Part shown: positions 1-64,000 of the stretch, in pieces
Layout of the letters: the number at the start of each line of letters is the position of its first letter
Position numbering within the stretch: position 1 is the first letter of the stretch
From: Hemileia vastatrix
Lineage: Eukaryota > Basidiomycota > Pucciniomycetes > Pucciniales > Zaghouaniaceae
Direction of reading: 5' to 3'
DNA length: 64,000 bases
Assembly: GCA_030280995.1 (NCBI GenBank)
Contig: JASXTE010000010.1
Span: forward strand, 21,345,823-21,409,822
Translations under genes and position numbers: made by a program
Notes under the pieces: model-generated
What the model was told of the DNA's origin: nothing
Databases searched by the model: none
Seen by the model: only the letters and a program-made list of their open reading frames with translations

Positions 1-664
1 AGATGGGGATTTCATGTGGTAAGTTGGAAAAGTTAGCCCCTTCATTTCTACTTTTAATCCCCCTTAATATTGTGTAATATATAGCGTTATTCTTTCTTTT
101 TAAGTCTTTTATTTTAAGGTATTACACATATATACTCTGTTTTTTTCTTATTATTTTATTTTGATGGATTATCCATCTTACCCCAGGATTTTGGCAGTTG
201 ATGTCTTTTTTATTAATTTATTAGTCATTCCTTAGGTTGATGGGCAGGTTTCTAAGCTAGAATGAGGTGTCATTGGCCATGAATTGGATTGGTAAATCAG
301 GACTACAAATTGGAGAATTTTTGGGTACAAAAGGAGGGGGTTTTTAGTCTTGTTTTCTACATTCTTTATCATTACAATTAGAACATATAAACACTAAAAT
401 TACAATAAATTTCATTAGTTCTTTTAAAGTCTTTGAAGGGTGGTTGAATTATGTTCTCTATTTTTCTACCAACTATAAGATTGTGACCCATTTTTAATTA
501 GGGAGATTAAAATTACTGAGATCCTCATATTAAGTTATATTTCAATAATTATTGAATTTGTACTATATTATTTATATAGAACCATTAAAATATTCTATAA
601 AACTGATTATTCAAGCTATTAACATATCTATACTGGAGATAAGCCTGAGAGTGCACCTGGATGT
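1..664 (-). repeat. Family F LTR-like repeat, reverse copy (truncated by window edge)
   Basis: This stretch is the reverse complement, with scattered differences, of 53178-53720, and its right part matches the reverse complement of 49600-49680. The two outer pieces that are split by Harbinger H2 elsewhere are contiguous here around 540-575, so this copy preserves an uninterrupted version of the H2 target. No coding sequence is convincing in it. It probably belongs to a long LTR (family F), because other pieces of the same family sit next to protease and reverse transcriptase remnants at 55460-57736. Confidence 0.6.
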
Positions 665-746
665 TGTCACCGGACGACCTATGCACAAGGTCGAGGATGT
701 TCCTGCAAGAAAGATGAGGGATTTAGAAACTTCTTTGAAGCACAGA
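665..746 (-). repeat. Inverted copy of the LTR 3' end replacing the LTR 5' end
   Basis: Positions 665-746 are the reverse complement of 1352-1433, with few differences. The junction to normal LTR sequence falls in GAAGCACAGA (737-746), which matches both the inverted LTR end and the normal LTR interior (CGAAGCGCAGA at 8177-8187). This looks like template switching or fold-back at about 10 bp of microhomology. Confidence 0.8.
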
Positions 747-1433
747 AAGCAATTCTCCATAGCAACTGCGATTCCCCCTTTGTGTACTTACTGTTCAACT
801 GCGCTAGCCTAAACTCTAAATCTAAATTAGTCAATCTCTCAATAGTGTGCCTTAGTCTCAATTTCAATAAGCGACGCACAGCGCTATGATCAACGTAATA
901 GTACATTAGTAGTTTTCATTAAAAGTTTGTTAATTAATTAAAAGGGGTAAATTGAGCATGGACGGATATTAGCGAAGAGGGTCTAAGTGTATGTTGGTAA
1001 TGGTCAATGGTATGGGAATGGTGCGATGAGAGGGAGGTCAATGCGAGGAGGAATAAAGGATATAAAAGGGTTGGGTATTTGGTTCGATATTCCTTAGAAT
1101 TAAATTATAAAACGTATTTACATTTAATAGTGGTAAAATCTTTAAGTTAAATCATTGTTATTGTATCTTTCTTTTATTTTCTCAATATTCATTTCTAAAT
1201 CCTAAATCTTTGATTATTGAGTTTCCAACCCTTTGTGAGATCTTAAGAATTCCTATTACCTTTAAAACTATTTTATAATTCTTCTCGAACATACCTCAAA
1301 CCTGTAGCTCTTACTTTGAGTGACCTTTGAATCACTTCCTCGAATCATTCCTCTGTGCTTCGAAGAAGTTTCTAAATCCCTCATCTCACTTGCAGGAACA
1401 TCCTCAACCTTGTGGGTAGGTTGTCCAGTGACA
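665..1433 (+). repeat. 5' LTR of copy A with a fold-back left end
   Basis: It is nearly identical to the 3' LTR at 8104-8874 from about 737 onward and ends in the same TGACA. The first 72 bp do not match the start of the 3' LTR. They are the reverse complement of the LTR's own last 82 bp (1352-1433). Both ends therefore begin with TGTC and carry the same terminal sequence inverted. The internal TATAAAAGGG-like stretch near 1059 (also in the other LTR copies) is a plausible core promoter. Confidence 0.85.
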
Positions 1434-1506
1434 GTATAATTTAATTCTCCGTAGTTCTCATTCTTTGCACTACTACGTCCTTTTAGGTGTTTTTAAAAGT
1501 TTTAAA

Positions 1507-2694
1507 ATGGCACCTGTTCAACGCACTCCTCCTACGGGCGCTACTACTAGAGCTCGCACTAGGGGCAGGTCAACAGCCACAAGGTCTGTTTCCCGCACTC
1601 ACTCTTTGGAACCACTCGACCTTAGGGAACGGCAACATTCAGTTAAATCTGTAGAAGACATCCCACAAGATTTTGAGGATTCTAGTGATGAAGAAGAAGG
1701 AGAGGATACAATGCACGAGGCAACATCCGCCCCAGCCAATCACCCTTCTGGTCAATCCTCAGAACCTGGACCATCCAACTCTCTGGAAGATTTCATGAGA
1801 CTCTTCATGAAAACCCTTTCAAATCCAAAGTCTTCAGAGGGATCTAAGTTCAAAACTCCTTCTATGAAATCTCCTGACAAATTTGACAGAGATCACCCCG
1901 ACAGATTGCGACCCTTCTTGCAAACCTGCAAGCTACTGTTCCATAATTACCCTCGAACCTTTAATAGCGACCAATCAAAGGTTGTTTACGCTTCTTCATT
2001 CCTAGCCGGGAAGGCAGCAAGATGGTTTGAACCTTATCTGCTCATGCTTTCTTCGATAGAAACCCACTTACTTATCAATAATTGGGAAAAGTTCGAAGAC
2101 CAACTTTTTACGTTGTTTGGGGACCCTAATGAAACTGACAACGCAGAAATTGAACTTGATTTTATTTGCATGAGTGATAATGGTAAAGCCTCTGAATATA
2201 TCTCGAACTTCAGAGCACTTCAAACTCGAGTAGGTTGGAATGATGCTGCCCTTAAGTATCATTTCAAGAAAGGACTTCCTTTGAGGATTCTGGATCAATT
2301 AAATCTTCACGGTCAGAAGATGACTACTTTAACGGATTTAATGGATCGAACCCTCGAACTTGACAGCGTTTATCAAGGACGACTTCAACATCGTTGATAT
2401 GCCAACAAATCTCAAGGCCTAAACTTTAAATCGGGATTGTCTTCACACCCACGACCAAATCAATCCTCCTTGACTCAATCCAAACCCAATAAGGGAAAGG
2501 ATAAACCTCGACCAAAAGGCTAAACCCCAGGCGATATCAGCAAAGTACTGGATCCTAAAGGGGAACTTAAAGAAGCTGAGAGGAAGAGACGAGCAGATAA
2601 TGGTTTATGTATGTATTGTGGGGGTAAGCACAAGTTGAAAGACTGTGTAAAGTTGAAGGAAAGAGAAGGTACTAGTTCGAAGTCAAAAAACTAG
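1507..2694 (+). pseudogene. gag: gag of copy A (capsid-like plus zinc knuckle), two internal stops
   Basis: The start is the ATG at 1507, because copies B and C begin with the same MAPVQ sequence and the frame upstream is LTR leader. The N-terminus is basic and Ser/Thr-rich, then acidic (SSDEEEGED near residue 60). A retrotransposon gag capsid-like region follows (roughly residues 115-290, with WFEPYLL and FRALQTRVGWNDAALKYHF). Near the end is a CCHC-like knuckle, CMYCGGKHKLKDC, whose C-C-H-C spacing is 2-3-4, one residue shorter than the classical form. Stops at 2395 (TGA) and 2521 (TAA) interrupt the frame; the second is absent from copies B and C. The frame ends at TAG 2692, directly after a slippery heptamer. 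Confidence 0.85.
2685..2691 (+). promoter_or_regulatory. Probable -1 ribosomal frameshift site between gag and pol (copy A)
   Basis: The gag frame reads TCA AAA AAC TAG, so A AAA AAC is a perfect X XXY YYZ slippery heptamer immediately before the gag stop. A one-base backward slip gives K-K-L-V-D-S and leads into the protease frame without a stop. The identical heptamer and stop occur in copy B (36331-36337, minus) and copy C (59778-59784). Confidence 0.75.
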
Positions 2695-4838
2695 TAGATA
2701 GTTTACTTGTGTGCAAAGCAAACTATCTTATCTCTCCCAGTGCACAGAACCTCCATGTCTTAAGGACTGGAGTTGCCTTAAACCGCTTGAGATTCATTCT
2801 TTTTAAGGAGGATATCCCCTTCAGTTGTCTTATAGACTCTGGAGCTTCAATTTCTTTTGTTAGTTTATCTTTTGCCGAGAAGCTTCAACTAACATTTACA
2901 GATGTCAATCGAACTCCAATCTATTTGGTCGAATCAGAGGAACCCAAATATTGGGTAAGTAAGAAAGTTTTATGGGTTTTCAACTTTCCGAACTTTCCCC
3001 CCTTCGAGTGGGAATTATCAGTCCTGGACGCCCCAAGGATGGACGATACCATTCTTGGCCATGACTTTTTAACACATTGGAATCCCAAAATTTATTGGAC
3101 TAAGGGATTGATCACCCCACGCTCTAAGTATATTTCTGATTCTTCAATGCAGGTCAATAGGGAGTTAAACAACCCGCCTGACAATGTCCTACTAGAGTAC
3201 AAATCTCTGCCAGATGACTTGCAAGCATCTGATCTTTCTCTAAATGAGCAATTGGCTAACCCTTCTAGCTCGATGACTTCACTCAAAGAAGATTTAAATT
3301 GCCTCGAAGTAATCAAATTCTGCTCTCTCAATACAGGTATCCCCTCAACAGATTCTCTTGAAGATGAAGAGGACGACCAAATCAACGTTGAAGCCATTAA
3401 ATCAACTCTACCAGAAATCTACCATGATTTCCTCGATGTTTTCTCAATCCGCAAGGCTGATAAGTTACCACCTCATCGACCCTACGACCATCAAATAGAG
3501 TTTATAGGCCCAGTACCTCTGGCAGGTCCTGTCTATTCTTTGTTGAAGGACGAATCTCAAGTTCTTCGAGACTACATTGCCAAGAATGTAGCCAAAGGTT
3601 TCATCAGAGCCAGTAAATTTCCAACTGGCTCCCCTGTCCTCTTTGTAAAAAAGAAGGACGGTAGTCTTAGGTTGTGTGTTGACTATAGAAAGCTCAACAC
3701 AGTCACTAAAAAGAATGCATATCCTGTTCCTCCTATGTCATTACTTCTTACCCTTTTCAATGGTGCTAATTTCTTTTCTAAAATTGATCTTAGAGGTGCT
3801 TACAATCTGATTCTCATTTCAGAAGGTCATGAACCACTGACTGCAATGCGCACTAGATTTGGTAGTTTTGAATATTTAGTTATGCCTTTTGGATTATGTA
3901 ACGCACCTTCAACTTTTCAAACTTTTGTTAATGACATCTTTCAAGATGTTGTTGAACAATTTGTAGTCGTCTATTTAGATGACATTTTAATATTCTCCAA
4001 AACACTAGATGAACATATTCATCATGTTTGACAGGTCCTAAATCGTCTTCGAGATCATGGTCTCTACGCCAAGCATAATAAATGCAAATTCCACCTCAAA
4101 TCAATTGATTTTTTGGGTTTTACGTTGTCCACTGACGGTTTAGTCATGGATGACAAAAAAGTCCAGAAAATCCTGGAATGTCCTGAGCCCAAAAACATTA
4201 AATCGCTCCAAGGATTTTTGGGTTTTGCAAACTTCTATAGAAGATTTATTAAAGATTACTCTAAGACTATTTCCAATCTTACTTCTCTTCTTAGAAAAGA
4301 CATTCCTTTTGTTTTTACTTCTACAGCACGAAAGGAATTCAAAGCACTAAAAACGGCGTTCACCACAGCCCCAATTCTTCGACATTTTGATCCTTCTGCT
4401 TTGACAATAGTTGAGACAGATGTGAGCGATTATGCTATTGCAGGGGTCATCTCCCAATTAAATCCTGAAACAAATTTATTTCATCCTGTTGCTTTTGAGT
4501 CACGCAAACTCATAGCCGCAGAATTAAATTATGAAATTCATGACAAAGAGCTTTTAGGTATTATCCATTGTCTTAAAAAATGGCGTTCTTTTCTTCTCAG
4601 CCTAGATAGTCGTTTTCAAATTTTAACAGATCATATTGCTTTAAAATACTTCATGTCTTCCAAAGTGTTAACCAGGCGTCAAGCCAGGTGGGCTGAATTT
4701 TTGTCTGAATTTTCCTTCTTTATTTCCTATCGCCCAGGTAAAAACTGCATTGTCCCAGATATCTTGTCACGTCGGGACGACGTTTACCCACAGCGGGGGG
4801 ACGCATTTGCTGACAAGAACCCAGCAAATGTGCAATAA
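2686..4838 (+). pseudogene. pol: pol of copy A, first part: protease, reverse transcriptase, RNase H
   Basis: The frame is entered by the -1 shift before 2692. The aspartic protease shows LIDSGAS, with ILGHDFL downstream. The reverse transcriptase shows [19 protein letters not shown] and the catalytic YLDD in VVYLDDILIFSK. RNase H shows TDVSDYAIAGVISQ and LTDHIALKYF. An in-frame TGA at 4029 interrupts the reverse transcriptase where copy B still has CGA. A TAA at 4836 separates RNase H from integrase. The protein would process Gag-Pol and copy element RNA into cDNA. Confidence 0.92.
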
Positions 4839-6340
4839 ATCTTCAACAAATCAATGTTAACGGCTCATCAACTTAATTTGATGACAATTCAATCTTTTCG
4901 AAATCCACTATCTAACATCCTCAAAGCTCAGTCAAAGGACGAATATTGTTTAGGGTTAAAAGACAAAATACTCTCAAAGCAAGGGGCCAAAAGATTTAGT
5001 ATTGAATCAGGTCTATTAGTCTTCGAAGGTAGAGTAGTCATACCCGACAACAATGAGATAAAATTATGGATTTTCAACAGTCGACATGATTCTCCATTAG
5101 CTGGTCATTTTGGGGTTGATAAAACCTACCAGTTAATAGCAAGGGATTTCTTCTGGCCAGGTATGACCATGGAAATCAAGGCCTATATAAAAGCTTGTTA
5201 CGAATGTAATAGGAATAAGGCTCCCCGTCACCGGAAGCATGGGTTGCTTCAACCACTTCCTATTCCCTCTAAACCTTGGGAATCTTTATCGATGGATTTC
5301 ATTTCTCAACTTCCTTTTTCTAATGATTTTGATGCTATATTAGTAATAGTAGATAGATTTTCAAAAATGTCTATTTTCATTAAAACCACTACTACTGCTA
5401 CAGCAGAAGATTTGTCAAAATTGTTTCTAGAATATGTATTTTCCAAACACGGCTTACCAAATGATATTATTTCAGATAGAGGCTCATTGTTTGTATCCAA
5501 ATTCTGGACCCAACTGTGTCGACAACTCAATATCACAAGGAACCTCTCCATGGCCTATCACCCTGAAACTGACGGTCAAACAGAAAGAGTTAACCAAATC
5601 CTCGAACAATATCTTCGAATGTATTTCAGTTACCAACAAGACGATTGGACCACATGGTTACCACTGGCCGAATTTGCTTTTAATAACTCGACTCATTCTT
5701 CGACACGACAATCTCCCTTTGAAACCATTTATGGACGACATCCTCGATTCAACTCAATCCATGTAGTAACTAATCATCCTGCGGAATATTATCTTAGAAC
5801 TATATCACGACTCCAAGAAGAACTTAAAACAAATTTGGAATCAGCGATTTGAAGATACAAGGAACAGGCCGACAAACATCGACAATCTGCTCCTTCCTTT
5901 AAACCAGGCGACAAAGTATGGCTCAACGCATGAAACATTCGAACAACACGACCATCAAAGAAACTGGCTGAAAAGCGCTTGGGACCATTTGAAATCGAAT
6001 CTGAAGTCTCTAAAACTGCATTTCGACTCAAGTTACCTCCTAAATGGTAGGCGATTCACCCTGTTTTCCATGTATCTCTCCTGGAACTGGCTCGAGAAAT
6101 ATCCTAGGGCAAGAACCAACCCCCTCCGGAACCGGTCGAAGTAGAAGATCATCTAGAGTGGGAAGAAGTCTTATCCTTGATTCAAGAATGCGCAAGGGGA
6201 AACTTCAATACCTCATGGAATGGGAAGGCTTCCTCAATGACTCAGACAAAACATCCTGGGAACCAGCCATCAATGTTTCTAACGCCCCTGAACTCCTAAA
6301 ATCTTTTCATTTGAAATATCCTTTAAAACCAAAACCTTAA
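4839..6340 (+). pseudogene. pol: pol of copy A, second part: integrase and chromodomain
   Basis: The integrase zinc region is HDSPLAGHFGVDKTY followed by CYECNRNK (HHCC). The catalytic triad is D in MDFISQLP, D in ISDRGSLF and E in TERVNQILEQ. The C-terminus carries a chromodomain (about 6163-6330: RMRKGKLQYLMEWEGF, then DKTSWEP), which targets integration to marked chromatin in chromoviruses. Stops at 5850 and about 5931 and further lesions around 6048-6130 break the frame; at both TGA codons copy B reads a sense codon (CAA). Confidence 0.9.
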
Positions 6341-7293
6341 AATTTCTTTTATTTTAAATTTTCTTTTTCTCTTAAAAATCTAAAACACCTCTTAAAATTC
6401 TTAGCCTTGTTTTCTTTTTTCTCTCTTCTTCTTCTTTCTTCTCCTTCTATAAAATTTTCTCCAAAACCAACTAAAAGTAAAATCAAAATTAAAATTAAAA
6501 AAAAAAAAATATTAAAATTAAAAATTAAAAATTAAAAATAAAATAAAATTTTTTAAAACAAAATAAAATAAAATAAAATAAAATGAATAGAATAAACATA
6601 AATAATAAAATAAAATAAAAAACTCTTAAATCTCTCTAAATATTTTCTTTCTCTTTTCTTTTTTAATTCTCTAAATACATTCTTTTCTTAAATTTAAAAT
6701 TCTCTTTTTTTTAAAAAAAAAAAAATTTCTTTTCTAAAAATTATTCTCTCTTTAATACTTTCTTTCCTTCGAATCATCAAAATCTTGTACGACACAACCA
6801 TTTCCTCGAACTTAACTTCAACCTCTAAATCTCCCTATAAAATTCTTCGAACAAATGATTCTTCTTTTTCAAATTCTCTTTAAAATTCTAATTCTGTTTT
6901 TTTCTTCCTCTCTTTTCAACTAAAAAATTCCTAAAAAAATCAATAAACAACTTTTCGCAAATAACAAATTCTTCTTTCATTAAATTCTCATTTCAACAAA
7001 CTCATCTCAATCACCAACCATTTTTTTTCTTTCTCTCTTCTCTTACATAAATTTTTCTTTTAAAAACTTAAAACTTCCTTCAATTAAATAACTTCTTTCT
7101 TTCTTATTTAAATTTCTTCTTTCAAATTCTAAAGCAAAATTTTATTTAAAAATTTTTTTTTTCTCTCTCTCCCAAATCTAATAAAAAATAATAATATTCA
7201 CCTACAATAATAAAAAAATAAAAATAAAATAAAATAAAATAAAATAAAACTAAAATACAATTCTACTTTTCTACTTCTTTACATCTCTCCTTT
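6341..7293. repeat. Low-complexity pyrimidine/AT-rich spacer between convergent pol and antisense gene
   Basis: The plus strand is almost entirely T, C and A-runs, with AAATAAAAT-type repeats at about 6480-6620 and 7205-7255, and very little G. Copy B has the mirror-image purine-rich spacer in the same place (31801-32700). No gene is visible. It lies between the 3' ends of two convergent genes, so it may hold both polyadenylation signals. Confidence 0.7.
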
Positions 7294-7991
7294 TCATTTC
7301 AAATTTTTCTCTTTTAATTTTTCTCGAACCAATCTTTTCATCTTCTCCAAAATTACCCTTATCTCCTTCCTACATTTCTCAAATACCTCCTCCTCTCCTA
7401 CCGGAACCACCTCTCCAATCTCCAAGAGTTCCTCTGCCACGTCGAAGGAAGCAGCGTTGATAATTGTATTGACCTCCCCACACAACTCTTCTGAGAACCT
7501 TACTCGTTGACCCTGATGAGGTTTCTTTGACCACACCTGGTCCAGCGTGTCCTCAGTTTCTTCGATTCCACCCGTGACCAGAGGGTTTGCCTCAGTTGGC
7601 AAAAGCAATGCAGGCTCCCCAATTGGGTCTTCAATGGTATTCGATGTCTAAACAAAACTCATCAGTAACCTCATCCCTAAAAAAACAACAACTAAAGCTT
7701 ACTTCGAAGATGGGGTCAGGTTCTAAGAACAACCTTGGAGCCACCTCTACCTCTGCTTCTCCTTCCTCCTCGTCATCTTCAATGACCACCCGTCGTTTCT
7801 TGGGTGTCCGCCCTGGAACAGGGACTTCATCCTCATCTTCCTCCACCAATTCGTCGACTTCTTCTTTGACACCCCGTTTCGAACTCGTGGCCTGGGTTAC
7901 CCAGGTTGCGATCTCGTTGTTCAGCTCCTTATCATTCTCCCCCATCTGCTTTAGGGTGTGGAGGCGTAGGTGTTGGAGTAGGACAATTCAT
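7294..7991 (-). pseudogene. Antisense accessory gene of copy A (zinc-cluster part deleted)
   Basis: It runs opposite to gag-pol. It starts at an ATG (7991-7989) followed by a Thr/Pro repeat PTPTPTPPHPKADGG, as in copy B. A deletion then removes about 110 codons, including the cysteine cluster, and shifts the frame at once. Downstream coding similarity to copy B resumes: IATWVTQATSSKRGVKEEVDEL, RTPKKRRVVIEDDEE, then after an intron LDQVWSKKP and ASFDVAEELLEIGEVVPVGEEE. A 55-nt intron (7702-7648, GTAAGC...TTTAG) joins the two halves in an open frame. The C-terminus is Lys/Glu-rich and helical-looking. Function unknown. Confidence 0.65.
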
Positions 7992-8103
7992 TATAAAGGG
8001 GAAATTAATAAATAAGAAAAAATATATATAGAGAGGAAAGGGAAACTAGTGTGAGAAGATGGCTCAAGCTCAACGGAGCTCGCGATTCTTATACCTGGGC
8101 ATC

Positions 8104-8874
8104 TGTCACGCGCCACGTGACACTCAAGGCAAAAGCAGCTCATTAAATTAATAATATCGAGTTCTTAATCTATACTCGAAGCGCAGAAAGCAATTCTCCA
8201 TAGCAACTGTGATTCCCCCTTTGTGTACTTACTGTTCAACTGTGCTAGCCTAAACTCTAAATCTAAATTAGTCAATCTCTCAATAGTGTGCCTTAGTCTC
8301 AATTTCAATAAGTGACGCACAGCGCTATGATCAACGTAATAGTACATTAGTAGTTTTCATTAAAAGTTTGCTAATTAATTAAAAGGGGTAAATTGAGCAT
8401 GGACGGATATTAGCAAAGAGGGTCTAAGTGTATGTTGGTAATGGTCAATGGTATGGGAATGGTGCGATGAGAGGGAGGTCAATGCGAGGAGGAATAAAGG
8501 ATATAAAAGGGTTGGGTATTTGGTTCGATATTCCTTAGAATTAAATTATAAAACGTATTTACATTTAATAGTGGTAAAATCTTTAAGTTAAATCATTGTT
8601 ATTGTATCTTTCTTTTATTTTCTCAATATTCATTTCTAAATCCTAAATCTTTGATTATTGAGTTTCCAACCCTTCGTGAGATCTTAAGAATTCCTATTAC
8701 CTTTGAAACTATCTTATAACTCTTCTCGAACATACCTCGAACCTGTAGCTCTTACTTTGAGTGACCTTTGAATCACTTCCTTGAATCATTCCTCTGTGCT
8801 TCGAAGAAGTTTCTAAATCCCTCATCTCACTTGCAGGAACATCCTCGACCTTGTGTGTAGGTCGTCTGGTGACA
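8104..8874 (+). repeat. 3' LTR of copy A
   Basis: It begins TGTCACGCGCCACGTGACA, itself a short palindrome around CACGTG, and ends in GGTGACA. It is 771 bp and matches 665-1433 except at the left end. Other LTRs of the family: 26099-26972 (solo, minus), 29954-30755 (minus), 37535-38270 plus 44348-44399 (minus, split) and 57737-58546 (plus). Confidence 0.92.
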
Positions 8875-8879
8875 GATAT

Positions 8880-9119
8880 GGGTATGATTTCAGGGGTACA
8901 ACTCATCAAATTGCTGGAGTAAATCTTTATATTTTAATTTTCTATTTCAGAATATCTTTTAAATTTTTTTTTTCTTTTCAAAAAAAAATCAAATCATTAA
9001 TTTGAATTATTCTTACTAAATATTTTATATTATATAAATTTAAAATTTCTTTTTCTTATATTATACTTTATTTTAATTCATTTCATTTCCTTTTATTAAA
9101 TTTTGAAATGGAGGCAGGG
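8880..9119. other. AT-rich DNA without recognisable features
   Basis: Homopolymer-rich AT sequence downstream of the copy A target duplication. I see no coding or repeat signature. Confidence 0.5.
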
Positions 9120-9560
9120 TTTACCAATATTCAACAAATACTCAATTGTACCTCAAGAAATTATGTTAGTCTTCCAAGACTTTAAAATAGCTAGTTTTCA
9201 AGATTTTGGCTTTGTGCTTTTTGGAACTGTTAGTATGTCAAGACTTTAAACTGAATATTAAAGAAGAAAAATTCAAGAATATACAATCAATGGAATATTT
9301 TGTCCTCCATGACCTTAAAATGGAAATTCATCACTCTTTGGTCCACTATGACCCTATTCTGGAAATTACTTTTGCTTTGGTCCACCAAGAATTTAAACTG
9401 GAAATTCATTCATTATATGGACAGTTTATGTAGGGATTTGCAGAAGGTTAGTCTACCAACACTATAAACTGGTAATCAATTAAAATTTTGGTTCCCAAAG
9501 GTTCTTAATTTGGAATTTTAATCTATTTGGACACTCAATGAAGTCATTTTAAATTTATCA
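9120..9560 (+). repeat. Degenerate minisatellite with a unit of about 40 bp
   Basis: Roughly eight diverged units share the pattern TTGGTCCACCAAGAcTTTAA followed by ACTGGAAATTCATT. Clear units start near 9229, 9301, 9340, 9378 and 9447. The plus-strand open stretch 9206-9433 is a by-product of the repeat. I do not recognise the family. Confidence 0.5.
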
Positions 9561-12107
9561 CTGGTTCATCAGTACTCATAATGATACTCACTCATTTGGA
9601 TAACTCAATCTTTGATAGATATGGTGCAACTAACTTTATGAAATGAAGATGTCAAATGGATCTATTTTATCTTATGGCTAAAGAAAGGTGGAAATTTTAA
9701 AAAAAATAATTGGTAAAGATTGTAAATACTGGAAATAAAGGTGCTAAGAATTTCTGGAAAATATTAAAAATTCTGACAAATTTTTGGAGTGGTTTAGAGG
9801 GGTAGAAATTAATTTGAATTTTGTGATGCTGAATCTTTTGAATATCAATAGGAGCTAGATTATTAGTGGGTACCTTTGGTAGACTATTTTGGTGAAAGCT
9901 TGGATAACCTTATGGATAGATTGGAATAAATTTTCCTTTGGTTCAGTTGGTGAGGAGCTGTCAGCCAGGCTGCTAGACTTACCCAGTAAAATAATTAATT
10001 ATTTACTGTATGAAGCCACACCTTATTATTTTAATTTTATTAATTATAATTTATTTACATTAAATTTACCTATAACAAATTAACTAATTACAAAATGGTA
10101 AAGTTAGTGAATAATTAAAATCAATATTAAAATGTCCCTTATATTTCTACTTTCTAACACTGTGCTCAACGAAAGGTTTAAAGAAATAGAAATTAATATT
10201 AAAATAAATTACAATAAAAATTTAAATAAAATTAACTATCTATAAAAAAATCATATTTCTTATTTAAAATTGACATTTACAGTAAATTTTAAATACATTA
10301 ATTTATTTCTGTCAATACAGTAAATACACTTTTCTGACACCTTCTTTTTGGAACAACCTTATTAATTGGAATTGTTTTTCTGGATTGTTCTTTTCTTCTC
10401 TCATACTACCGTATTTAAGATTTTTAACACCGTGCTTTGTCTATCCTTTGCCTATATAAGGCCTTCCTTTCTGGCTGTTTTGATTCATTCCATTACTGAT
10501 TTATTTATTAAAACTACTCACCATATTTATTAATATCTTTTATTGCTTTAGTATTTACATTCATGTAACTCTAAACCATTAATTATAATAATAATTTAAA
10601 ATTCTACCTCTTTTCTATTGAGTAAAAATTCTATAAGATAATTAAATATGTACCCAAGTTTTAATTCCATCAATTCGGACCACCTTGAAAAACCTTCTAG
10701 ACTTGAAAGATCCCTTGACAGGAGCCCACTCTATCATGCCGTGACAAAGTAGAGACTGGTAGAGAAGAGTCTTAAGGGATTCAAACCTTACTCTCAGTAG
10801 TGGAATCATAACAAGGTAAATAAATTTTATTTCAAGATTATTTTATCAAATTTAGAGAGAAAATTAAAATCAACCAGACATCATAATTTATCAGCACTAA
10901 TGAATCAAATTTTAAAGAAGAAAAGAATAGTAAAAACAAATAATCACTTTTGAATCTTTCTACATCAGTATCAAAACTTTGAATTATTATCCTTCTTATC
11001 TTAAGATCTTCATTATTATTGAAAGGAGTTTTTTCAAAATAGGTTAAAATTTTTGTTTCATGTCATCACAAAAGTCTAGAAAGAGATATCTATGAAACTT
11101 AGGATAATAATTAATATAGTTAATTTGAACCTAGCTAAAATCATCAGTATTGGTGATTTAAATAACTTGAAAGGAATTTCGGAGTTTGAAGAGGATTATG
11201 ATGATGGATTTGGAATCAGCATGGTGGAATATAAGGATCAAAAATAATAACTAAATCCTTGAGCAAGTCAATAAAGCTTCAGCAAAGCTGAATGGAGAAG
11301 CTTGCATGATGGGATTAGGATATTGAGATGGGTGAGGGAGCTCAGGATTATATTTTTTAGAAGAAGAAGCTGTTTTGGCCTTAATGTTTCTGAAGAAAGT
11401 GGGAATTTTTGACAATCTCCTTTTGAAAAAAGTTGGATCAGGTAAAGCTGCTGGGAAAGTATAGACATTAGTCCTGGAAGGAATTATTGGACAGTTGCAT
11501 TTGATTTTATTGATCCTGAAAAGATCACAGGAAGTTTTTCAAGGAAGAGATTCAAGGAAGGCCAGTATTTGAGATTAGACAAGAAACCTGGCATTTGGTG
11601 CCTAATTTTCATGGGACAGATAGTTGCTTTAAAAACATTTTGTGTTGATTTTGATGATAAAGATGAAGTGAAATAAGTTTTTGGGAGTAGATTGGAGATG
11701 ATGATTGAAGAGGTTGAAGAGGAGATGAATATGTGTTCAATCAAATATTTAATTTAAGAATGGGAAATTTCTTCATTAAAGGGAGGAAGTGGAAGTCTAA
11801 AGATTAATATGGAGCTCAGGATTATTTTATGAATTTTGAAAGCCCATTTTATTTAAAATATTTTTTATTATTAAAATAATGGAGGGTTTAGTTTCAAAAA
11901 TGGGCTAAATATACAAGTCAAGAAAGATCAATTATTTATTGGTCATGGAGTGCAAGTAAAAGTCTAAAAGTAAATGGAAATAAAATATAGGAGTCTCAAG
12001 AACATTTGGAATTTTCTTGGAATTTTTAATATTTTTCTTATATTTTTAAAAACTTTATTAAGTATTTTTAATCTTTGATAATTTAGTAAACTTTAATGAT
12101 TTTTAGC
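9561..12107. other. Unassigned AT-rich region
   Basis: No gene, LTR pair or TIR pair could be supported in these 2.5 kb. Open stretches such as the minus-strand ones at 11268-11468 and 11484-11744 are short and match nothing I know. It may contain decayed retrotransposon sequence. Confidence 0.4.
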
Positions 12108-12110
12108 TCA

Positions 12111-12293
12111 CACTACAGAACATGTTTTTTTTGCCATGGGGCGCAACAATTACACAAAAGTTACAAAAAAATTGTTTTTTACACTTAAGACCCACCTAAG
12201 ACATTTAAGTTCCAAAAAAAATTTCTACTTAACTGTTACATAATTGTTGCACCATTGTTGCATCCCAAGACAAAACAAACATTTATTGTAGTG
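12111..12293. mobile_element. CACTA-like MITE, 183 bp
   Basis: The left end is CACTACAGAACATGTTT and the right end, reversed, is CACTACAATAAATGTTTG. The imperfect inverted repeats continue inward (GCAACAATT on both sides). It is flanked by TCA at 12108-12110 and 12294-12296, a 3-bp target duplication. CACTA-type ends with 3-bp duplications indicate the CMC/CACTA superfamily; the element is far too short to encode anything. Confidence 0.7.
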
Positions 12294-12296
12294 TCA

Positions 12297-12733
12297 GTGA
12301 ATAGGGTTGTGCAGGATGCCAAAACTTAATGGAGGGTTCCCCAGATGTAACCCTATTATCTGTAAATTTTGTAGATTTTTATTAAGTTTTAAGGTTATAA
12401 TTGAGTCCAGAAGTCCATACAACCTCCAGTATTCTCCAGAAAAGCTCCAAGATGCTCCAGCCAGAAAAGTAGGACATGTGACTTATCTATGCATATAAGG
12501 GATGTAGACTAAAAATTACAGGAAAGAAGCTAACAAATAATAATGTATATCTAACAACTACCATATTCCTTTACATAACAATTCATAAGTTCTATATAAC
12601 AACTCATAAGTATATACATATATGGTACCATTGTAAAGGTCCCATCTTCAGGGACTTGATTATAATGCTTTATAAAAACATATAAGTCAATCATTTATAT
12701 TAATTTTCTAAGTAAAAATTCACTGTTCTATTT
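12297..12733. other. Unassigned flank of element D
   Basis: AT-rich sequence with a CTCCAG-rich patch near 12425-12460. No gene is supported; the 63-codon open stretch at 12307-12498 has no recognisable features. Confidence 0.4.
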
Positions 12734-12738
12734 CTTTT

Positions 12739-13914
12739 TTTCAGCCTAGGTATATCCAGGACTGAGTAACTCTTATTTTTAAAATAAGATAACCTTAAAT
12801 ACATTAAGCTTATATCTTAAAAACAAGGTTAAAACACTTATATATATGTTTATAATACATATATATATAATTATTACACTATTATATAACTTATAGTAAT
12901 TTAAATAGCCTATCCATAGCCTAATAATACTTATTAAGGTGTTAATGGAGTCATAATATATTTATCTTAAGTGATATTAAGTAATTATTGACATAAATAA
13001 GCCTATATGTATACATAAATCTCATATTCAATGAAATGTGCAGTATATTATGTATATTTAGGTCTATAAGTGGGTTTTAGCCTCTTAATAGCCTATAAAC
13101 TTTGTTTTTCTGCTTATTTTAGGTCATATGGACGTATTCAGTGGATTCACAATGCCTACAGAAGCATATACATCTATTTCAGGCGCATGTACTCAGTTTG
13201 GACAACTTAATCTGTTTCCTTGGATGGATATTCATGGATTTACAGGTTGGGAGGTCATTTCTGGGTTAATATGGATGCTTGGGGATGTTATTGGGGGCTT
13301 GGACATTTAATTTTTTCCTTTATATGCTTTTAGTTTCATTTTATTCCTTTTGGATTAGTTATTTTACCTGTTTCTTTATGGTATCCGCTTTTATCTGGAT
13401 TTTCTATTTATGGTATGGGTCTGTGTTATCATTAATTGTGATGGAGGGTCCTTACTGGAGGTCTGGGTGTTGAATATGCTTGAAGTTGACGCCATGGGGA
13501 GGTGATGGGCCCTCACAGTGCTGTAATTGCTGGGGATAGCAGTGACATCATCTGGATTGAAGGTCTGTGCACTCCAGTGGATTTTGGTATAAGTAAGGAG
13601 GGATTTGACAGGTTATTGATCATCACTTACTTACTAAAAATCAATTAAACATTTAAAAAAAATTATTATCATTTAAAAATATATTATAAAGCCTTTATAA
13701 ATTGATATTATCATTATATAAGCTATAACTATATTTTATTTATCTATTTTCCACCACTAGCACAAATTTGAATCCAAGTATTGTGAAGTTTTATTTGAGT
13801 ATAACTATTTTATTAGTCTTCCCCTGAGGTTTAATCACTAAATCATTTATCAATAAGTAGTAGGAAAATTAATAAATACTATTAAATCATACTTATATAC
13901 TAGATACACTGACA
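12739..13914 (+). repeat. 5' LTR of element D
   Basis: It aligns over its whole length with 18046-19223, with scattered substitutions. It ends in ACACTGACA as the 3' copy does. The start is less clean (TTTCAGCCTAGG against TGTCCGCCTAGG), so the terminal TG appears mutated. Confidence 0.85.
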
Positions 13915-14422
13915 ATTGGGGGTCTTTCCTTAGTTTTACTTATTATTTAGTATAAGCCTTGGGACATGATTTTTACTTTAGTATAGCTCAAAAAAACCTA
14001 ATATTTGGGTCTTCTGCACATAAGTGCGTCATCATAACTTAGTTATTGCAGAAAAGTACCCTTATAATAATTGTACTAATATTTTATAATAAACATTAGG
14101 TATTTACAGTAGTAACTGTACACAATATAAACCCAATTTCACTTGGTATTTTGTCACCAATATAACACCTCATTAAATTGGTATTTTGTTAAAGATTGGT
14201 AAGCTAATTTTTCACCCTTATAAAGGTCTAGTTAAACTTATTATTTTATTTTTAACAGATTTTTTCTATTTTTTCTTATATTTTATTTAAATAAATAAAG
14301 ATTTAAATTCAGGGTAAGCTCCAGAGCTTTTATTAGTAATCTTATTGTTAATAATTCTTGTCTACTGATTAACATAAAGGTTTTCTCTTTTGTAGACATA
14401 AAATATTATTATTCTTATCAAT

Positions 14423-16118
14423 ATGAGTGCTCCCCAGGATAATGTAAGTGAAAAGCCTGCTTATAATACCAGGTCTAAAGCTTATAAAAACATTGCTCCA
14501 GGACAAAACCATGGAGGGTCAATCATACCCCCAGCCAGAGTAAATGAGTATAGAGGAAAAACACGCCCTCTTAAAAAATATTACAATAAAAAAGACGTCT
14601 CCTCCTCTGCAGGATCAACTGTCCAATCTTGCAAAACAGATCCTGAAGTTGGAGGAATCAAAGTCTCTCATGCTGAAGAAAGTAGAGCAATTGCAGAAAA
14701 ATTGCAAGGTAGGATTTCAACAGATGAATCAAACCTTGGTAGAGCTAAAGGGAGGCCAGCCAAGTCAGAAACCCCCTACCCCAGGAGGGTCACATCACTC
14801 CCAGGAGAAAATTCTGGTAGACAAATGGAAGTGGGATTGGTTCCATCACCAATGGTCCAGTCACAGCTGCAACAGAGATCCTCCTTCTCATCAGACTTCC
14901 TCAGTTCACCACTACAAAGGAAAACAAAAGCGCCAAAAATCAGGAGTGGCACAAATCCCTTGGTAAGTAGATTACCCTCTCAGCTTGAACACAATAGTGA
15001 TGATTACAATATAGGTAATATTATTGATGTCAAATCTTTACAGAGAATTGAGGAGGACTTAAGAAGATTAGGTTTTGATGTAGATACACCTGACTTGTCT
15101 TTTGTCAATAACAAAAGTACTATTTATAATAATAATACAGTTAATCCTCAGTTGCCACCACTTTCTAGTGAGATGAAAAGTTCAAAAGATAGTGAGAGAA
15201 TTGAGAAGGAAGACATGGAGTATTTTAAAAATAATCCAACTTTCCATAGAATTGTTTCAGCATTGTGGAATATAATGACTGATTGTGAGGAACAGACAGT
15301 TAAGCTCACAAGTGATACAATTTCATCCTTAACATTGAACATTTCTCAACTGGCAACAGGAAATAAAGAAGTAGAGAATGAACATCTGTCTCTAACTCTT
15401 AAGTATGATTCTTTGAGTAATGAATATAGTGAACTTTCAAACAAATTCTCTGAGTTAGAAAAGTTGTATGAAGCAAATTTATTAAAAACTAAATCAAGAA
15501 CTAAGTTATCTTTTGCCCAGACAAATCAAAGTGTCTCTGAGCTGCTACAAAGATTGACTAAAATTGAGATTGAAACTGCCAATCTACTAATGAACCAAGA
15601 TAATCATAAGTATACTCAGTATAATAATAATCCTTTCATTGGCAAAAGTGAATCTTATTCCTTCCATATACCACCACAACTAAAACCATCTGGTGGTAGT
15701 GTCAAATCTGAAAATGTAAGTCACAAATCCGTACAGGAGGAAATACAAGACCATTTATCAAGAGTAAATGAGTTATCAAATTTACCTAAGATTAGTGAAA
15801 TAAAATCCAATCAGAAGAACTGGCCTAAGATAGATCAGTACCCAACTTATGATGGGGAAGCCAGCTCTGATTGGCAACATTTTATCCTATGAATTGACAA
15901 CTTGAAATTCTCATATAAGTTACCAGATGAAGAAATAAAATCAAAATTGATCTCTTAATTTAAGGGTGTTGCTTTATTATGGTTTGAAGCTGTTTTGAAT
16001 GAGGGTAAAGATCACTCTTGAGATAAATGGAAAAAATTAATTGAAAAACAGTTTGGAAGTTCTAAATTCAGACTCACTCAGGAGAGATTATATGAGAAAA
16101 CTAGGTATAATCCGTTGA
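14423..16118 (+). pseudogene. gag: gag of element D (degraded)
   Basis: The start is the ATG at 14423 and the frame is open to 15892. The N-terminus has YNTRSKAYKN and is basic. The middle (about residues 290-390) is Asn/Ser/Leu/Glu-rich and likely coiled coil. The C-terminal part, NWPKIDQYPTYDGEASSDW then FKGVALLWFEAVL and KKLIEKQFGSSKFRLTQERLYEK, is the typical gypsy capsid signature. Stops at about 15890, 15957 and 16019 interrupt it. The reading ends at the internal deletion near 16115. Confidence 0.75.
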
Positions 16119-16130
16119 ATGGTGACAAAC

Positions 16131-16520
16131 CTAAAATTTGAATTAATAACTGACTGTAGTGCAGTTAAGTCACTCTTAAACATGAAAACTCCTAATAGAC
16201 ACATGTTTAGATGGAAATTAGCTGTACAAGAATACAGAGTACGGATGACTATTACACATAGAGCAGGAACATTACACTCTAATGTAGATTTTCTATCTAG
16301 AGTACTTCTGCCTAATAATGATGATAATCCTTCTTATGTTCTTGAGTCAGAGATTATTAAAATTTATGGCATTTATATTGTAGATCTTGAGGATGAATTT
16401 ATGCAATCAATACTTAACATGTATGCTTCAGATCCTGACTTGAGTAAACTCACTACAATATTAAATGAACTTTCTAATGCTTCAATGAATTTTTTAATAA
16501 AAGCATTACCAAATAACTAG
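16131..16520 (+). pseudogene. pol: RNase H C-terminal remnant of element D
   Basis: The segment contains FELITDCSAVKSLL, then MFRWKLAVQEY, TITHRAGTLHSNVDFLSR, the usual end of Ty3/Gypsy RNase H and its connection to integrase. It follows gag remnants directly, so the protease, reverse transcriptase and first half of RNase H have been deleted. Confidence 0.8.
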
Positions 16521-16612
16521 AAGAGGCATTAGAAAAAGGAAAGTTTTCCCTTGAGGATGTTTTTATATATTACAAGAAAAAATTAAGTAATGTAATTGTA
16601 ATTTCCCATTCA

Positions 16613-17900
16613 ATGAAGGGGTTAATGTTAAGTATATGTCATGATGATATCTTAGCAGGTCATTTTGACTACCATAAAACATTAACCAGAGTAAAAAACA
16701 CAGCTTGGTGGATTAACATGTCTGAGGATGTTCAAAAATTTGTTAAGACATGTGATTCTTGTCAAAAATCTAAAAGATTAACAGGCAAAACAGCAGGTTT
16801 ATTACAACAAATTGAGCGACCAAAAGCTCCATGGGAAATAAGTAACATGGACTTTGTAACAGGTTTTCCAACAGCAGGGCATAAGAGTTATAACTCCTGC
16901 TGGGTAATTGTAGATAGATTGACAAAAATATGTAAATTTATTCCTACCCACAAAGAGGTTTCTTCAAAGGACTTAGCTTTTTTATGGTGGACACAAATGT
17001 TAAATATAGCAGGTTTCCCCAAAGCAATAGTCTCAGACAGAGATCCTAAATTTACTTCTGAGTTCTGAACATCACTTATGGATGTTTCAGGTTGTCAATT
17101 AAAACTTTCTACAGCACACCATCCACAAACTGATGGGCTAGCAGAAAGAATTATACAAACTTTAGAAGATATGATAAGAAGATATTGTGCTTTTGGTCTT
17201 AAATTTAAAGACAATGACAAATTCATGAATGATTGTGTAACCCTTATCCCAGGTTTAGAATTTGCATACAATAGTACAGTACATTCTGTCACTGGCAAAA
17301 AGCCTTTTGAGTTATGGTTGGGTTATGTACCTAATACCCCTGCTAAAACTCTTAATAAATTACCTAGATTGTATATCCATCCAGGCACTAAGTCTTTTCT
17401 TCAGATGCAAGAATTATGCAGAAAACATGCTCAATAATGAATAAATAAGGCATTTGAGTATGAGAAGAAAAGATGGGATAAAGCCCATAAGGAAAAAATG
17501 TTCAAAGAGGGTGATGAAGTCCTTATTTCTACACTACATTTCAATTTAAATGGTAATGTTAAATTGAAGGATCAAATCATTGGAACATTTGTAGTTAAAA
17601 AGATGGTTGGTAACAATGCTGTTGAGGTTATTCTATATGCCCCATATGATAAAAACATCCAGTATTCTCTTTTTCTCTTATAAAGCCATACCATTCTAAT
17701 GATACTGCTCTATTTCCAAGAAGATCTGGAACACATAAACAGTAACCTGAAGAAATAGTTGAAAAGGAAGATATTGAAAAGATACTTAAAAAGAGACACC
17801 TTACAAAAGAAAAGGGGGTTGAGTATCTATTAAGATTTAAAATTAAATCAAGTGAATATGACCAGTGGATTACAGAAAATTGAAATCTCTGATCTTAAAA
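16613..17900 (+). pseudogene. pol: Integrase and chromodomain-like tail of element D
   Basis: The zinc region is CHDDILAGHFDYHKT followed by CDSCQKSK. The catalytic residues are D in NMDFVTGFP, D in VSDRDPKFTS and E in AERIIQTLEDM. A TGA at about 17066 interrupts it, and there are TAATGA stops near 17436. A further piece (17498-17683) is the GPY/F-like region. The stretch at about 17745-17882, with IEKILKKRHL and GVEYLLRFKIKSSEYDQW, resembles a chromodomain. The element would have integrated at chromatin-marked sites. Confidence 0.8.
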
Positions 17901-18045
17901 ATCTCTTGAAAAAATTTAAATCCAAATAATACTGTTTAATTCAGTATATGTATCATAGAAATTTTTAAAATTATTTTTCTATTCACTCCTTACCTTTAAT
18001 TAAAATGTCTTAACATTTTTTTTATTGTTTTTTTGGGTGAGTGAG

Positions 18046-19223
18046 TGTCCGCCTAGGTATCTCCAGGACTGAGTAATTCTAATTTTTAAAAAAAGATAAC
18101 CTTAATTACATTAAGCTTACATCTTAAAAATAATGTTAAAACATTTATATATATGTTTATAATACATATATATATAATTATTACACTATTATATAACTTC
18201 TAGTAGCTTAAATAGCTTATCCATAGCCTAATAATACTTATTAAGGTGTTATTGGAGTCATAAAATATTTATCTTAAGTGATATTAAGTAATTATTGACA
18301 TACGTAAGCTTATATGTATACATAAATCTCATATTCAATGAAATATGCAGTATATTATGTATATTTAGGTCTATAAATGGGTTTTTAGCCTCTTAATAGC
18401 CTATAAACTTTGTTTTTCTGCTTATTTCAGGTCATATGGACGTATTTGGTGGACTCTAAATGCCTACACAAGTATATACACCTATTTCATGCGCATATAT
18501 CTATTTTGGACAACTTAATCTGCTTCCTTAGATGGATAGTCACGTATTTATGGGTTGGGATATGATTACTGGGTTAATATGGATGCTTGGGGATGTTATT
18601 GGGGGTTTGGAAATTTAATTTGGTTCCTTTATATTCTTTGGGTTTCATTTTATTCCTTTTGGATTAGTTATTTTACCTGTTTCTTTATGGTATGCGCTTT
18701 TATTTGAATTTTCTATTTATGGTATGGGTTTGTGTTATCAGTAATTGTGATGAAGGGTCCTTACTGGAGGTCTGTGTGTTGAATCTTCTTCAAGTGGACT
18801 CTATGGGGAGGTGATGGGCCCTCACAGTGCTGTAATTTCCGGGGATAGCAGTGACATCATCTGGATTGAAGGTCTGTGCACTCCAGTGGATTTTGGTATA
18901 AGTAAGGAGGGATTTGATGGGTTATTGATCATCACTTACTTAGTAGAATTCAATTAAACATTTAAACACAATTATTATAATTTAGAAATATATTATAAAG
19001 CCTTTATAAATTTATATTATCATTATATAAGCTATAACTATATTTTATTTATCTATTTTCCACCACTAGCACAAATTTGAATCCAAGTATTGTGAAGTTT
19101 TATTTGAGTATAACTATTTTATTAGTCTTCCCCTGAGGTTTAATCACTAAATCATTTATCAATAAGTAGTAGGACCATTAATAAATACTATTAAATCATA
19201 ATTATATACTAGATACACTGACA
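18046..19223 (+). repeat. 3' LTR of element D
   Basis: Direct repeat of 12739-13914. It starts TGTCCGCCTAGG and ends ACACTGACA, canonical TG...CA ends. Confidence 0.88.
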
Positions 19224-19930
19224 CTTTTCCTCATCTTAAATAACACAGATTTCACATTTCAAAACTGTTATTATCAATTTTTCAACTGTTCATATCATAT
19301 CAAGTAGACTTATTAGCTAATTTAATTGATAACTTCTTATTTACTGAAAGTGAAATGGTCTTCTTTGGTTTATCCAACTCCTTTGGATTTTTCTTACAGA
19401 AAAGCAACTGTTAGAGTCTTTCTAAAATGTAAGTAATTTTTAAAATAAAAGACTTAAAAAGAGAATTAAAAGACCTTAAAATAATATCTAATTATGGGAG
19501 ATCAACAGCAGAAATTAACACATTAATTATAACAATTTTATACATAAAATCCCCATTTAAAAAAAACCCATATAGCCTGAGAAACCATTGAGAAACCCAA
19601 AATAGGATGTGAAATGTGGGGTGATTGAATGAAGACTCTAGGAAGGCCCTTTCACAGGTAAATCCTTGACTAATTAGCCAATATTAAGCATGGTTGTGAA
19701 ACATGGGCACCAATCTTGAGGTTATGAATGAACTAAGTGCATATAATGAGATCAATGCACTAATAATGAAATTAGAACACTAAATAAGTGCCTCTCACCT
19801 TTTTTAGCATGTTTACACATATGGATCATACACTGTGTGGTAATTTCTATGTGAAATTACTAATTTTGTTAAAGATGAAGCTATGCACATGGGATAAATA
19901 CAGGCATCATAAGGCCAGTACACATAAGCC
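19224..19930. repeat. Rearranged pieces of family F LTR
   Basis: 19295-19430 is an inverted match to 54715-54860 (shared AAGTAGACTTATTAGCT). 19575-19930 is a direct match to 53735-54110 (shared TGAGAAACCC and AAATAAGTGCCT). The pieces are scrambled relative to 53178-55460, so this is an old, broken copy. 19931-20770 shows nothing recognisable. Confidence 0.55.
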
Positions 19931-20770
19931 ATTTCTAGCAAAAAAAATATAAATTTTTAGATGTGTTATTTTTAGAAATTTGAGAAGCCAGATCAACTTT
20001 ACTGAATAAAGCAAATTGATCTGTCAAAGTGAAATTTTAATATTATAAAACTTATAGCACATAAACCATGGGAAATCTAGGGGTGAACTGCTAGCAATCC
20101 CCTCTCTTGAACTTTAGAGTGTCCCTTCATTATTTTAGGTTTATGAATACTTTATAAACACAAGTAAATTAGAGTTGGATTTACATTTATTCTCAGATTG
20201 GCTCAAAAATGAACCTCCATTGATCTCAAGTTATGCATAAGTTGATCAACTATAACCATAATTTTATTCTTCATTGAGCACACATTTAGCACATATTCAT
20301 TCAACATAAGCTTTTGAATATCCAACATAATTATCAATTTAGATGATGAAAATTATTCCTTAACATACCTAAGCATTACTTTTAATCCAAAAGATAAACC
20401 ATAAAATTACAAAAGTAAATTTAATTTACAATAATGATATCTTTTACTACATAATTGCAACAATAGATAAATTTAGCAAATTTTTTTATCACAAATATTA
20501 ATTAATATAGGGATTGAAATAACTAATGCCATTCCTATTTTCATATTTTAAAAAGAATATTGTCACTTCTCATTTCAAATCTATTAAGTCTTTGTAAAAC
20601 TAAATTTTGTATAATTTTTTTTATTTTACCTAAAATATAAGACCTACAGGCTATTGAAAATAAAATATTCAGTTACTCAATTTAAAAAATATTTATATTT
20701 AAATAAAAATAAAAATATTCCTTAAAGTGTATAACCTGAAAGGATTTTATGGAAATTAATGAAGAAATGA

Positions 20771-20985
20771 TTTTTGGTAAAAGTGTCCAGCACAAGTTTG
20801 GCCGAACATGTGCTGGACACTTTTACCAAAAAAAATTTTGATGCCATCAATTATCTTCATTATATGGGCTACTTTTTTGGGTTTTCCTTGCAATTTTTAG
20901 TCACGGGTCTTGTCCAAAGTGTCCAGAACATGTTTGGCTAAACTTGGGCTGGACACTTTTACCAAAAAATAATTTGATGACATCA
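20771..20985. repeat. Hairpin-forming inverted repeat, duplicated
   Basis: 20771-20794 and 20809-20832 are perfect 24-bp inverted arms (core GTGTCCAGCACA) around a 14-nt loop. A second, less perfect version follows at about 20918-20970 (GTGTCCAGAACA...GGGCTGGACAC), and the sequence after each hairpin (ATTTTGATGcCATCAA / AATTTGATGACATCAA) is also duplicated. It looks like the core of a small fold-back element. Confidence 0.65.
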
Positions 20986-21429
20986 AATATCTTCATTGTG
21001 GAAGAAGAAAGATTTGAGATCAAGACCTGATTTCTCCAAGTAGTTGTCTAATTTGGAAGCTCTTTTTGATAGAAGAATAACCAATAGGTGTTGCTTCTCC
21101 TTCTTTGAATAATCTAAAAACATGAACTAAAGATCTTTCTCATTGCATTATAACTGAAGTGGATACTTCATTAAATACTGATCTTTCTCTTGGAAAAATA
21201 GGTTTAAAATTTAAAGAGAATTGTCCAATGCATCTTAAATTTGTAACTTTAATTAAATGAACTGTATAGTGATGGTGTTAGTTTAAAGAAAGAGATGATG
21301 AGAGATAAGTTTTGAAAGAGATGAAAGTAGAGAATATATATAATATTAGATTAATATGTACAATTGAATTTTTCATGTATGTTAATAATTAATGTTGACT
21401 CACATTTTAATAACTAAATACATACAACG
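20986..21429. other. AT-rich DNA without recognisable features
   Basis: No open frame or repeat could be supported. Confidence 0.4.
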
Positions 21430-21680
21430 CGCAATATTGGGGGAGGACTTGTTAGCAAGTTTTCAACCTTAGACTCAAATTTACCATAGACTGAACACAC
21501 ATTAAGCTATTGACAAAGGGATCATACAATCAGGAATTAAAACCACTCAACAGAACAGTTTTAGGTGGGTGTTCAAGTAGAGTTTAGTATGGGTTCAGTA
21601 TGAGTTCAGTCTGAGTTCCATCTGAGTTCTGTCTGAGTTCAGGTTGGGGACTTGCTAGCAAGTCCACCCCTTATATTGCG
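21430..21680. mobile_element. MITE-like element with palindromic ends, copy 1
   Basis: The ends read CGCAATATTGGGGGAGGACTTG and, reversed, CGCAATATAAGGGGTGGACTTG. Each is followed by a self-palindromic core GACTTGCTAGCAAGTC (one change on the left). Copy 2 (55682-55877) is its reverse complement. Between the ends, 21575-21650 holds tandem GAGTTCNGTCT units that copy 2 lacks. No target duplication was found and it encodes nothing. Confidence 0.7.
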
Positions 21681-22479
21681 TAGTGATATAGATAACTTAA
21701 AGAAGTGCATTATTTTAGAGCCTCAGTTTTGTGCCAATAAATTAAAATTAGTTTCTTTAATACTGTAAATGTAAAAAAAATACATTACTATTTTTTCCCC
21801 TTATAAAATATATATATATATTTTCTCCTCCATTAAATTTTTTGAACATTGTCTTATATTTTTTTATTCCAAGGAACTATGAGAAAATTTTTTATTGATA
21901 AGGGCTCAATATCCACTTTTGTCTAGAAAATTTAAAATTATGTGAAAATATTTTTACAGAGTTATATTTTTATTTATAAAATTTTTAAAAAGGATTTAAA
22001 TAGTATGCTTTTTTATATATTTGTGGAAATAAAAATGATAATTGAAATAATATTTCAGACCTAGTATACTATGTTTCATTTAAGATATTTCTACTAATAT
22101 CAAACCTGACCTCTCAAAATTCAATGGATCTAGATATAAAATAAAATATTATGGTATTTTAAGTGTTGTGGCTCAACCATTTCTAAAATTTGGTCCAACT
22201 GATGCTCAACTTGAATTCAAAGCTCTGCTCAAGAAGGGATGAATTGAGGCTCAATATAGGGCCAAATTTTTTTTTTCAAAATTTTTTAATATAATTTAAA
22301 AACAGTTTCCTAATACTTTCACAACATTTCCCCAATGTTTTCCCAACCTCTCCCTGAAAGTTTCAAAGAGAGAGAGCTGCTAGCAGTTCACTTCCTGACT
22401 TCTTGTGGTGATATATCCAAATTTAAGTTATTTAAAGCATATTTATCCATTGTTTCACTATAATAATGAAAAACCAGCT
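21681..22479. other. AT-rich DNA without recognisable features
   Basis: No gene is supported. A TATATATATA run lies near 21810. Confidence 0.4.
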
Positions 22480-22741
22480 TTAGGACCACCTAAAAATTAT
22501 GTAAACTCATGTCCAAGGCTCTTAAAACTACTTTTACATATTCTACCCTAATATTAAGTACATAAGACCTATAAAAGATTGATATATGCATGTATTTAAA
22601 GCATTCTAATGTAATATATTGTATTAAATGATTTTTTTCATTTATGTATAGATATTTTATACCTTCACTTATTGTCCTCATGTGTAATACATGTGTTTAG
22701 GCTATTTTACATTCTTATTTTTTCAGTAATGGGAATATCCA
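22480..22741 (+). repeat. Family F LTR piece
   Basis: Diverged direct match to 54300-54580, including AATATTAAGTACATAAGAC and a shared ending of the type ATATCCAGGCTGA. The minus-strand open stretch here (22490-22681) is incidental. Confidence 0.5.
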
Positions 22742-25120
22742 GGCTGAAAAATTATGTAATATTTCAAATTTTTATTTCACTCATACTATAAATAAATTGT
22801 GAAAGCAAAGTTCTTTTAAAAAGATTATCAGAGTTTCTTACATGGCACTCATAACAGGTGTTACATTCCAATATGACACATACTCTCTAGGATATCAAGA
22901 ATGGATAAAAAATAAAAAAGTGATTCAAATATCATATAAAATGAGATTTTTTAAAAAAAATTATGAAGTAATGCAAAACAGTCATGACTTTAGTTTTACA
23001 ATTTTTCAGGAACTTGAAGAAGTAGAAAAGCAGAACACTAGGCTCATCAATTCTTTAAATTTTTAATTTAGTTTCATTAACTAATAAGAAAATGGATTAT
23101 GTTCAGACTCAATAAAATGAATATTAAGTGTTTTTTTTGTATGCTTAATTTCTAAGAAGTAAGGAATAAATATTTGCTTTCCATTTATTAATTTTATTAA
23201 TGAGGAGAAAATTCTATGCTTTTAAAGAGAGGTTTGAATAAATAAGAAAGAAGAAAAATTCTATAGAACTTAAATATGTAAAATTACAGCTTTCACTTTC
23301 CTTAAACATATGAAGGACATCAATCTAATTCTTGAAAAACCAATTTAACTGAAGTCAATAAGAAAATCAGTGAAAAAAAATTGAGATTTTTATATTTCTA
23401 AGAAAATTTATTCATATTTCATCTAACTAATATTTTTTATGAAAGAAAAAGTAAAATCTTAGAAAAAAATTACACCATTTGTGGAGAGAAATATTATCAC
23501 TTTGTTAATATTTACCAATGTGTTTCTCTCTATCCTTTCATATATCTGAGTGAATGTTTTGTGACATTCTATTCTGATGTATATATCAATTAAGTGAAAC
23601 TTATAAACTCCCCAGTATCATTATTGGAACTTGCCTCAAATTTCTTGATACTCTCATTTCTTATGCTAAGAAAACCTTATTCACCAATTTTATTCCCAAA
23701 TGTATAGTACTGTGACTCTCCTTATATCTTATTTTCATTAAAAAATATTGGAGGGGAGCTTTCTAGGTGATATTTAATAACATTGGTTTGAAGTAAAACT
23801 TAGAATTAATAAAATCTCAGACAGTTTCTATGCTTATTATTTTTTTTGGAAAGTGCTCAGTCAGTACACATTCTGTAATTGATCACAGCGCAGCCTTAGC
23901 TCATTCAGCACTAATTCTGTTCCCAGTAATGTCTGAATTAGTGCTATGTCAGTACCCAGCCATTACTTAAGTAATGCTCCGTAAGAAGTAATCTAGGTCT
24001 AAGTAAGTTTCTAGAAAGTGCTAAGCCAACTTACAGTTAGGTTTGCACCAGCTGGAAGTCATGGTTTATCCATATATCAAGTAATTCTCAGAAATAACTT
24101 AGAAAGTAACCAGTTACTAATCACTAAGTGCTAACTCAGATAACAACTAGGTATTGGGGAGGAATATGTGAAAGCTTAGAAAGTTCCTTTCAGAGATAAA
24201 TCATCAATCCATCATAAATAATTTAAGTCTCAAATAGTGACTTTTAAGTGATAAGTAAATTCTTAATGAGAAATAAGTGATATATATTTTGAGATTCATT
24301 ATAATCTTTACAGTGTTTCCTAGAAAATTGGTGTTAGAGATCATTCTACTTTTTAAGTAAGTTATGAATGTGAGAGTCATGATCCCAATTCGTGTTGTGT
24401 TCTGAATGATAATTTGTGTTGATCTCCCACTTATTACATCCCTCCATTATTATTTACACAAACACTTATTTTGATTATTATTATAAAAATATATGGTCTC
24501 ATTTTCTATTAATAGTATTACCAACTTTACTCCCTATCTCCACCTTCTATTCCCATTAAAATCAATTTTTATTCCTGATCTAGGCATTAGGTCTCTGCTA
24601 CTCAACATTGGAAAACCTTGGCACACAATCATTAAGTTTTCTGCTTTATCATATTCTTCATCTCTTTGTATTAATTTCCATTTTTGGTAATCCTCTTTTA
24701 GTTAATTCTTTAAAATGCATTTTTAATTCCTATTTCCTTACCTTTTTTTCTTTACCATCTACAGCTACACCCTCCCTACTCAAAATATTTTTAAGAATCT
24801 CCCTATCTCCTGTTATTGTCAATATTTTCATAAATTTTTTTATTTTATTATTGGAATCTTCTTGCCTCCCAACCAACCCTAAACTTATATTTTCCAATTC
24901 TTTCACTCCCCTCCACCCTACTTTACCTACTTTAACTGATTTATCTGTATTTTAATACAGTCCTTATATCCTAAAAAGTTTGTGTCATATTGGAATATAG
25001 CACTCTTTGTGAGTGCCATGTAAGAAACTCTGATATTATTTGTAAATTTATTTTTCTCTTACAATTTATTTATAGTCTTAGTGAAATATAAATTTGAACT
25101 ATTAAATAATTTTTCTTCAT
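22742..25120. repeat. 2.4-kb segment bounded by long inverted repeats
   Basis: 22742-22905 and 24950-25120 are inverted copies of one another; shared blocks are ACTATAAATAAATTGT, CAGAGTTTCTTACATGGCAC and ATTCCAATATGACACA. Inside, the minus strand at 24740-24960 stays open for about 75 codons (with GWRGVKELENISLGLVGRQE and ILTITGDREILKNIL), which I do not recognise. 23840-24260 is rich in AGTGCT and AAGTAAT words. It could be a decayed element with long TIRs or an inverted duplication. Confidence 0.5.
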
Positions 25121-25872
25121 TATTTGGCTTAAAATTTTTTTTATTGGTTCAAATAAGCCATCCATGTTTCTAAAAGAATGATTATGTCATGAATTCACTC
25201 AAAAAATTTATAAAATAAGAAAACAAGAGAAAAGAAATCAACAAGAAGAATGATAGAAAATGAAAAATGTATAAATCATTCCAGAAGAGTAACACTGGCA
25301 TACAGTCAAAAAAATTAAGAATATCATTTTAGTTCAATTTTTTAATGGCTTATCCTTCTAATTACTTATTCTTAAAAGCTTTTTTTTATACGTTTTGATT
25401 TTTAATTTAATTTTTAGATACATACTTCCAAAGTTCAGGTTACCTATTTTTGATTAGTTATTTTTTCTGACATTCACTCTATTCTATTTAAGGATTTTAA
25501 ATTTCATTGAGAGTTTTATTTTTAGGTGTAAATTTATTGATCCTCTCTTTAATGAATTTTGATAGTAATTTTTTTTAAAAATAAAACTCCTCATTACTTA
25601 AGTAGTCTGCTTGAGCACTAGTTGATAATTATTCAGCTATTAATAAATGTAAAGACTAGTTTTCTGTTTTGATTTTGATGTAGTTCATGATTTTTTTTGA
25701 ATGATATTTTAAATGATCATTTTATTAAATAGCTTTTGTCTCAGTTTTTAATTTTTTCTAACCTTTACTTTACTTTTAATAGTTGAATAATTAAGTAAGA
25801 CTTTTTTTCTTTCTTCCCTTTCCATTCATTCATTTCTTTTTTTAGATATTTTTTCTTAATGTTATTTTGTCA
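25121..25872. other. AT-rich DNA without recognisable features
   Basis: T-rich sequence; no gene, terminal repeat or RNA signature could be supported. Confidence 0.4.
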
Positions 25873-27305
25873 TCATTTAAATAGTTTGGGATTGAAGTGA
25901 GTGGGAGAAGAGAGGAGGGAGTAGAGAAGAGGGAATGTAGAAGAAAAAGGTTGGAGAAGAAAGGGGAGAGTGTTTGAGGTAAAGAAAGGGGAGGGAATGG
26001 AAGTAGAAGCAAGAGGTAATAGAGGGGAGGGAGAGGCTGGGGAAGAAAGGGGAGGAATGGGGATTGGAGTGGAGGTAGTGGGAGTCAAAGTAAGAGGGTG
26101 TCACCGGACAACCTACGCACAAGGTCAAGGGTGTTCCTGGGAAAGTGAGATGGAGGAAGGAGTTTAGAGACTTCTTCAAAGTACAGAGGAAATACTTGAG
26201 GAAGTGATTCAAATATGAGTCAAAGGAAAAGCTGCTTCTTCAAGGTACGTTCAAATATGCGTCAAAGGAAGAATTTTTACTTCGAGATATGTTCAATAAG
26301 AATCTTAATATAATTTAAAGGTAATATTAATATTCTTAGGATCTCACAAAGGGTTGGAAACTCAATAATCAAAGATTTAAGTTTTTAGAAATGATTACTG
26401 AGAAAATAAGGAAATTTACAATAATAATGATTTAAACTGAAGCTTTACCACTATTAACTATATATACGTTTTAGAATTCAGTTCTAAAGAATGTCAAACC
26501 AAAATCCCATCCCTTTTATATCCACTACTCCTCCTCGCATTGACCTCATGCCCATCCATCATTCCGCACACCACAGACCTCCCTATATCCTGACAGACCC
26601 TCCTCACTAATGCCCATTACACCTGGAACCTCCTCACTAACATCTGTTAACCCCATGAACCTCCACTAACCATCCCATCCATGCTCACTACCCCCGTTAA
26701 TAACCCACAGACGCATAATAACCCTTTAGCAGAATATTGCATTGGCTGTTGCGCTGTGCGTTGCCTATCAAAGAAAAAGACTGAACACACTATTGAGAGA
26801 TCAACTAATTTATATTTAAAGTTTTAGATTAGCATGGTTGAATAGTGAGTGCATAAAGGAAAGTTGCAGTTGCTATGTAAAATGGCTTCTGCGCTTTGAA
26901 AATGGATTTAGACCTCATTATTATTGATTTATATGAGCTGCTTTTGCCTCGAGTGTCACGTGGCGCGTGAAAGAGGGAGGGGAAGGAGAGGGTGTATAAG
27001 TGAAAGGTTGGGGAAGAAAGGGGAGTGGAAGCAAGTGATAGTGGAGGGGATGTATGGGGAGTGTTAGTGAGTAAGAAGTGAGTGGGGGGGTAGTCAAATT
27101 GAGAGAGAAGAAGTGGAAGAAAGACAATGGGGAGAGAAGAATAATGATGAGCAGAGGAGTGGATTGAGGCAATGAGGAAAAGGTCAGGAGGAGAGCCAAG
27201 AGATACAATTGTGGAAATACATGTGGGGTAAGGAGTGAAAAGTAGAAATGGCATCAGAGGTGCACAAAGTATGTAAGAGAGAAAGGAGAATAAAGTGGTG
27301 AGCAT
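25873..27305. repeat. Purine-rich (G/A) tract interrupted by a solo LTR
   Basis: 25890-26098 and 26973-27300 are almost pure GGGA/GAAG-type sequence on the plus strand and would be one tract without the LTR in the middle. Open stretches on the minus strand (Pro/Ser/Leu-rich) are by-products of composition. Such tracts may form triplex or quadruplex structures. Confidence 0.7.
26099..26972 (-). repeat. Solo LTR of the copy A-C chromovirus family
   Basis: It begins TGTCACCGGACAACC and ends GTGTCACGTGGCGCGTGAAA, the reverse of the family LTR, with the last TGACA changed to TGAAA. GAGGG flanks both sides (26094-26098 and 26973-26977), a perfect 5-bp target duplication. It is the product of recombination between two LTRs of one insertion. 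Confidence 0.88.
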
Positions 27306-27958
27306 ATATCATTACTTACACAAAGAAGTGTGTTATAAGGTATGAAAAAGTAGGAAAGAGGTAGAGATGAATTAAAAGGATAAAAGAGAAAAGTAAAATA
27401 TTATGAAAAAATAGTACTCTATACAGATGAAGAGACTAATAATACATGCACAAGGGGAATGAGAAAGATGATGGAAGATCTGGAAAACTGGGCTCAAACA
27501 GGGTTACTACCAAGGTCATACCATGAGTTCAAACAGGTTCACTGCAAGGCTTAGTCTAATATCACTACATGGGCTTGCACAGGGTCATAAAACTGAACTA
27601 GTTGCCTAGTTTGTGCTTTTCCCCCTGTGGCAATTTGTCTTTCTAAAGATAATTTTTTGATGGACATTAGCATAAGTGATGATTGGAGCAAAAAAAGGAA
27701 AATTAATGCAAGTGTTTTGCATAATTGGGCTAATTTGATGGATGATTGTACAGTACCCTGCAAGAAGTCTTTGTGATTTTTTTTTGTATATGCTCTTCAG
27801 CCAGCCACCACCTTTCCCAACTTCTAACTACATTGCAAGGACCATCACTCTCACATTTTCCTTACTAGCTCACATACATAGGTCAAATAGACTTTATTCT
27901 CTGTTTGTATTTCAGATTTAAACTCCAACAGTCAAATATAGTCCTATGATTAAAACAA
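27306..27958. other. Unassigned DNA upstream of the Tc1 remnant
   Basis: No clear gene. A minus-strand 70-codon open stretch (27551-27763) could be an eroded upstream part of the neighbouring Tc1-like element, but I see no helix-turn-helix motif to support that. Confidence 0.35.
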
Positions 27959-28330
27959 TCACCAGTAAGTTGACCCACTCTTTGTTGCAATAATTGCCTC
28001 CATTTGTTTGGGAATTGAAGCAACAAGATTATTGAAAATTGTGGTTGGCGTGTCATTCAAGACTGTGTGTATTGCAGAAAGGATTTCATCCTTTGTGTGG
28101 GGGTGAAAAACATCATGAACAATGAGTTTGACTATTTTCCATATGTCTTCAATTGGGTTGAGAGATGGGGTGACTGGGCTGGCCAGTCTGGAAGCTTTTT
28201 TATGTTATTTTGAGTGCAGAAATCTTCACATTCTCTGGATTTGTGGATGGGAGGGTTATCCTCGATGAGGCTCATGTTCTTGGAGATAAGGAAATCGCGA
28301 GGAATTCTTGTACATTCTCTAACAAATGAT
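27959..28330 (-). pseudogene. Tc1/mariner transposase C-terminal remnant
   Basis: The minus strand reads LIEDNPPIHKS (second catalytic D with the DN-PxH motif), then LPDWPAQSPHL, a one-base insertion, then NPIEDIWKIVK (third catalytic acid in the NPIE motif), and ends LVASIPKQMEAIIATKSGSTYW with a stop at 27959-27961. These are hallmarks of the Tc1 family DDE domain. The N-terminal DNA-binding part is not visible, so the copy is dead. It lies about 130 bp upstream of the SF3A2 start codon. Confidence 0.85.
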
Positions 28331-28457
28331 GCATGAAATATTCAATTAGCTACCGAAAAGTTGCTGCAAGGTGCCCTTAAGTACGCTACATAAGCTTGTC
28401 AAAGTCCTGCCATTCAAAAATCGCTCGCCTGCAACTCAATTCATTTCTCAGATTATC

Positions 28458-29512
28458 ATGGGTAAGTCACTTTTTTATAACAACATCTTTTCATTATCTC
28501 ATCTTGATTATCACGTTAATATCTCCTTCAATTACCATCCATTTCACTTCTCAATCAAGATTTTCAAGTAAGTATCATTCATTCTCGTACTCCAGCTATC
28601 TTGCTGTTTCAAATCAAAATTATTCAATATGACTTTTTCATCAATCGCCTTTCCACGAACAATAGAACAGAGTCGGCTCAAAGTTTGGAGGTGGTGGAGT
28701 GGCTGGTGCAAGTGAAGCTAATGTCGACCGCAGAGAAAGGCTTCGCAAACTTGCTTTAGAGACAATCGATTTAGCCAAGGTAACTTCAAACTGATACTCA
28801 ACGCACCGTGGCTTTTCAGGACTAATCTTTGGGATATCGGGCGATCTTGTTATTTTAGGACCCTTACATCTTGAGAAATCATCTTGGAGGATTGGAATGT
28901 CGCTTGTGTTTAACGCTGCATACCAACGAAGGGTCTTATTTGGCACATACTCAAGGAAAGAAACATCAGACTAATCTGGCACGCAGAGTAGCAAAGGACG
29001 CTAAGGATTCCTCTTTGTATCAATCTTCGTTGCTGGCTCAACAAGCTCAGGCTAGAAACGCCGTCACCAAAAAACAGTTCATTAAAATTGGAAGCCCTGG
29101 GTACCAGGTGACGAAGGTCCGTGATCCGATTACAGGTCAATTGGGCTTGTTATTCCAAATTCATTACCCTCAGATTGCCGAAAATGTGAAACCACGGCAC
29201 CGATTCATGTCAAGTTTTGAACAACACGTTGAACCTGCAGATCGTGGGCATCAATATTTGTTGGTAGGTAAAGGAACATTTTTTGACTAAAGTGAACGTG
29301 TGCACTCACAAAGCAAATTATTAGATTGCTGCCGAGCCATACCAAACAATAGGTTTCAAACTACAATCACAGGAAATAGATGATGGTGAAGGGAAGGGAT
29401 GGAAACATTGGGATGTTGAGTAAGTTTACTGTGATCTAGTTTGAAAAAGATTTGTTGCTTATTGGTATATTTTAGCACCAAGACATACAGCATGCAGTTT
29501 CTATTTGCATAA
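28458..29512 (+). CDS. SF3A2: Splicing factor 3A subunit 2 (SF3A2 / PRP11 / Sap62), six exons
   Basis: Subunit of the SF3a complex of the U2 snRNP, needed for pre-spliceosome assembly in the nucleus. Coding exons: 28458-28461, 28560-28567, 28666-28779, 28859-29263, 29325-29419, 29476-29512; all five introns (98, 98, 79, 61 and 56 nt) are GT-AG. The joined frame has no stop and gives 220 residues, close to yeast-type Sap62 and without the proline-rich tail of animals. It begins MDFQNRVGSKFGGGG, the family's conserved N-terminus. A U1-type C2H2 finger follows with C56, C59, H72 and H78 (CRLCLTLHTNEGSYLAH), then RFMSSFEQHVEP and AAEPYQTIGFKL. It is the only recognised host gene here. The first two exons rest on the conserved N-terminus and need transcript support. 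Confidence 0.93.
28560..28567 (+). other. SF3A2: 8-nt micro-exon of SF3A2
   Basis: ATTTTCAA lies between an AG acceptor (CAATCAAG) and a GTAAGTATC donor. Joining ATGG (28458-28461), these 8 nt and AACAGAGTC (28666 on) gives M-D-F-Q-N-R-V, the expected start of the protein. Without it the frame is lost. Confidence 0.85.
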
Positions 29513-29948
29513 AAAGGAAGTTAACTTTTGTATAATACTTTAATATTTCTCTTGTTTTATCTGAGATTGAAAAGTAACATTCATAAAATTTTATACGAGG
29601 TCGAAAGGCTCCTAACTAGTAATTGAACCAAGAGATGTATGCCCAATTGTGATTCCTGATCTCAAAATTGTAGCAAGCGATTATTTAGCAGGGGCATTGG
29701 TGGGTAGCATAACATATTTGGCTAGGCTTATCAACCTGAAAATCACCAAAGAACTCTCTTGTATGTATTTACATTAGTACTCTTTAATGTATAAAATGCC
29801 ACCCTAATGAGGACATGAAGGTATGGTGAGGGAGTAGGTTAGGTATGTTGCACATTATTGGTGGTAGTCATAAATATATGGGGGAAGAGGGATCAAGGGT
29901 CTCTGAAAGGTTGAGAAATATGTGGGAGAGGGGGGGGCTCATTGGGTG
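29513..29948. other. SF3A2 3' flank
   Basis: AT-rich, with no gene; it should contain the SF3A2 3' UTR. G-rich GGGGAGAGGG sequence near 29900-29945 precedes the target duplication GGACT (29949-29953) of copy B. Confidence 0.45.
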
Positions 29949-29953
29949 GGACT

Positions 29954-30755
29954 TGTCACCGGACGACCTACGCACAAGGTCGAGGATGTTCCTGTAAGTG
30001 AGATGAGGAGTTTAGAGACTTCTTTGAAGCACAGAGGAATGATTTGAGGAAGTGATTCGAAGATGACTCAAAGGAAGAACTACTGCTTTGAGTTATGTTC
30101 GAGAAGGAGTCTAATATAATTGAAAAGTAATATAAAAATTCTTAAGATCTCACAAAGGGTTGGAAACTCAACAATCAAAGATTTAGGATTTAGAAATGAT
30201 TATTGAGAAAATTAAGAAAGATACAATAATAATAATTTAACTTAAAAGCTTTTACCACTATTAACTATAAATATGTTTTATAATTTAATTCTAAAGAATA
30301 TCAAACCAAAAACCCAACCCCTTTTATATCCTTTACTCCTCCTCGCATTGACCTCATACCCATCCACTATTCCGCACACCACAGACCATTAAAATACATC
30401 TGTTACACCTGGACCCTCCTCACTAACATCCATTAACCCCTTAATCCTCTACTAACCATTCAGTCCATGCTCACTACCCCTTAATAACCCACAGACATTT
30501 CATAAACCTTTTAATGTACTATTATATTAACTATTGCACTGTGCGTCGCTTATTGAGAAAAAGACTAAGACACACTATTGAGAGAATGACTAATTTAGAT
30601 TTAGAGTTTAGGCTAGCGCGGTTGAATAGTGAGTACACAAAGGAAAGTCGCAGTTGCTATGGAGAATTGCTTTCTGCGCTTCAAGTATGGATTTGAGCCT
30701 CTTATTATTGATTTAATGAGCTGCTTTTGCCTTGAGTGTCACGTGGCGCATGACA
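29954..30755 (-). repeat. 3' LTR of copy B
   Basis: 802 bp, from TGTCACCGGACGACC to GGCGCATGACA. The antisense gene's ATG lies only 98 bp inside from this LTR, so its promoter is probably LTR sequence read in reverse. Confidence 0.9.
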
Positions 30756-30852
30756 GATGCCCGGGCATAAGAACGCAAGCTCCGTTGAGCGTAAAAAATA
30801 CTTCCCACACTAATTTCTCTTCCCTCCTTATTTAATTATTCTTTAATTTATT

Positions 30853-31845
30853 ATGACAGATTTCCCTACTCCAACTCCCACGCCTCCACACCCTAAAGCG
30901 GATGGGGGCATCGTTACACAACAATATTCCAAGACTTGCACAGCCTGCAAGTTGATGGAGTACTTTTGCGTAGAAAGCACGGCGACACGAGGTCCTCTCC
31001 AGAAGTGTGAATTTTGCCGATGGAGAAGGGTGTCGTGTGATGCCTTGTCAAAGAATGCCGACATCGAGAGTCGGTTCACTAAGACGAAATATTGGGTGAT
31101 TCCCAAGACAAAGGAAGTAGTCAAAGACATTTGGGATGTGTCAATTGTGGATGATCAATTGGTGGGAGAAAATGAGGAAGAAGCTGAAGCCAATGTAGCA
31201 ACATGGGTGACTCGGGCTACGAGCAAGAAGCGAGTGGTCAAAGATGAAATCGACGAGTTACTTGAGGAGGAAGAGGAAGTTTCCATCTCAAGACGGACCC
31301 CGAAGAAGTGACGGGTGGTCATCGAGGATGACTAAGAGGAGAAGGAAGTGGCGGTGGAGGTTACTCCAAAATTATTTTTAGAAGCAGACCCTATTTTTGA
31401 AGTAAGTCCATTCCCTGATATTTTAGAAATCTAGTGACTGATGATCTTGTTTTTAGAATTTAGACGTCATCACAGAAGTCCCTACGGCGGAAGCTTCAAA
31501 TGCAGAAGCAACCATTGTGGAACCCACTTCTGTGGAAGTGGCGGTGTTGATTGAAGATAGATAACCAGTGGTTACCTCGAGGGAGGAGAATGAAAAAACA
31601 CTTGATCAGGTATGGTCGAAGAAGCCTCGCCCAGTTCGACAAATGAGATTTATTGAAGACTTAAGCGGCAAAATCAATAAGATTGTTGATGCCGCCTCCT
31701 TTGACGTGGCTGAGGAGCTATTGGAACTTGGAGAATTGATTCCGGTAGGAGAGGGGGAGAATTTTAAAAATGTAGAAAAGAAATAAGGGAGATTTTGGAG
31801 AAGATAAAGGGATTGGTTTGGGATAAAATAAAAGAGAGAATTTAA
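30853..31845 (+). pseudogene. Antisense accessory gene of copy B with Zn2Cys6-like cluster
   Basis: It is transcribed opposite to gag-pol of the same element. From ATG 30853: a Thr/Pro repeat, then six cysteines, C29, C32, C39, C52, C55 and C62, with spacing C-2-C-6-C-12-C-2-C-6-C. This is the fungal Zn2Cys6 spacing; the second half, CEFCRWRRVSC, fits the family's basic signature best. An acidic region with RTPKK follows. A GTAAGT donor at 31402 and TTTTAG acceptor (31456) mark a 55-nt intron, also present in copy A. The second exon has LDQVWSKKP and ASFDVAEELLELGELIPVGE. Stops at about 31309, 31333 and 31562 and a late frameshift disable this copy. A role as transcription regulator is inference. 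Confidence 0.65.
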
Positions 31846-32700
31846 AATGGGAAAAGAAAAGAAAGAAAAGAAAGTAGAAATAATTTGTATTTAGTTATGT
31901 TTATTTTGTTGTTTTATTTAAAAATTTTAATATTTTATTTTTTTTATAAGATTTTGAGAGAAAAAGGAAAAGACAGAAAAAAGATTTAAATAGAAGTTTG
32001 TTTTAAAATTTTGAAAGAAGAAGTTTAAATGAGAGAGGAAAAGAAAGAATATTTGATTGAAAGAGTTTTAGTTTTAAAGTTCGAAAAGAAAAGAATTAAG
32101 TAAGAAGAAAGAAAGAAAGAAATAATTGATTAAAATAATTTTGTTGTAAATAAAATTTAATGAAAAGAAACAATTTGTTATTTATGAAAGTTTGTTAGAT
32201 TTGAGAAAAGAAAAGAAAGAAAAGAAGACAAGAAATAAATTTTTAAAAAAGTTTTGAAAGAAAAGAAGTAATTTGCTCGAAGGATTGAAAAGAGGGATTT
32301 AGAGGTTGAAGTGAGGTTCGAGAAGATGGTTGTGTTGCATTCATGAAGAATTTTGATAGTTCGAGGAAAATAAATTTTTAAAGAAAGAATGTCTATAGAA
32401 AATTGAGAAAAAAAAAAGAAAAAGAAGTAAATTTTTAAAGAAAAAAATTTTAATTTTAATTTTCTTTATTTTATTTTATTTTAATTTGGTTTATTTTATT
32501 TTTATTTATTTTAATTTTGAATTTTAATTTATTTATTTTAATTTAATTTTATTTATTTTAAAGAAGGTTGAAAAATTTTGAAAAGAAGAAGAATAAAGAA
32601 GAAAACAAAATTAAGGAATTTATTAGAAGTAAAGATGTTTAGATTTTAAAAAGAAGAAAAGATGAGAGAAGAAAGAGAAAAAAAAGATAAAGGAAAAATA
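31801..32700. repeat. Low-complexity purine-rich spacer of copy B
   Basis: A/G-rich on the plus strand (GAAAGAAAGA, AAAGAAGAAG), the counterpart of 6341-7293. It lies between the 3' ends of the antisense gene and pol. Confidence 0.7.
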
Positions 32701-32710
32701 AAAGAGGGTT

Positions 32711-34287
32711 TTAAGGTTTTGGTTTTAAAGGATATTTAAGATGAAAAGATTTTAGGAGTTCAGGGGTGTTAGAAACATTGATGGCTGGTTCCCAGGATGT
32801 TTTGTCTGAGTCATTGAGGAAGCCTTCGCATTCCACGAGGTATTGAAGTTTCCCCTTGCCCATTCTTGAATCAAGGATGCGTCTTACTTCCCACTCTAGA
32901 TGGTCTTCTACTTCGACCGGTTCCGGAGGAGGTTGGTTCTTGCCCAGGTATGTTTCTTGAGCCAGTTCCAGGAGAGATACGTGGTAAACAGGATGAATAG
33001 CCTGCCATTTAGGAGGTAGCTTGAGTCGAAATGCTGTTTTAGAGACTTCAGAGTCGATTTTGAATGGTCCCAAGCGTTTCTCAGCCAGTTTCTTTGATGG
33101 TCAAGTCTTTTGAATGTTTTGTGCATCGAGCCATACTTTGTCGCCTGGTTTAAAAGAAGGAGAATTTTGTCGATGTTTGTCAGCTTGTTCCTTGTACCTT
33201 TGAACCGCTAATTCCAAATTTGATTTAAGTTCTTCTTGGAGTTGTGATATGGTTCGAAGGTAATGTTCCGCAGGATGATTAGTTCCTACGTGAATTGAGT
33301 TGGATTGAGGATGTCTTCCATAAAAAGTTTCAAAAGGAGATTTTTGTGTTGAAGAATGAGTCAAGTTATTATAAGCAAATTCCGCCAATGGTAACCATGT
33401 GGTCCAATTGTCTTGTTGGTAACTGAAATACATTCGAAGGTATTGTTTGAGGATTTGGTTGACCCTTTCTGTTTGCCCATTAGTTTCAGGATGATAGGCT
33501 GTGGAGAGGTTCCTCGTGATATTGAGTTGTCGACACAGTTGAGTCCAGAATGTGGATACAAACAATGAGCCTCTATCTGAAATAATATCATTAGGTAAGC
33601 CGTGTTTGGAAAATACATATTCTAGAAACAATTTTGACAAATCTTCTGCTGTAGCAGTAGTAGTGGTTTTAATAAAAATAGACATTTTTGAAAATTTATC
33701 TACTATTACTAATATAGCATTAAAATTATTAGAAAGAGGAAGTTGAGAAACAAAATACAACGATAAAGATTCCCAAGGTTTAGAGGGAATACGAAGTGGT
33801 TGAAGCAACCCATACTTCCGGTGACAGGGAGCCTTATTCCTATTACATTTGTAACAAGCTTTTATATAGGCCTTGACTTCTCTGGTCTTACCTGGCCAGT
33901 AGAAATCCCTCGCTATTAACTGGTAGGTTTTATCAACCCCAAAATGACCAGCTAATGGAGAATCATGTCGACTATTGAAAATCCAAAATTTTATTTCATT
34001 GTTGTCGGGTATGACTACTCTTCCCTCAAAAACTAATAGACCTGATTCAATACAAAATCTTTTGGCCCCTTGCTTGGAGAGTATTTTGTATTATAACCCT
34101 AAACAATAATTGTCTTTGACTGAGCTTCGAGGATGTTGGATAGTTGATTTTGAAAAGATTGAATTGTCATCAAATTAAGTTGATGAGTTGTTAACATTGA
34201 TACGTTGAAGATTGATTTCACATTTTCTGGGTTCTTGTCAGCAAATGCGTCCCCCCGCTGTGGGTAAATGTCATCCCAACGTGACAA
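32711..34287 (-). pseudogene. pol: Integrase and chromodomain of copy B
   Basis: Minus strand. The integrase catalytic core has the conserved D in ISDRGSLFVS and E in TERVNQILKQ; the first core motif reads LYFVSQLP, so the usual first D is lost. The zinc region lies around 33830-33960. The C-terminal chromodomain is GKGKLQYLVECEGF then DKTSWEP (32711-32890). A TAA-type break near 34095 and a stop near 33105 interrupt the frame. It is otherwise closer to intact than copy A, so it shows the ancestral codons at several copy A stops. Confidence 0.88.
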
Positions 34288-36337
34288 GATATCTGGGACA
34301 ATGCAGTTTTTACCTGGGCAATAGGAAATAGAAAAAGAAATTCAGACAGAAATTCAGCCCACCTGGCTTGACACCTGGTTAACACTTTGGAAGACATAAA
34401 GTATTTCAAAGCATTATGGTCTGTTAAAATTTGAAAAGGACTATCTAAGCTGAGAAGAAAAGAGTGCCATTTTTTAAGACAATGAATAATAGCTAAAAGC
34501 TCTTTGTCATGAATTTCATAAATTAATTCTGGTGCAATGAGTTTGCGTGACTCAAAAGCAACAGGATGGACCAATTTTGTTTCAGGATTTAATTGGGAAA
34601 TGACCCCTGAAATAGAATAATCGCTCGCATCTGTCTTGACTATTGTCAAAGCAGAAGGATCAAAGTGTCAAAGAATTGGAGCTGTGGTGAACGCCTTCTT
34701 CAATGCTTCAAATTCCTTTCGTGCTGTGGGAGTAAAAACAAATGGAATATCTTTTCTAAGAAGAGAAGTAAGATTAGAAATAGTTTTAGAGTAATCTTTA
34801 ATAAATCTTCTATGGAAATTTTCAAAACCCAAAAATCCCTTGAGGGATTTAACGGATTTGGGCTCAGGCCATTCCAGGACCTTTTGGACTTTTTTGTCGT
34901 CCATGACTAATCCGTCAGTAGATAACGTGAAACCCAAAAAATCAATAGATTTAAGGTGGAATTGGCATTTATTGTGCTTGGCGTAGAGACCGTGGTCTCG
35001 AAGTCGATTTAGAACCTGTCGAACATGATGAATATGTTCATCTAGTGTCTTTGACAAAAATAAAATATCATCTAAATAGAGGACAACAAATTATTTGACA
35101 ACATCTTGAAATATGTCATTGACAAAAGTTTGAAAAGTAGATGGTGCGTTACACAATCCAAAAGGCATAACTAAATATTCAAAACTACCAAATCTAGTGC
35201 GCATTGCAGTCAGTGGTTCATGACCTTCCACAATGCAAATAAGATTGTAAGCGCCTCTAAGATTAATTTTAGAAAAGAAATTAGCACAATTGAAAAGGGT
35301 AAGAAGAAATGACATAGGAGAAACAGGATATGCATTCTTCTTAGTGACTGTGTTGAGCTTACTATAGTCAACACACAACCTAAGACTACCGTCCTTTTTC
35401 TTTACAAAAAGAACAGGGGAGCCGGTTGGAGATTTACTGGCTCTGATGAAAACTTTGGCTACATTCTCTGCAATGTAGTCTCAAAGAACTTGAGATTCGT
35501 CCTTCGACAAAGAATATACAGGACCTGCCGGAGGTACTGGACCTATTAACTCTATCTGATGGTCATAGGGTCGATGAGGTGGTAACTTATCGGCCTTGCG
35601 GATTGAAAAAACATCGAGGAAATCATGATACATTTCTGGTAGAGTTGATTTAATGGCTTCAACGTCAATTTGGTTGTCCTCATCTTCTTCGAGGGAAGAC
35701 CAGAATTGAGAGAGCATAATTTGATTACTTCGAGGCAATTTAAATCCTCTTTGAGTGAAGTCATTAAGCTAGAAGGGTTAGCCAATTGCTCATTTAAAGA
35801 AAGATCAGATGCTTGCAAGTCATCTGGAAGAGATTTGTCCTCTAGCAGGACGTTGTCAGGCGGGTTGTTTAACTCCCTATTGACCTGCATTGAAGAATTA
35901 GAAATATACTTAGTGCCTGGGGTGATCAATCGCCGCCTCCAACCAATTTCAGGATTTCAATGCATTAAAAAGTCATGGCCAAGAATGGTATCGTCCATCC
36001 TTGGGGTGTCCAAGACTGATAATTCCCACTTGAAGGGGGGAAAGTTTGGAAAGTTGAAAACCCATAAAACTTTTTTACTGACCCAATATTTGGGTTCCTC
36101 GAATTCGACCAAATAAATTGGAGTTTGATCAATATCTATAAATTTCAGCTGTAACTTCTTGGCAAAAGAAATTGAAGCTCCAGAGTCTATGAGACAACTG
36201 AAGGGGGTATCCTCCTTGAAAAGAATGAATCTCAAGCGATTTAAGGCAACTCCAGTCCTTAAGACATGGAGGTTCTGTGCACTGCGAGAGATAAGATATT
36301 TTGCTTTGCACACAAGTAAACTATCTACTAGTTTTTT
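34218..36337 (-). pseudogene. pol: Protease, reverse transcriptase and RNase H of copy B
   Basis: Minus strand. The protease has LIDSGAS, with an 8-residue deletion just after it relative to copy A. The reverse transcriptase has [13 protein letters not shown] and [13 protein letters not shown]. The YLDD catalytic region (about 35065-35090) is broken by a stop and reads LYLDDILFLSK. RNase H has KTDASDYSISGVISQ and LTDHNALKYF. Several frameshifts and stops occur near 35380, 35480 and 34660. Confidence 0.87.
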
Positions 36338-37515
36338 GACTTAGAACTAGTACCTTCTCTTTCCTTCAATTTTACACAATCTTCCAGCTTGTGCTTACCC
36401 CCACAATACATACATAACCCATTATCTGCTCGCCTCTTCCTCTCAGCTTCTTTAAGTTCCCCTTTAGGATCCAGTACTTTACTGATATTGCCTGGGGTTG
36501 AGCTTTTTGTTTGAGGTTTGTCCTTTCCCTTATTGGGTTTGGATTGAATCGAGGAGGATTGAGTTTTCTGTGGGTGTGAAGAAGGTCCCGATTTAAAATT
36601 TAGGCCTTGAGATTTGTTGGTGTATTGACGATGTTGAAGTCATCCTTGGTAAACGCTGTCAAGTTTGAGGGTTCAATCCATTAAATCAGTTAAAGTAGTC
36701 ATCTTCTGACCGTGAAGATTTAACTGTTGCAGAATTCTCAAAGGAAGACCTTTTTTGAAATGATACTTGAGGGCAGCATCATTCTAACCTACTCAAGTTT
36801 GAAGCGCTCTGAAGTTCGAGATATATTCAGAGGCTTTACCACTATCACTCATGTGAAGAAAATAAAGTTCAATTTCTTCATTTTCAGTTTCATAAGGGTC
36901 ACCGAACAACGTGAAGAGTTGGTCTTCGAACTTTTCCCAGTTATTAATAAGTAAGTGGGTTTCGGTCGAAGAGAGCATGAGAAGATAAGGTTTGAACCAT
37001 CTTGCTGCTTTTCCGGCTAGGAATGAAGAAGCGTAAACAACCTTTGATTGGTCGTTATTGAAGGTTAAAGGGTCATTATGGAACAGGAGCTTGCAGGTTT
37101 TCAAGAAGGGTCGCAATCTGTCTGGATGTTCTCCATCAAATTTATCACGAGATTTCATAGAAGGATTTTTGAATTTAAATCCCTCTGAAGACATTGAATT
37201 TGAAAGGGTCTTCATGAAAAGTCTCATGAAATCTTCCAGAGAATTAGATGGTCCAGGTTCTGAAGATTGACCAGAAGGGTGATTAGCAGGGGTGGATGGT
37301 GCCTCGTGCATTGTATCTTCTCCTTCTTCATCATCACTAGAATCATCAAAATCTTGTGGGATGTATTCTACAGATTGGACTGAATGTTGCCGTTCCCTAA
37401 AGTCGAGTGGCTCCAAGGAGTGAGTGCGGGAAACAGGCCATGTGGCTGTTGGCCTGCCTCTGGCGCAAGCTCTAGTAGTAGCGCCCGTAGGAGGAGTGCG
37501 TTGAACAGGTGCCAT
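36328..37515 (-). pseudogene. gag: gag of copy B
   Basis: It starts at the ATG 37515 with MAPVQRTPPTGATTRA, as in copy A. The frame is broken after FRALQT, where CGA has become TGA and, four codons later, TGG has become TAG. The C-terminal knuckle CMYCGGKHKLEDC and the slippery heptamer before TAG (36328-36330) are retained. Confidence 0.87.
36331..36337 (-). promoter_or_regulatory. Probable -1 frameshift heptamer, copy B
   Basis: Minus strand TCA AAA AAC TAG, identical to copies A and C, at the gag/pol overlap. Confidence 0.72.
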
Positions 37516-37534
37516 TTTAAGAATTTAGAGAAAA

Positions 37535-38270
37535 CGCACAAGGTCAATGATGTTCCTGTAAGTGAGATGAGGAGTTTAGAGACTTCTTTGAAGCACAGAG
37601 GAATGATTCCAGGAGGTGATTCGAAGATGACTCGAAGGAAGAACTACTGCTTCGAGTTATGTTTGAGAAGGAGTCTAATATAATTGAAAGGTAATATTAA
37701 AATTCTTAAGATCTCATGAAGGGTTGGAAACTCAACAATCAAAGATTTAGGATTTAGAAATGATTATTGAGAAAATAAAGAAAGATACAATAAAAATGAT
37801 TTAGCTTAAAAGCTTTTACCACTATAAACTATAAATACGTTTTATAATTTAATTCTAAAGAATATTGAACCAAAAACCCAACCCCTTTTATATCCTTTAC
37901 TCCTCCTCCCATTGACCTTATACCCATCCACTATTCCGCACACCACAGACCATTAAAATACATCTGTTACACCTGGACCCTCCTCACTAACATCTGTTAA
38001 CCCCTTAATCCTCCACTAACCATTCCGTCCATGCTCACTACCCCTTAATAACCCACAGACATTTCATAAACCTTTTAATGTACTATTAAATTAACTATTG
38101 CGCTGTGCATTGCTTATTGAGAAAAAGACTAAGACACACTATTGAGAGACTGACTAATTTAGATTTAGAGTTTAGGCTAGCGCGGTTGAATAGCTAGTAC
38201 ACAAAGGAAAGTCGCAGTTGCTATGGAGAATTGCTTTCTGCGCTTGGAGTATGGATTTGAGCCTCTTATT
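37535..38270 (-). repeat. 5' LTR of copy B, first part (before H1)
   Basis: It starts at CGCACAAGGTC; the terminal 17 bp of the LTR and the whole gag leader are missing, so there is no primer binding site. It runs to ATT at 38268-38270, where Harbinger H1 is inserted. The remainder is 44348-44399. Confidence 0.88.
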
Positions 38271-38354
38271 AGGGGGTATCAATGTTCAGGGATCTGCAAT
38301 TAGGGATCAGGAATTTTTTTTTCCGGGATCAGACATTATTAATTGCGGAAGATT

Positions 38355-38386
38355 CTTATCCACTAGCCACGGGGCTAGTGGATAAG
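38355..38386. repeat. Subterminal hairpin of H1
   Basis: CTTATCCACTAGCC (38355-38368) and its exact complement (38373-38386) around ACGG: a 14-bp stem with a 4-nt loop near the transposase end. It may be a transposase recognition or cruciform site. Confidence 0.65.
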
Positions 38387-38650
38387 GAATCCACGATAAT
38401 GCATTATCCCGCCTCTTATACCCCAATTTCCATTCCTAATTCCTGATCCCAAACTCATCTCATCCATGATGGATTTGCAAGAAAGTCACATGACTCATAA
38501 TTGCTGATGCCATCCTTAAGTCTTTCCTCACTCTATGCTACTTAATTTTGGTGGCAAACACTTAAGTTTTTTTTCTATCTACACACCCCAACTGCACATT
38601 TGGCGGTGAATTCCCACTTCCCTCATCACATAACCCTTCCACCGGCAACA

Positions 38651-40093
38651 ATGAAACACCTCTCTACTAGACGGCTACTTCACTCCACTATTAATGCCAT
38701 CACTTTAATTTTAGTTCTCTACTATAAATCTGACTCTGATTTGGAAGATGCTTTAGCTTATATGTGTTTTCTTTCCAAAAAGTGTTACATCATCACCAGG
38801 GGGCCAAATCTTTATCATGATCCCCGATATGATCTGGCCTCCATTCTCAACATTCCTCATTTAAACTTCACACAACTTTTTAGAACATCTCCCGATTCTT
38901 TCTTCAAACTTTATCAACTCATCTCCGATCATCCTATCTTCCATAACAATTCTCATAACAAACAGCGTAATCCTGCCATCCAACTTGTTGTTGCTATTTG
39001 TCGCTTTGGCTCAAATGGAAATGGTGCTGCCGTAAGACGTTTGGATAATCTATTTAATATAGGATATGGTACCGTGATATTATACACCAAGCGCTGTATG
39101 ATTGCTATCCTTTCCCTCAAGTCTCAAACTCTTGCTTGGCCAACTCCAGAACAGCGACTTGAATCCTCTCAAGTAATGCAAGCTGAAGGTTTCCCTGGCT
39201 GTATAGGTTTTGTTGATGGCACAACTATACCTTTGAGTCAAATGCCTGCTCATGATGGCAGCCATTATTTTGATTGCAAAAAAAGGTTTCTTCAAAATCT
39301 TCTCCAAGTTCTCATCTTTCACAATCTAACTTTTTATCTTCTTTCTAGAAACTCTATTGCCGTTCAACTTGTATGCAATGTCAATAAAAAATTTATTGCT
39401 TTTCACAGTGGCTGCCCTGGATCATGTCATGACTCTTCCGTCTTCCAAAGAATGTGGATTTCTCAATTCCCTGAATCATACTTTGACGAATCTCAGTACC
39501 TCCTTGCAGACTCAGCATATGCAAGTGGAAAGTACATTATACCTGCTTTTTGTGGTACAACTTCAGAAAATGACCCCAAAACTGCCTTTAATTATCACCT
39601 TGCACAATCAAGAGTACAAATTGAACATGATATAGGTATTTTAAAGGGACGATTCTCTAGTCTTTGGGAGCTCAGAATCCAATTTCAAAAAAAATTGGAG
39701 ATCAAAACTGAAAATCATTGGATCTTGACTTGCGTAATACTCCACAATATTCTAGCTGATTTAAAGGATGAGTGGAATGATCTTTATGAAGAAGAGGATC
39801 CTGAACCACCACCGGCACTCCCCTCCCTTGATTCACAAATCATTCAATCAACTGGCATACGCTCCATTATAATGCGAATTACTCTCCAACATTTCACTTT
39901 GCAATGCTTTTTTTCTAATTTTAATGTTTTCATACTTTCCAAATGTCATCTTTGTGTACTTTATTCAATTGGTTTAGTATTTTGGTTTGTTGCATATTCA
40001 TTTTTTTTTTTTGAATTTACGGTGAATATCTTTTTTTTGGATGGCTCATTGGTTTTCTTTCACCAGCTCAACATGAAATCGCATATTTTCTGA
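38651..40093 (+). CDS. PIF/Harbinger DDE transposase of H1
   Basis: Cuts and joins the element ends. The start is taken at the first ATG (38651). A 63-nt intron (39286-39348, GTTTCT...TTCTAG) should be removed; being a multiple of three without stops, it can be misread as coding. The intron position equals that of H2. Catalytic residues are D in IGFVDGTTIPL, D in LADSAY and E in VQIEHDIGILKGRF; the GSCHDS motif is present. The homologous H2 protein ends soon after TLQHF, whereas here the frame runs on into Phe-rich sequence to 40093, probably after a small indel near 39900. Whether it is active is uncertain. Confidence 0.85.
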   Translation: MKHLSTRRLLHSTINAITLILVLYYKSDSDLEDALAYMCFLSKKCYIITRGPNLYHDPRYDLASILNIPHLNFTQLFRTSPDSFFKLYQLISDHPIFHNNSHNKQRNPAIQLVVAICRFGSNGNGAAVRRLDNLFNIGYGTVILYTKRCMIAILSLKSQTLAWPTPEQRLESSQVMQAEGFPGCIGFVDGTTIPLSQMPAHDGSHYFDCKKRFLQNLLQVLIFHNLTFYLLSRNSIAVQLVCNVNKKFIAFHSGCPGSCHDSSVFQRMWISQFPESYFDESQYLLADSAYASGKYIIPAFCGTTSENDPKTAFNYHLAQSRVQIEHDIGILKGRFSSLWELRIQFQKKLEIKTENHWILTCVILHNILADLKDEWNDLYEEEDPEPPPALPSLDSQIIQSTGIRSIIMRITLQHFTLQCFFSNFNVFILSKCHLCVLYSIGLVFWFVAYSFFFFEFTVNIFFLDGSLVFFHQLNMKSHIF

Positions 40094-41158
40094 AATTGCA
40101 TATTTTGTCAGTGATTTTTTTTTCATTCATCCCTCATATCCTTTTCCTATTCTCCTCCAACATCCCTTAAACAATTTGGTTTCATTCATTTTGTCATCTC
40201 ATCTCTCCAGGTAAGTCATTTTATCCATTTTTTTTGATTTTTTGATTACTAATTATATTTTTTTTTGTTTTTTCTGTTTATTTTATTTTTTTTATCAAAA
40301 TTTTTTTTGTAAGTGGTTATTTTGGATTTCAATGGTATAATTAACCTTTTTTTTCTCTCCCTCTTTACTTTCTTTTTTAGCTCCATCACCCTACTCTTCA
40401 TCCCTCCTTGGCATGGTCATTATCCCCCCTTTCCCTAATTTCACTTTTTTTTGGCTCCATTTCATTGAAACACATACATTGCACATTTTTTATGCATTTC
40501 ACTTACTCCATATTCAATTTCCCCACAATTCCAACATCAATCTTTCTCACTCTATTTTTCCTACTTTTCAATCAAGGTAAGTTTCATCTCCTTTTTTTCA
40601 TGCCTATATGATATCTCATTCCTTTTATGAAAACTTCATACTTAAATATATGTATGACTCTTATCTGGATAACAGTGAACTTATAAAACTCCTTTTGATC
40701 TCATCTTCATTACCACTTTTCAAGTTTTTGTAAAATTTTGAAAATCAGACTCGGAATTAGGGTTAGTTTTATTCAAATCTAATGTTCTTTTTACTGAAGA
40801 TTCTCCCGAAGGCTACCTTTCATTTCCTACAAACAGATTTGAATTTGATTTAGTGGTTGCTGAGATATTGACTGTTAAAGTTGAGCCTTTTTTTTCCCAA
40901 TTTAAATTTTTATTTCATTTTTTTATGTAACAAATTAGGGTTAGGTTTATTTAAATCACATATCCTTTAACTGAAGATTCTACTAAAGCATATCTTTCAT
41001 TTCCCTCAAACAGGTTTGAATTAGGTTCAGTGGTTGCTGAGATTTTGACTTTTGAAGTTGAGCCTTTTTTCCAAATTTCACTTGTCTTATTTCACATTTT
41101 TATATTGCATATTTAGAGGATAAGGATTCTGAAACTCTTATATGATTATTATCTAGAA
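40094..41158 (+). other. Intron-like and duplicated sequence between transposase and dioxygenase
   Basis: T-rich, with several AGGTAAGT-type donor sites (about 40211, 40574) and TTTTAG acceptors, suggesting non-coding or short 5' exons of the dioxygenase gene. 40752-40925 and 40930-41085 are a diverged tandem duplication of about 170 bp (shared TTAGGGTTAG, TACTGAAGATTC, GTGGTTGCTGAGAT, GTTGAGCCTTTTTT). Related sequence recurs at 44800-45000. Confidence 0.5.
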
Positions 41159-41785
41159 ATGTATTCTTTGCTCAAGAATATCACTAAAGCTCAAAAAGAT
41201 GAAGATTTTCGCTTATGGGACACTCTACCTTCCTTTAACTCTTTTCTTGCTTTTTGACTCAAAAAGCTCTGTAATAAAGCATTTGAAGAAAATCATGAAC
41301 TTGCAACCAAAGTTGGAATACCGAATTGGTGTGACTCCGAATGGAAAGATATCAGCCACAAATATCTTTTATTCTCTAATGTTATTATCACTTATTCTGG
41401 ATTCCACAATAGGATTCATATTGATAGGAATGATGCCAATTTTCTTACTTTTGGTATATTCTCATATATCAAACCGATTACTGGGCAACCAATACCATCT
41501 CCAGCTAAAATCAAAGGACTTGGTTTATATTTTCCAGACCACCGGTGCATCATTGATTTTGGTTTGGGAAATGGTATCATCGAAACTATTTGGAATTCTT
41601 CTAAGGATAATCATTAAACGACCAAAGCTCCTCCTGGTTTGGAATCCTGTCAAGATTTAACACATTTTGGTTGCTCATTTCAAATCAGTCATAAGTTGAT
41701 TCATAGAATCAATAAGTTAAAGAAAGAAGGTAAAGTTAATCAATTTAAAAAAACTTTATTTAGATCCAAAAAGTATGGCGATTAG
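41159..41785 (+). pseudogene. Tet/JBP-like 2-oxoglutarate/Fe(II) dioxygenase, degraded
   Basis: The frame from ATG 41159 gives LLKNITKAQKDEDFRLWDTL, a TGA (41255), then ELATKVGIPNWCDSEW, a core with HID (41417-41425; the H-x-D iron pair), TFGIFSYI, PSPAKIKG, FPDHRCIIDFGLGNGIIETIWNSS, a second His (41612-41614) and, after TAA (41615), THFGCSFQI. The order and spacing fit fungal Tet-like oxygenases, enzymes that oxidise methylated bases in DNA. It ends at TAG 41785. The N-terminal region seen in the second copy (62780-64000) is missing. Both copies share the same TGA. Family assignment is from motif memory; another 2OG oxygenase is possible. Confidence 0.7.
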
Positions 41786-42079
41786 AGTTGTCATCGAAAA
41801 TTCTATATTTTTTCATAAATTTTTAGTAAATATTTTTTATGTATCAATTTCCTCAACTAAAGTAATGGGCCAACAACCTTGTGTTGTATAAAAGGTAATT
41901 ATGATAACATTTATTTGTTTCATGGGGTTCCTCTAGCTTATACCTGTGGAAAGTCCCAAACTTTTGTTTCTAGACTTGGTCTGCATTTTGGCTTGAGGGA
42001 TTGTCATTACTTTAAACTAGGGAAAGTGATATATATTAGATATTTATTTAATAATTTATGTAATAATATTAAATTTAGA
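41786..42079 (+). other. Conserved dioxygenase 3' flank
   Basis: 41820-42080 recurs inverted at 62400-62660 and partly at 45825-45900 (AAGTAATGGGCCA). A 67-codon open stretch (41879-42082) contains VPLAYTCGKSQTFVSRLGLHF and its counterpart is also open at 62390-62599. It could be a terminal exon or a conserved UTR. Confidence 0.4.
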
Positions 42080-42500
42080 TGACTTTCACCCCTTACTTCA
42101 ATAAAATTCAGGGGGGGTATTGCCAAATTTTCAAATCTGACATGTGAAATTGATGACTTATAAAAATTTTGGTGATACCCACCCCTAGCTTCAATAAAAT
42201 GCAGGGGAGAGTATTGCCAATTTTTTAAAACAGATATAGAATTTTTTTGACTTGTAAATTTTTTGGTGAAATTGTTTTGGTGATACCCATCCCTTACTTC
42301 AATAAAATCCAGGGGGGGTATTGCCAAAATTTCTTATAAGACTAGTGAAATTCTTGACTTGTAAGAATTTTGGGGATACCGGTAAAATGCAGGGGGTAGT
42401 AAAGCCAAATTTTCATATAAGACTTTCAAGATTCATGACATGAAAGAATTTTTGTGATACCCACCCCTTACTTCAAAAAAATACAGGGGTGGGAGATTGT
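42080..42500. repeat. Array of short palindromic MITE-like units
   Basis: About five units of 80-110 bp, each starting CAGGGGGGTATTGCCAAATTT and ending AATTTTGGTGATACCCACCCCT, so each is an inverted repeat. The ends resemble the H1 TIR (AGGGGGTATCAA). The same array is present, inverted with its neighbours, at 61970-62400. Confidence 0.65.
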
Positions 42501-42646
42501 CAAATTTTTAAAGGAGACATGAAAATTTTATCTAAAAAAAGAATATTTAACATTAAAATACGAAATTTCAAGAAATACAGAAAATAATTGTAAAATTTAT
42601 GTACAAATAAATATGAACACATGAAGTGTGAAAGAAATAAAAGAAA

Positions 42647-43996
42647 CTAGTCAACAAAAAATTTCATTAAATGTTCTATTTCTTCAACAGATTTGTTTGC
42701 TTTAATGCATTCGATCAAGAAATCTTTCTTTTTAGAACTTTCTTGAAGATCATGCTTATACTTCATCTGTTCCATTAAGTTTTGATGCTCAAGTGTTTTT
42801 TCCTCTTTTTTGGATTTTTCAATACTAAGAGTTAACTCAAACTTCTTCTCCTCCAAATCTTGGACCCGATCATCCTTCCGTAAGGAGAGCTCGTACTTCC
42901 TCTCTTCCAAATCTTGTACTCTGTCATCCCTCCTTAAAGAGAGCTCGTATTTCTTCTTTTCAAAGCTTAGAGTCTCTTTAGCAATTTCCACTTGTTCTAG
43001 AGTGAGAATAAAAATTAACATAAAGTAGAAGAAAAGCAGTGTAAAGTGATAAGAGGTATGATATCACTTACCAGCATCACGTTTCTCTAAAAACTGTTCC
43101 ATCGAAGAAAAAGGTGTTTGTGATGAAGTATCACTTTTTCGTCTTCTTTGGGAGATGAAATTTAGACTACTTGAAGCCCTTTGCTTTTTGTTCAACGTAG
43201 CATTTTCCTCCTCATCATTGTCACTAGCTTCAGACTCAGTTGATTGAGGATCCTGGGTTTGTTCATCAGCCTTTTAAGAAATAAGAAAAAGATAAGTAAA
43301 TAAAAAATAGAAAAGATAAGATTAAAGGAAAAAGAAACAGACCTGAGTTAGATTTGGTTGGGTTAAATCACCTATAGGATCTACAGAAAAGCTATCTAGA
43401 TATGTCTCATTCAAATGAGGGGAGGCTTGAGTGGAGGAAGAGGATGGGAAAAGATTTGCTTCAACATCATGTTCAGGGATAGGATCTTCTCCATCCAACA
43501 TGTTTACAGGATTAAAATCGGCTCGCTCTCCAAAAATTGCATCCATCTCTTTAAAGTAAGGACATAAAGAATCAAGTTTATCGTCTATGGATTTTATGCC
43601 CTTAGTTATATTGTTGTCGGTAATCCCAAAACCAGTGGAAGATGAAAGAGCCTTTGCCTTCTTGTATTTTGCTTGGTAATGCTTGAAGCGTTCAGACATC
43701 TGTTTAGGCAAAAGATCAATCCTTCCCTTGGTCTTAGTGCGTAATTCATTTGCCATTAGAAGATAGCCATTAACTTTTGATGCGGGAGGCCGTCCTACTT
43801 TAGTGGCATACTCAGTACCAAAACAAGAATCATAGTTAGATTTGGTTTTCAGCCAGTTGATAAGAATGAGATGTTCATCTTTTTTTAATTGAACGGTCTT
43901 TGATTTCTCAGCTGAGCGGGGAAAAGAGGAAGTAGTGGGAATTGAAGAACAACTGGGTGATGGCTGCCTTTGAGAAGATCTAGGATGACAAGGCAT
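42647..43996 (-). CDS. Harbinger ORF2: Myb/SANT-like DNA-binding protein, three exons
   Basis: Exons 43996-43343, 43270-43072 and 42996-42647, joined by GT-AG introns, give an open frame of 400 residues. The N-terminal third (about residues 35-150: LKKDEHLILINWLKTKSNYD, MSERFKHYQAKYKKAK, TGFGI) looks like the Myb/SANT-type trihelix domain of Harbinger partner proteins, which bind the element ends and bring in the transposase. It is followed by LCPYFKEMDAIFGERADFNP. The third exon is a charged coiled coil made of 18-residue repeats (RKYELSLRKDDRVQDLEE), 2.4 copies here. It is convergent with the dioxygenase gene. This copy appears intact. Confidence 0.8.
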
Positions 43997-44331
43997 GTTA
44001 TTATAAATGAAGATGAAAAGGAGAAGAAACAAGCAGATGAGATAGCGAGATGAAAAGGAGAAGAATCAAATAGATGAAATGGGGAGAAATTCTGAGCGGA
44101 TAGAATGAACAGGATGGGATGAGAATGGAAGTGCGCAGAAAGGTAGAAGGCTGGGATATCCAGAAAGTTGTCCAAGATGTGGTTATCAAATATTGAGGAT
44201 AAAAATGTCAGATAAGAGGTGAAAATTGACACGTAAAGTGTCTAATAACCCAATTATTAGCAAAAATAATTGCGGAAGATAATTGGGGTATGCAGATTAT
44301 TTTCCGCAATCAATTTAATTGCGGATCGGTC
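43997..44331. other. H1 right subterminal region
   Basis: Promoter side of ORF2. It contains repeated AATTGCGGA words (44270-44325), matching the left end, which may be transposase or ORF2 binding sites. Confidence 0.5.
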
Positions 44332-44347
44332 AACATTGATACCCCCT

Positions 44348-44399
44348 ATTATTGATTTAATGAGCTGCTTTTGCCTCGAGTGTCACGTGGCGTGTGACA
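44348..44399 (-). repeat. 5' LTR of copy B, remaining 52 bp
   Basis: It continues the LTR interrupted at 38270 and ends GGCGTGTGACA. It is followed by the target duplication GGACT (44400-44404). Confidence 0.9.
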
Positions 44400-44445
44400 G
44401 GACTTAATCTAGAGCTGTGCTGAAGTTAACCCTAACCCTAGAATA

Positions 44446-45950
44446 GGGGGTGTCAAACATTACCATATACGCCTGGCAGACTTCAGTCTCAAAACACCGT
44501 TCCAAGATGCCATCATAAATAGCTTACTTGGGGTTAGACATGTCAAACATGAGGTCAAATACATCCTGCTCTTGCACCATTTCCCCAACCAAAATTCAGC
44601 CCACCAATACACAAATCCCCCCAATCTACTGCACATCAGATTCCTTCTCACTGAGCCCCATATTTTACATGTCCTCAAAATTTATGAATTTTTCTAAATC
44701 AACATTTTTGACTCAAATATTTATCTTCTTATCACAGTAAGTTCATTCCTATTTATTTCTTGAATAATCAATTTTTTCCAGCTGAATTTTTGATTCTTCC
44801 CTGCATCTTATGGTTGCTGAGATATTGACCTTAAAAGTTGAGCCTTCTTTTTTGCACTACTTCACTTTTTTTTTTTTTTTTTTTTTCTATGTCATTGATA
44901 CACATTTATAGCACATTCTTTATGCATTTCACTTGCTCCATATTCAATTTACCTTTGTTTTTCTTCTTTGATTTTGGGTTCCTCTAACCCATATCTCAGG
45001 TAAGTACTTCCTAATGTATATTTTACTTTGACTAACTTTTTTCCTTTTTTCCTTCCAAATTGCTTTGGAAACAGCTTCAGAACATCTCCTAACTTTTTCC
45101 AAGTGTATTTAGTTGACTTTTATTTATTTATTTATTTATTTTCTTAGAAACACTTTTAAAACATTTCCAAGATGTTTCTGAGATGTTTGCTAACATTTTT
45201 TTTGTTTTGTTTCAAAATCAGTTTGGAACAGTGCCAAGATGTTTCCTGCCTGTTTCAAAGTGTATTTGGTAAGTTTTTTTTTAATTTTTAATTTTTAATT
45301 TTTTTTTTGAAAAGCTTTAGAAACATTTCTGATACTTTTTCTAATTTTATTTCTTTATTTCTGAACTGCTTTGGAAACAGTGCCAGGATATGTCCTGCCT
45401 GTTTCTGAGTGCATTTGATAATTTATTTCTTGTCTTGAAAAAGCTTTGTAAATGTTTCTGAGATGATTCCAAGACTTTTCCTAATGATTTCTTTTTCTTT
45501 TTTTTCTTTCTAAATTGCTTCAGAAACAGTGCCAGGATGTTTCCTGCCTGTTTCTGAGTGCATTTCATAATTTATTTCTTGTCTTGAAAAAGCTTTGTAA
45601 ATGTTTCTGAGATGATTCCAAGACTTTTCCTAATGATTTCTTTTTCTTTTTTTTCTTTCTAAATTGCTTCAGAAACAGTGCCAGGATGTTTCCTGCCTGT
45701 TTCTGAGCAAATTTGGTAAGTTTTTATTTATTTATTTTAAGTATTGTAAATAAAGAATTTACTAAAGATTCATTTTTATTTCTTAAATTTATAATTAATC
45801 AGTCATTAAATATAATTATCAAATATAAGTAATGGACCATCAGTCCTTGCCACTGTATAAAGGTAATCATTCAAAAAATTAATTTATTGAATGAGTTCAC
45901 AATACAATTCCAGCTCAAATTTGTTCTTTTATTTCAGTAACGTTAGAACT
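44446..45950 (+). mobile_element. Rearranged Harbinger/dioxygenase-locus fragment
   Basis: It begins with a Harbinger-type end, AGGGGGTGTC, but no partner end was found. 44800-45000 resembles the stretch upstream of the H1 dioxygenase (GTTGCTGAGATATTGAC, TTTATGCATTTCACTTGCTCC). 45825-45880 resembles the sequence downstream of it. The dioxygenase itself is absent and a 149-bp tandem array sits in its place. Confidence 0.5.
45085..45727. repeat. Tandem repeat with 149-bp period
   Basis: The word TGCCAGGAT (or TGCCAAGAT) recurs at 45232, 45381, 45530 and 45679, exactly 149 bp apart, with CCTGCCTGTTTC following each time. The last two to three units are almost identical; an older unit is recognisable before 45232. 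The minus-strand open stretch 45347-45568 reflects the repeat. Confidence 0.85.
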
Positions 45951-45959
45951 CAGTGGCAG

Positions 45960-46740
45960 GTATTAATCTGAATTCCATTACTTTTAGTCTGTTGCTATGG
46001 TAAGGTAAACTCTTACAGTTGCCTTGCTGTAAGCAGAATCTGGAGGAGATATGTGGATTTAGCTGAAAACCCCGTCCTTCCAATAAAAATAACAAAATGG
46101 GAATTCTAAATCACTAAGCTAACCAGTCTACTTGGATCTGATTATTAAAAGTAATGAAACTCTAAAATATTTAACGCTTATTGAGATTTAAGTAAAAGTG
46201 GCTGTTGAGAAAGAAATACTGATTACAACAATTAAGGTGTACCATTGAAAGATCTGAAAAGATTGACTTTTATGTTTTTATAATAATTTAAATTTTATGA
46301 GACAGCAATAATCAAGTCCCAGTGATGAAGACCTTTCTAAAGATACCCTGTATGAAGTGCTATTTAAATTGTTGAGTAGTATTTCTAAAATGTTATATAT
46401 AAGATAAAGTTATAAGGGTATTACAAATTTATTTAATTTGTTGAGTAATAAAAAATGAGACCGTGGTGGTCAATGATTAAGCTGTATGATGTATCCCCCT
46501 CCCCAATTTCGAGTTTGAGAGGCGCTTAAGTATTCCTAGTCACGTGCCTAAGTTTTCCCCTCCAGAGCTCTCCCAGAGTCAATCCGGAGCCCGTACGGAG
46601 TCCATCCGGACTTCCGGACTCAATTAGAACCTTAAAACTATACTAAAAAACCTAGAAAAATTACACATGATAGAGCTACTTCTCCTTTATATTCCAAACT
46701 AATTTTCGTAGTCTGCGCAGCTCTAATTACCCCGTGAAAA
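45960..46740 (+). repeat. Family F LTR piece
   Basis: Diverged direct match to 54715-55460: GTTGCCTTGCTGTAAGCAGAATC, TTATAAGGGTATTACAAAT and GATAGAGCTACTTCTCCTTTA-type blocks are shared in the same order. It retains more CpG (for example CCGGACTTCCGGACTC near 46605) than the copy at 55350. Confidence 0.6.
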
Positions 46741-49677
46741 TTATTTAAAGTTAAGTAATTTCTGAAAACGTAAATATTTCTATAAAACTTTAAAATTCAT
46801 TTAAAAATATAAGAAAAATAGTAAAAATTCTGGGAAAATTTCCCAAGGTTCTTGAGTGACTCGACTTGATACTTATAAACTTTTCAGACCGTAAAAATAA
46901 GTTTTTTCCGTAAAATAAATTGTTTTGTGTAGGCATTCGCTCATGACCAATTTCTTCATATTTAAAACTCAAATAAATTAAATAAAACCCTTTTATATAA
47001 AAATAATAACACCAATCTTGCATGCCGTAATAACTCCATTTACGTACTTAGGTGCCATACTAAACTTTAGGCTACCACATTGCTTATCTTTTTTGACTGG
47101 TTTACTAATCAATTTATGAAATAAAAATGAAAATTCAGTAATCCTGACCCTCTCACATAGTAAATTTCAGGGAAGGGTATTGCCATTATATATATAAATA
47201 TATATATTTTGAACTACTTGATAAATATTTTTTAAATAAATATGCATGTAAAAATAAAAAGATGAAGAGTGTTGAAAAAAAAAGTCAAAATGAAAAGATG
47301 AACAGATTAAAAGAGTAACTTAACCACAGCCTCTCTTTTAAGACTAAGAATACATGTTTCATGCATTTAAAGAAAGAGAAATTATGTAAGAGAACTTCCC
47401 AAATTATCTATCTTTGATATCTTTTGGCTTGAAATGTATCAATTCTGCTAGGCAGTTATATAAAACTACCTTTTACTGAAAAATTTGTTATTGATAATGA
47501 AGAAGATTCAGTAGAAGAACATATTTTCAGAAATAGGATAAAGATAATTATTCCAAATGAGTTTTATGTAGTTATTTGAAAAATAAAATTTATAACTTTA
47601 TGTAATAAAAACAATCACAATATAATAGTATAGATTCAGAGGATGAATATAGTGTTTGGAATCAGAGATTGAAATATGACAATACTAAGCAAGAAGAAGA
47701 TATCATGGAGGTGATTGGTAAGTGGATTGAAGGCTTGAAAGAATAAGTAGAAAAAATTTATTTGAAATAAGTAGGTTATTCAGTAGCTAACATATAGAAA
47801 GTTTAAATGATATTCAAAAAAATATACAAGACATGTTAAAAAACTTTCATAAGGGTATAAAAGAAGAAATTAAGAAAGAGTTTGAATAATATCATATAAT
47901 TAAACTGTGTCTGAAAAATAAGCAAGAGTGATAGGTAGAATTTTGACATTCATTCCACCAGGTTGGGATGAAGAGCTGGAGGATAATTGAAACCTTGATA
48001 AGTAGTTTTTAAGACTTTTCAAAATCTAGGCTGGAAAATTTTAAGAAGTGTTTGGAGTAGATATCATGGTTGATGTTGAATTGAAGGTGTTTGGGAAGTA
48101 AAGTAGTGGTTCTCCAACAGGTGGTTCATGTAAACCAAATCTAATTCAGAATTAGAATCTTTATCACACTCAACCATAAGATCAAGGGATGGAGTATTAG
48201 TGGTTGTTTAAAGCTGTCAAAAAAATGAACAACTCATGTTTGTGTTTAGGGAGAAACAAAAATAAGGGCAGGAGTAATTAAGGGCTACAGTATGATGTTA
48301 GGGGGGCCTTAAGACTTGATTCACAGTGTACTGTGTGTGTACAAATAAGCCCCTAAGTATTAGATGAAGAAAGATTTTAAGGTATGAGAATGTGTGTATC
48401 TAATTCTGACTAATCATGTTTAGGTGAAGAAGTGCTTGAAAGGCTTGTATGTACCCAACAGATGGTATGTTAAGGGATAAACACCCTTCTGAAGAATACA
48501 ACTTATTCAAAGGTGTACTTTGGATTAAAAGAACTTACTTGGTACCTTTTTTGGAACATTCTTGAATGGCATATATAGTGATGTTTTAAACCACCTAATT
48601 AAAAAGTGAAAAGTAGTAAGGATAGGATTTTAATATGAAAATCTCAGCAACTCATTAATTTCACCATTTCTTTTACCTGTATGAAGATATGGCAGAATTA
48701 AGTCTTATTTTCAAGCTGTCTCAATTTATTTTTGTTTTATATTTAACTCTTCATGATGTGATTGATATTTAGAATTTTTCTTGATGAATTCAACCGTTTC
48801 TATATTTTTTTTATATTTGTTCTTTTGAAATATAGTATTCTTCATATTCATTTTTAATTATTCTTTCTCAACTTCAAAAGATTTTTCACCCTGTAAAAGC
48901 AAAAAAAAACTCCACTATCTTTCCTCAAACTTGCAGTCTTAGGGTGCAGACTTCTTTCAAGCCTCAATTTCCATGATTTCAATATGACCTTGTTCATTTT
49001 CTGAAACAAATCTTACATCAATATACCAAACAATCCAAAAAATAAAAAATAAAATAAGGGCAATGATCGGGTGCCAACTTTGATTTTATCCAGTGATAAC
49101 CTGTATTACATAATTTTTGTCATACAATACCAACTGTGTATGTATAGAGCCCTGTATAATATTTTCACCACCCCATAATCCTATCTTATTTTCACATGTT
49201 TTCTTATTTACCACATACAACCACCATCTTTTTATACCCTTATTCCTGCTTCTCTGCACTTACTTCCTTACATCTCAGATATCATTAAGTTTTTTTTTAT
49301 CTCATTACTTATTATTTTTGATAGTTTTAAAAATTTTAAAAGTTATTTCACTTTTTCCCCCATAACATAGCCCACCTCAAGAGCCTTAACTTTCAAAAAT
49401 CACACTAAAATCAATTTCTTCATCAATGAAATGTTTATCATGAGATACAATTTTTCAGAGATAAAATTCCAAAAGCATGTTCTTTTCCAAAATTTTTTAC
49501 TTTAAATTTACTCACTCTTAATGAAAGAGGATTAATCAAAAGTGCGATTCTACAAAAATGCCTTGGAATTCAACCAAAAGTGTCAGAATGAGTTCAAGTA
49601 CAGAGACGTGAATAGCTTGATTAGTGAGTTGTCTGGAAGACTTTATTGGTCCTATATGAATACTGTAGTACAAATCC
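46741..49677. other. Unassigned AT-rich region
   Basis: No gene could be supported in about 2.9 kb. 47470-47900 has eroded open stretches in the position expected for the internal part of an element next to the LTR piece, but I see no diagnostic motif. 49600-49677 is the left flank of H2 and belongs to family F. Confidence 0.4.
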
Positions 49678-49680
49678 AAT

Positions 49681-49860
49681 AGGGGGTGTCAGTTCTGGCA
49701 AATCCGCACTTACAAATCCGCACTTAAATTTGACCAAATCCGCACTTAAATAAGTGCGGATTTCCAAAACACACTAGCCCCAATACTGGTGGATTTCAAA
49801 AGTGAAAAAAGTCACTTATTTCACTCAAATCCGCACTTTCTCAACCAAAAGTGCTGATTT
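49681..49860. promoter_or_regulatory. Left subterminal repeat cluster of H2
   Basis: AAATCCGCACTTA or its complement occurs about five times in 180 bp, with one or two variants. The right end (about 53030-53177) has a matching cluster, partly as AAATCAGCACTTA. Clustered subterminal motifs are typical binding sites for Harbinger transposition proteins. Confidence 0.7.
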
Positions 49861-49989
49861 CACCATCAAGTCCCATTTCACTGATTTGTCAGCATCATCC
49901 CATTCATACGCAGCACTCCACAGAATAACACTTCATAACTCAAAACATCGTACATCACTTACATCTTCATATCATATCATATAAGAGTC

Positions 49990-51249
49990 ATGCCTTCCTC
50001 ACTTTCAAATCGTGATAAATTACATAAAGCAATGACTTTCATGGCGCTTGAACTGCTCTTGGACTCTGATTCCGATTCTGATCTAGAAGAAGATTTTGTC
50101 GTTTTATCAAAAATGGCCAGGAAACGTTACCTTCTTCCCAGAAAGCCTCAAGTACTTCATACCCCCAAGTACACCATCCAAACACTTCTTAACCTATCTA
50201 CACCCAGTTTTAGACAGCTGTTCAGGACTTCTCAGGAATGTTTCCTTAAATTGCTTGAGCTTATTCAGGATCATCCCATATTTCACAATAATTCTCAAAA
50301 AGAACAACGACATCCTTCAATTCAATTGGCCATCACACTATGTCGTTTGGGTTCAAATGGTAATGGAGCTGCTTTGAAACGTTTAGAAAATGTCTTTGAT
50401 TTAGGGTATGGTTCAGTTAACACTTATACCAAACGATGTATCACTGCCATCAACTCCTTGGAATCTCAACTTCTCACCTGGCCAACAAAAGAAGAGCGAC
50501 TTGAATCATCTCAGGTTATGCAAGCAGAGGGCTTTCCAGGATGTATTGGTTTTGTTGATGGTACTACTATTCCTTTGAGCCAGAAACCTGCTCAAGGTGG
50601 AAACAATTACTTTGACCGTAAAAAGAGGTAGATTATTTTTAACTCCTTTCATCCTCCTTGAAACTAACACAAACAAATATATCTTCTTTATAGATATTCA
50701 ATTAACGTTCAGATTATATGTGATGTAAACAAAAAATTTATATCATTCTTCGCTGGCTATCCTGGCTCATGTCATGACTCCTACGTCTTCCAAAGAATGC
50801 ATATTTCAAATGAACCTGAAAAATTCTTTGATGAAAATCAGTATCTTCTTGCAGATTCTGCTTATGTGAATGGAAAGTATGTACTTCCTGCTTTTCGGGG
50901 AGCAGCTTCAGAAGACAGTCAAAATGCCAAATTCAACAATCATTTGGCAAAGTCAAGAGTCCGTATTGAACATTCTATTGGAATCTTGAAAGGCCGTTTT
51001 TCTAGTTTAAGGGAATTAAGAAGTCCTCTTAGAAATAAATCTGAAATGGAGGCGGTGATCAACTGGATTCTGTGTTGCACTATACTTCATAACCTACTTG
51101 CTGACCTCAAAGATCAATGGTTAGAGCTGTATGAAGATGAACAAGTTGATTCACCTCCGACTATATCCAACACTTCTATTTCTCAATCAACTAGTATAAG
51201 GGCGAAAATCCTTCCAATAACACTCCAACATTTTTCAACGCAATTTTAA
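49990..51249 (+). CDS. PIF/Harbinger DDE transposase of H2, two exons
   Basis: Exons 49990-50627 and 50694-51249, with a 66-nt GT-AG intron (GTAGAT...TTATAG), give 397 residues with no internal stop. The catalytic triad is D190 in IGFVDGTTIPL, D267 in LADSAY and E305 in RIEHSIGILKGRF; GSCHDS is at 237-242. The N-terminus has an acidic DSDSDSDLEED. The region around residues 60-150 (LNLSTPSFRQLFRTS, LCRLGSNGNGAALKRLENVFDLGYGSV) is the helix-turn-helix-like part of the family. The start is the first ATG in frame. It is well enough preserved to be a functional source for H1-like relatives. Confidence 0.92.
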
Positions 51250-51538
51250 TTTTTTTCTCTTTCTCTTCAAATTATCAATTTGCATGTATTATTCACTGAG
51301 AATGGTAAATTTTTTTGCATATTTTTTTGGTTTTTGAATTTGCTGTTAAAGTCTTATTTTTTTTTCTCTCTGTGTTTTCTTTCATCAACTCAACATGAAA
51401 TCGCATATTTTCAGCAAACGCATATTTTTTCAGTCACTCAAAGGTTGGGAAAGAGTTGGAAGGGACGATTAAGGGTTCTGAGGCATTTTAAATGAAGAAA
51501 AGGGTCTGGGAGAGGTTGAGAGGGGTGAAATGGGGATC

Positions 51539-52900
51539 AAAAGAGGATGGCATACAATGGGGCTGGGAGGATAGCGAAAGGCATGGGGAGGGAAGACAAG
51601 CATGTGTTGATAGAATTGAAAGGGATGGAGATTGGTGCAAACAGAGTGTGAAAATAGGAGGATGAACTCTGTTCTTCGGGCAAAGAACAGAGTTAACTTC
51701 CATAAAATATTAGCTGAAACATAGTTTTCAATTCTGTAAAAACAGTTGTAAGTAATCGAAAAAGTCACTGATTTTTTTTATATGTAATCCTTGCTTTACG
51801 AGGAGACTTTTGTGACGAAGCAGATTTTTGAGTTACCTTTAAAAGAGGATGGCATACAATGGGGCTGGGAGGATAGCGAAAGGCATGGGGAGGGAAGACA
51901 ATCATGTGTTGATAGAATTGAAAGGGATGGAGATTGGTGCAAACAGAGTGTGAAAATAGGAGGATGAACTCTGTTCTTCGGGCAAAGAACAGAGTTAACT
52001 TCCATAAAATATTAGCTGAAACATAGTTTTCAATTCTGTAAAAACAGTTGTAAGTAATAGAAAAAGTCACTGATTTTTTTTATATGTAATCCTTGCTTTA
52101 CGAGGAGACTTTTGTGACGAAGCAGATTTTTGAGTTACCTTTAAAAGAGGATGGCATACAATGGGGCTGGGAGGATAGCGAAAGGCATGGGGAGGGAAGA
52201 CAAGCATGTGTTGATAGAATTGAAAGGGATGGAGATTGGTGCAAACAGAATGTGAAAATAGGAGGATGAACTCTGTTCTTCGGGCGAAGAACAGAGTTCA
52301 CTTCCATAAAATATTAGCTGAAACATAGTTTTCAATTCTGTAAAAACAGTTGTAAGTAATAGAAAAAGTCACTGATTATTTTTATATGTAATCCTTGCTT
52401 TACGAGGAGACTTTTGTGATGAAGCAGATTTTTGAGTTACCCTTTGAGATTTGGAATGTCTGGGAGGCATTATGAAACTGGCACATAACAAGAAAAAAGA
52501 TTAAAAAGTAGAAGAAATAAGTAAAAAAGAATGTAAACATGCCTGGTCAAAATATTGAAAATGTTGGAAATTGGTGCAAACAGAATGTGAAAATAGGAGG
52601 ATGAACTCTGTTCTTTGGGCGAAGAACAGAGTTCACTTCCATAAAATATTAGCTGAAACATAGTTTTCAATTCTGTAAAAACAGTTGTAAGTAATAGAAA
52701 AAGTCACTGATTTTTTTTTCTATGTAATCCTTGCTTTACAAGGAGACTTTTGTGACGAAGCAGATTTTTGAGTTACCTTTTGAGATTTGGAATGTCTGGG
52801 AGGCATTATGAAACTGGCACATAACAAGAAAAAAGATTAAAAAGTAGAAGAAATAAGTAAAAAAGAATGTAAACATGCCTGGTCAAAATATTGAAAATGT
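51539..52900. repeat. Tandem repeats of 302 bp (three copies) plus 333-bp variants in H2
   Basis: AAAAGAGGATGGCATAC recurs at 51539, 51841 and 52143, exactly 302 bp apart, with very few differences. A further partial unit lies at about 52568-52775, bordered by two copies of a 125-bp segment (52443 and 52776). Each unit contains a hairpin AACTCTGTTCTT/AAGAACAGAGTT. The minus strand near 52470 and 52808 reads MPPRHSKSQ, resembling the ORF2 start, so the array expanded from the 5' end of ORF2. Confidence 0.9.
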
Positions 52901-53177
52901 CAGGAAGGGGTGTGTGCCGAGGATTGATGGGTAGGTAGCAAGGAAGGTCAGTGTGTCACATGTGACAGGGATGGGTTAAGAAAGGAAGGGATGTTTTGTG
53001 GCCAAAATGTGGTTGTGAAAAAAAACGGGAAAAAAGTGCTGATTTGAGGTCATAACTGACACCCTTTTTTGAAATAAGTGACTTTTTTGCAAAATTTAAG
53101 TGCTGATTTGTAAGTGCTGATTTGGTTTGAAATCCGCACTTAATTTAAGTGCGGATTTGCCAGAACTGACACCCCCT

Positions 53178-55460
53178 AATATGTATTAAAATATAACTCA
53201 ATATAAGTGTCTCAGTAACTTTTATCTCACCAATTATAAATGGGTTACAATCTTATAGTTGCTATAAAAATAGAGAATATAATTCAAACACTACTCAAAG
53301 ACTTTATAAGCACTAATAAAATGTATTGTAATGGCAATGGTTATATGTTTTAATTGCAATAATGGAGAATGTAGAAAATAAGACCAGAAACTCCCTCCTT
53401 TTATACACAATAGTTATCAAATGTGTTAACTTGATTTACCAATCCTATACACTGCCAATGACACCTCATTCCAGCTAATACACCTGCCCATCAAGATAAG
53501 GAATGACTAATAACATAATTAGAATGATATCACCCATCAAGATTGTGGAGTAATAGGGATAATCCATCAAAATAAAAGAATAAGCCAAAAAGAGAGTATA
53601 TGCATGCAATACCTTAAATCAAAAGACTAAAAAATGAAAGAATAACACAAAATGTAACACATACTTAAGAAAGATTAATATGAGAAATGAAGGGACTAAT
53701 TATTCCAAGTTACTATGGGAAATCCCCACCCTTCAATTATGACCAATATTGGCTGAGAAACCACTGAGAAACCCAAAATAAGATATGAAATGTGGGGTAA
53801 CTGAATGAAGTCTCTTGGCAGGCGCTTGCACTGGTAAATAATTGACAAATAGGCAAATTTAAGTGTGGTAGTGAATTAAAGGCACCAATCTTGATGTTGT
53901 TAATTAAATTAGTGCATATAATGAGTTTAATGCACTAATAATTAAATTAGGACACTAAATAAGTGCCTGTCACTTATTTTAGCATGTTTCCCCATAGAGG
54001 GCATACAATGTGGGGTAATCATAGTGTGATATTGATAAATTTTTTAAAAATAAAGCTATTAACATGGGAAAAATGCAGGCAGTATGTGGCCAGTACAAAG
54101 AAGCCATTTCTGGCATAAAAAACACCAAATTTGAAAATTGTTATTTTTAAACATTTAAATAGTCAACTAAATATTTATAATTAAGAAAAACTGATCTGTT
54201 AAGGCAAATTTCAAATATTATTAAATTTATAGTGCAAATATTAAACTTTTGAATGATTTAAAGCACATTTCTTGTTTTTTACATAAAACAATGAAAACAA
54301 CAGATTAAAGTCTACTTAAAAATTATGTAGCCTTATGCTTAAGGCTCTAAAGATTATCTTAGCATATTCTAACTTAATATTAAGTACATAAGACTTATAA
54401 AAGGTGGATGTATGTGTGTATATAAGGTCTTATAATGGCATATATTGTATTTTACCATAATTTTCACTTATTTATACAACTTGTCTACCTTTATTTGTTG
54501 TTCCCATGTATAGTTTATGTGTTTAAAATAACTTATAAGTAATATTTACTCATTCCTGAGGATATCTAGGCTGACACAATCTAGAAGCAGAAGACATCAC
54601 AAAAGTATGAGATTAAACCATTAAAAATAATATAAGAATTTTTTAATCAAGCCTCTTGCAGGATAAGAATGTCCAGATACCAATTAAGATTGATTAAAAG
54701 CAAAAAAATTTGAGCTCCACTTTGGGTGCCACAATTGTAGAAAGACTCTTAAAGTTGCCTTGCTTTAAGCAGAATCAAAGGGAATTGGATAAACAGAAGA
54801 AAACCCTTTCCCTTTAAGTTAAATAAGAGTTCACAATGAACTAAGCTAATAAGTCTACTTGATAAAGAAACACCAGTTTACTATTTTTAAATAAAGGTTT
54901 TGAGATGTAGAGTCAGTGACCTTTTAGTTTTAATGAAGAAAATACAACAATAATGTTGTACCAGAAAAGTTATTTAAATTATTGAATATTTATATTTTTA
55001 TGAATTTTATATTTTGGTGAACAGGTTTTATAATTGAGTCCCTGAAATTGAGACCTTTACAATGATAAACTATAGGAATATGTAAATGTGTTGTGAATAA
55101 TATTATAAAACATCATATAAAAGTGTTATTTTATAAGGGTATTACAAATTAATAATTGTTATTAAATGTTATTTTTATTAATGATAATGTTCTCTGATAG
55201 TATGTTATCATATGAAAATAAGGTTCTATGATGATTTTTAGATGTCTAATCTAATTTTAAGTCTACAGCTTTATATGCATAGTTAGGTCACATGCCCTAT
55301 TTTTCCTGCCCAGATCATTACAGAGTTCATACAGAGCATGTCTGGACTTCAGGACTCAATAAGAGCCTCAAAAACTTGATGAAAAGTCTAGAAAAATTAC
55401 AGATGATAGAGCTACTTCTCCTTTACATTCCCAACTAATTTTTTGTAGTCCCTGCAGCCC
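53178..55460 (+). repeat. Family F long LTR-like repeat, most complete copy
   Basis: Pieces of it recur at 1-664 (inverted), 19295-19430 (inverted), 19575-19930, 22480-22741 and 45960-46740. It sits directly upstream of retrotransposon gag/protease remnants, so it is probably an LTR of more than 2 kb; H2 has inserted in its left part. Exact LTR ends were not established. Confidence 0.6.
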
Positions 55461-56050
55461 TAATCATCTAATTGAAATATTCTGAACCCAGTAATCATGA
55501 AGATGAAAAGGGGGATTCTAGTGAGGATTTTAAAAGTAACATTAATTACGGTGATGATGAAGATGAGATATTTGTATAAGAACAGGATATTATGTTCCTG
55601 AATGATGCAATATCTCCCACAGATACATATTTAACTTCCATTGAGGAAGCTGAAATAATAAAATATGTAAGTCATGCACTATGCAATGTAGAGGGTGGAC
55701 TTGCTAGCAAGTCCTCAACCTGAACTCTACTTGAAAACCCACCTAAAACTGTTCTGCTGAGTGGTGTTCATCCCTGATTGTATGGTTCCTTTATCAATAG
55801 CTCAATGTGTGTTCAATCTGTGGTGAGTTTGGGTCCAAGGTTGCAGACTCGCTAGCAAGTCCGCCCCCCATATTGTGTTGTGATGATATTTACAAGATCA
55901 CACCTATTAGAGCACCTGTTACAATATGTGGAACAGAAATGAATGTTATTCTTGACACTAGGGCTTCAATTAGTGTAGTTTCTGTTAACACCTTAATGAA
56001 ACTTGATAGTAAGTACAAAGAAAAACTGGAACCTGTACAGACAAAAAACT
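55460..56050 (+). pseudogene. gag/protease remnant of family F retrotransposon
   Basis: 55500-55680 reads as an acidic stretch (DDEDEIF, a stop, then TSIEEAEIIKYVS). After the inserted MITE the frame continues RAPVTICGTEMNVILDTRASISVVSVNTLMKLD, a retroviral-type aspartic protease in which the DTGAS glycine is Arg (GGG to AGG). It breaks off after VQTKNW at about 56050. Confidence 0.7.
55682..55877. mobile_element. MITE-like element with palindromic ends, copy 2
   Basis: Reverse complement of 21430-21680, with the same CACAATAT/GGGCGGACTTGCTAGCAAGT ends. It is inserted between the gag-like and protease parts of family F. It is shorter because it lacks the GAGTTC repeat block. Confidence 0.7.
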
Positions 56051-57300
56051 GGAGGGTTTTTGGTTCAGTATTATTTCAAATTTGTGTGGTCTTCCAAAAT
56101 TTGCACAGGCCTTTGTTGTATAGTTTGGTGCTGTTTGGGTATGTCTTAATTGACATTGGTCGAATAATTATGTGTTATTTTGGTTTTATTCATTGAATAT
56201 TAGGACTATGAGTATGTGGGTAATACCATTGAATAGCCCCAGTTTTTCTCTATATTTGATGTCTTTATGATATTTTTCACATTCCAAGCTTTAAGGAGTC
56301 ATTTCCTCATTTTTGATTTTTAAAAGATAGCTATTTAATTTTTTTTTTCATGTTTTATGGGATAACCTAAAGTCTTAGGTTTAAGTTCTTAGTACAATTA
56401 AGTAGAGCTGATTCAGCTCTATATTTTATGTCACAATGTTTTCATAGCTTAATTTTGTGTTTTAAGGGTTTTAATAGTCATGTTAGATTTTTTTAAGTAT
56501 TTTGGGCTTTATTGGAGGTTTTTGGTGGTTTTCTGGAATCAGGGAGGTCTGGCTGCGTCTAGGAGGGCCGCCTGCCTTGTTTATAGAAGGCTGGCGAGCA
56601 ATCTAGAGGGTTTTTATTCAATTTGGCTGTCAAAAGCACCAAATTTGTTGCTGTCCATGGATTTTTAGGTGGTTGTATGTGTGTATATACTGAATAAGAC
56701 AGTTTGTGGCAACTTTAATTATCATACAACCATCTGGTAATTATATCATTGTTTCTTACTCAGTTTTCACTGTTTTTTGGCCACAATTGGCTGTGTTTGT
56801 TTCAAGGTTAGTTCTTCATTTAACTCAACTTTGGCAACTGATTTTTCTGTTGTAGCTTTGCAACCTACATCAAGTATTTTTTTTCTGTGTTTGTGCAACA
56901 AGTGTACTGTGTCTTTGGTTTCTGGTATGGATTTTTCTGCATTTCAGGTTTCTGGTTCTTTGGTTCTCAGTGGTCTGATATTGGCTACTGTCTTGACTTG
57001 TTAAGAAGTCAAGAAGTGTTTTGGAAGGGGTATAGTAACTGTCTCTATTTTGCTGTAGTAAATAAATCTCACCTTGTATTTCTCAAAGGGACAGGGGTTT
57101 TTCTCTCCAGTTTTACTCCAACTCCCTTGGTCAAGGCCTATAGCTAGTACTATAGGATTTTCTACATCAGAAAATACATAACTGCTGTATTTTTTAAACA
57201 TAATAACAGATATGTAAGAGTACTATGTGAATTTTTAGTAATTGATAATAATAATTTTAGTAATTGTTTACGATTTTAAATGACATATTGACCTAGTTTG
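56051..57300. other. Unidentified insertion between protease and reverse transcriptase remnants
   Basis: The expected protease C-terminus and pol linker are replaced by about 1.2 kb of T/G-rich sequence. Open stretches at 56480-56668 and 56777-57147 are Cys/Phe/Ser/Val-rich and not recognisable. It is probably another mobile element or unrelated DNA. Confidence 0.35.
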
Positions 57301-57399
57301 GCATCAAATTAGATCCTGAAAATAGTTGCTTTGAAATTGGAGTCAATGGAATAACAAAATTAAGAAAATTCAATTTATTTCATTACTCCCAAAGAAGAA

Positions 57400-57736
57400 A
57401 AATTCTAAGGTGGAAGACCCACCTCTGAAGAAGTTGAATTGAAAAATAAAATCCAAAAGGCCTCATTAAGCACTCAACTCTCAAAATTTTAAGCAGACAA
57501 TATTTAGAGATTGAAAAATTAATATCCTGTAGCACTTTTTCACAGTTCAAATGAACTAGGATTGGTCAAAGACAATGAGATGAAAATCTCCTTAAGTTGT
57601 GATTTGGATATTATTCCCTGCAGAGAATAAAATAAACCTTTCCCAGCTTCTCCTGAAGAAAGGAAATACAGTGACAACAACATTAAGATGTTGTTAGAAA
57701 TGGGTATTGTTGAAAAATTAGATACAAATTCTAAGT
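57400..57736 (+). pseudogene. Reverse transcriptase N-terminal remnant, cut by copy C
   Basis: The frame reads ELGLVKDNEMKISL, a stop, NKPFPASPEERKYSDNNIKMLLEMGIVEKLDTNSK, the segment of Ty3/Gypsy pol just before the first reverse transcriptase motif (the GIVEKS-type block). It ends exactly at the TGTC start of the copy C LTR, showing that copy C inserted into family F. Confidence 0.65.
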
Positions 57737-58546
57737 TGTCACACGCCACATGACACTTGAGGCAAAAGCAGCTCATTAAATCAATAATACAGAGGTCTAA
57801 ATCCATACTTGAAGCGAAGAAAGCAATTCTACATAGCAAATGCGACTTGCCTTTGTGTACTCACTATTCAACCGCGCTAGTATAAATTCTAAATCTAAAT
57901 TAGTCAATTTCTAAATAGTGTGTCTCAGTATTTTCCTCAATAAGCAATGCACAGCGCAATAGTCAATGTAATAGTCCGCTAAAAGGTTTATTAAATGTCT
58001 GTGAATTATTAAAAGGGGTAGTGAGCATGGACGGAAAGGTTAGTGGAGGATTAAAGGGTTAACATATGTTAGTGAGGAGGGTCCAGGTGTAATGAATGTA
58101 TTTTTGATGGTCTGTGGTGTGCGGAATAGTGGATGGGTATGAGGTCAATGCGAGGAGGAGTAAAGGATATAAAAGGGGCTTGGTTTTTGGTTTGACATTC
58201 TTTAGAATTAAATTATAAAACGTTTATATAGTTAATAGTGGTAAAGCTTTAGGTTAAATCATTATTATTGTATCATTCCTTATTTTCTCAGTAATCATTT
58301 CTAAATCCTAAATCTTTGATTATTGAGTTTCCAACCCTTTGTGAGATCTTAAGAATTTTAATAATACCTTTTAATTATATTAGAATTCTTCTCAAACATA
58401 TCTTGAAGCAGTAGCTCTTCCTTCAAGTCATTTTCAAATCACTTCCTTGAACATTTCCTCTGTGCATCGAAGAAGTTTCTAAACTACTCCCTCCATCTCA
58501 CTCCCTAGGAACACCCTCGACCTTGTGCGTAGGTCGTCCGGTGACA
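57737..58546 (+). repeat. 5' LTR of copy C
   Basis: 810 bp, from TGTCACACGCCACATGACAC to GTCCGGTGACA, in the canonical arrangement (unlike the fold-back LTR of copy A). It is followed by the same leader as copy A (GTATAATTTAATTCTCCGTAG). Confidence 0.92.
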
Positions 58547-58621
58547 GTATAATTTAATTCTCCGTAGTTCTCATTCTTTGCACTACTAAGTCCCTTTTCA
58601 GGTGTTTTCCAAATTCTTAAA

Positions 58622-59787
58622 ATGGCACCTGTTCAATGCACTCCTCCTACGGGCGCTACTACTAGAGCTCGTGCCAGAGGCAGGCCAACAGCCACACGTC
58701 CTGTTTCCCACACTCACTCCTTGGAGCCTCTCAACCTTAGAGTACGGGGACATTCTGTCCAATCTGTAGAAGACATCCCTCAAGATTTTGATGATTCTAG
58801 CGAGGAAGAAGAAGGAGAGGATAAGATGCATGAGGCACCATCCGCCCCTGCTACTCACCCTTCTGGTCAACCTTTAGAACCTTGACCATCTAATTCGCTG
58901 GAGGACTTCATGAGACTTTTCATGAAAACCCTCTCAAATTCAACATATCCGAGGGATCTAAATTCAAAACTCCTTCCATGAAATCTCCTGATAAATTTGA
59001 TGGAGAACATCCAGACAGATTGCAGCCCTTCTTGCAAACCTGAAAGCTCCTGTTCCATAATGACTGATTGAAGGTTTTTTACGCTTCTTCATTCCTAGAC
59101 AGAAAAGCAGCAAGATGGTTCGAACCTTATCTTCTCATGCTCTCTTCGACCGAAACCAACTTACTTATTAATAACTGGTAAAAGTTTGAAGACCAACTCT
59201 TCACTTTGTTTGGTGACCCTAATGAAACTGACAACGCAGAAATTGAACTTGATTTTCTTTGCATGAGTGATAATGGTGAAGCCTTTGAATACATCTCGAA
59301 CTTCAGAGCACTTCAAACTCGAGTAGGTTGGAATGATGCTGCCCTCAAGTATGATTTCAAAAAAGGACTTCCTTTGAAGATTCTGGATCAGTTAAATCTT
59401 CACGGTCAGAAGATGACTACTTTAATGGATTTAATGGATCAAACCCTCAAACTTGACAGCGTTTACCAAGGACAACTTCAACATCGTTGATACGCCAACA
59501 AATCTCAAGGCCTAAATTTTAAACCGGGACCTTCTTCACACCCAGTAACAACTCAATCCTCCTCGACTCAATCCGAACCCAATAAGGGAAAGGACAAAAC
59601 TCGACCTAAAAGCTCAACCCCAGGCGATATCAGTAAAGTACTGGATCCAAAAGGGGAACTTAAAGAAGATGAGAGGAAGAGGCGAGCAGATAATGGGTTA
59701 TGTATGTATTCTGGAGGTAAGCACAAGCTAGAAGATTGTGTGAAGTTGAAGGAAAGAGAATTTACTAGTTCAAGGTCAAAAAACTAG
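58622..59787 (+). pseudogene. gag: gag of copy C
   Basis: It starts at the ATG 58622 (MAPVQCTPPTGATT). TGA at 58883 (GGA in copy A), further stops and a deletion near 59060-59080 break it. The C-terminal capsid part is open from 59206 to 59490. The knuckle Cys is mutated (MYSGGKHKLEDC, first pair C-S). It ends at TAG 59785 after the slippery heptamer. Confidence 0.85.
59778..59784 (+). promoter_or_regulatory. Probable -1 frameshift heptamer, copy C
   Basis: TCA AAA AAC TAG, identical to copies A and B. Confidence 0.72.
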
Positions 59788-60810
59788 TAGATAGTTTACT
59801 TGTGTGCAAAGCAAACTATCTTATCTTGCCCAGTGCACAGAACCTCCATGTCTTAAGGACTGGAGTTGCCTTAAACCGCTTGAGATTCATTCTTTTCAAG
59901 GAGGATACCCCCTTCAGTTGTCTCATAGACTCTGGAGCTTCAATTTCTTTTGTCAGTTTATCTTTTTCCGAGAAGTTACAACTGACATTTACAGATATCA
60001 ATTGAACTCCAATTTACTTGGTCAAATCAGAGGAGCCCAAATATTGGGTAAGTAAGACAGTTTTATGTGTTTTCAACTTTCCGAACTTCCCCCCCTTCGA
60101 GTGGGAATTATCAGTCTTGGACGCCCCAAGGATGGACAATACCATTCTTGGCCATGACTTTTTAACGCATTGGAATCCTGAAATTAATTGGTCACGGGGA
60201 TTGATCACCCCTCCCACTAAGTATATTTCTGATTCTTCAATGCAGGTCAATAGGGAGTTAAACAACCCACCTGAAAATGTCCTTCTAGAGGACAAATCTC
60301 TGCCAGATGACTTGCAAGCATCTGATCTTTCTTTAAATGAGCAATCGGCTAACCCTTCTAGCTCAATGACTTCATTTGAAGAGGATTTAAATTGCCTTGA
60401 AGTAATCAAATTATGCTCTCTCAATTCTGGTCTTCCCTCGACAGATTCTCTCAATGATGATGAGGATGACCAAATTAATGTTGAAGCCATTAAATCAACT
60501 CTACTGGAAATCTATCATGATTTCCTTGATGTTTTCTCAATCTGAAAGGCCAATAAGTTACCACCTCACCGACCCTACAACCATCAGATAGATTTAATAG
60601 GTCCAGTACCTCTGGCAAGTCCTGTCTAATCTTTGTCGAAGGATGAATCTGAAGTTTTTCGAGACTACATTGCAGAGAATGTAGCCAAAGGTTTCATAAG
60701 AGCCAGTAAATCTCCAACCGGCTCCCCTGTTCTTTTTGTAAAGAAAAAGGATGGTAGTCTAAGATTGTGTGTTGACTATAGAAAGCTCAACACATTCACT
60801 AAGAAGAATT
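59779..60810 (+). pseudogene. pol: Protease and start of reverse transcriptase, copy C
   Basis: Protease LIDSGAS, then the linker (SLPDDLQASDLSLNEQ) and the first reverse transcriptase motif [19 protein letters not shown]. Stops occur at about 60003, 60543 and 60628. The frame then runs uninterrupted into Harbinger ORF2 sequence. Confidence 0.87.
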
Positions 60811-61804
60811 TTGGAGAGCGAGCCAATGTTAATCCTGTAAACATGTTGGATGGAGAAGATCCTATCTCCAAACATGATGTTGAAGCAAATCTTTTCCCAT
60901 CCTCTTCCTCCACTCAAGCATCCCCTCATTTGAATGAGACAAATCTAGATAGCTTTTCTGTAGATCCTATAGGTGATTTAACCCAACCAAATCTAACTCA
61001 GGTCTGTTTCTTTTTTCTTTTATCTTATCATTTCTATTTTTTATCTACTTATCTTTTTCTTATTTCTTAAAAGGATTATGAAAAAACACAGGATCCTCAA
61101 TCAACTGAGTTTGAAGGTAGTGACAATGATAAGGAGGAAAATATGACCATGAACAAGAAGAGTAGGGCTTCAAGTAGTCTAACTTTCTACTCACAAAGAA
61201 GACAAAAAAGCGATACTTCATCACAAACCCCTTTTTTGTCTATGGAACAATTTTTAGAGAAACGTGATGCTGGTAAGTGATACCATACCTCTTATTACTT
61301 TACTCTACTTTTCTTCCACTTTATATTAATTTTTATTATCACTCTAGAACAAGTAGAAATTGCTAAAGAGACTCTAAGCTTTGAAAAGAAGAAATATGAG
61401 CTCTCTTTAAGGAGGGATAATAAGCTACAAGATTTGGAAGAGAGAAATTATGAGCTCTCTATACGGAAGGATGATCAGGCTCAAGATTTGGAGGAGAGGA
61501 AGTACAAGCTCTCTTTTTGGAAGGATGATCAGGCCCAAGATTTGGAGGAGAGGAAGTACGAGCTCTCTTTACAGAAGGATGGTTGGGCCCAAGATTTGGA
61601 GGAGAAGAAGTTTGAGTTAACTCTAAGTATTGAAAATTTAAAAAAAGAGGAGAAAACACTCAAACATCAAAACCTATTAGAGCAGATGAAATATAAGTTT
61701 GATCATGAAGAAAATTCCAAAAAGAAAGATTTCTTGATAAATGTGTTAAAGCTAATAAATCTGTTGAGGAAATTGTACATTTAAAGAAATTGTTGGATGA
61801 CTAG
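60811..61804 (+). pseudogene. Harbinger ORF2 fragment with expanded coiled-coil repeats
   Basis: It starts inside exon 1 at [19 protein letters not shown] (the DNA-binding part is missing). Exon 1 ends at 61001; exon 2 is 61074-61272 (199 nt, as in H1) and exon 3 starts at 61348, with the same GT-AG sites. Exon 3 has 4.4 copies of the 18-residue repeat (RKYELSLxKDDxAQDLEE), against 2.4 in H1. A one-base loss near 61742 shifts the end; the ancestral stop is TAG 61802-61804. Confidence 0.82.
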
Positions 61805-61969
61805 TTTGTTTTATTTCTCTCACACTTCAACTGTTCATATTTATTTGTACATAAAATTTACAATAATTTCCTGTATTTCATCACTCTATCAATCATTACT
61901 TGAATTTTTGTATTTTAATGTTAAATAATCTTTTTTTAAATAAAATTTTCATGTATCCTTTGAAAATTT

Positions 61970-62400
61970 GAGGATCCCCCACCCCTGAATTTTTTTGAAG
62001 TAAGGGGTGGGTATCACCAAAATTATTTCATGTCATGAATCTTGAAATTCTTATATGAAAATTTGGCTTTACTACCCCCTGCATTCTACCGGTATCCCAA
62101 AAATTCTTACAAGTCAAGAATTTCACAAGTCTTATAAGAAATTTTGGCAAAACCCCCCATGGATTTTATTGAAGTAAGGGATGGGTATCACCAAAATTTT
62201 ATCACCAAAATATTTACAAGTCAAAAAAATTCTATATCTGTTTTAAAACATAGGCAATACTCTCCCCTGTATTTTATTGAAGCAAGGGGTGGGTATCACC
62301 AAAATTTTTCTAAGTCATCAATTTCACATGTCAGATTTGAAACTTTGGCAATACCCCCCCCTGCATATTATTGAAGTAAGGGGTGGAAGTCATCTAAATT
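61970..62400. repeat. Array of short palindromic MITE-like units (inverted copy)
   Basis: Counterpart of 42080-42500, with units ending in GGGTGGGTATCACCAAAATT. It lies between ORF2 and the dioxygenase, as in H1. Confidence 0.65.
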
Positions 62401-62779
62401 TAATATAATTACATAAATTATTAAATAAATATCTAATATATATCAATTTCTCTAGTTTAAAGTAATGACAATTCCTCAAGCCAAAATGCAGACCAAGTCT
62501 AGAAACAAAAGTTTGGGACTTTCCACAGGTATAGGCAAGAGGAACCCCATGAAACAAATAAATGTTATCATGATTACCTGCTATACAACCAAAGGTCATT
62601 AGCTCATCACTTAACTTGAGAAAATTGATAAATATAAAATATTTATTAATAATTTATGAAAAAATATAAAATTTTCAATGACAACTCTAATCCCCATACT
62701 TTTTGGATCTAGATATAGTTTTTTTAAATTGAATACCTTTAACTTCTTTCTTTACATTATTGATTCTTTGAATCAACTT

Positions 62780-64000
62780 ATGACTGATTTGAAATGAGCA
62801 ACCAAAATTTGTTAAATCTTGACAGGATTCCAAACCAGGAGGAGCTTTGGGATTTGGTGGAAAGAATGTTTATTTTTTATTTTTTATTTTTTATTTAATG
62901 ATTATCCTTAGAAGAATTCCAAATAGTTTCGATGATACCATTTCCCAAACCAAAATCAATGATGCACCGGTGGTCTGGAAAGTATAAACCATGTCCTTTG
63001 ATTTTAGCTGGAGATGGTATTGGGTAGCCAGTTATTGGATTGATATATGAGAATATACCAAAAGTAAGGAAATTGGCATCATTCCTATCAATATGAATCC
63101 TATTGTGGAATCCAGGATGATTGATAATAACATTAGAAAATAAAAGATATTTGTGGCTGATATCTTCCCATTTGGAGTCACACCAATTCGGTATTCCAAC
63201 TTTGGTTGCAAGTTCATGATTTTTTTCAAATGCTTTATTACAGAGCTTTTTGAGTCAAAAAGCAAGAAAAGAGTTAAAGGAAGGTAGAGTGTCCCATAGG
63301 CAAAAATCTTCATCTTTTTGAGCTTTAGTGATATTCTTTACCAACAAATATATGCCTATATAAATGAAATAAGTGAAATGATATTAAGAATGGAAAAAAA
63401 ATTTTTAGACATAACAAGAGAATATCCTTTAACAAAACCTGGTCTCCAACCAAATCCAATCATGATACCATCCAACAAATTTGTATTCCTTATAGGTAAT
63501 TGAACCAAAGCCTTTTGATAAAGAGTTATGATAAGATCCGATAGTTGATTAAAAGTTTCATCTTTTACACCATCATATGAATGAACTTCCAAAATGAATT
63601 GAGCCTTATAAGAATTACTGATAACTGCAACAACTCAATCATCTCCAAATTCGGTTAGATATTTGATATCTTCTGGTAATTTTTTCGGAAATTGAATTTT
63701 TTTATCTACTTTAGTTTTATGAAAAAAAATGTTTGGGATATGACCAAAATAACTTTCACATAGAATTTTTTTTTCAGATATCTTTTCTTCTGATAAAACT
63801 GATTATCTTTAATTTTTTTGAAGATTTAGATAATGAGCTTTTTTTTTTCAGATAGCTTTTCTTCTTATGAGATTGATTATCTTTAATTTTAATGAATGAT
63901 TTAGAAGAAGAATTTTTTTTCCGCATATCTTTTATTCTGATCAGACTGATTATCATTAATTTTTTTGAATGATTTAGAAGATGATTGTATTGAAGTTGAT
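62780..64000 (-). pseudogene. Tet/JBP-like dioxygenase, second copy with N-terminal region
   Basis: Minus strand. Upstream of the core it retains sequence absent from H1: a Lys/Ser-rich start (63956-63774), YFGHIPNIFFHK, KLPEDIKYLTEFGDD, a TGA, then AQFILEVHSYDGVKDETFNQL and LLDGIMIGFGWRPGFVKGYSL; the GWR motif is typical of fungal Tet-like proteins. The core repeats NWCDSKW, HNRIHID (H-x-D at 63095-63087), FPDHRCIIDFGLGNGIIETIW, the distal His, then an A/T-rich microsatellite insertion and NFGCSFQI. A TGA (63257-63255) is shared with H1. Frame breaks near 63340-63360 may include an intron. Confidence 0.7.
63776..64000 (-). repeat. Short tandem repeat in the dioxygenase N-terminus, period about 68 bp
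   Basis: Three diverged units share ATATCTTTTCTTCTGAT and CTGATTATCTTTAATTTT. Read on the minus strand they encode Lys/Ser-rich sequence (KIKDNQSHKKKSYL). The array runs off the window. Confidence 0.6.

What the first reader, a model, noticed from the sequence alone, without database searches (positions are those of the whole stretch)
38271..44347. PIF/Harbinger transposon carrying a TET/JBP-like dioxygenase
One bounded element (perfect 16-bp TIRs, ATT duplication, empty site known from the sister LTR) contains a DDE transposase, a Myb-like ORF2 and a degraded gene with an H-x-D...H iron site in Tet-like context (NRIHID, IIDFGLGNGIIETIW, THFGCSFQI). Known: fungal TET/JBP expansions are linked to KDZ-type transposons in basidiomycetes. 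A Harbinger element with such cargo is, as far as I know, not a described arrangement. A transposon-borne 5-methylcytosine oxidase would be a plausible anti-silencing tool.
Basis: partly seen in the sequence, partly recalled or inferred. Interest (0 to 1): 0.9.

Follow-up and report, generated by a model that had tools for sequence, protein, structure and literature searches.

The report
Harbinger-type transposon carrying TET-like gene
This is one decayed copy of a fungal jumping-gene family that carries, beside its transposase, a gene resembling the enzymes that oxidise methylated DNA; the general arrangement was published in December 2025, but this family has a different insertion signature and its genome shows the gene being kept, exchanged and trimmed.

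Summary
Window 38271-44347 is a complete element: perfect 16-bp inverted repeats, 3-bp ATT duplication, DDE_Tnp_4 transposase, a Tet-like 2OG-Fe(II) oxygenase fragment (PF20515, E 8e-23) and a weakly Myb-like ORF2. The window's own 748-Mb genome holds at least 17 further near-full-length copies (95.5-97.8%); all 18 carry the oxygenase segment. A longer sister family carries the two-exon gene, and other Harbinger families carry the same cargo. TET cores diverged between families under strong constraint (dN/dS 0.04-0.22, six pairs). The window copy is degraded: exon 1 is missing family-wide and two in-frame stops interrupt exon 2; 8 of 18 copies have exon 2 open. New here: duplications are 3-bp AWT (19 of 20 elements; two empty sites), not PHISTA's TA nor canonical TWA; TET was replaced between otherwise close Harbinger families; and one subfamily multiplied without TET exon 1. 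Anti-silencing is the likeliest mechanism but inferred; no enzyme activity was tested, and a host methyltransferase could not be placed.

The parts
38268..38270 (.). target site duplication ATT, left
   Evidence: identical to 44348-44350; empty site at 30666-30747
38271..38286 (+). left terminal inverted repeat AGGGGGTATCAATGTT
   Evidence: the same sequence at the ends of the sister copies
38651..39892 (+). DDE transposase; intron about 39286-39348 by inspection; no internal stop up to 39892
   Evidence: DDE_Tnp_4 E 8.1e-23; 53% to H2 transposase
40294..41136 (.). family A-specific segment in place of TET exon 1; contains a 177-bp tandem repeat
   Evidence: absent from family B copies, which match H1 on both sides of it
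41159..41785 (+). TET-like oxygenase, exon 2 only, with in-frame stops at 41255-41257 and 41615-41617 in this copy
   Evidence: PF20515 E 8.1e-23 on 41258-41614; 8 of 18 family copies without stop or indel
42650..43996 (-). ORF2: open N-terminal part 43331-43996, further open pieces 43067-43273 and 42650-43063
   Evidence: Myb_DNA-bind_4 E 0.009, below cut-off
44332..44347 (-). right terminal inverted repeat
44348..44350 (.). target site duplication ATT, right
30666..30747 (+). empty site in a sister LTR
   Evidence: gap-free match to the 3-bp model, 96.3%
49681..53177 (+). H2: TET-less and ORF2-less internal-deletion derivative of a TET+ Harbinger family (C), TSD AAT
   Evidence: 99.1% (49681-51439) and 98.9% (52730-53177) to the ends of the element in L029
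60809..64000 (-). T2: fragment of family B with TET exons 1 and 2 (both interrupted) and the 3' part of ORF2
   Evidence: 85.6% to H1 41137-43535, 86.8% to L030; PF20515 E 4.7e-21 on 62898-63254; stops

Best explanation
H1 is a recent, decayed copy of a Harbinger-superfamily (PHIS) DNA transposon whose regular gene set is transposase, Tet-like oxygenase and ORF2. Shown: the boundaries, the 3-bp AWT duplication, the three genes, a multi-copy family, a full-length sister family, the same gene order in other families, and long-term constraint on the oxygenase core. Inferred: the transposase with ORF2 moves the element by cut and paste; the oxygenase made by intact copies oxidises 5-methylcytosine (or a related base) on element DNA, so that the element stays transcribed and loses fewer CpGs; copies such as H1 with a truncated oxygenase are moved and shielded by intact relatives in trans.
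For: PF20515 and DDE_Tnp_4 hits. 18 of 18 H1-type copies hold the segment. Family B has the same TIRs and a two-exon TET; L030 is open in both exons and L029 has an open 393-codon frame. Same order transposase-TET-ORF2 in L029, L030, L032, L034. TET-core dN/dS 0.04, 0.14, 0.15, 0.16, 0.19, 0.22 in the six family pairs. H-x-D and distal H invariant in 7 of 7 rows. CpG observed/expected 0.38 and CpG transitions at 0.335 against 0.111 per site elsewhere, as expected if CpGs are methylated. TE-borne TET as anti-silencing is also Kojima's reading.
Against: No activity data. Family A multiplied without exon 1, so TET in cis is not needed for spread. Inside families change is near neutral (ratios 0.59-1.16). 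TET exon 1 is loosely constrained (0.52). CpG decay goes on in copies of a TET family. Eight methyltransferase (PF00145) matches lie on four contigs that could not be read, so a host 5mC writer is not established. The protein has no sequence hit in the PDB.
Confidence: 0.7

Rival explanations
1. Passenger: the oxygenase was caught by chance and is carried along without function.
For: In family A it lacks exon 1, 10 of 18 copies carry stops in exon 2, and change inside families is near neutral.
Against: Constraint between families (dN/dS 0.04-0.22); conserved place and orientation; open frames in L029 and L030; about 88 of 150 scored PF20515 hits without internal stop (hand count).
Confidence: 0.12
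2. Known PHISTA: the family belongs to Kojima's PHISTA, and the TA duplication given for PHISTA is the inner part of AWT|A...T|AWT flanks.
For: The flanks here also show TA on both sides if the outer TIR base is counted; same three-gene make-up; the third protein was called non-Myb there and is only weakly Myb-like here; the transposase groups with rust Harbinger proteins.
Against: The empty sites here exclude a 2-bp duplication. Figures and supplementary sequences of that paper were not seen, so its termini could not be compared.
Confidence: 0.4
3. The oxygenase serves another end: it acts on host DNA or on a different base (glyceryl-methylcytosine, thymine or methyladenine chemistry) or regulates transposition itself.
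For: Kojima notes that other activities cannot be excluded for this type; its nearest solved relatives by structure include CMD1.
Against: Presence in many families of one genome suggests benefit to the transposon, not the host; nothing here points to another substrate.
Confidence: 0.2

Closest known systems
TET+ PHISTA Harbinger families of Puccinia and Austropuccinia psidii (Kojima 2025, PMC12730594; abstract and named sections read)
   Same: Harbinger transposase, TET/JBP dioxygenase and a third protein in one rust-fungus element.
   Different: TA duplications reported there; 3-bp AWT here by empty sites. Exchange of TET is reported there between superfamilies, here between close Harbinger families.
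Pangu (Harbinger2) group of PHIS (Han et al. 2015, PMC4482050; passages and sections 5 and 6 read)
   Same: ANT duplications and TIRs starting AG.
   Different: No oxygenase described; average autonomous length about 3.5 kb against 6.1-8.2 kb here. No Pangu sequence was available for a tree.
TET-bearing KDZ elements (Dileera, Kyakuja, Zisupton; as described in PMC12730594)
   Same: Transposon-borne TET/JBP dioxygenase in basidiomycetes.
   Different: Other transposase; 8-bp duplications reported for Zisupton-1_PGr.

Membership tests
PHIS / Harbinger superfamily | DDE_Tnp_4-type transposase | tested here: met
   E 8.1e-23 for H1, 1.5e-26 for H2
PIF/Harbinger group (Han et al. 2015) | TWA target duplication | tested here: not met
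   AAT or ATT in 19 of 20 complete elements (L021 counted with its outer TIR, with the inner one 18 of 20); empty sites of H1 and H2
PIF/Harbinger group (Han et al. 2015) | second protein with Myb/SANT domain | tested here: inconclusive
   Myb_DNA-bind_4 best but below cut-off in 8 of 8
Pangu group | ANT target duplication | tested here: met
   only AAT and ATT seen
Pangu group | TIR starting AG or GG | tested here: met
   AGGGGG at both families' ends
Pangu group | transposase inside the Pangu clade | not tested
   no reference sequences at hand
PHISTA | TA target duplication | tested here: not met
PHISTA | TET/JBP gene and a third protein beside the transposase | tested here: met
PHISTA | transposase inside the PHISTA clade | not tested
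   H1 and H2 fall among rust proteins, which are not labelled as PHISTA or other
TET/JBP-like 2OG-Fe(II) oxygenase | family profile match | tested here: met
   PF20515, E 8.1e-23 in H1, 3e-32 in L029
TET/JBP-like 2OG-Fe(II) oxygenase | H-x-D and distal H iron ligands | tested here: met
   invariant in 7 of 7 rows
TET/JBP-like 2OG-Fe(II) oxygenase | double-stranded beta-helix fold | tested here: inconclusive
   model of a 119-residue piece had mean pLDDT 45.7
TET/JBP-like 2OG-Fe(II) oxygenase | oxidation of 5-methylcytosine | not testable with these tools
   needs a biochemical assay

The most novel reading that the evidence does not exclude
In this fungus a Tet-like oxygenase is a standard, exchangeable anti-silencing module of an AWT-targeting Harbinger lineage: families exchange TET genes while keeping transposase and ORF2, and trimmed forms (family A without exon 1, H2 without TET) multiply as parasites of TET made by others, so that the supply of TET helped to shape a 748-Mb genome.
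Probability: 0.3. Interest if true: 0.7.

Novelty: new variant of a known kind. Interest (0 to 1): 0.45.

Why it matters
One genome offers a natural series on otherwise similar transposons: full TET, truncated TET, no TET, exchanged TET, with copies that can be dated. That makes the proposed anti-silencing role of transposon-borne TET genes testable by comparing methylation, transcription and CpG decay between copies that differ in TET. It also asks for a second look at the TA duplication that defines PHISTA.

Tried and rejected
Protein-database searches with TET pieces found nothing (1 candidate, none significant; 45 candidates, none significant), although rust transposases are held there. 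PDB sequence searches found no relative of TET, ORF2 or transposase. An AlphaFold2 model of the 119-residue window piece had mean pLDDT 45.7 and was not used. Selection inside and between families A and B was inconclusive: 12 codons of TET exon 2 fixed, 4 synonymous and 8 non-synonymous. 'Majority stop' means the most frequent single codon; one search shows stops at codon 32 in 6 of 18 A copies and at 194 in 5 of 10 B-group copies. One search ended in an error after its TET rows; its ORF2 rows rested on a wrong cut and were replaced. A count of TIRs in the genome and a second methyltransferase-domain search did not complete. Considered and rejected: TET as a nested transposon of its own (the same TIRs enclose it in families A and B); chance similarity (E-values).
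Full report
What is there. The element at 38271-44347 has perfect 16-bp TIRs and an ATT duplication. Joining its flanks with a 3-bp duplication gives a sequence matched without gap by the sister LTR at 30666-30747; a TA duplication leaves a 3-nt gap. The other three sister LTRs carry one or two gap positions under 3 bp and two or three under TA. H2 (49681-53177) gives the same answer at 589-510: no gap under 3 bp, three under TA. The three genes are a DDE_Tnp_4 transposase, a PF20515 'Tet-like' oxygenase piece and ORF2.

The family. The window lies in a 747.6-Mb, 791-contig assembly without name. That DNA search scored 28 of 15,517 first-look candidates and listed 60 matches, so counts are lower bounds. 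I read 18 H1-type copies (L001-L018, the window copy included) and ten loci of the second kind (L019-L028). The 17 others are 95.5-97.8% identical to H1; some are incomplete at one end. All 18 hold TET exon 2; 8 of 18 have neither internal stop nor indel there, and 6 of 18 run open from ATG to stop over 208 codons. Of the window copy's two stops, the one at codon 32 occurs in 6 of 18 copies and the one at codon 152 only in this copy among the 18 (T2 has both). Mean pairwise difference is 2.9%, with 914 private and 226 shared variants, as after a burst.

The longer sister, family B. L019, L020, L021, L023, L024 and L025 are complete, 7.3-8.2 kb, with the same TIRs, 88.7-92.3% identity to H1 in the left part and 91.8-93.8% from TET exon 2 to the right end. 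L021 has two possible left ends, 127 bp apart. Between the two parts lie about 2 kb with TET exon 1, where family A has an unmatched segment of about 843 bp. Of the nine loci among L019-L028 with exon 1, none is open in both exons (92 codons of exon 1 examined); L030, fetched later, is open in both. Over 20 complete A and B elements the 3-bp flank is identical in 19, if the outer end of L021 is taken, and in 18 otherwise; L009 does not match.

Other families. A PF20515 search of the genome scored 150 of 10,849 first-look candidates; all 150 passed the cut-off, and none of 14 control genomes rang. About 88 of 150 have no stop inside the match by my hand count. All seven have Harbinger transposase and/or ORF2 sequence beside TET: both in L029, L030, L032 and L034, ORF2 in L031 and L035, transposase in L033. 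L029 holds a complete family C element, 6473 bp, TSD AAT, with an open 393-codon TET frame, ORF2 and a transposase that has at least one stop in this copy. Its ends and transposase are those of window H2, which has lost the middle (99.1% and 98.9% at the two sides). L034 shows a further family (D) in the same order. L033 and L035 belong together (E; 91-96% over their longest matches). L032's flanks did not give a clean duplication.

Constraint. Between families the TET core changes mostly at silent sites: dN/dS 0.04 (B-C), 0.16 (B-D), 0.14 (B-E), 0.19 (C-D), 0.22 (C-E), 0.15 (D-E), though several silent distances are near saturation. ORF2 gives 0.09-0.19 in seven of ten pairs, 0.44 for the very close A-B pair, and two are saturated. 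The transposase end gives 0.13 for C-D but 0.58 and 0.64 for A-E and B-E and 2.18 for the very close A-B pair; six of ten pairs are saturated. TET exon 1 is looser (0.52). Inside families change is near neutral (0.59-1.16).

Exchange. Family E shares ORF2 with A and B at 91-92% amino-acid identity (dS 0.45-0.47) and the transposase end at 74-78% (dS 0.22-0.27), but its TET core is 60% identical to B's with dS above 2. B and C, distant in transposase (63%) and ORF2 (58%), have TET cores 85% identical. So TET was replaced in at least one of B and E. No donor was found, and one E locus supplied the transposase while the other supplied ORF2 and TET.

Mechanism. Cut-and-paste movement by transposase and ORF2 is inferred from the superfamily. 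The TET-like enzyme most likely oxidises 5mC on element DNA. CpG is depleted in the window (0.38), and CpG sites in family A changed about three times as fast as other C:G sites (0.335 against 0.111 per site). The writer of the mark is not settled: eight PF00145 matches (8 of 8 candidates) lie on contigs C228, C561, C74 and C350, none on the contigs that carry the TET hits; I could not fetch them, so they may be host or foreign.

Against the literature. PMC12730594 was found; I read its abstract, methods, results 3.1 and 3.4, the first part of the discussion and the figure legends, not its figures or supplements. It reports TET+ Harbinger with TA duplications and a non-Myb third protein, and transfer of TET between transposon superfamilies. 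PMC4482050 (passages and sections 5 and 6) gives TWA for PIF/Harbinger and ANT for Pangu. The elements here fit Pangu by target and TIR start, fail TWA and TA, and resemble PHISTA by gene content. No other paper on TET-bearing Harbinger elements appeared in the listings; most subscription papers are not held there.

Host. H1 and H2 transposases group with Puccinia striiformis and P. coronata proteins (11 rows, SH-aLRT 99) and, wider, with Austropuccinia and Phakopsora (17 rows, 95); 79 of 120 database hits were used. A rust fungus is likely; the genus is unknown.

Noticed in passing
49681-53177: A second Harbinger element (H2) is an internal-deletion derivative of TET-bearing family C; TET and ORF2 are gone and about 302-bp tandem repeats fill 51539-52900.
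   Followed up: partly
60630-61070: An open frame runs from what looks like retrotransposon reverse transcriptase (recognised by eye, no profile run) in frame into the ORF2 of the family B fragment; junction near 60809.
   Followed up: no
44445-44953: A TIR-like start (AGGGGGTGTCAAACATTACC) just right of H1 without a partner found; 44811-44953 is 79-85% similar to the family A-specific segment inside H1.
   Followed up: no
45350-45707: A 149-bp tandem repeat, 2.4 copies, 95% matches.
   Followed up: no
G000 contigs C228, C561, C74, C350: All eight DNA methyltransferase (PF00145) matches of the assembly lie on these four contigs, at coordinates under 126 kb; host genes or foreign contigs is open.
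   Followed up: partly
L032:1227-9706: A family C element sits inside an A-like Harbinger element: one TET-bearing family nested in another.
   Followed up: no
L033, L035: Harbinger family E: transposase and ORF2 close to families A and B but a TET core only 60% identical.
   Followed up: partly
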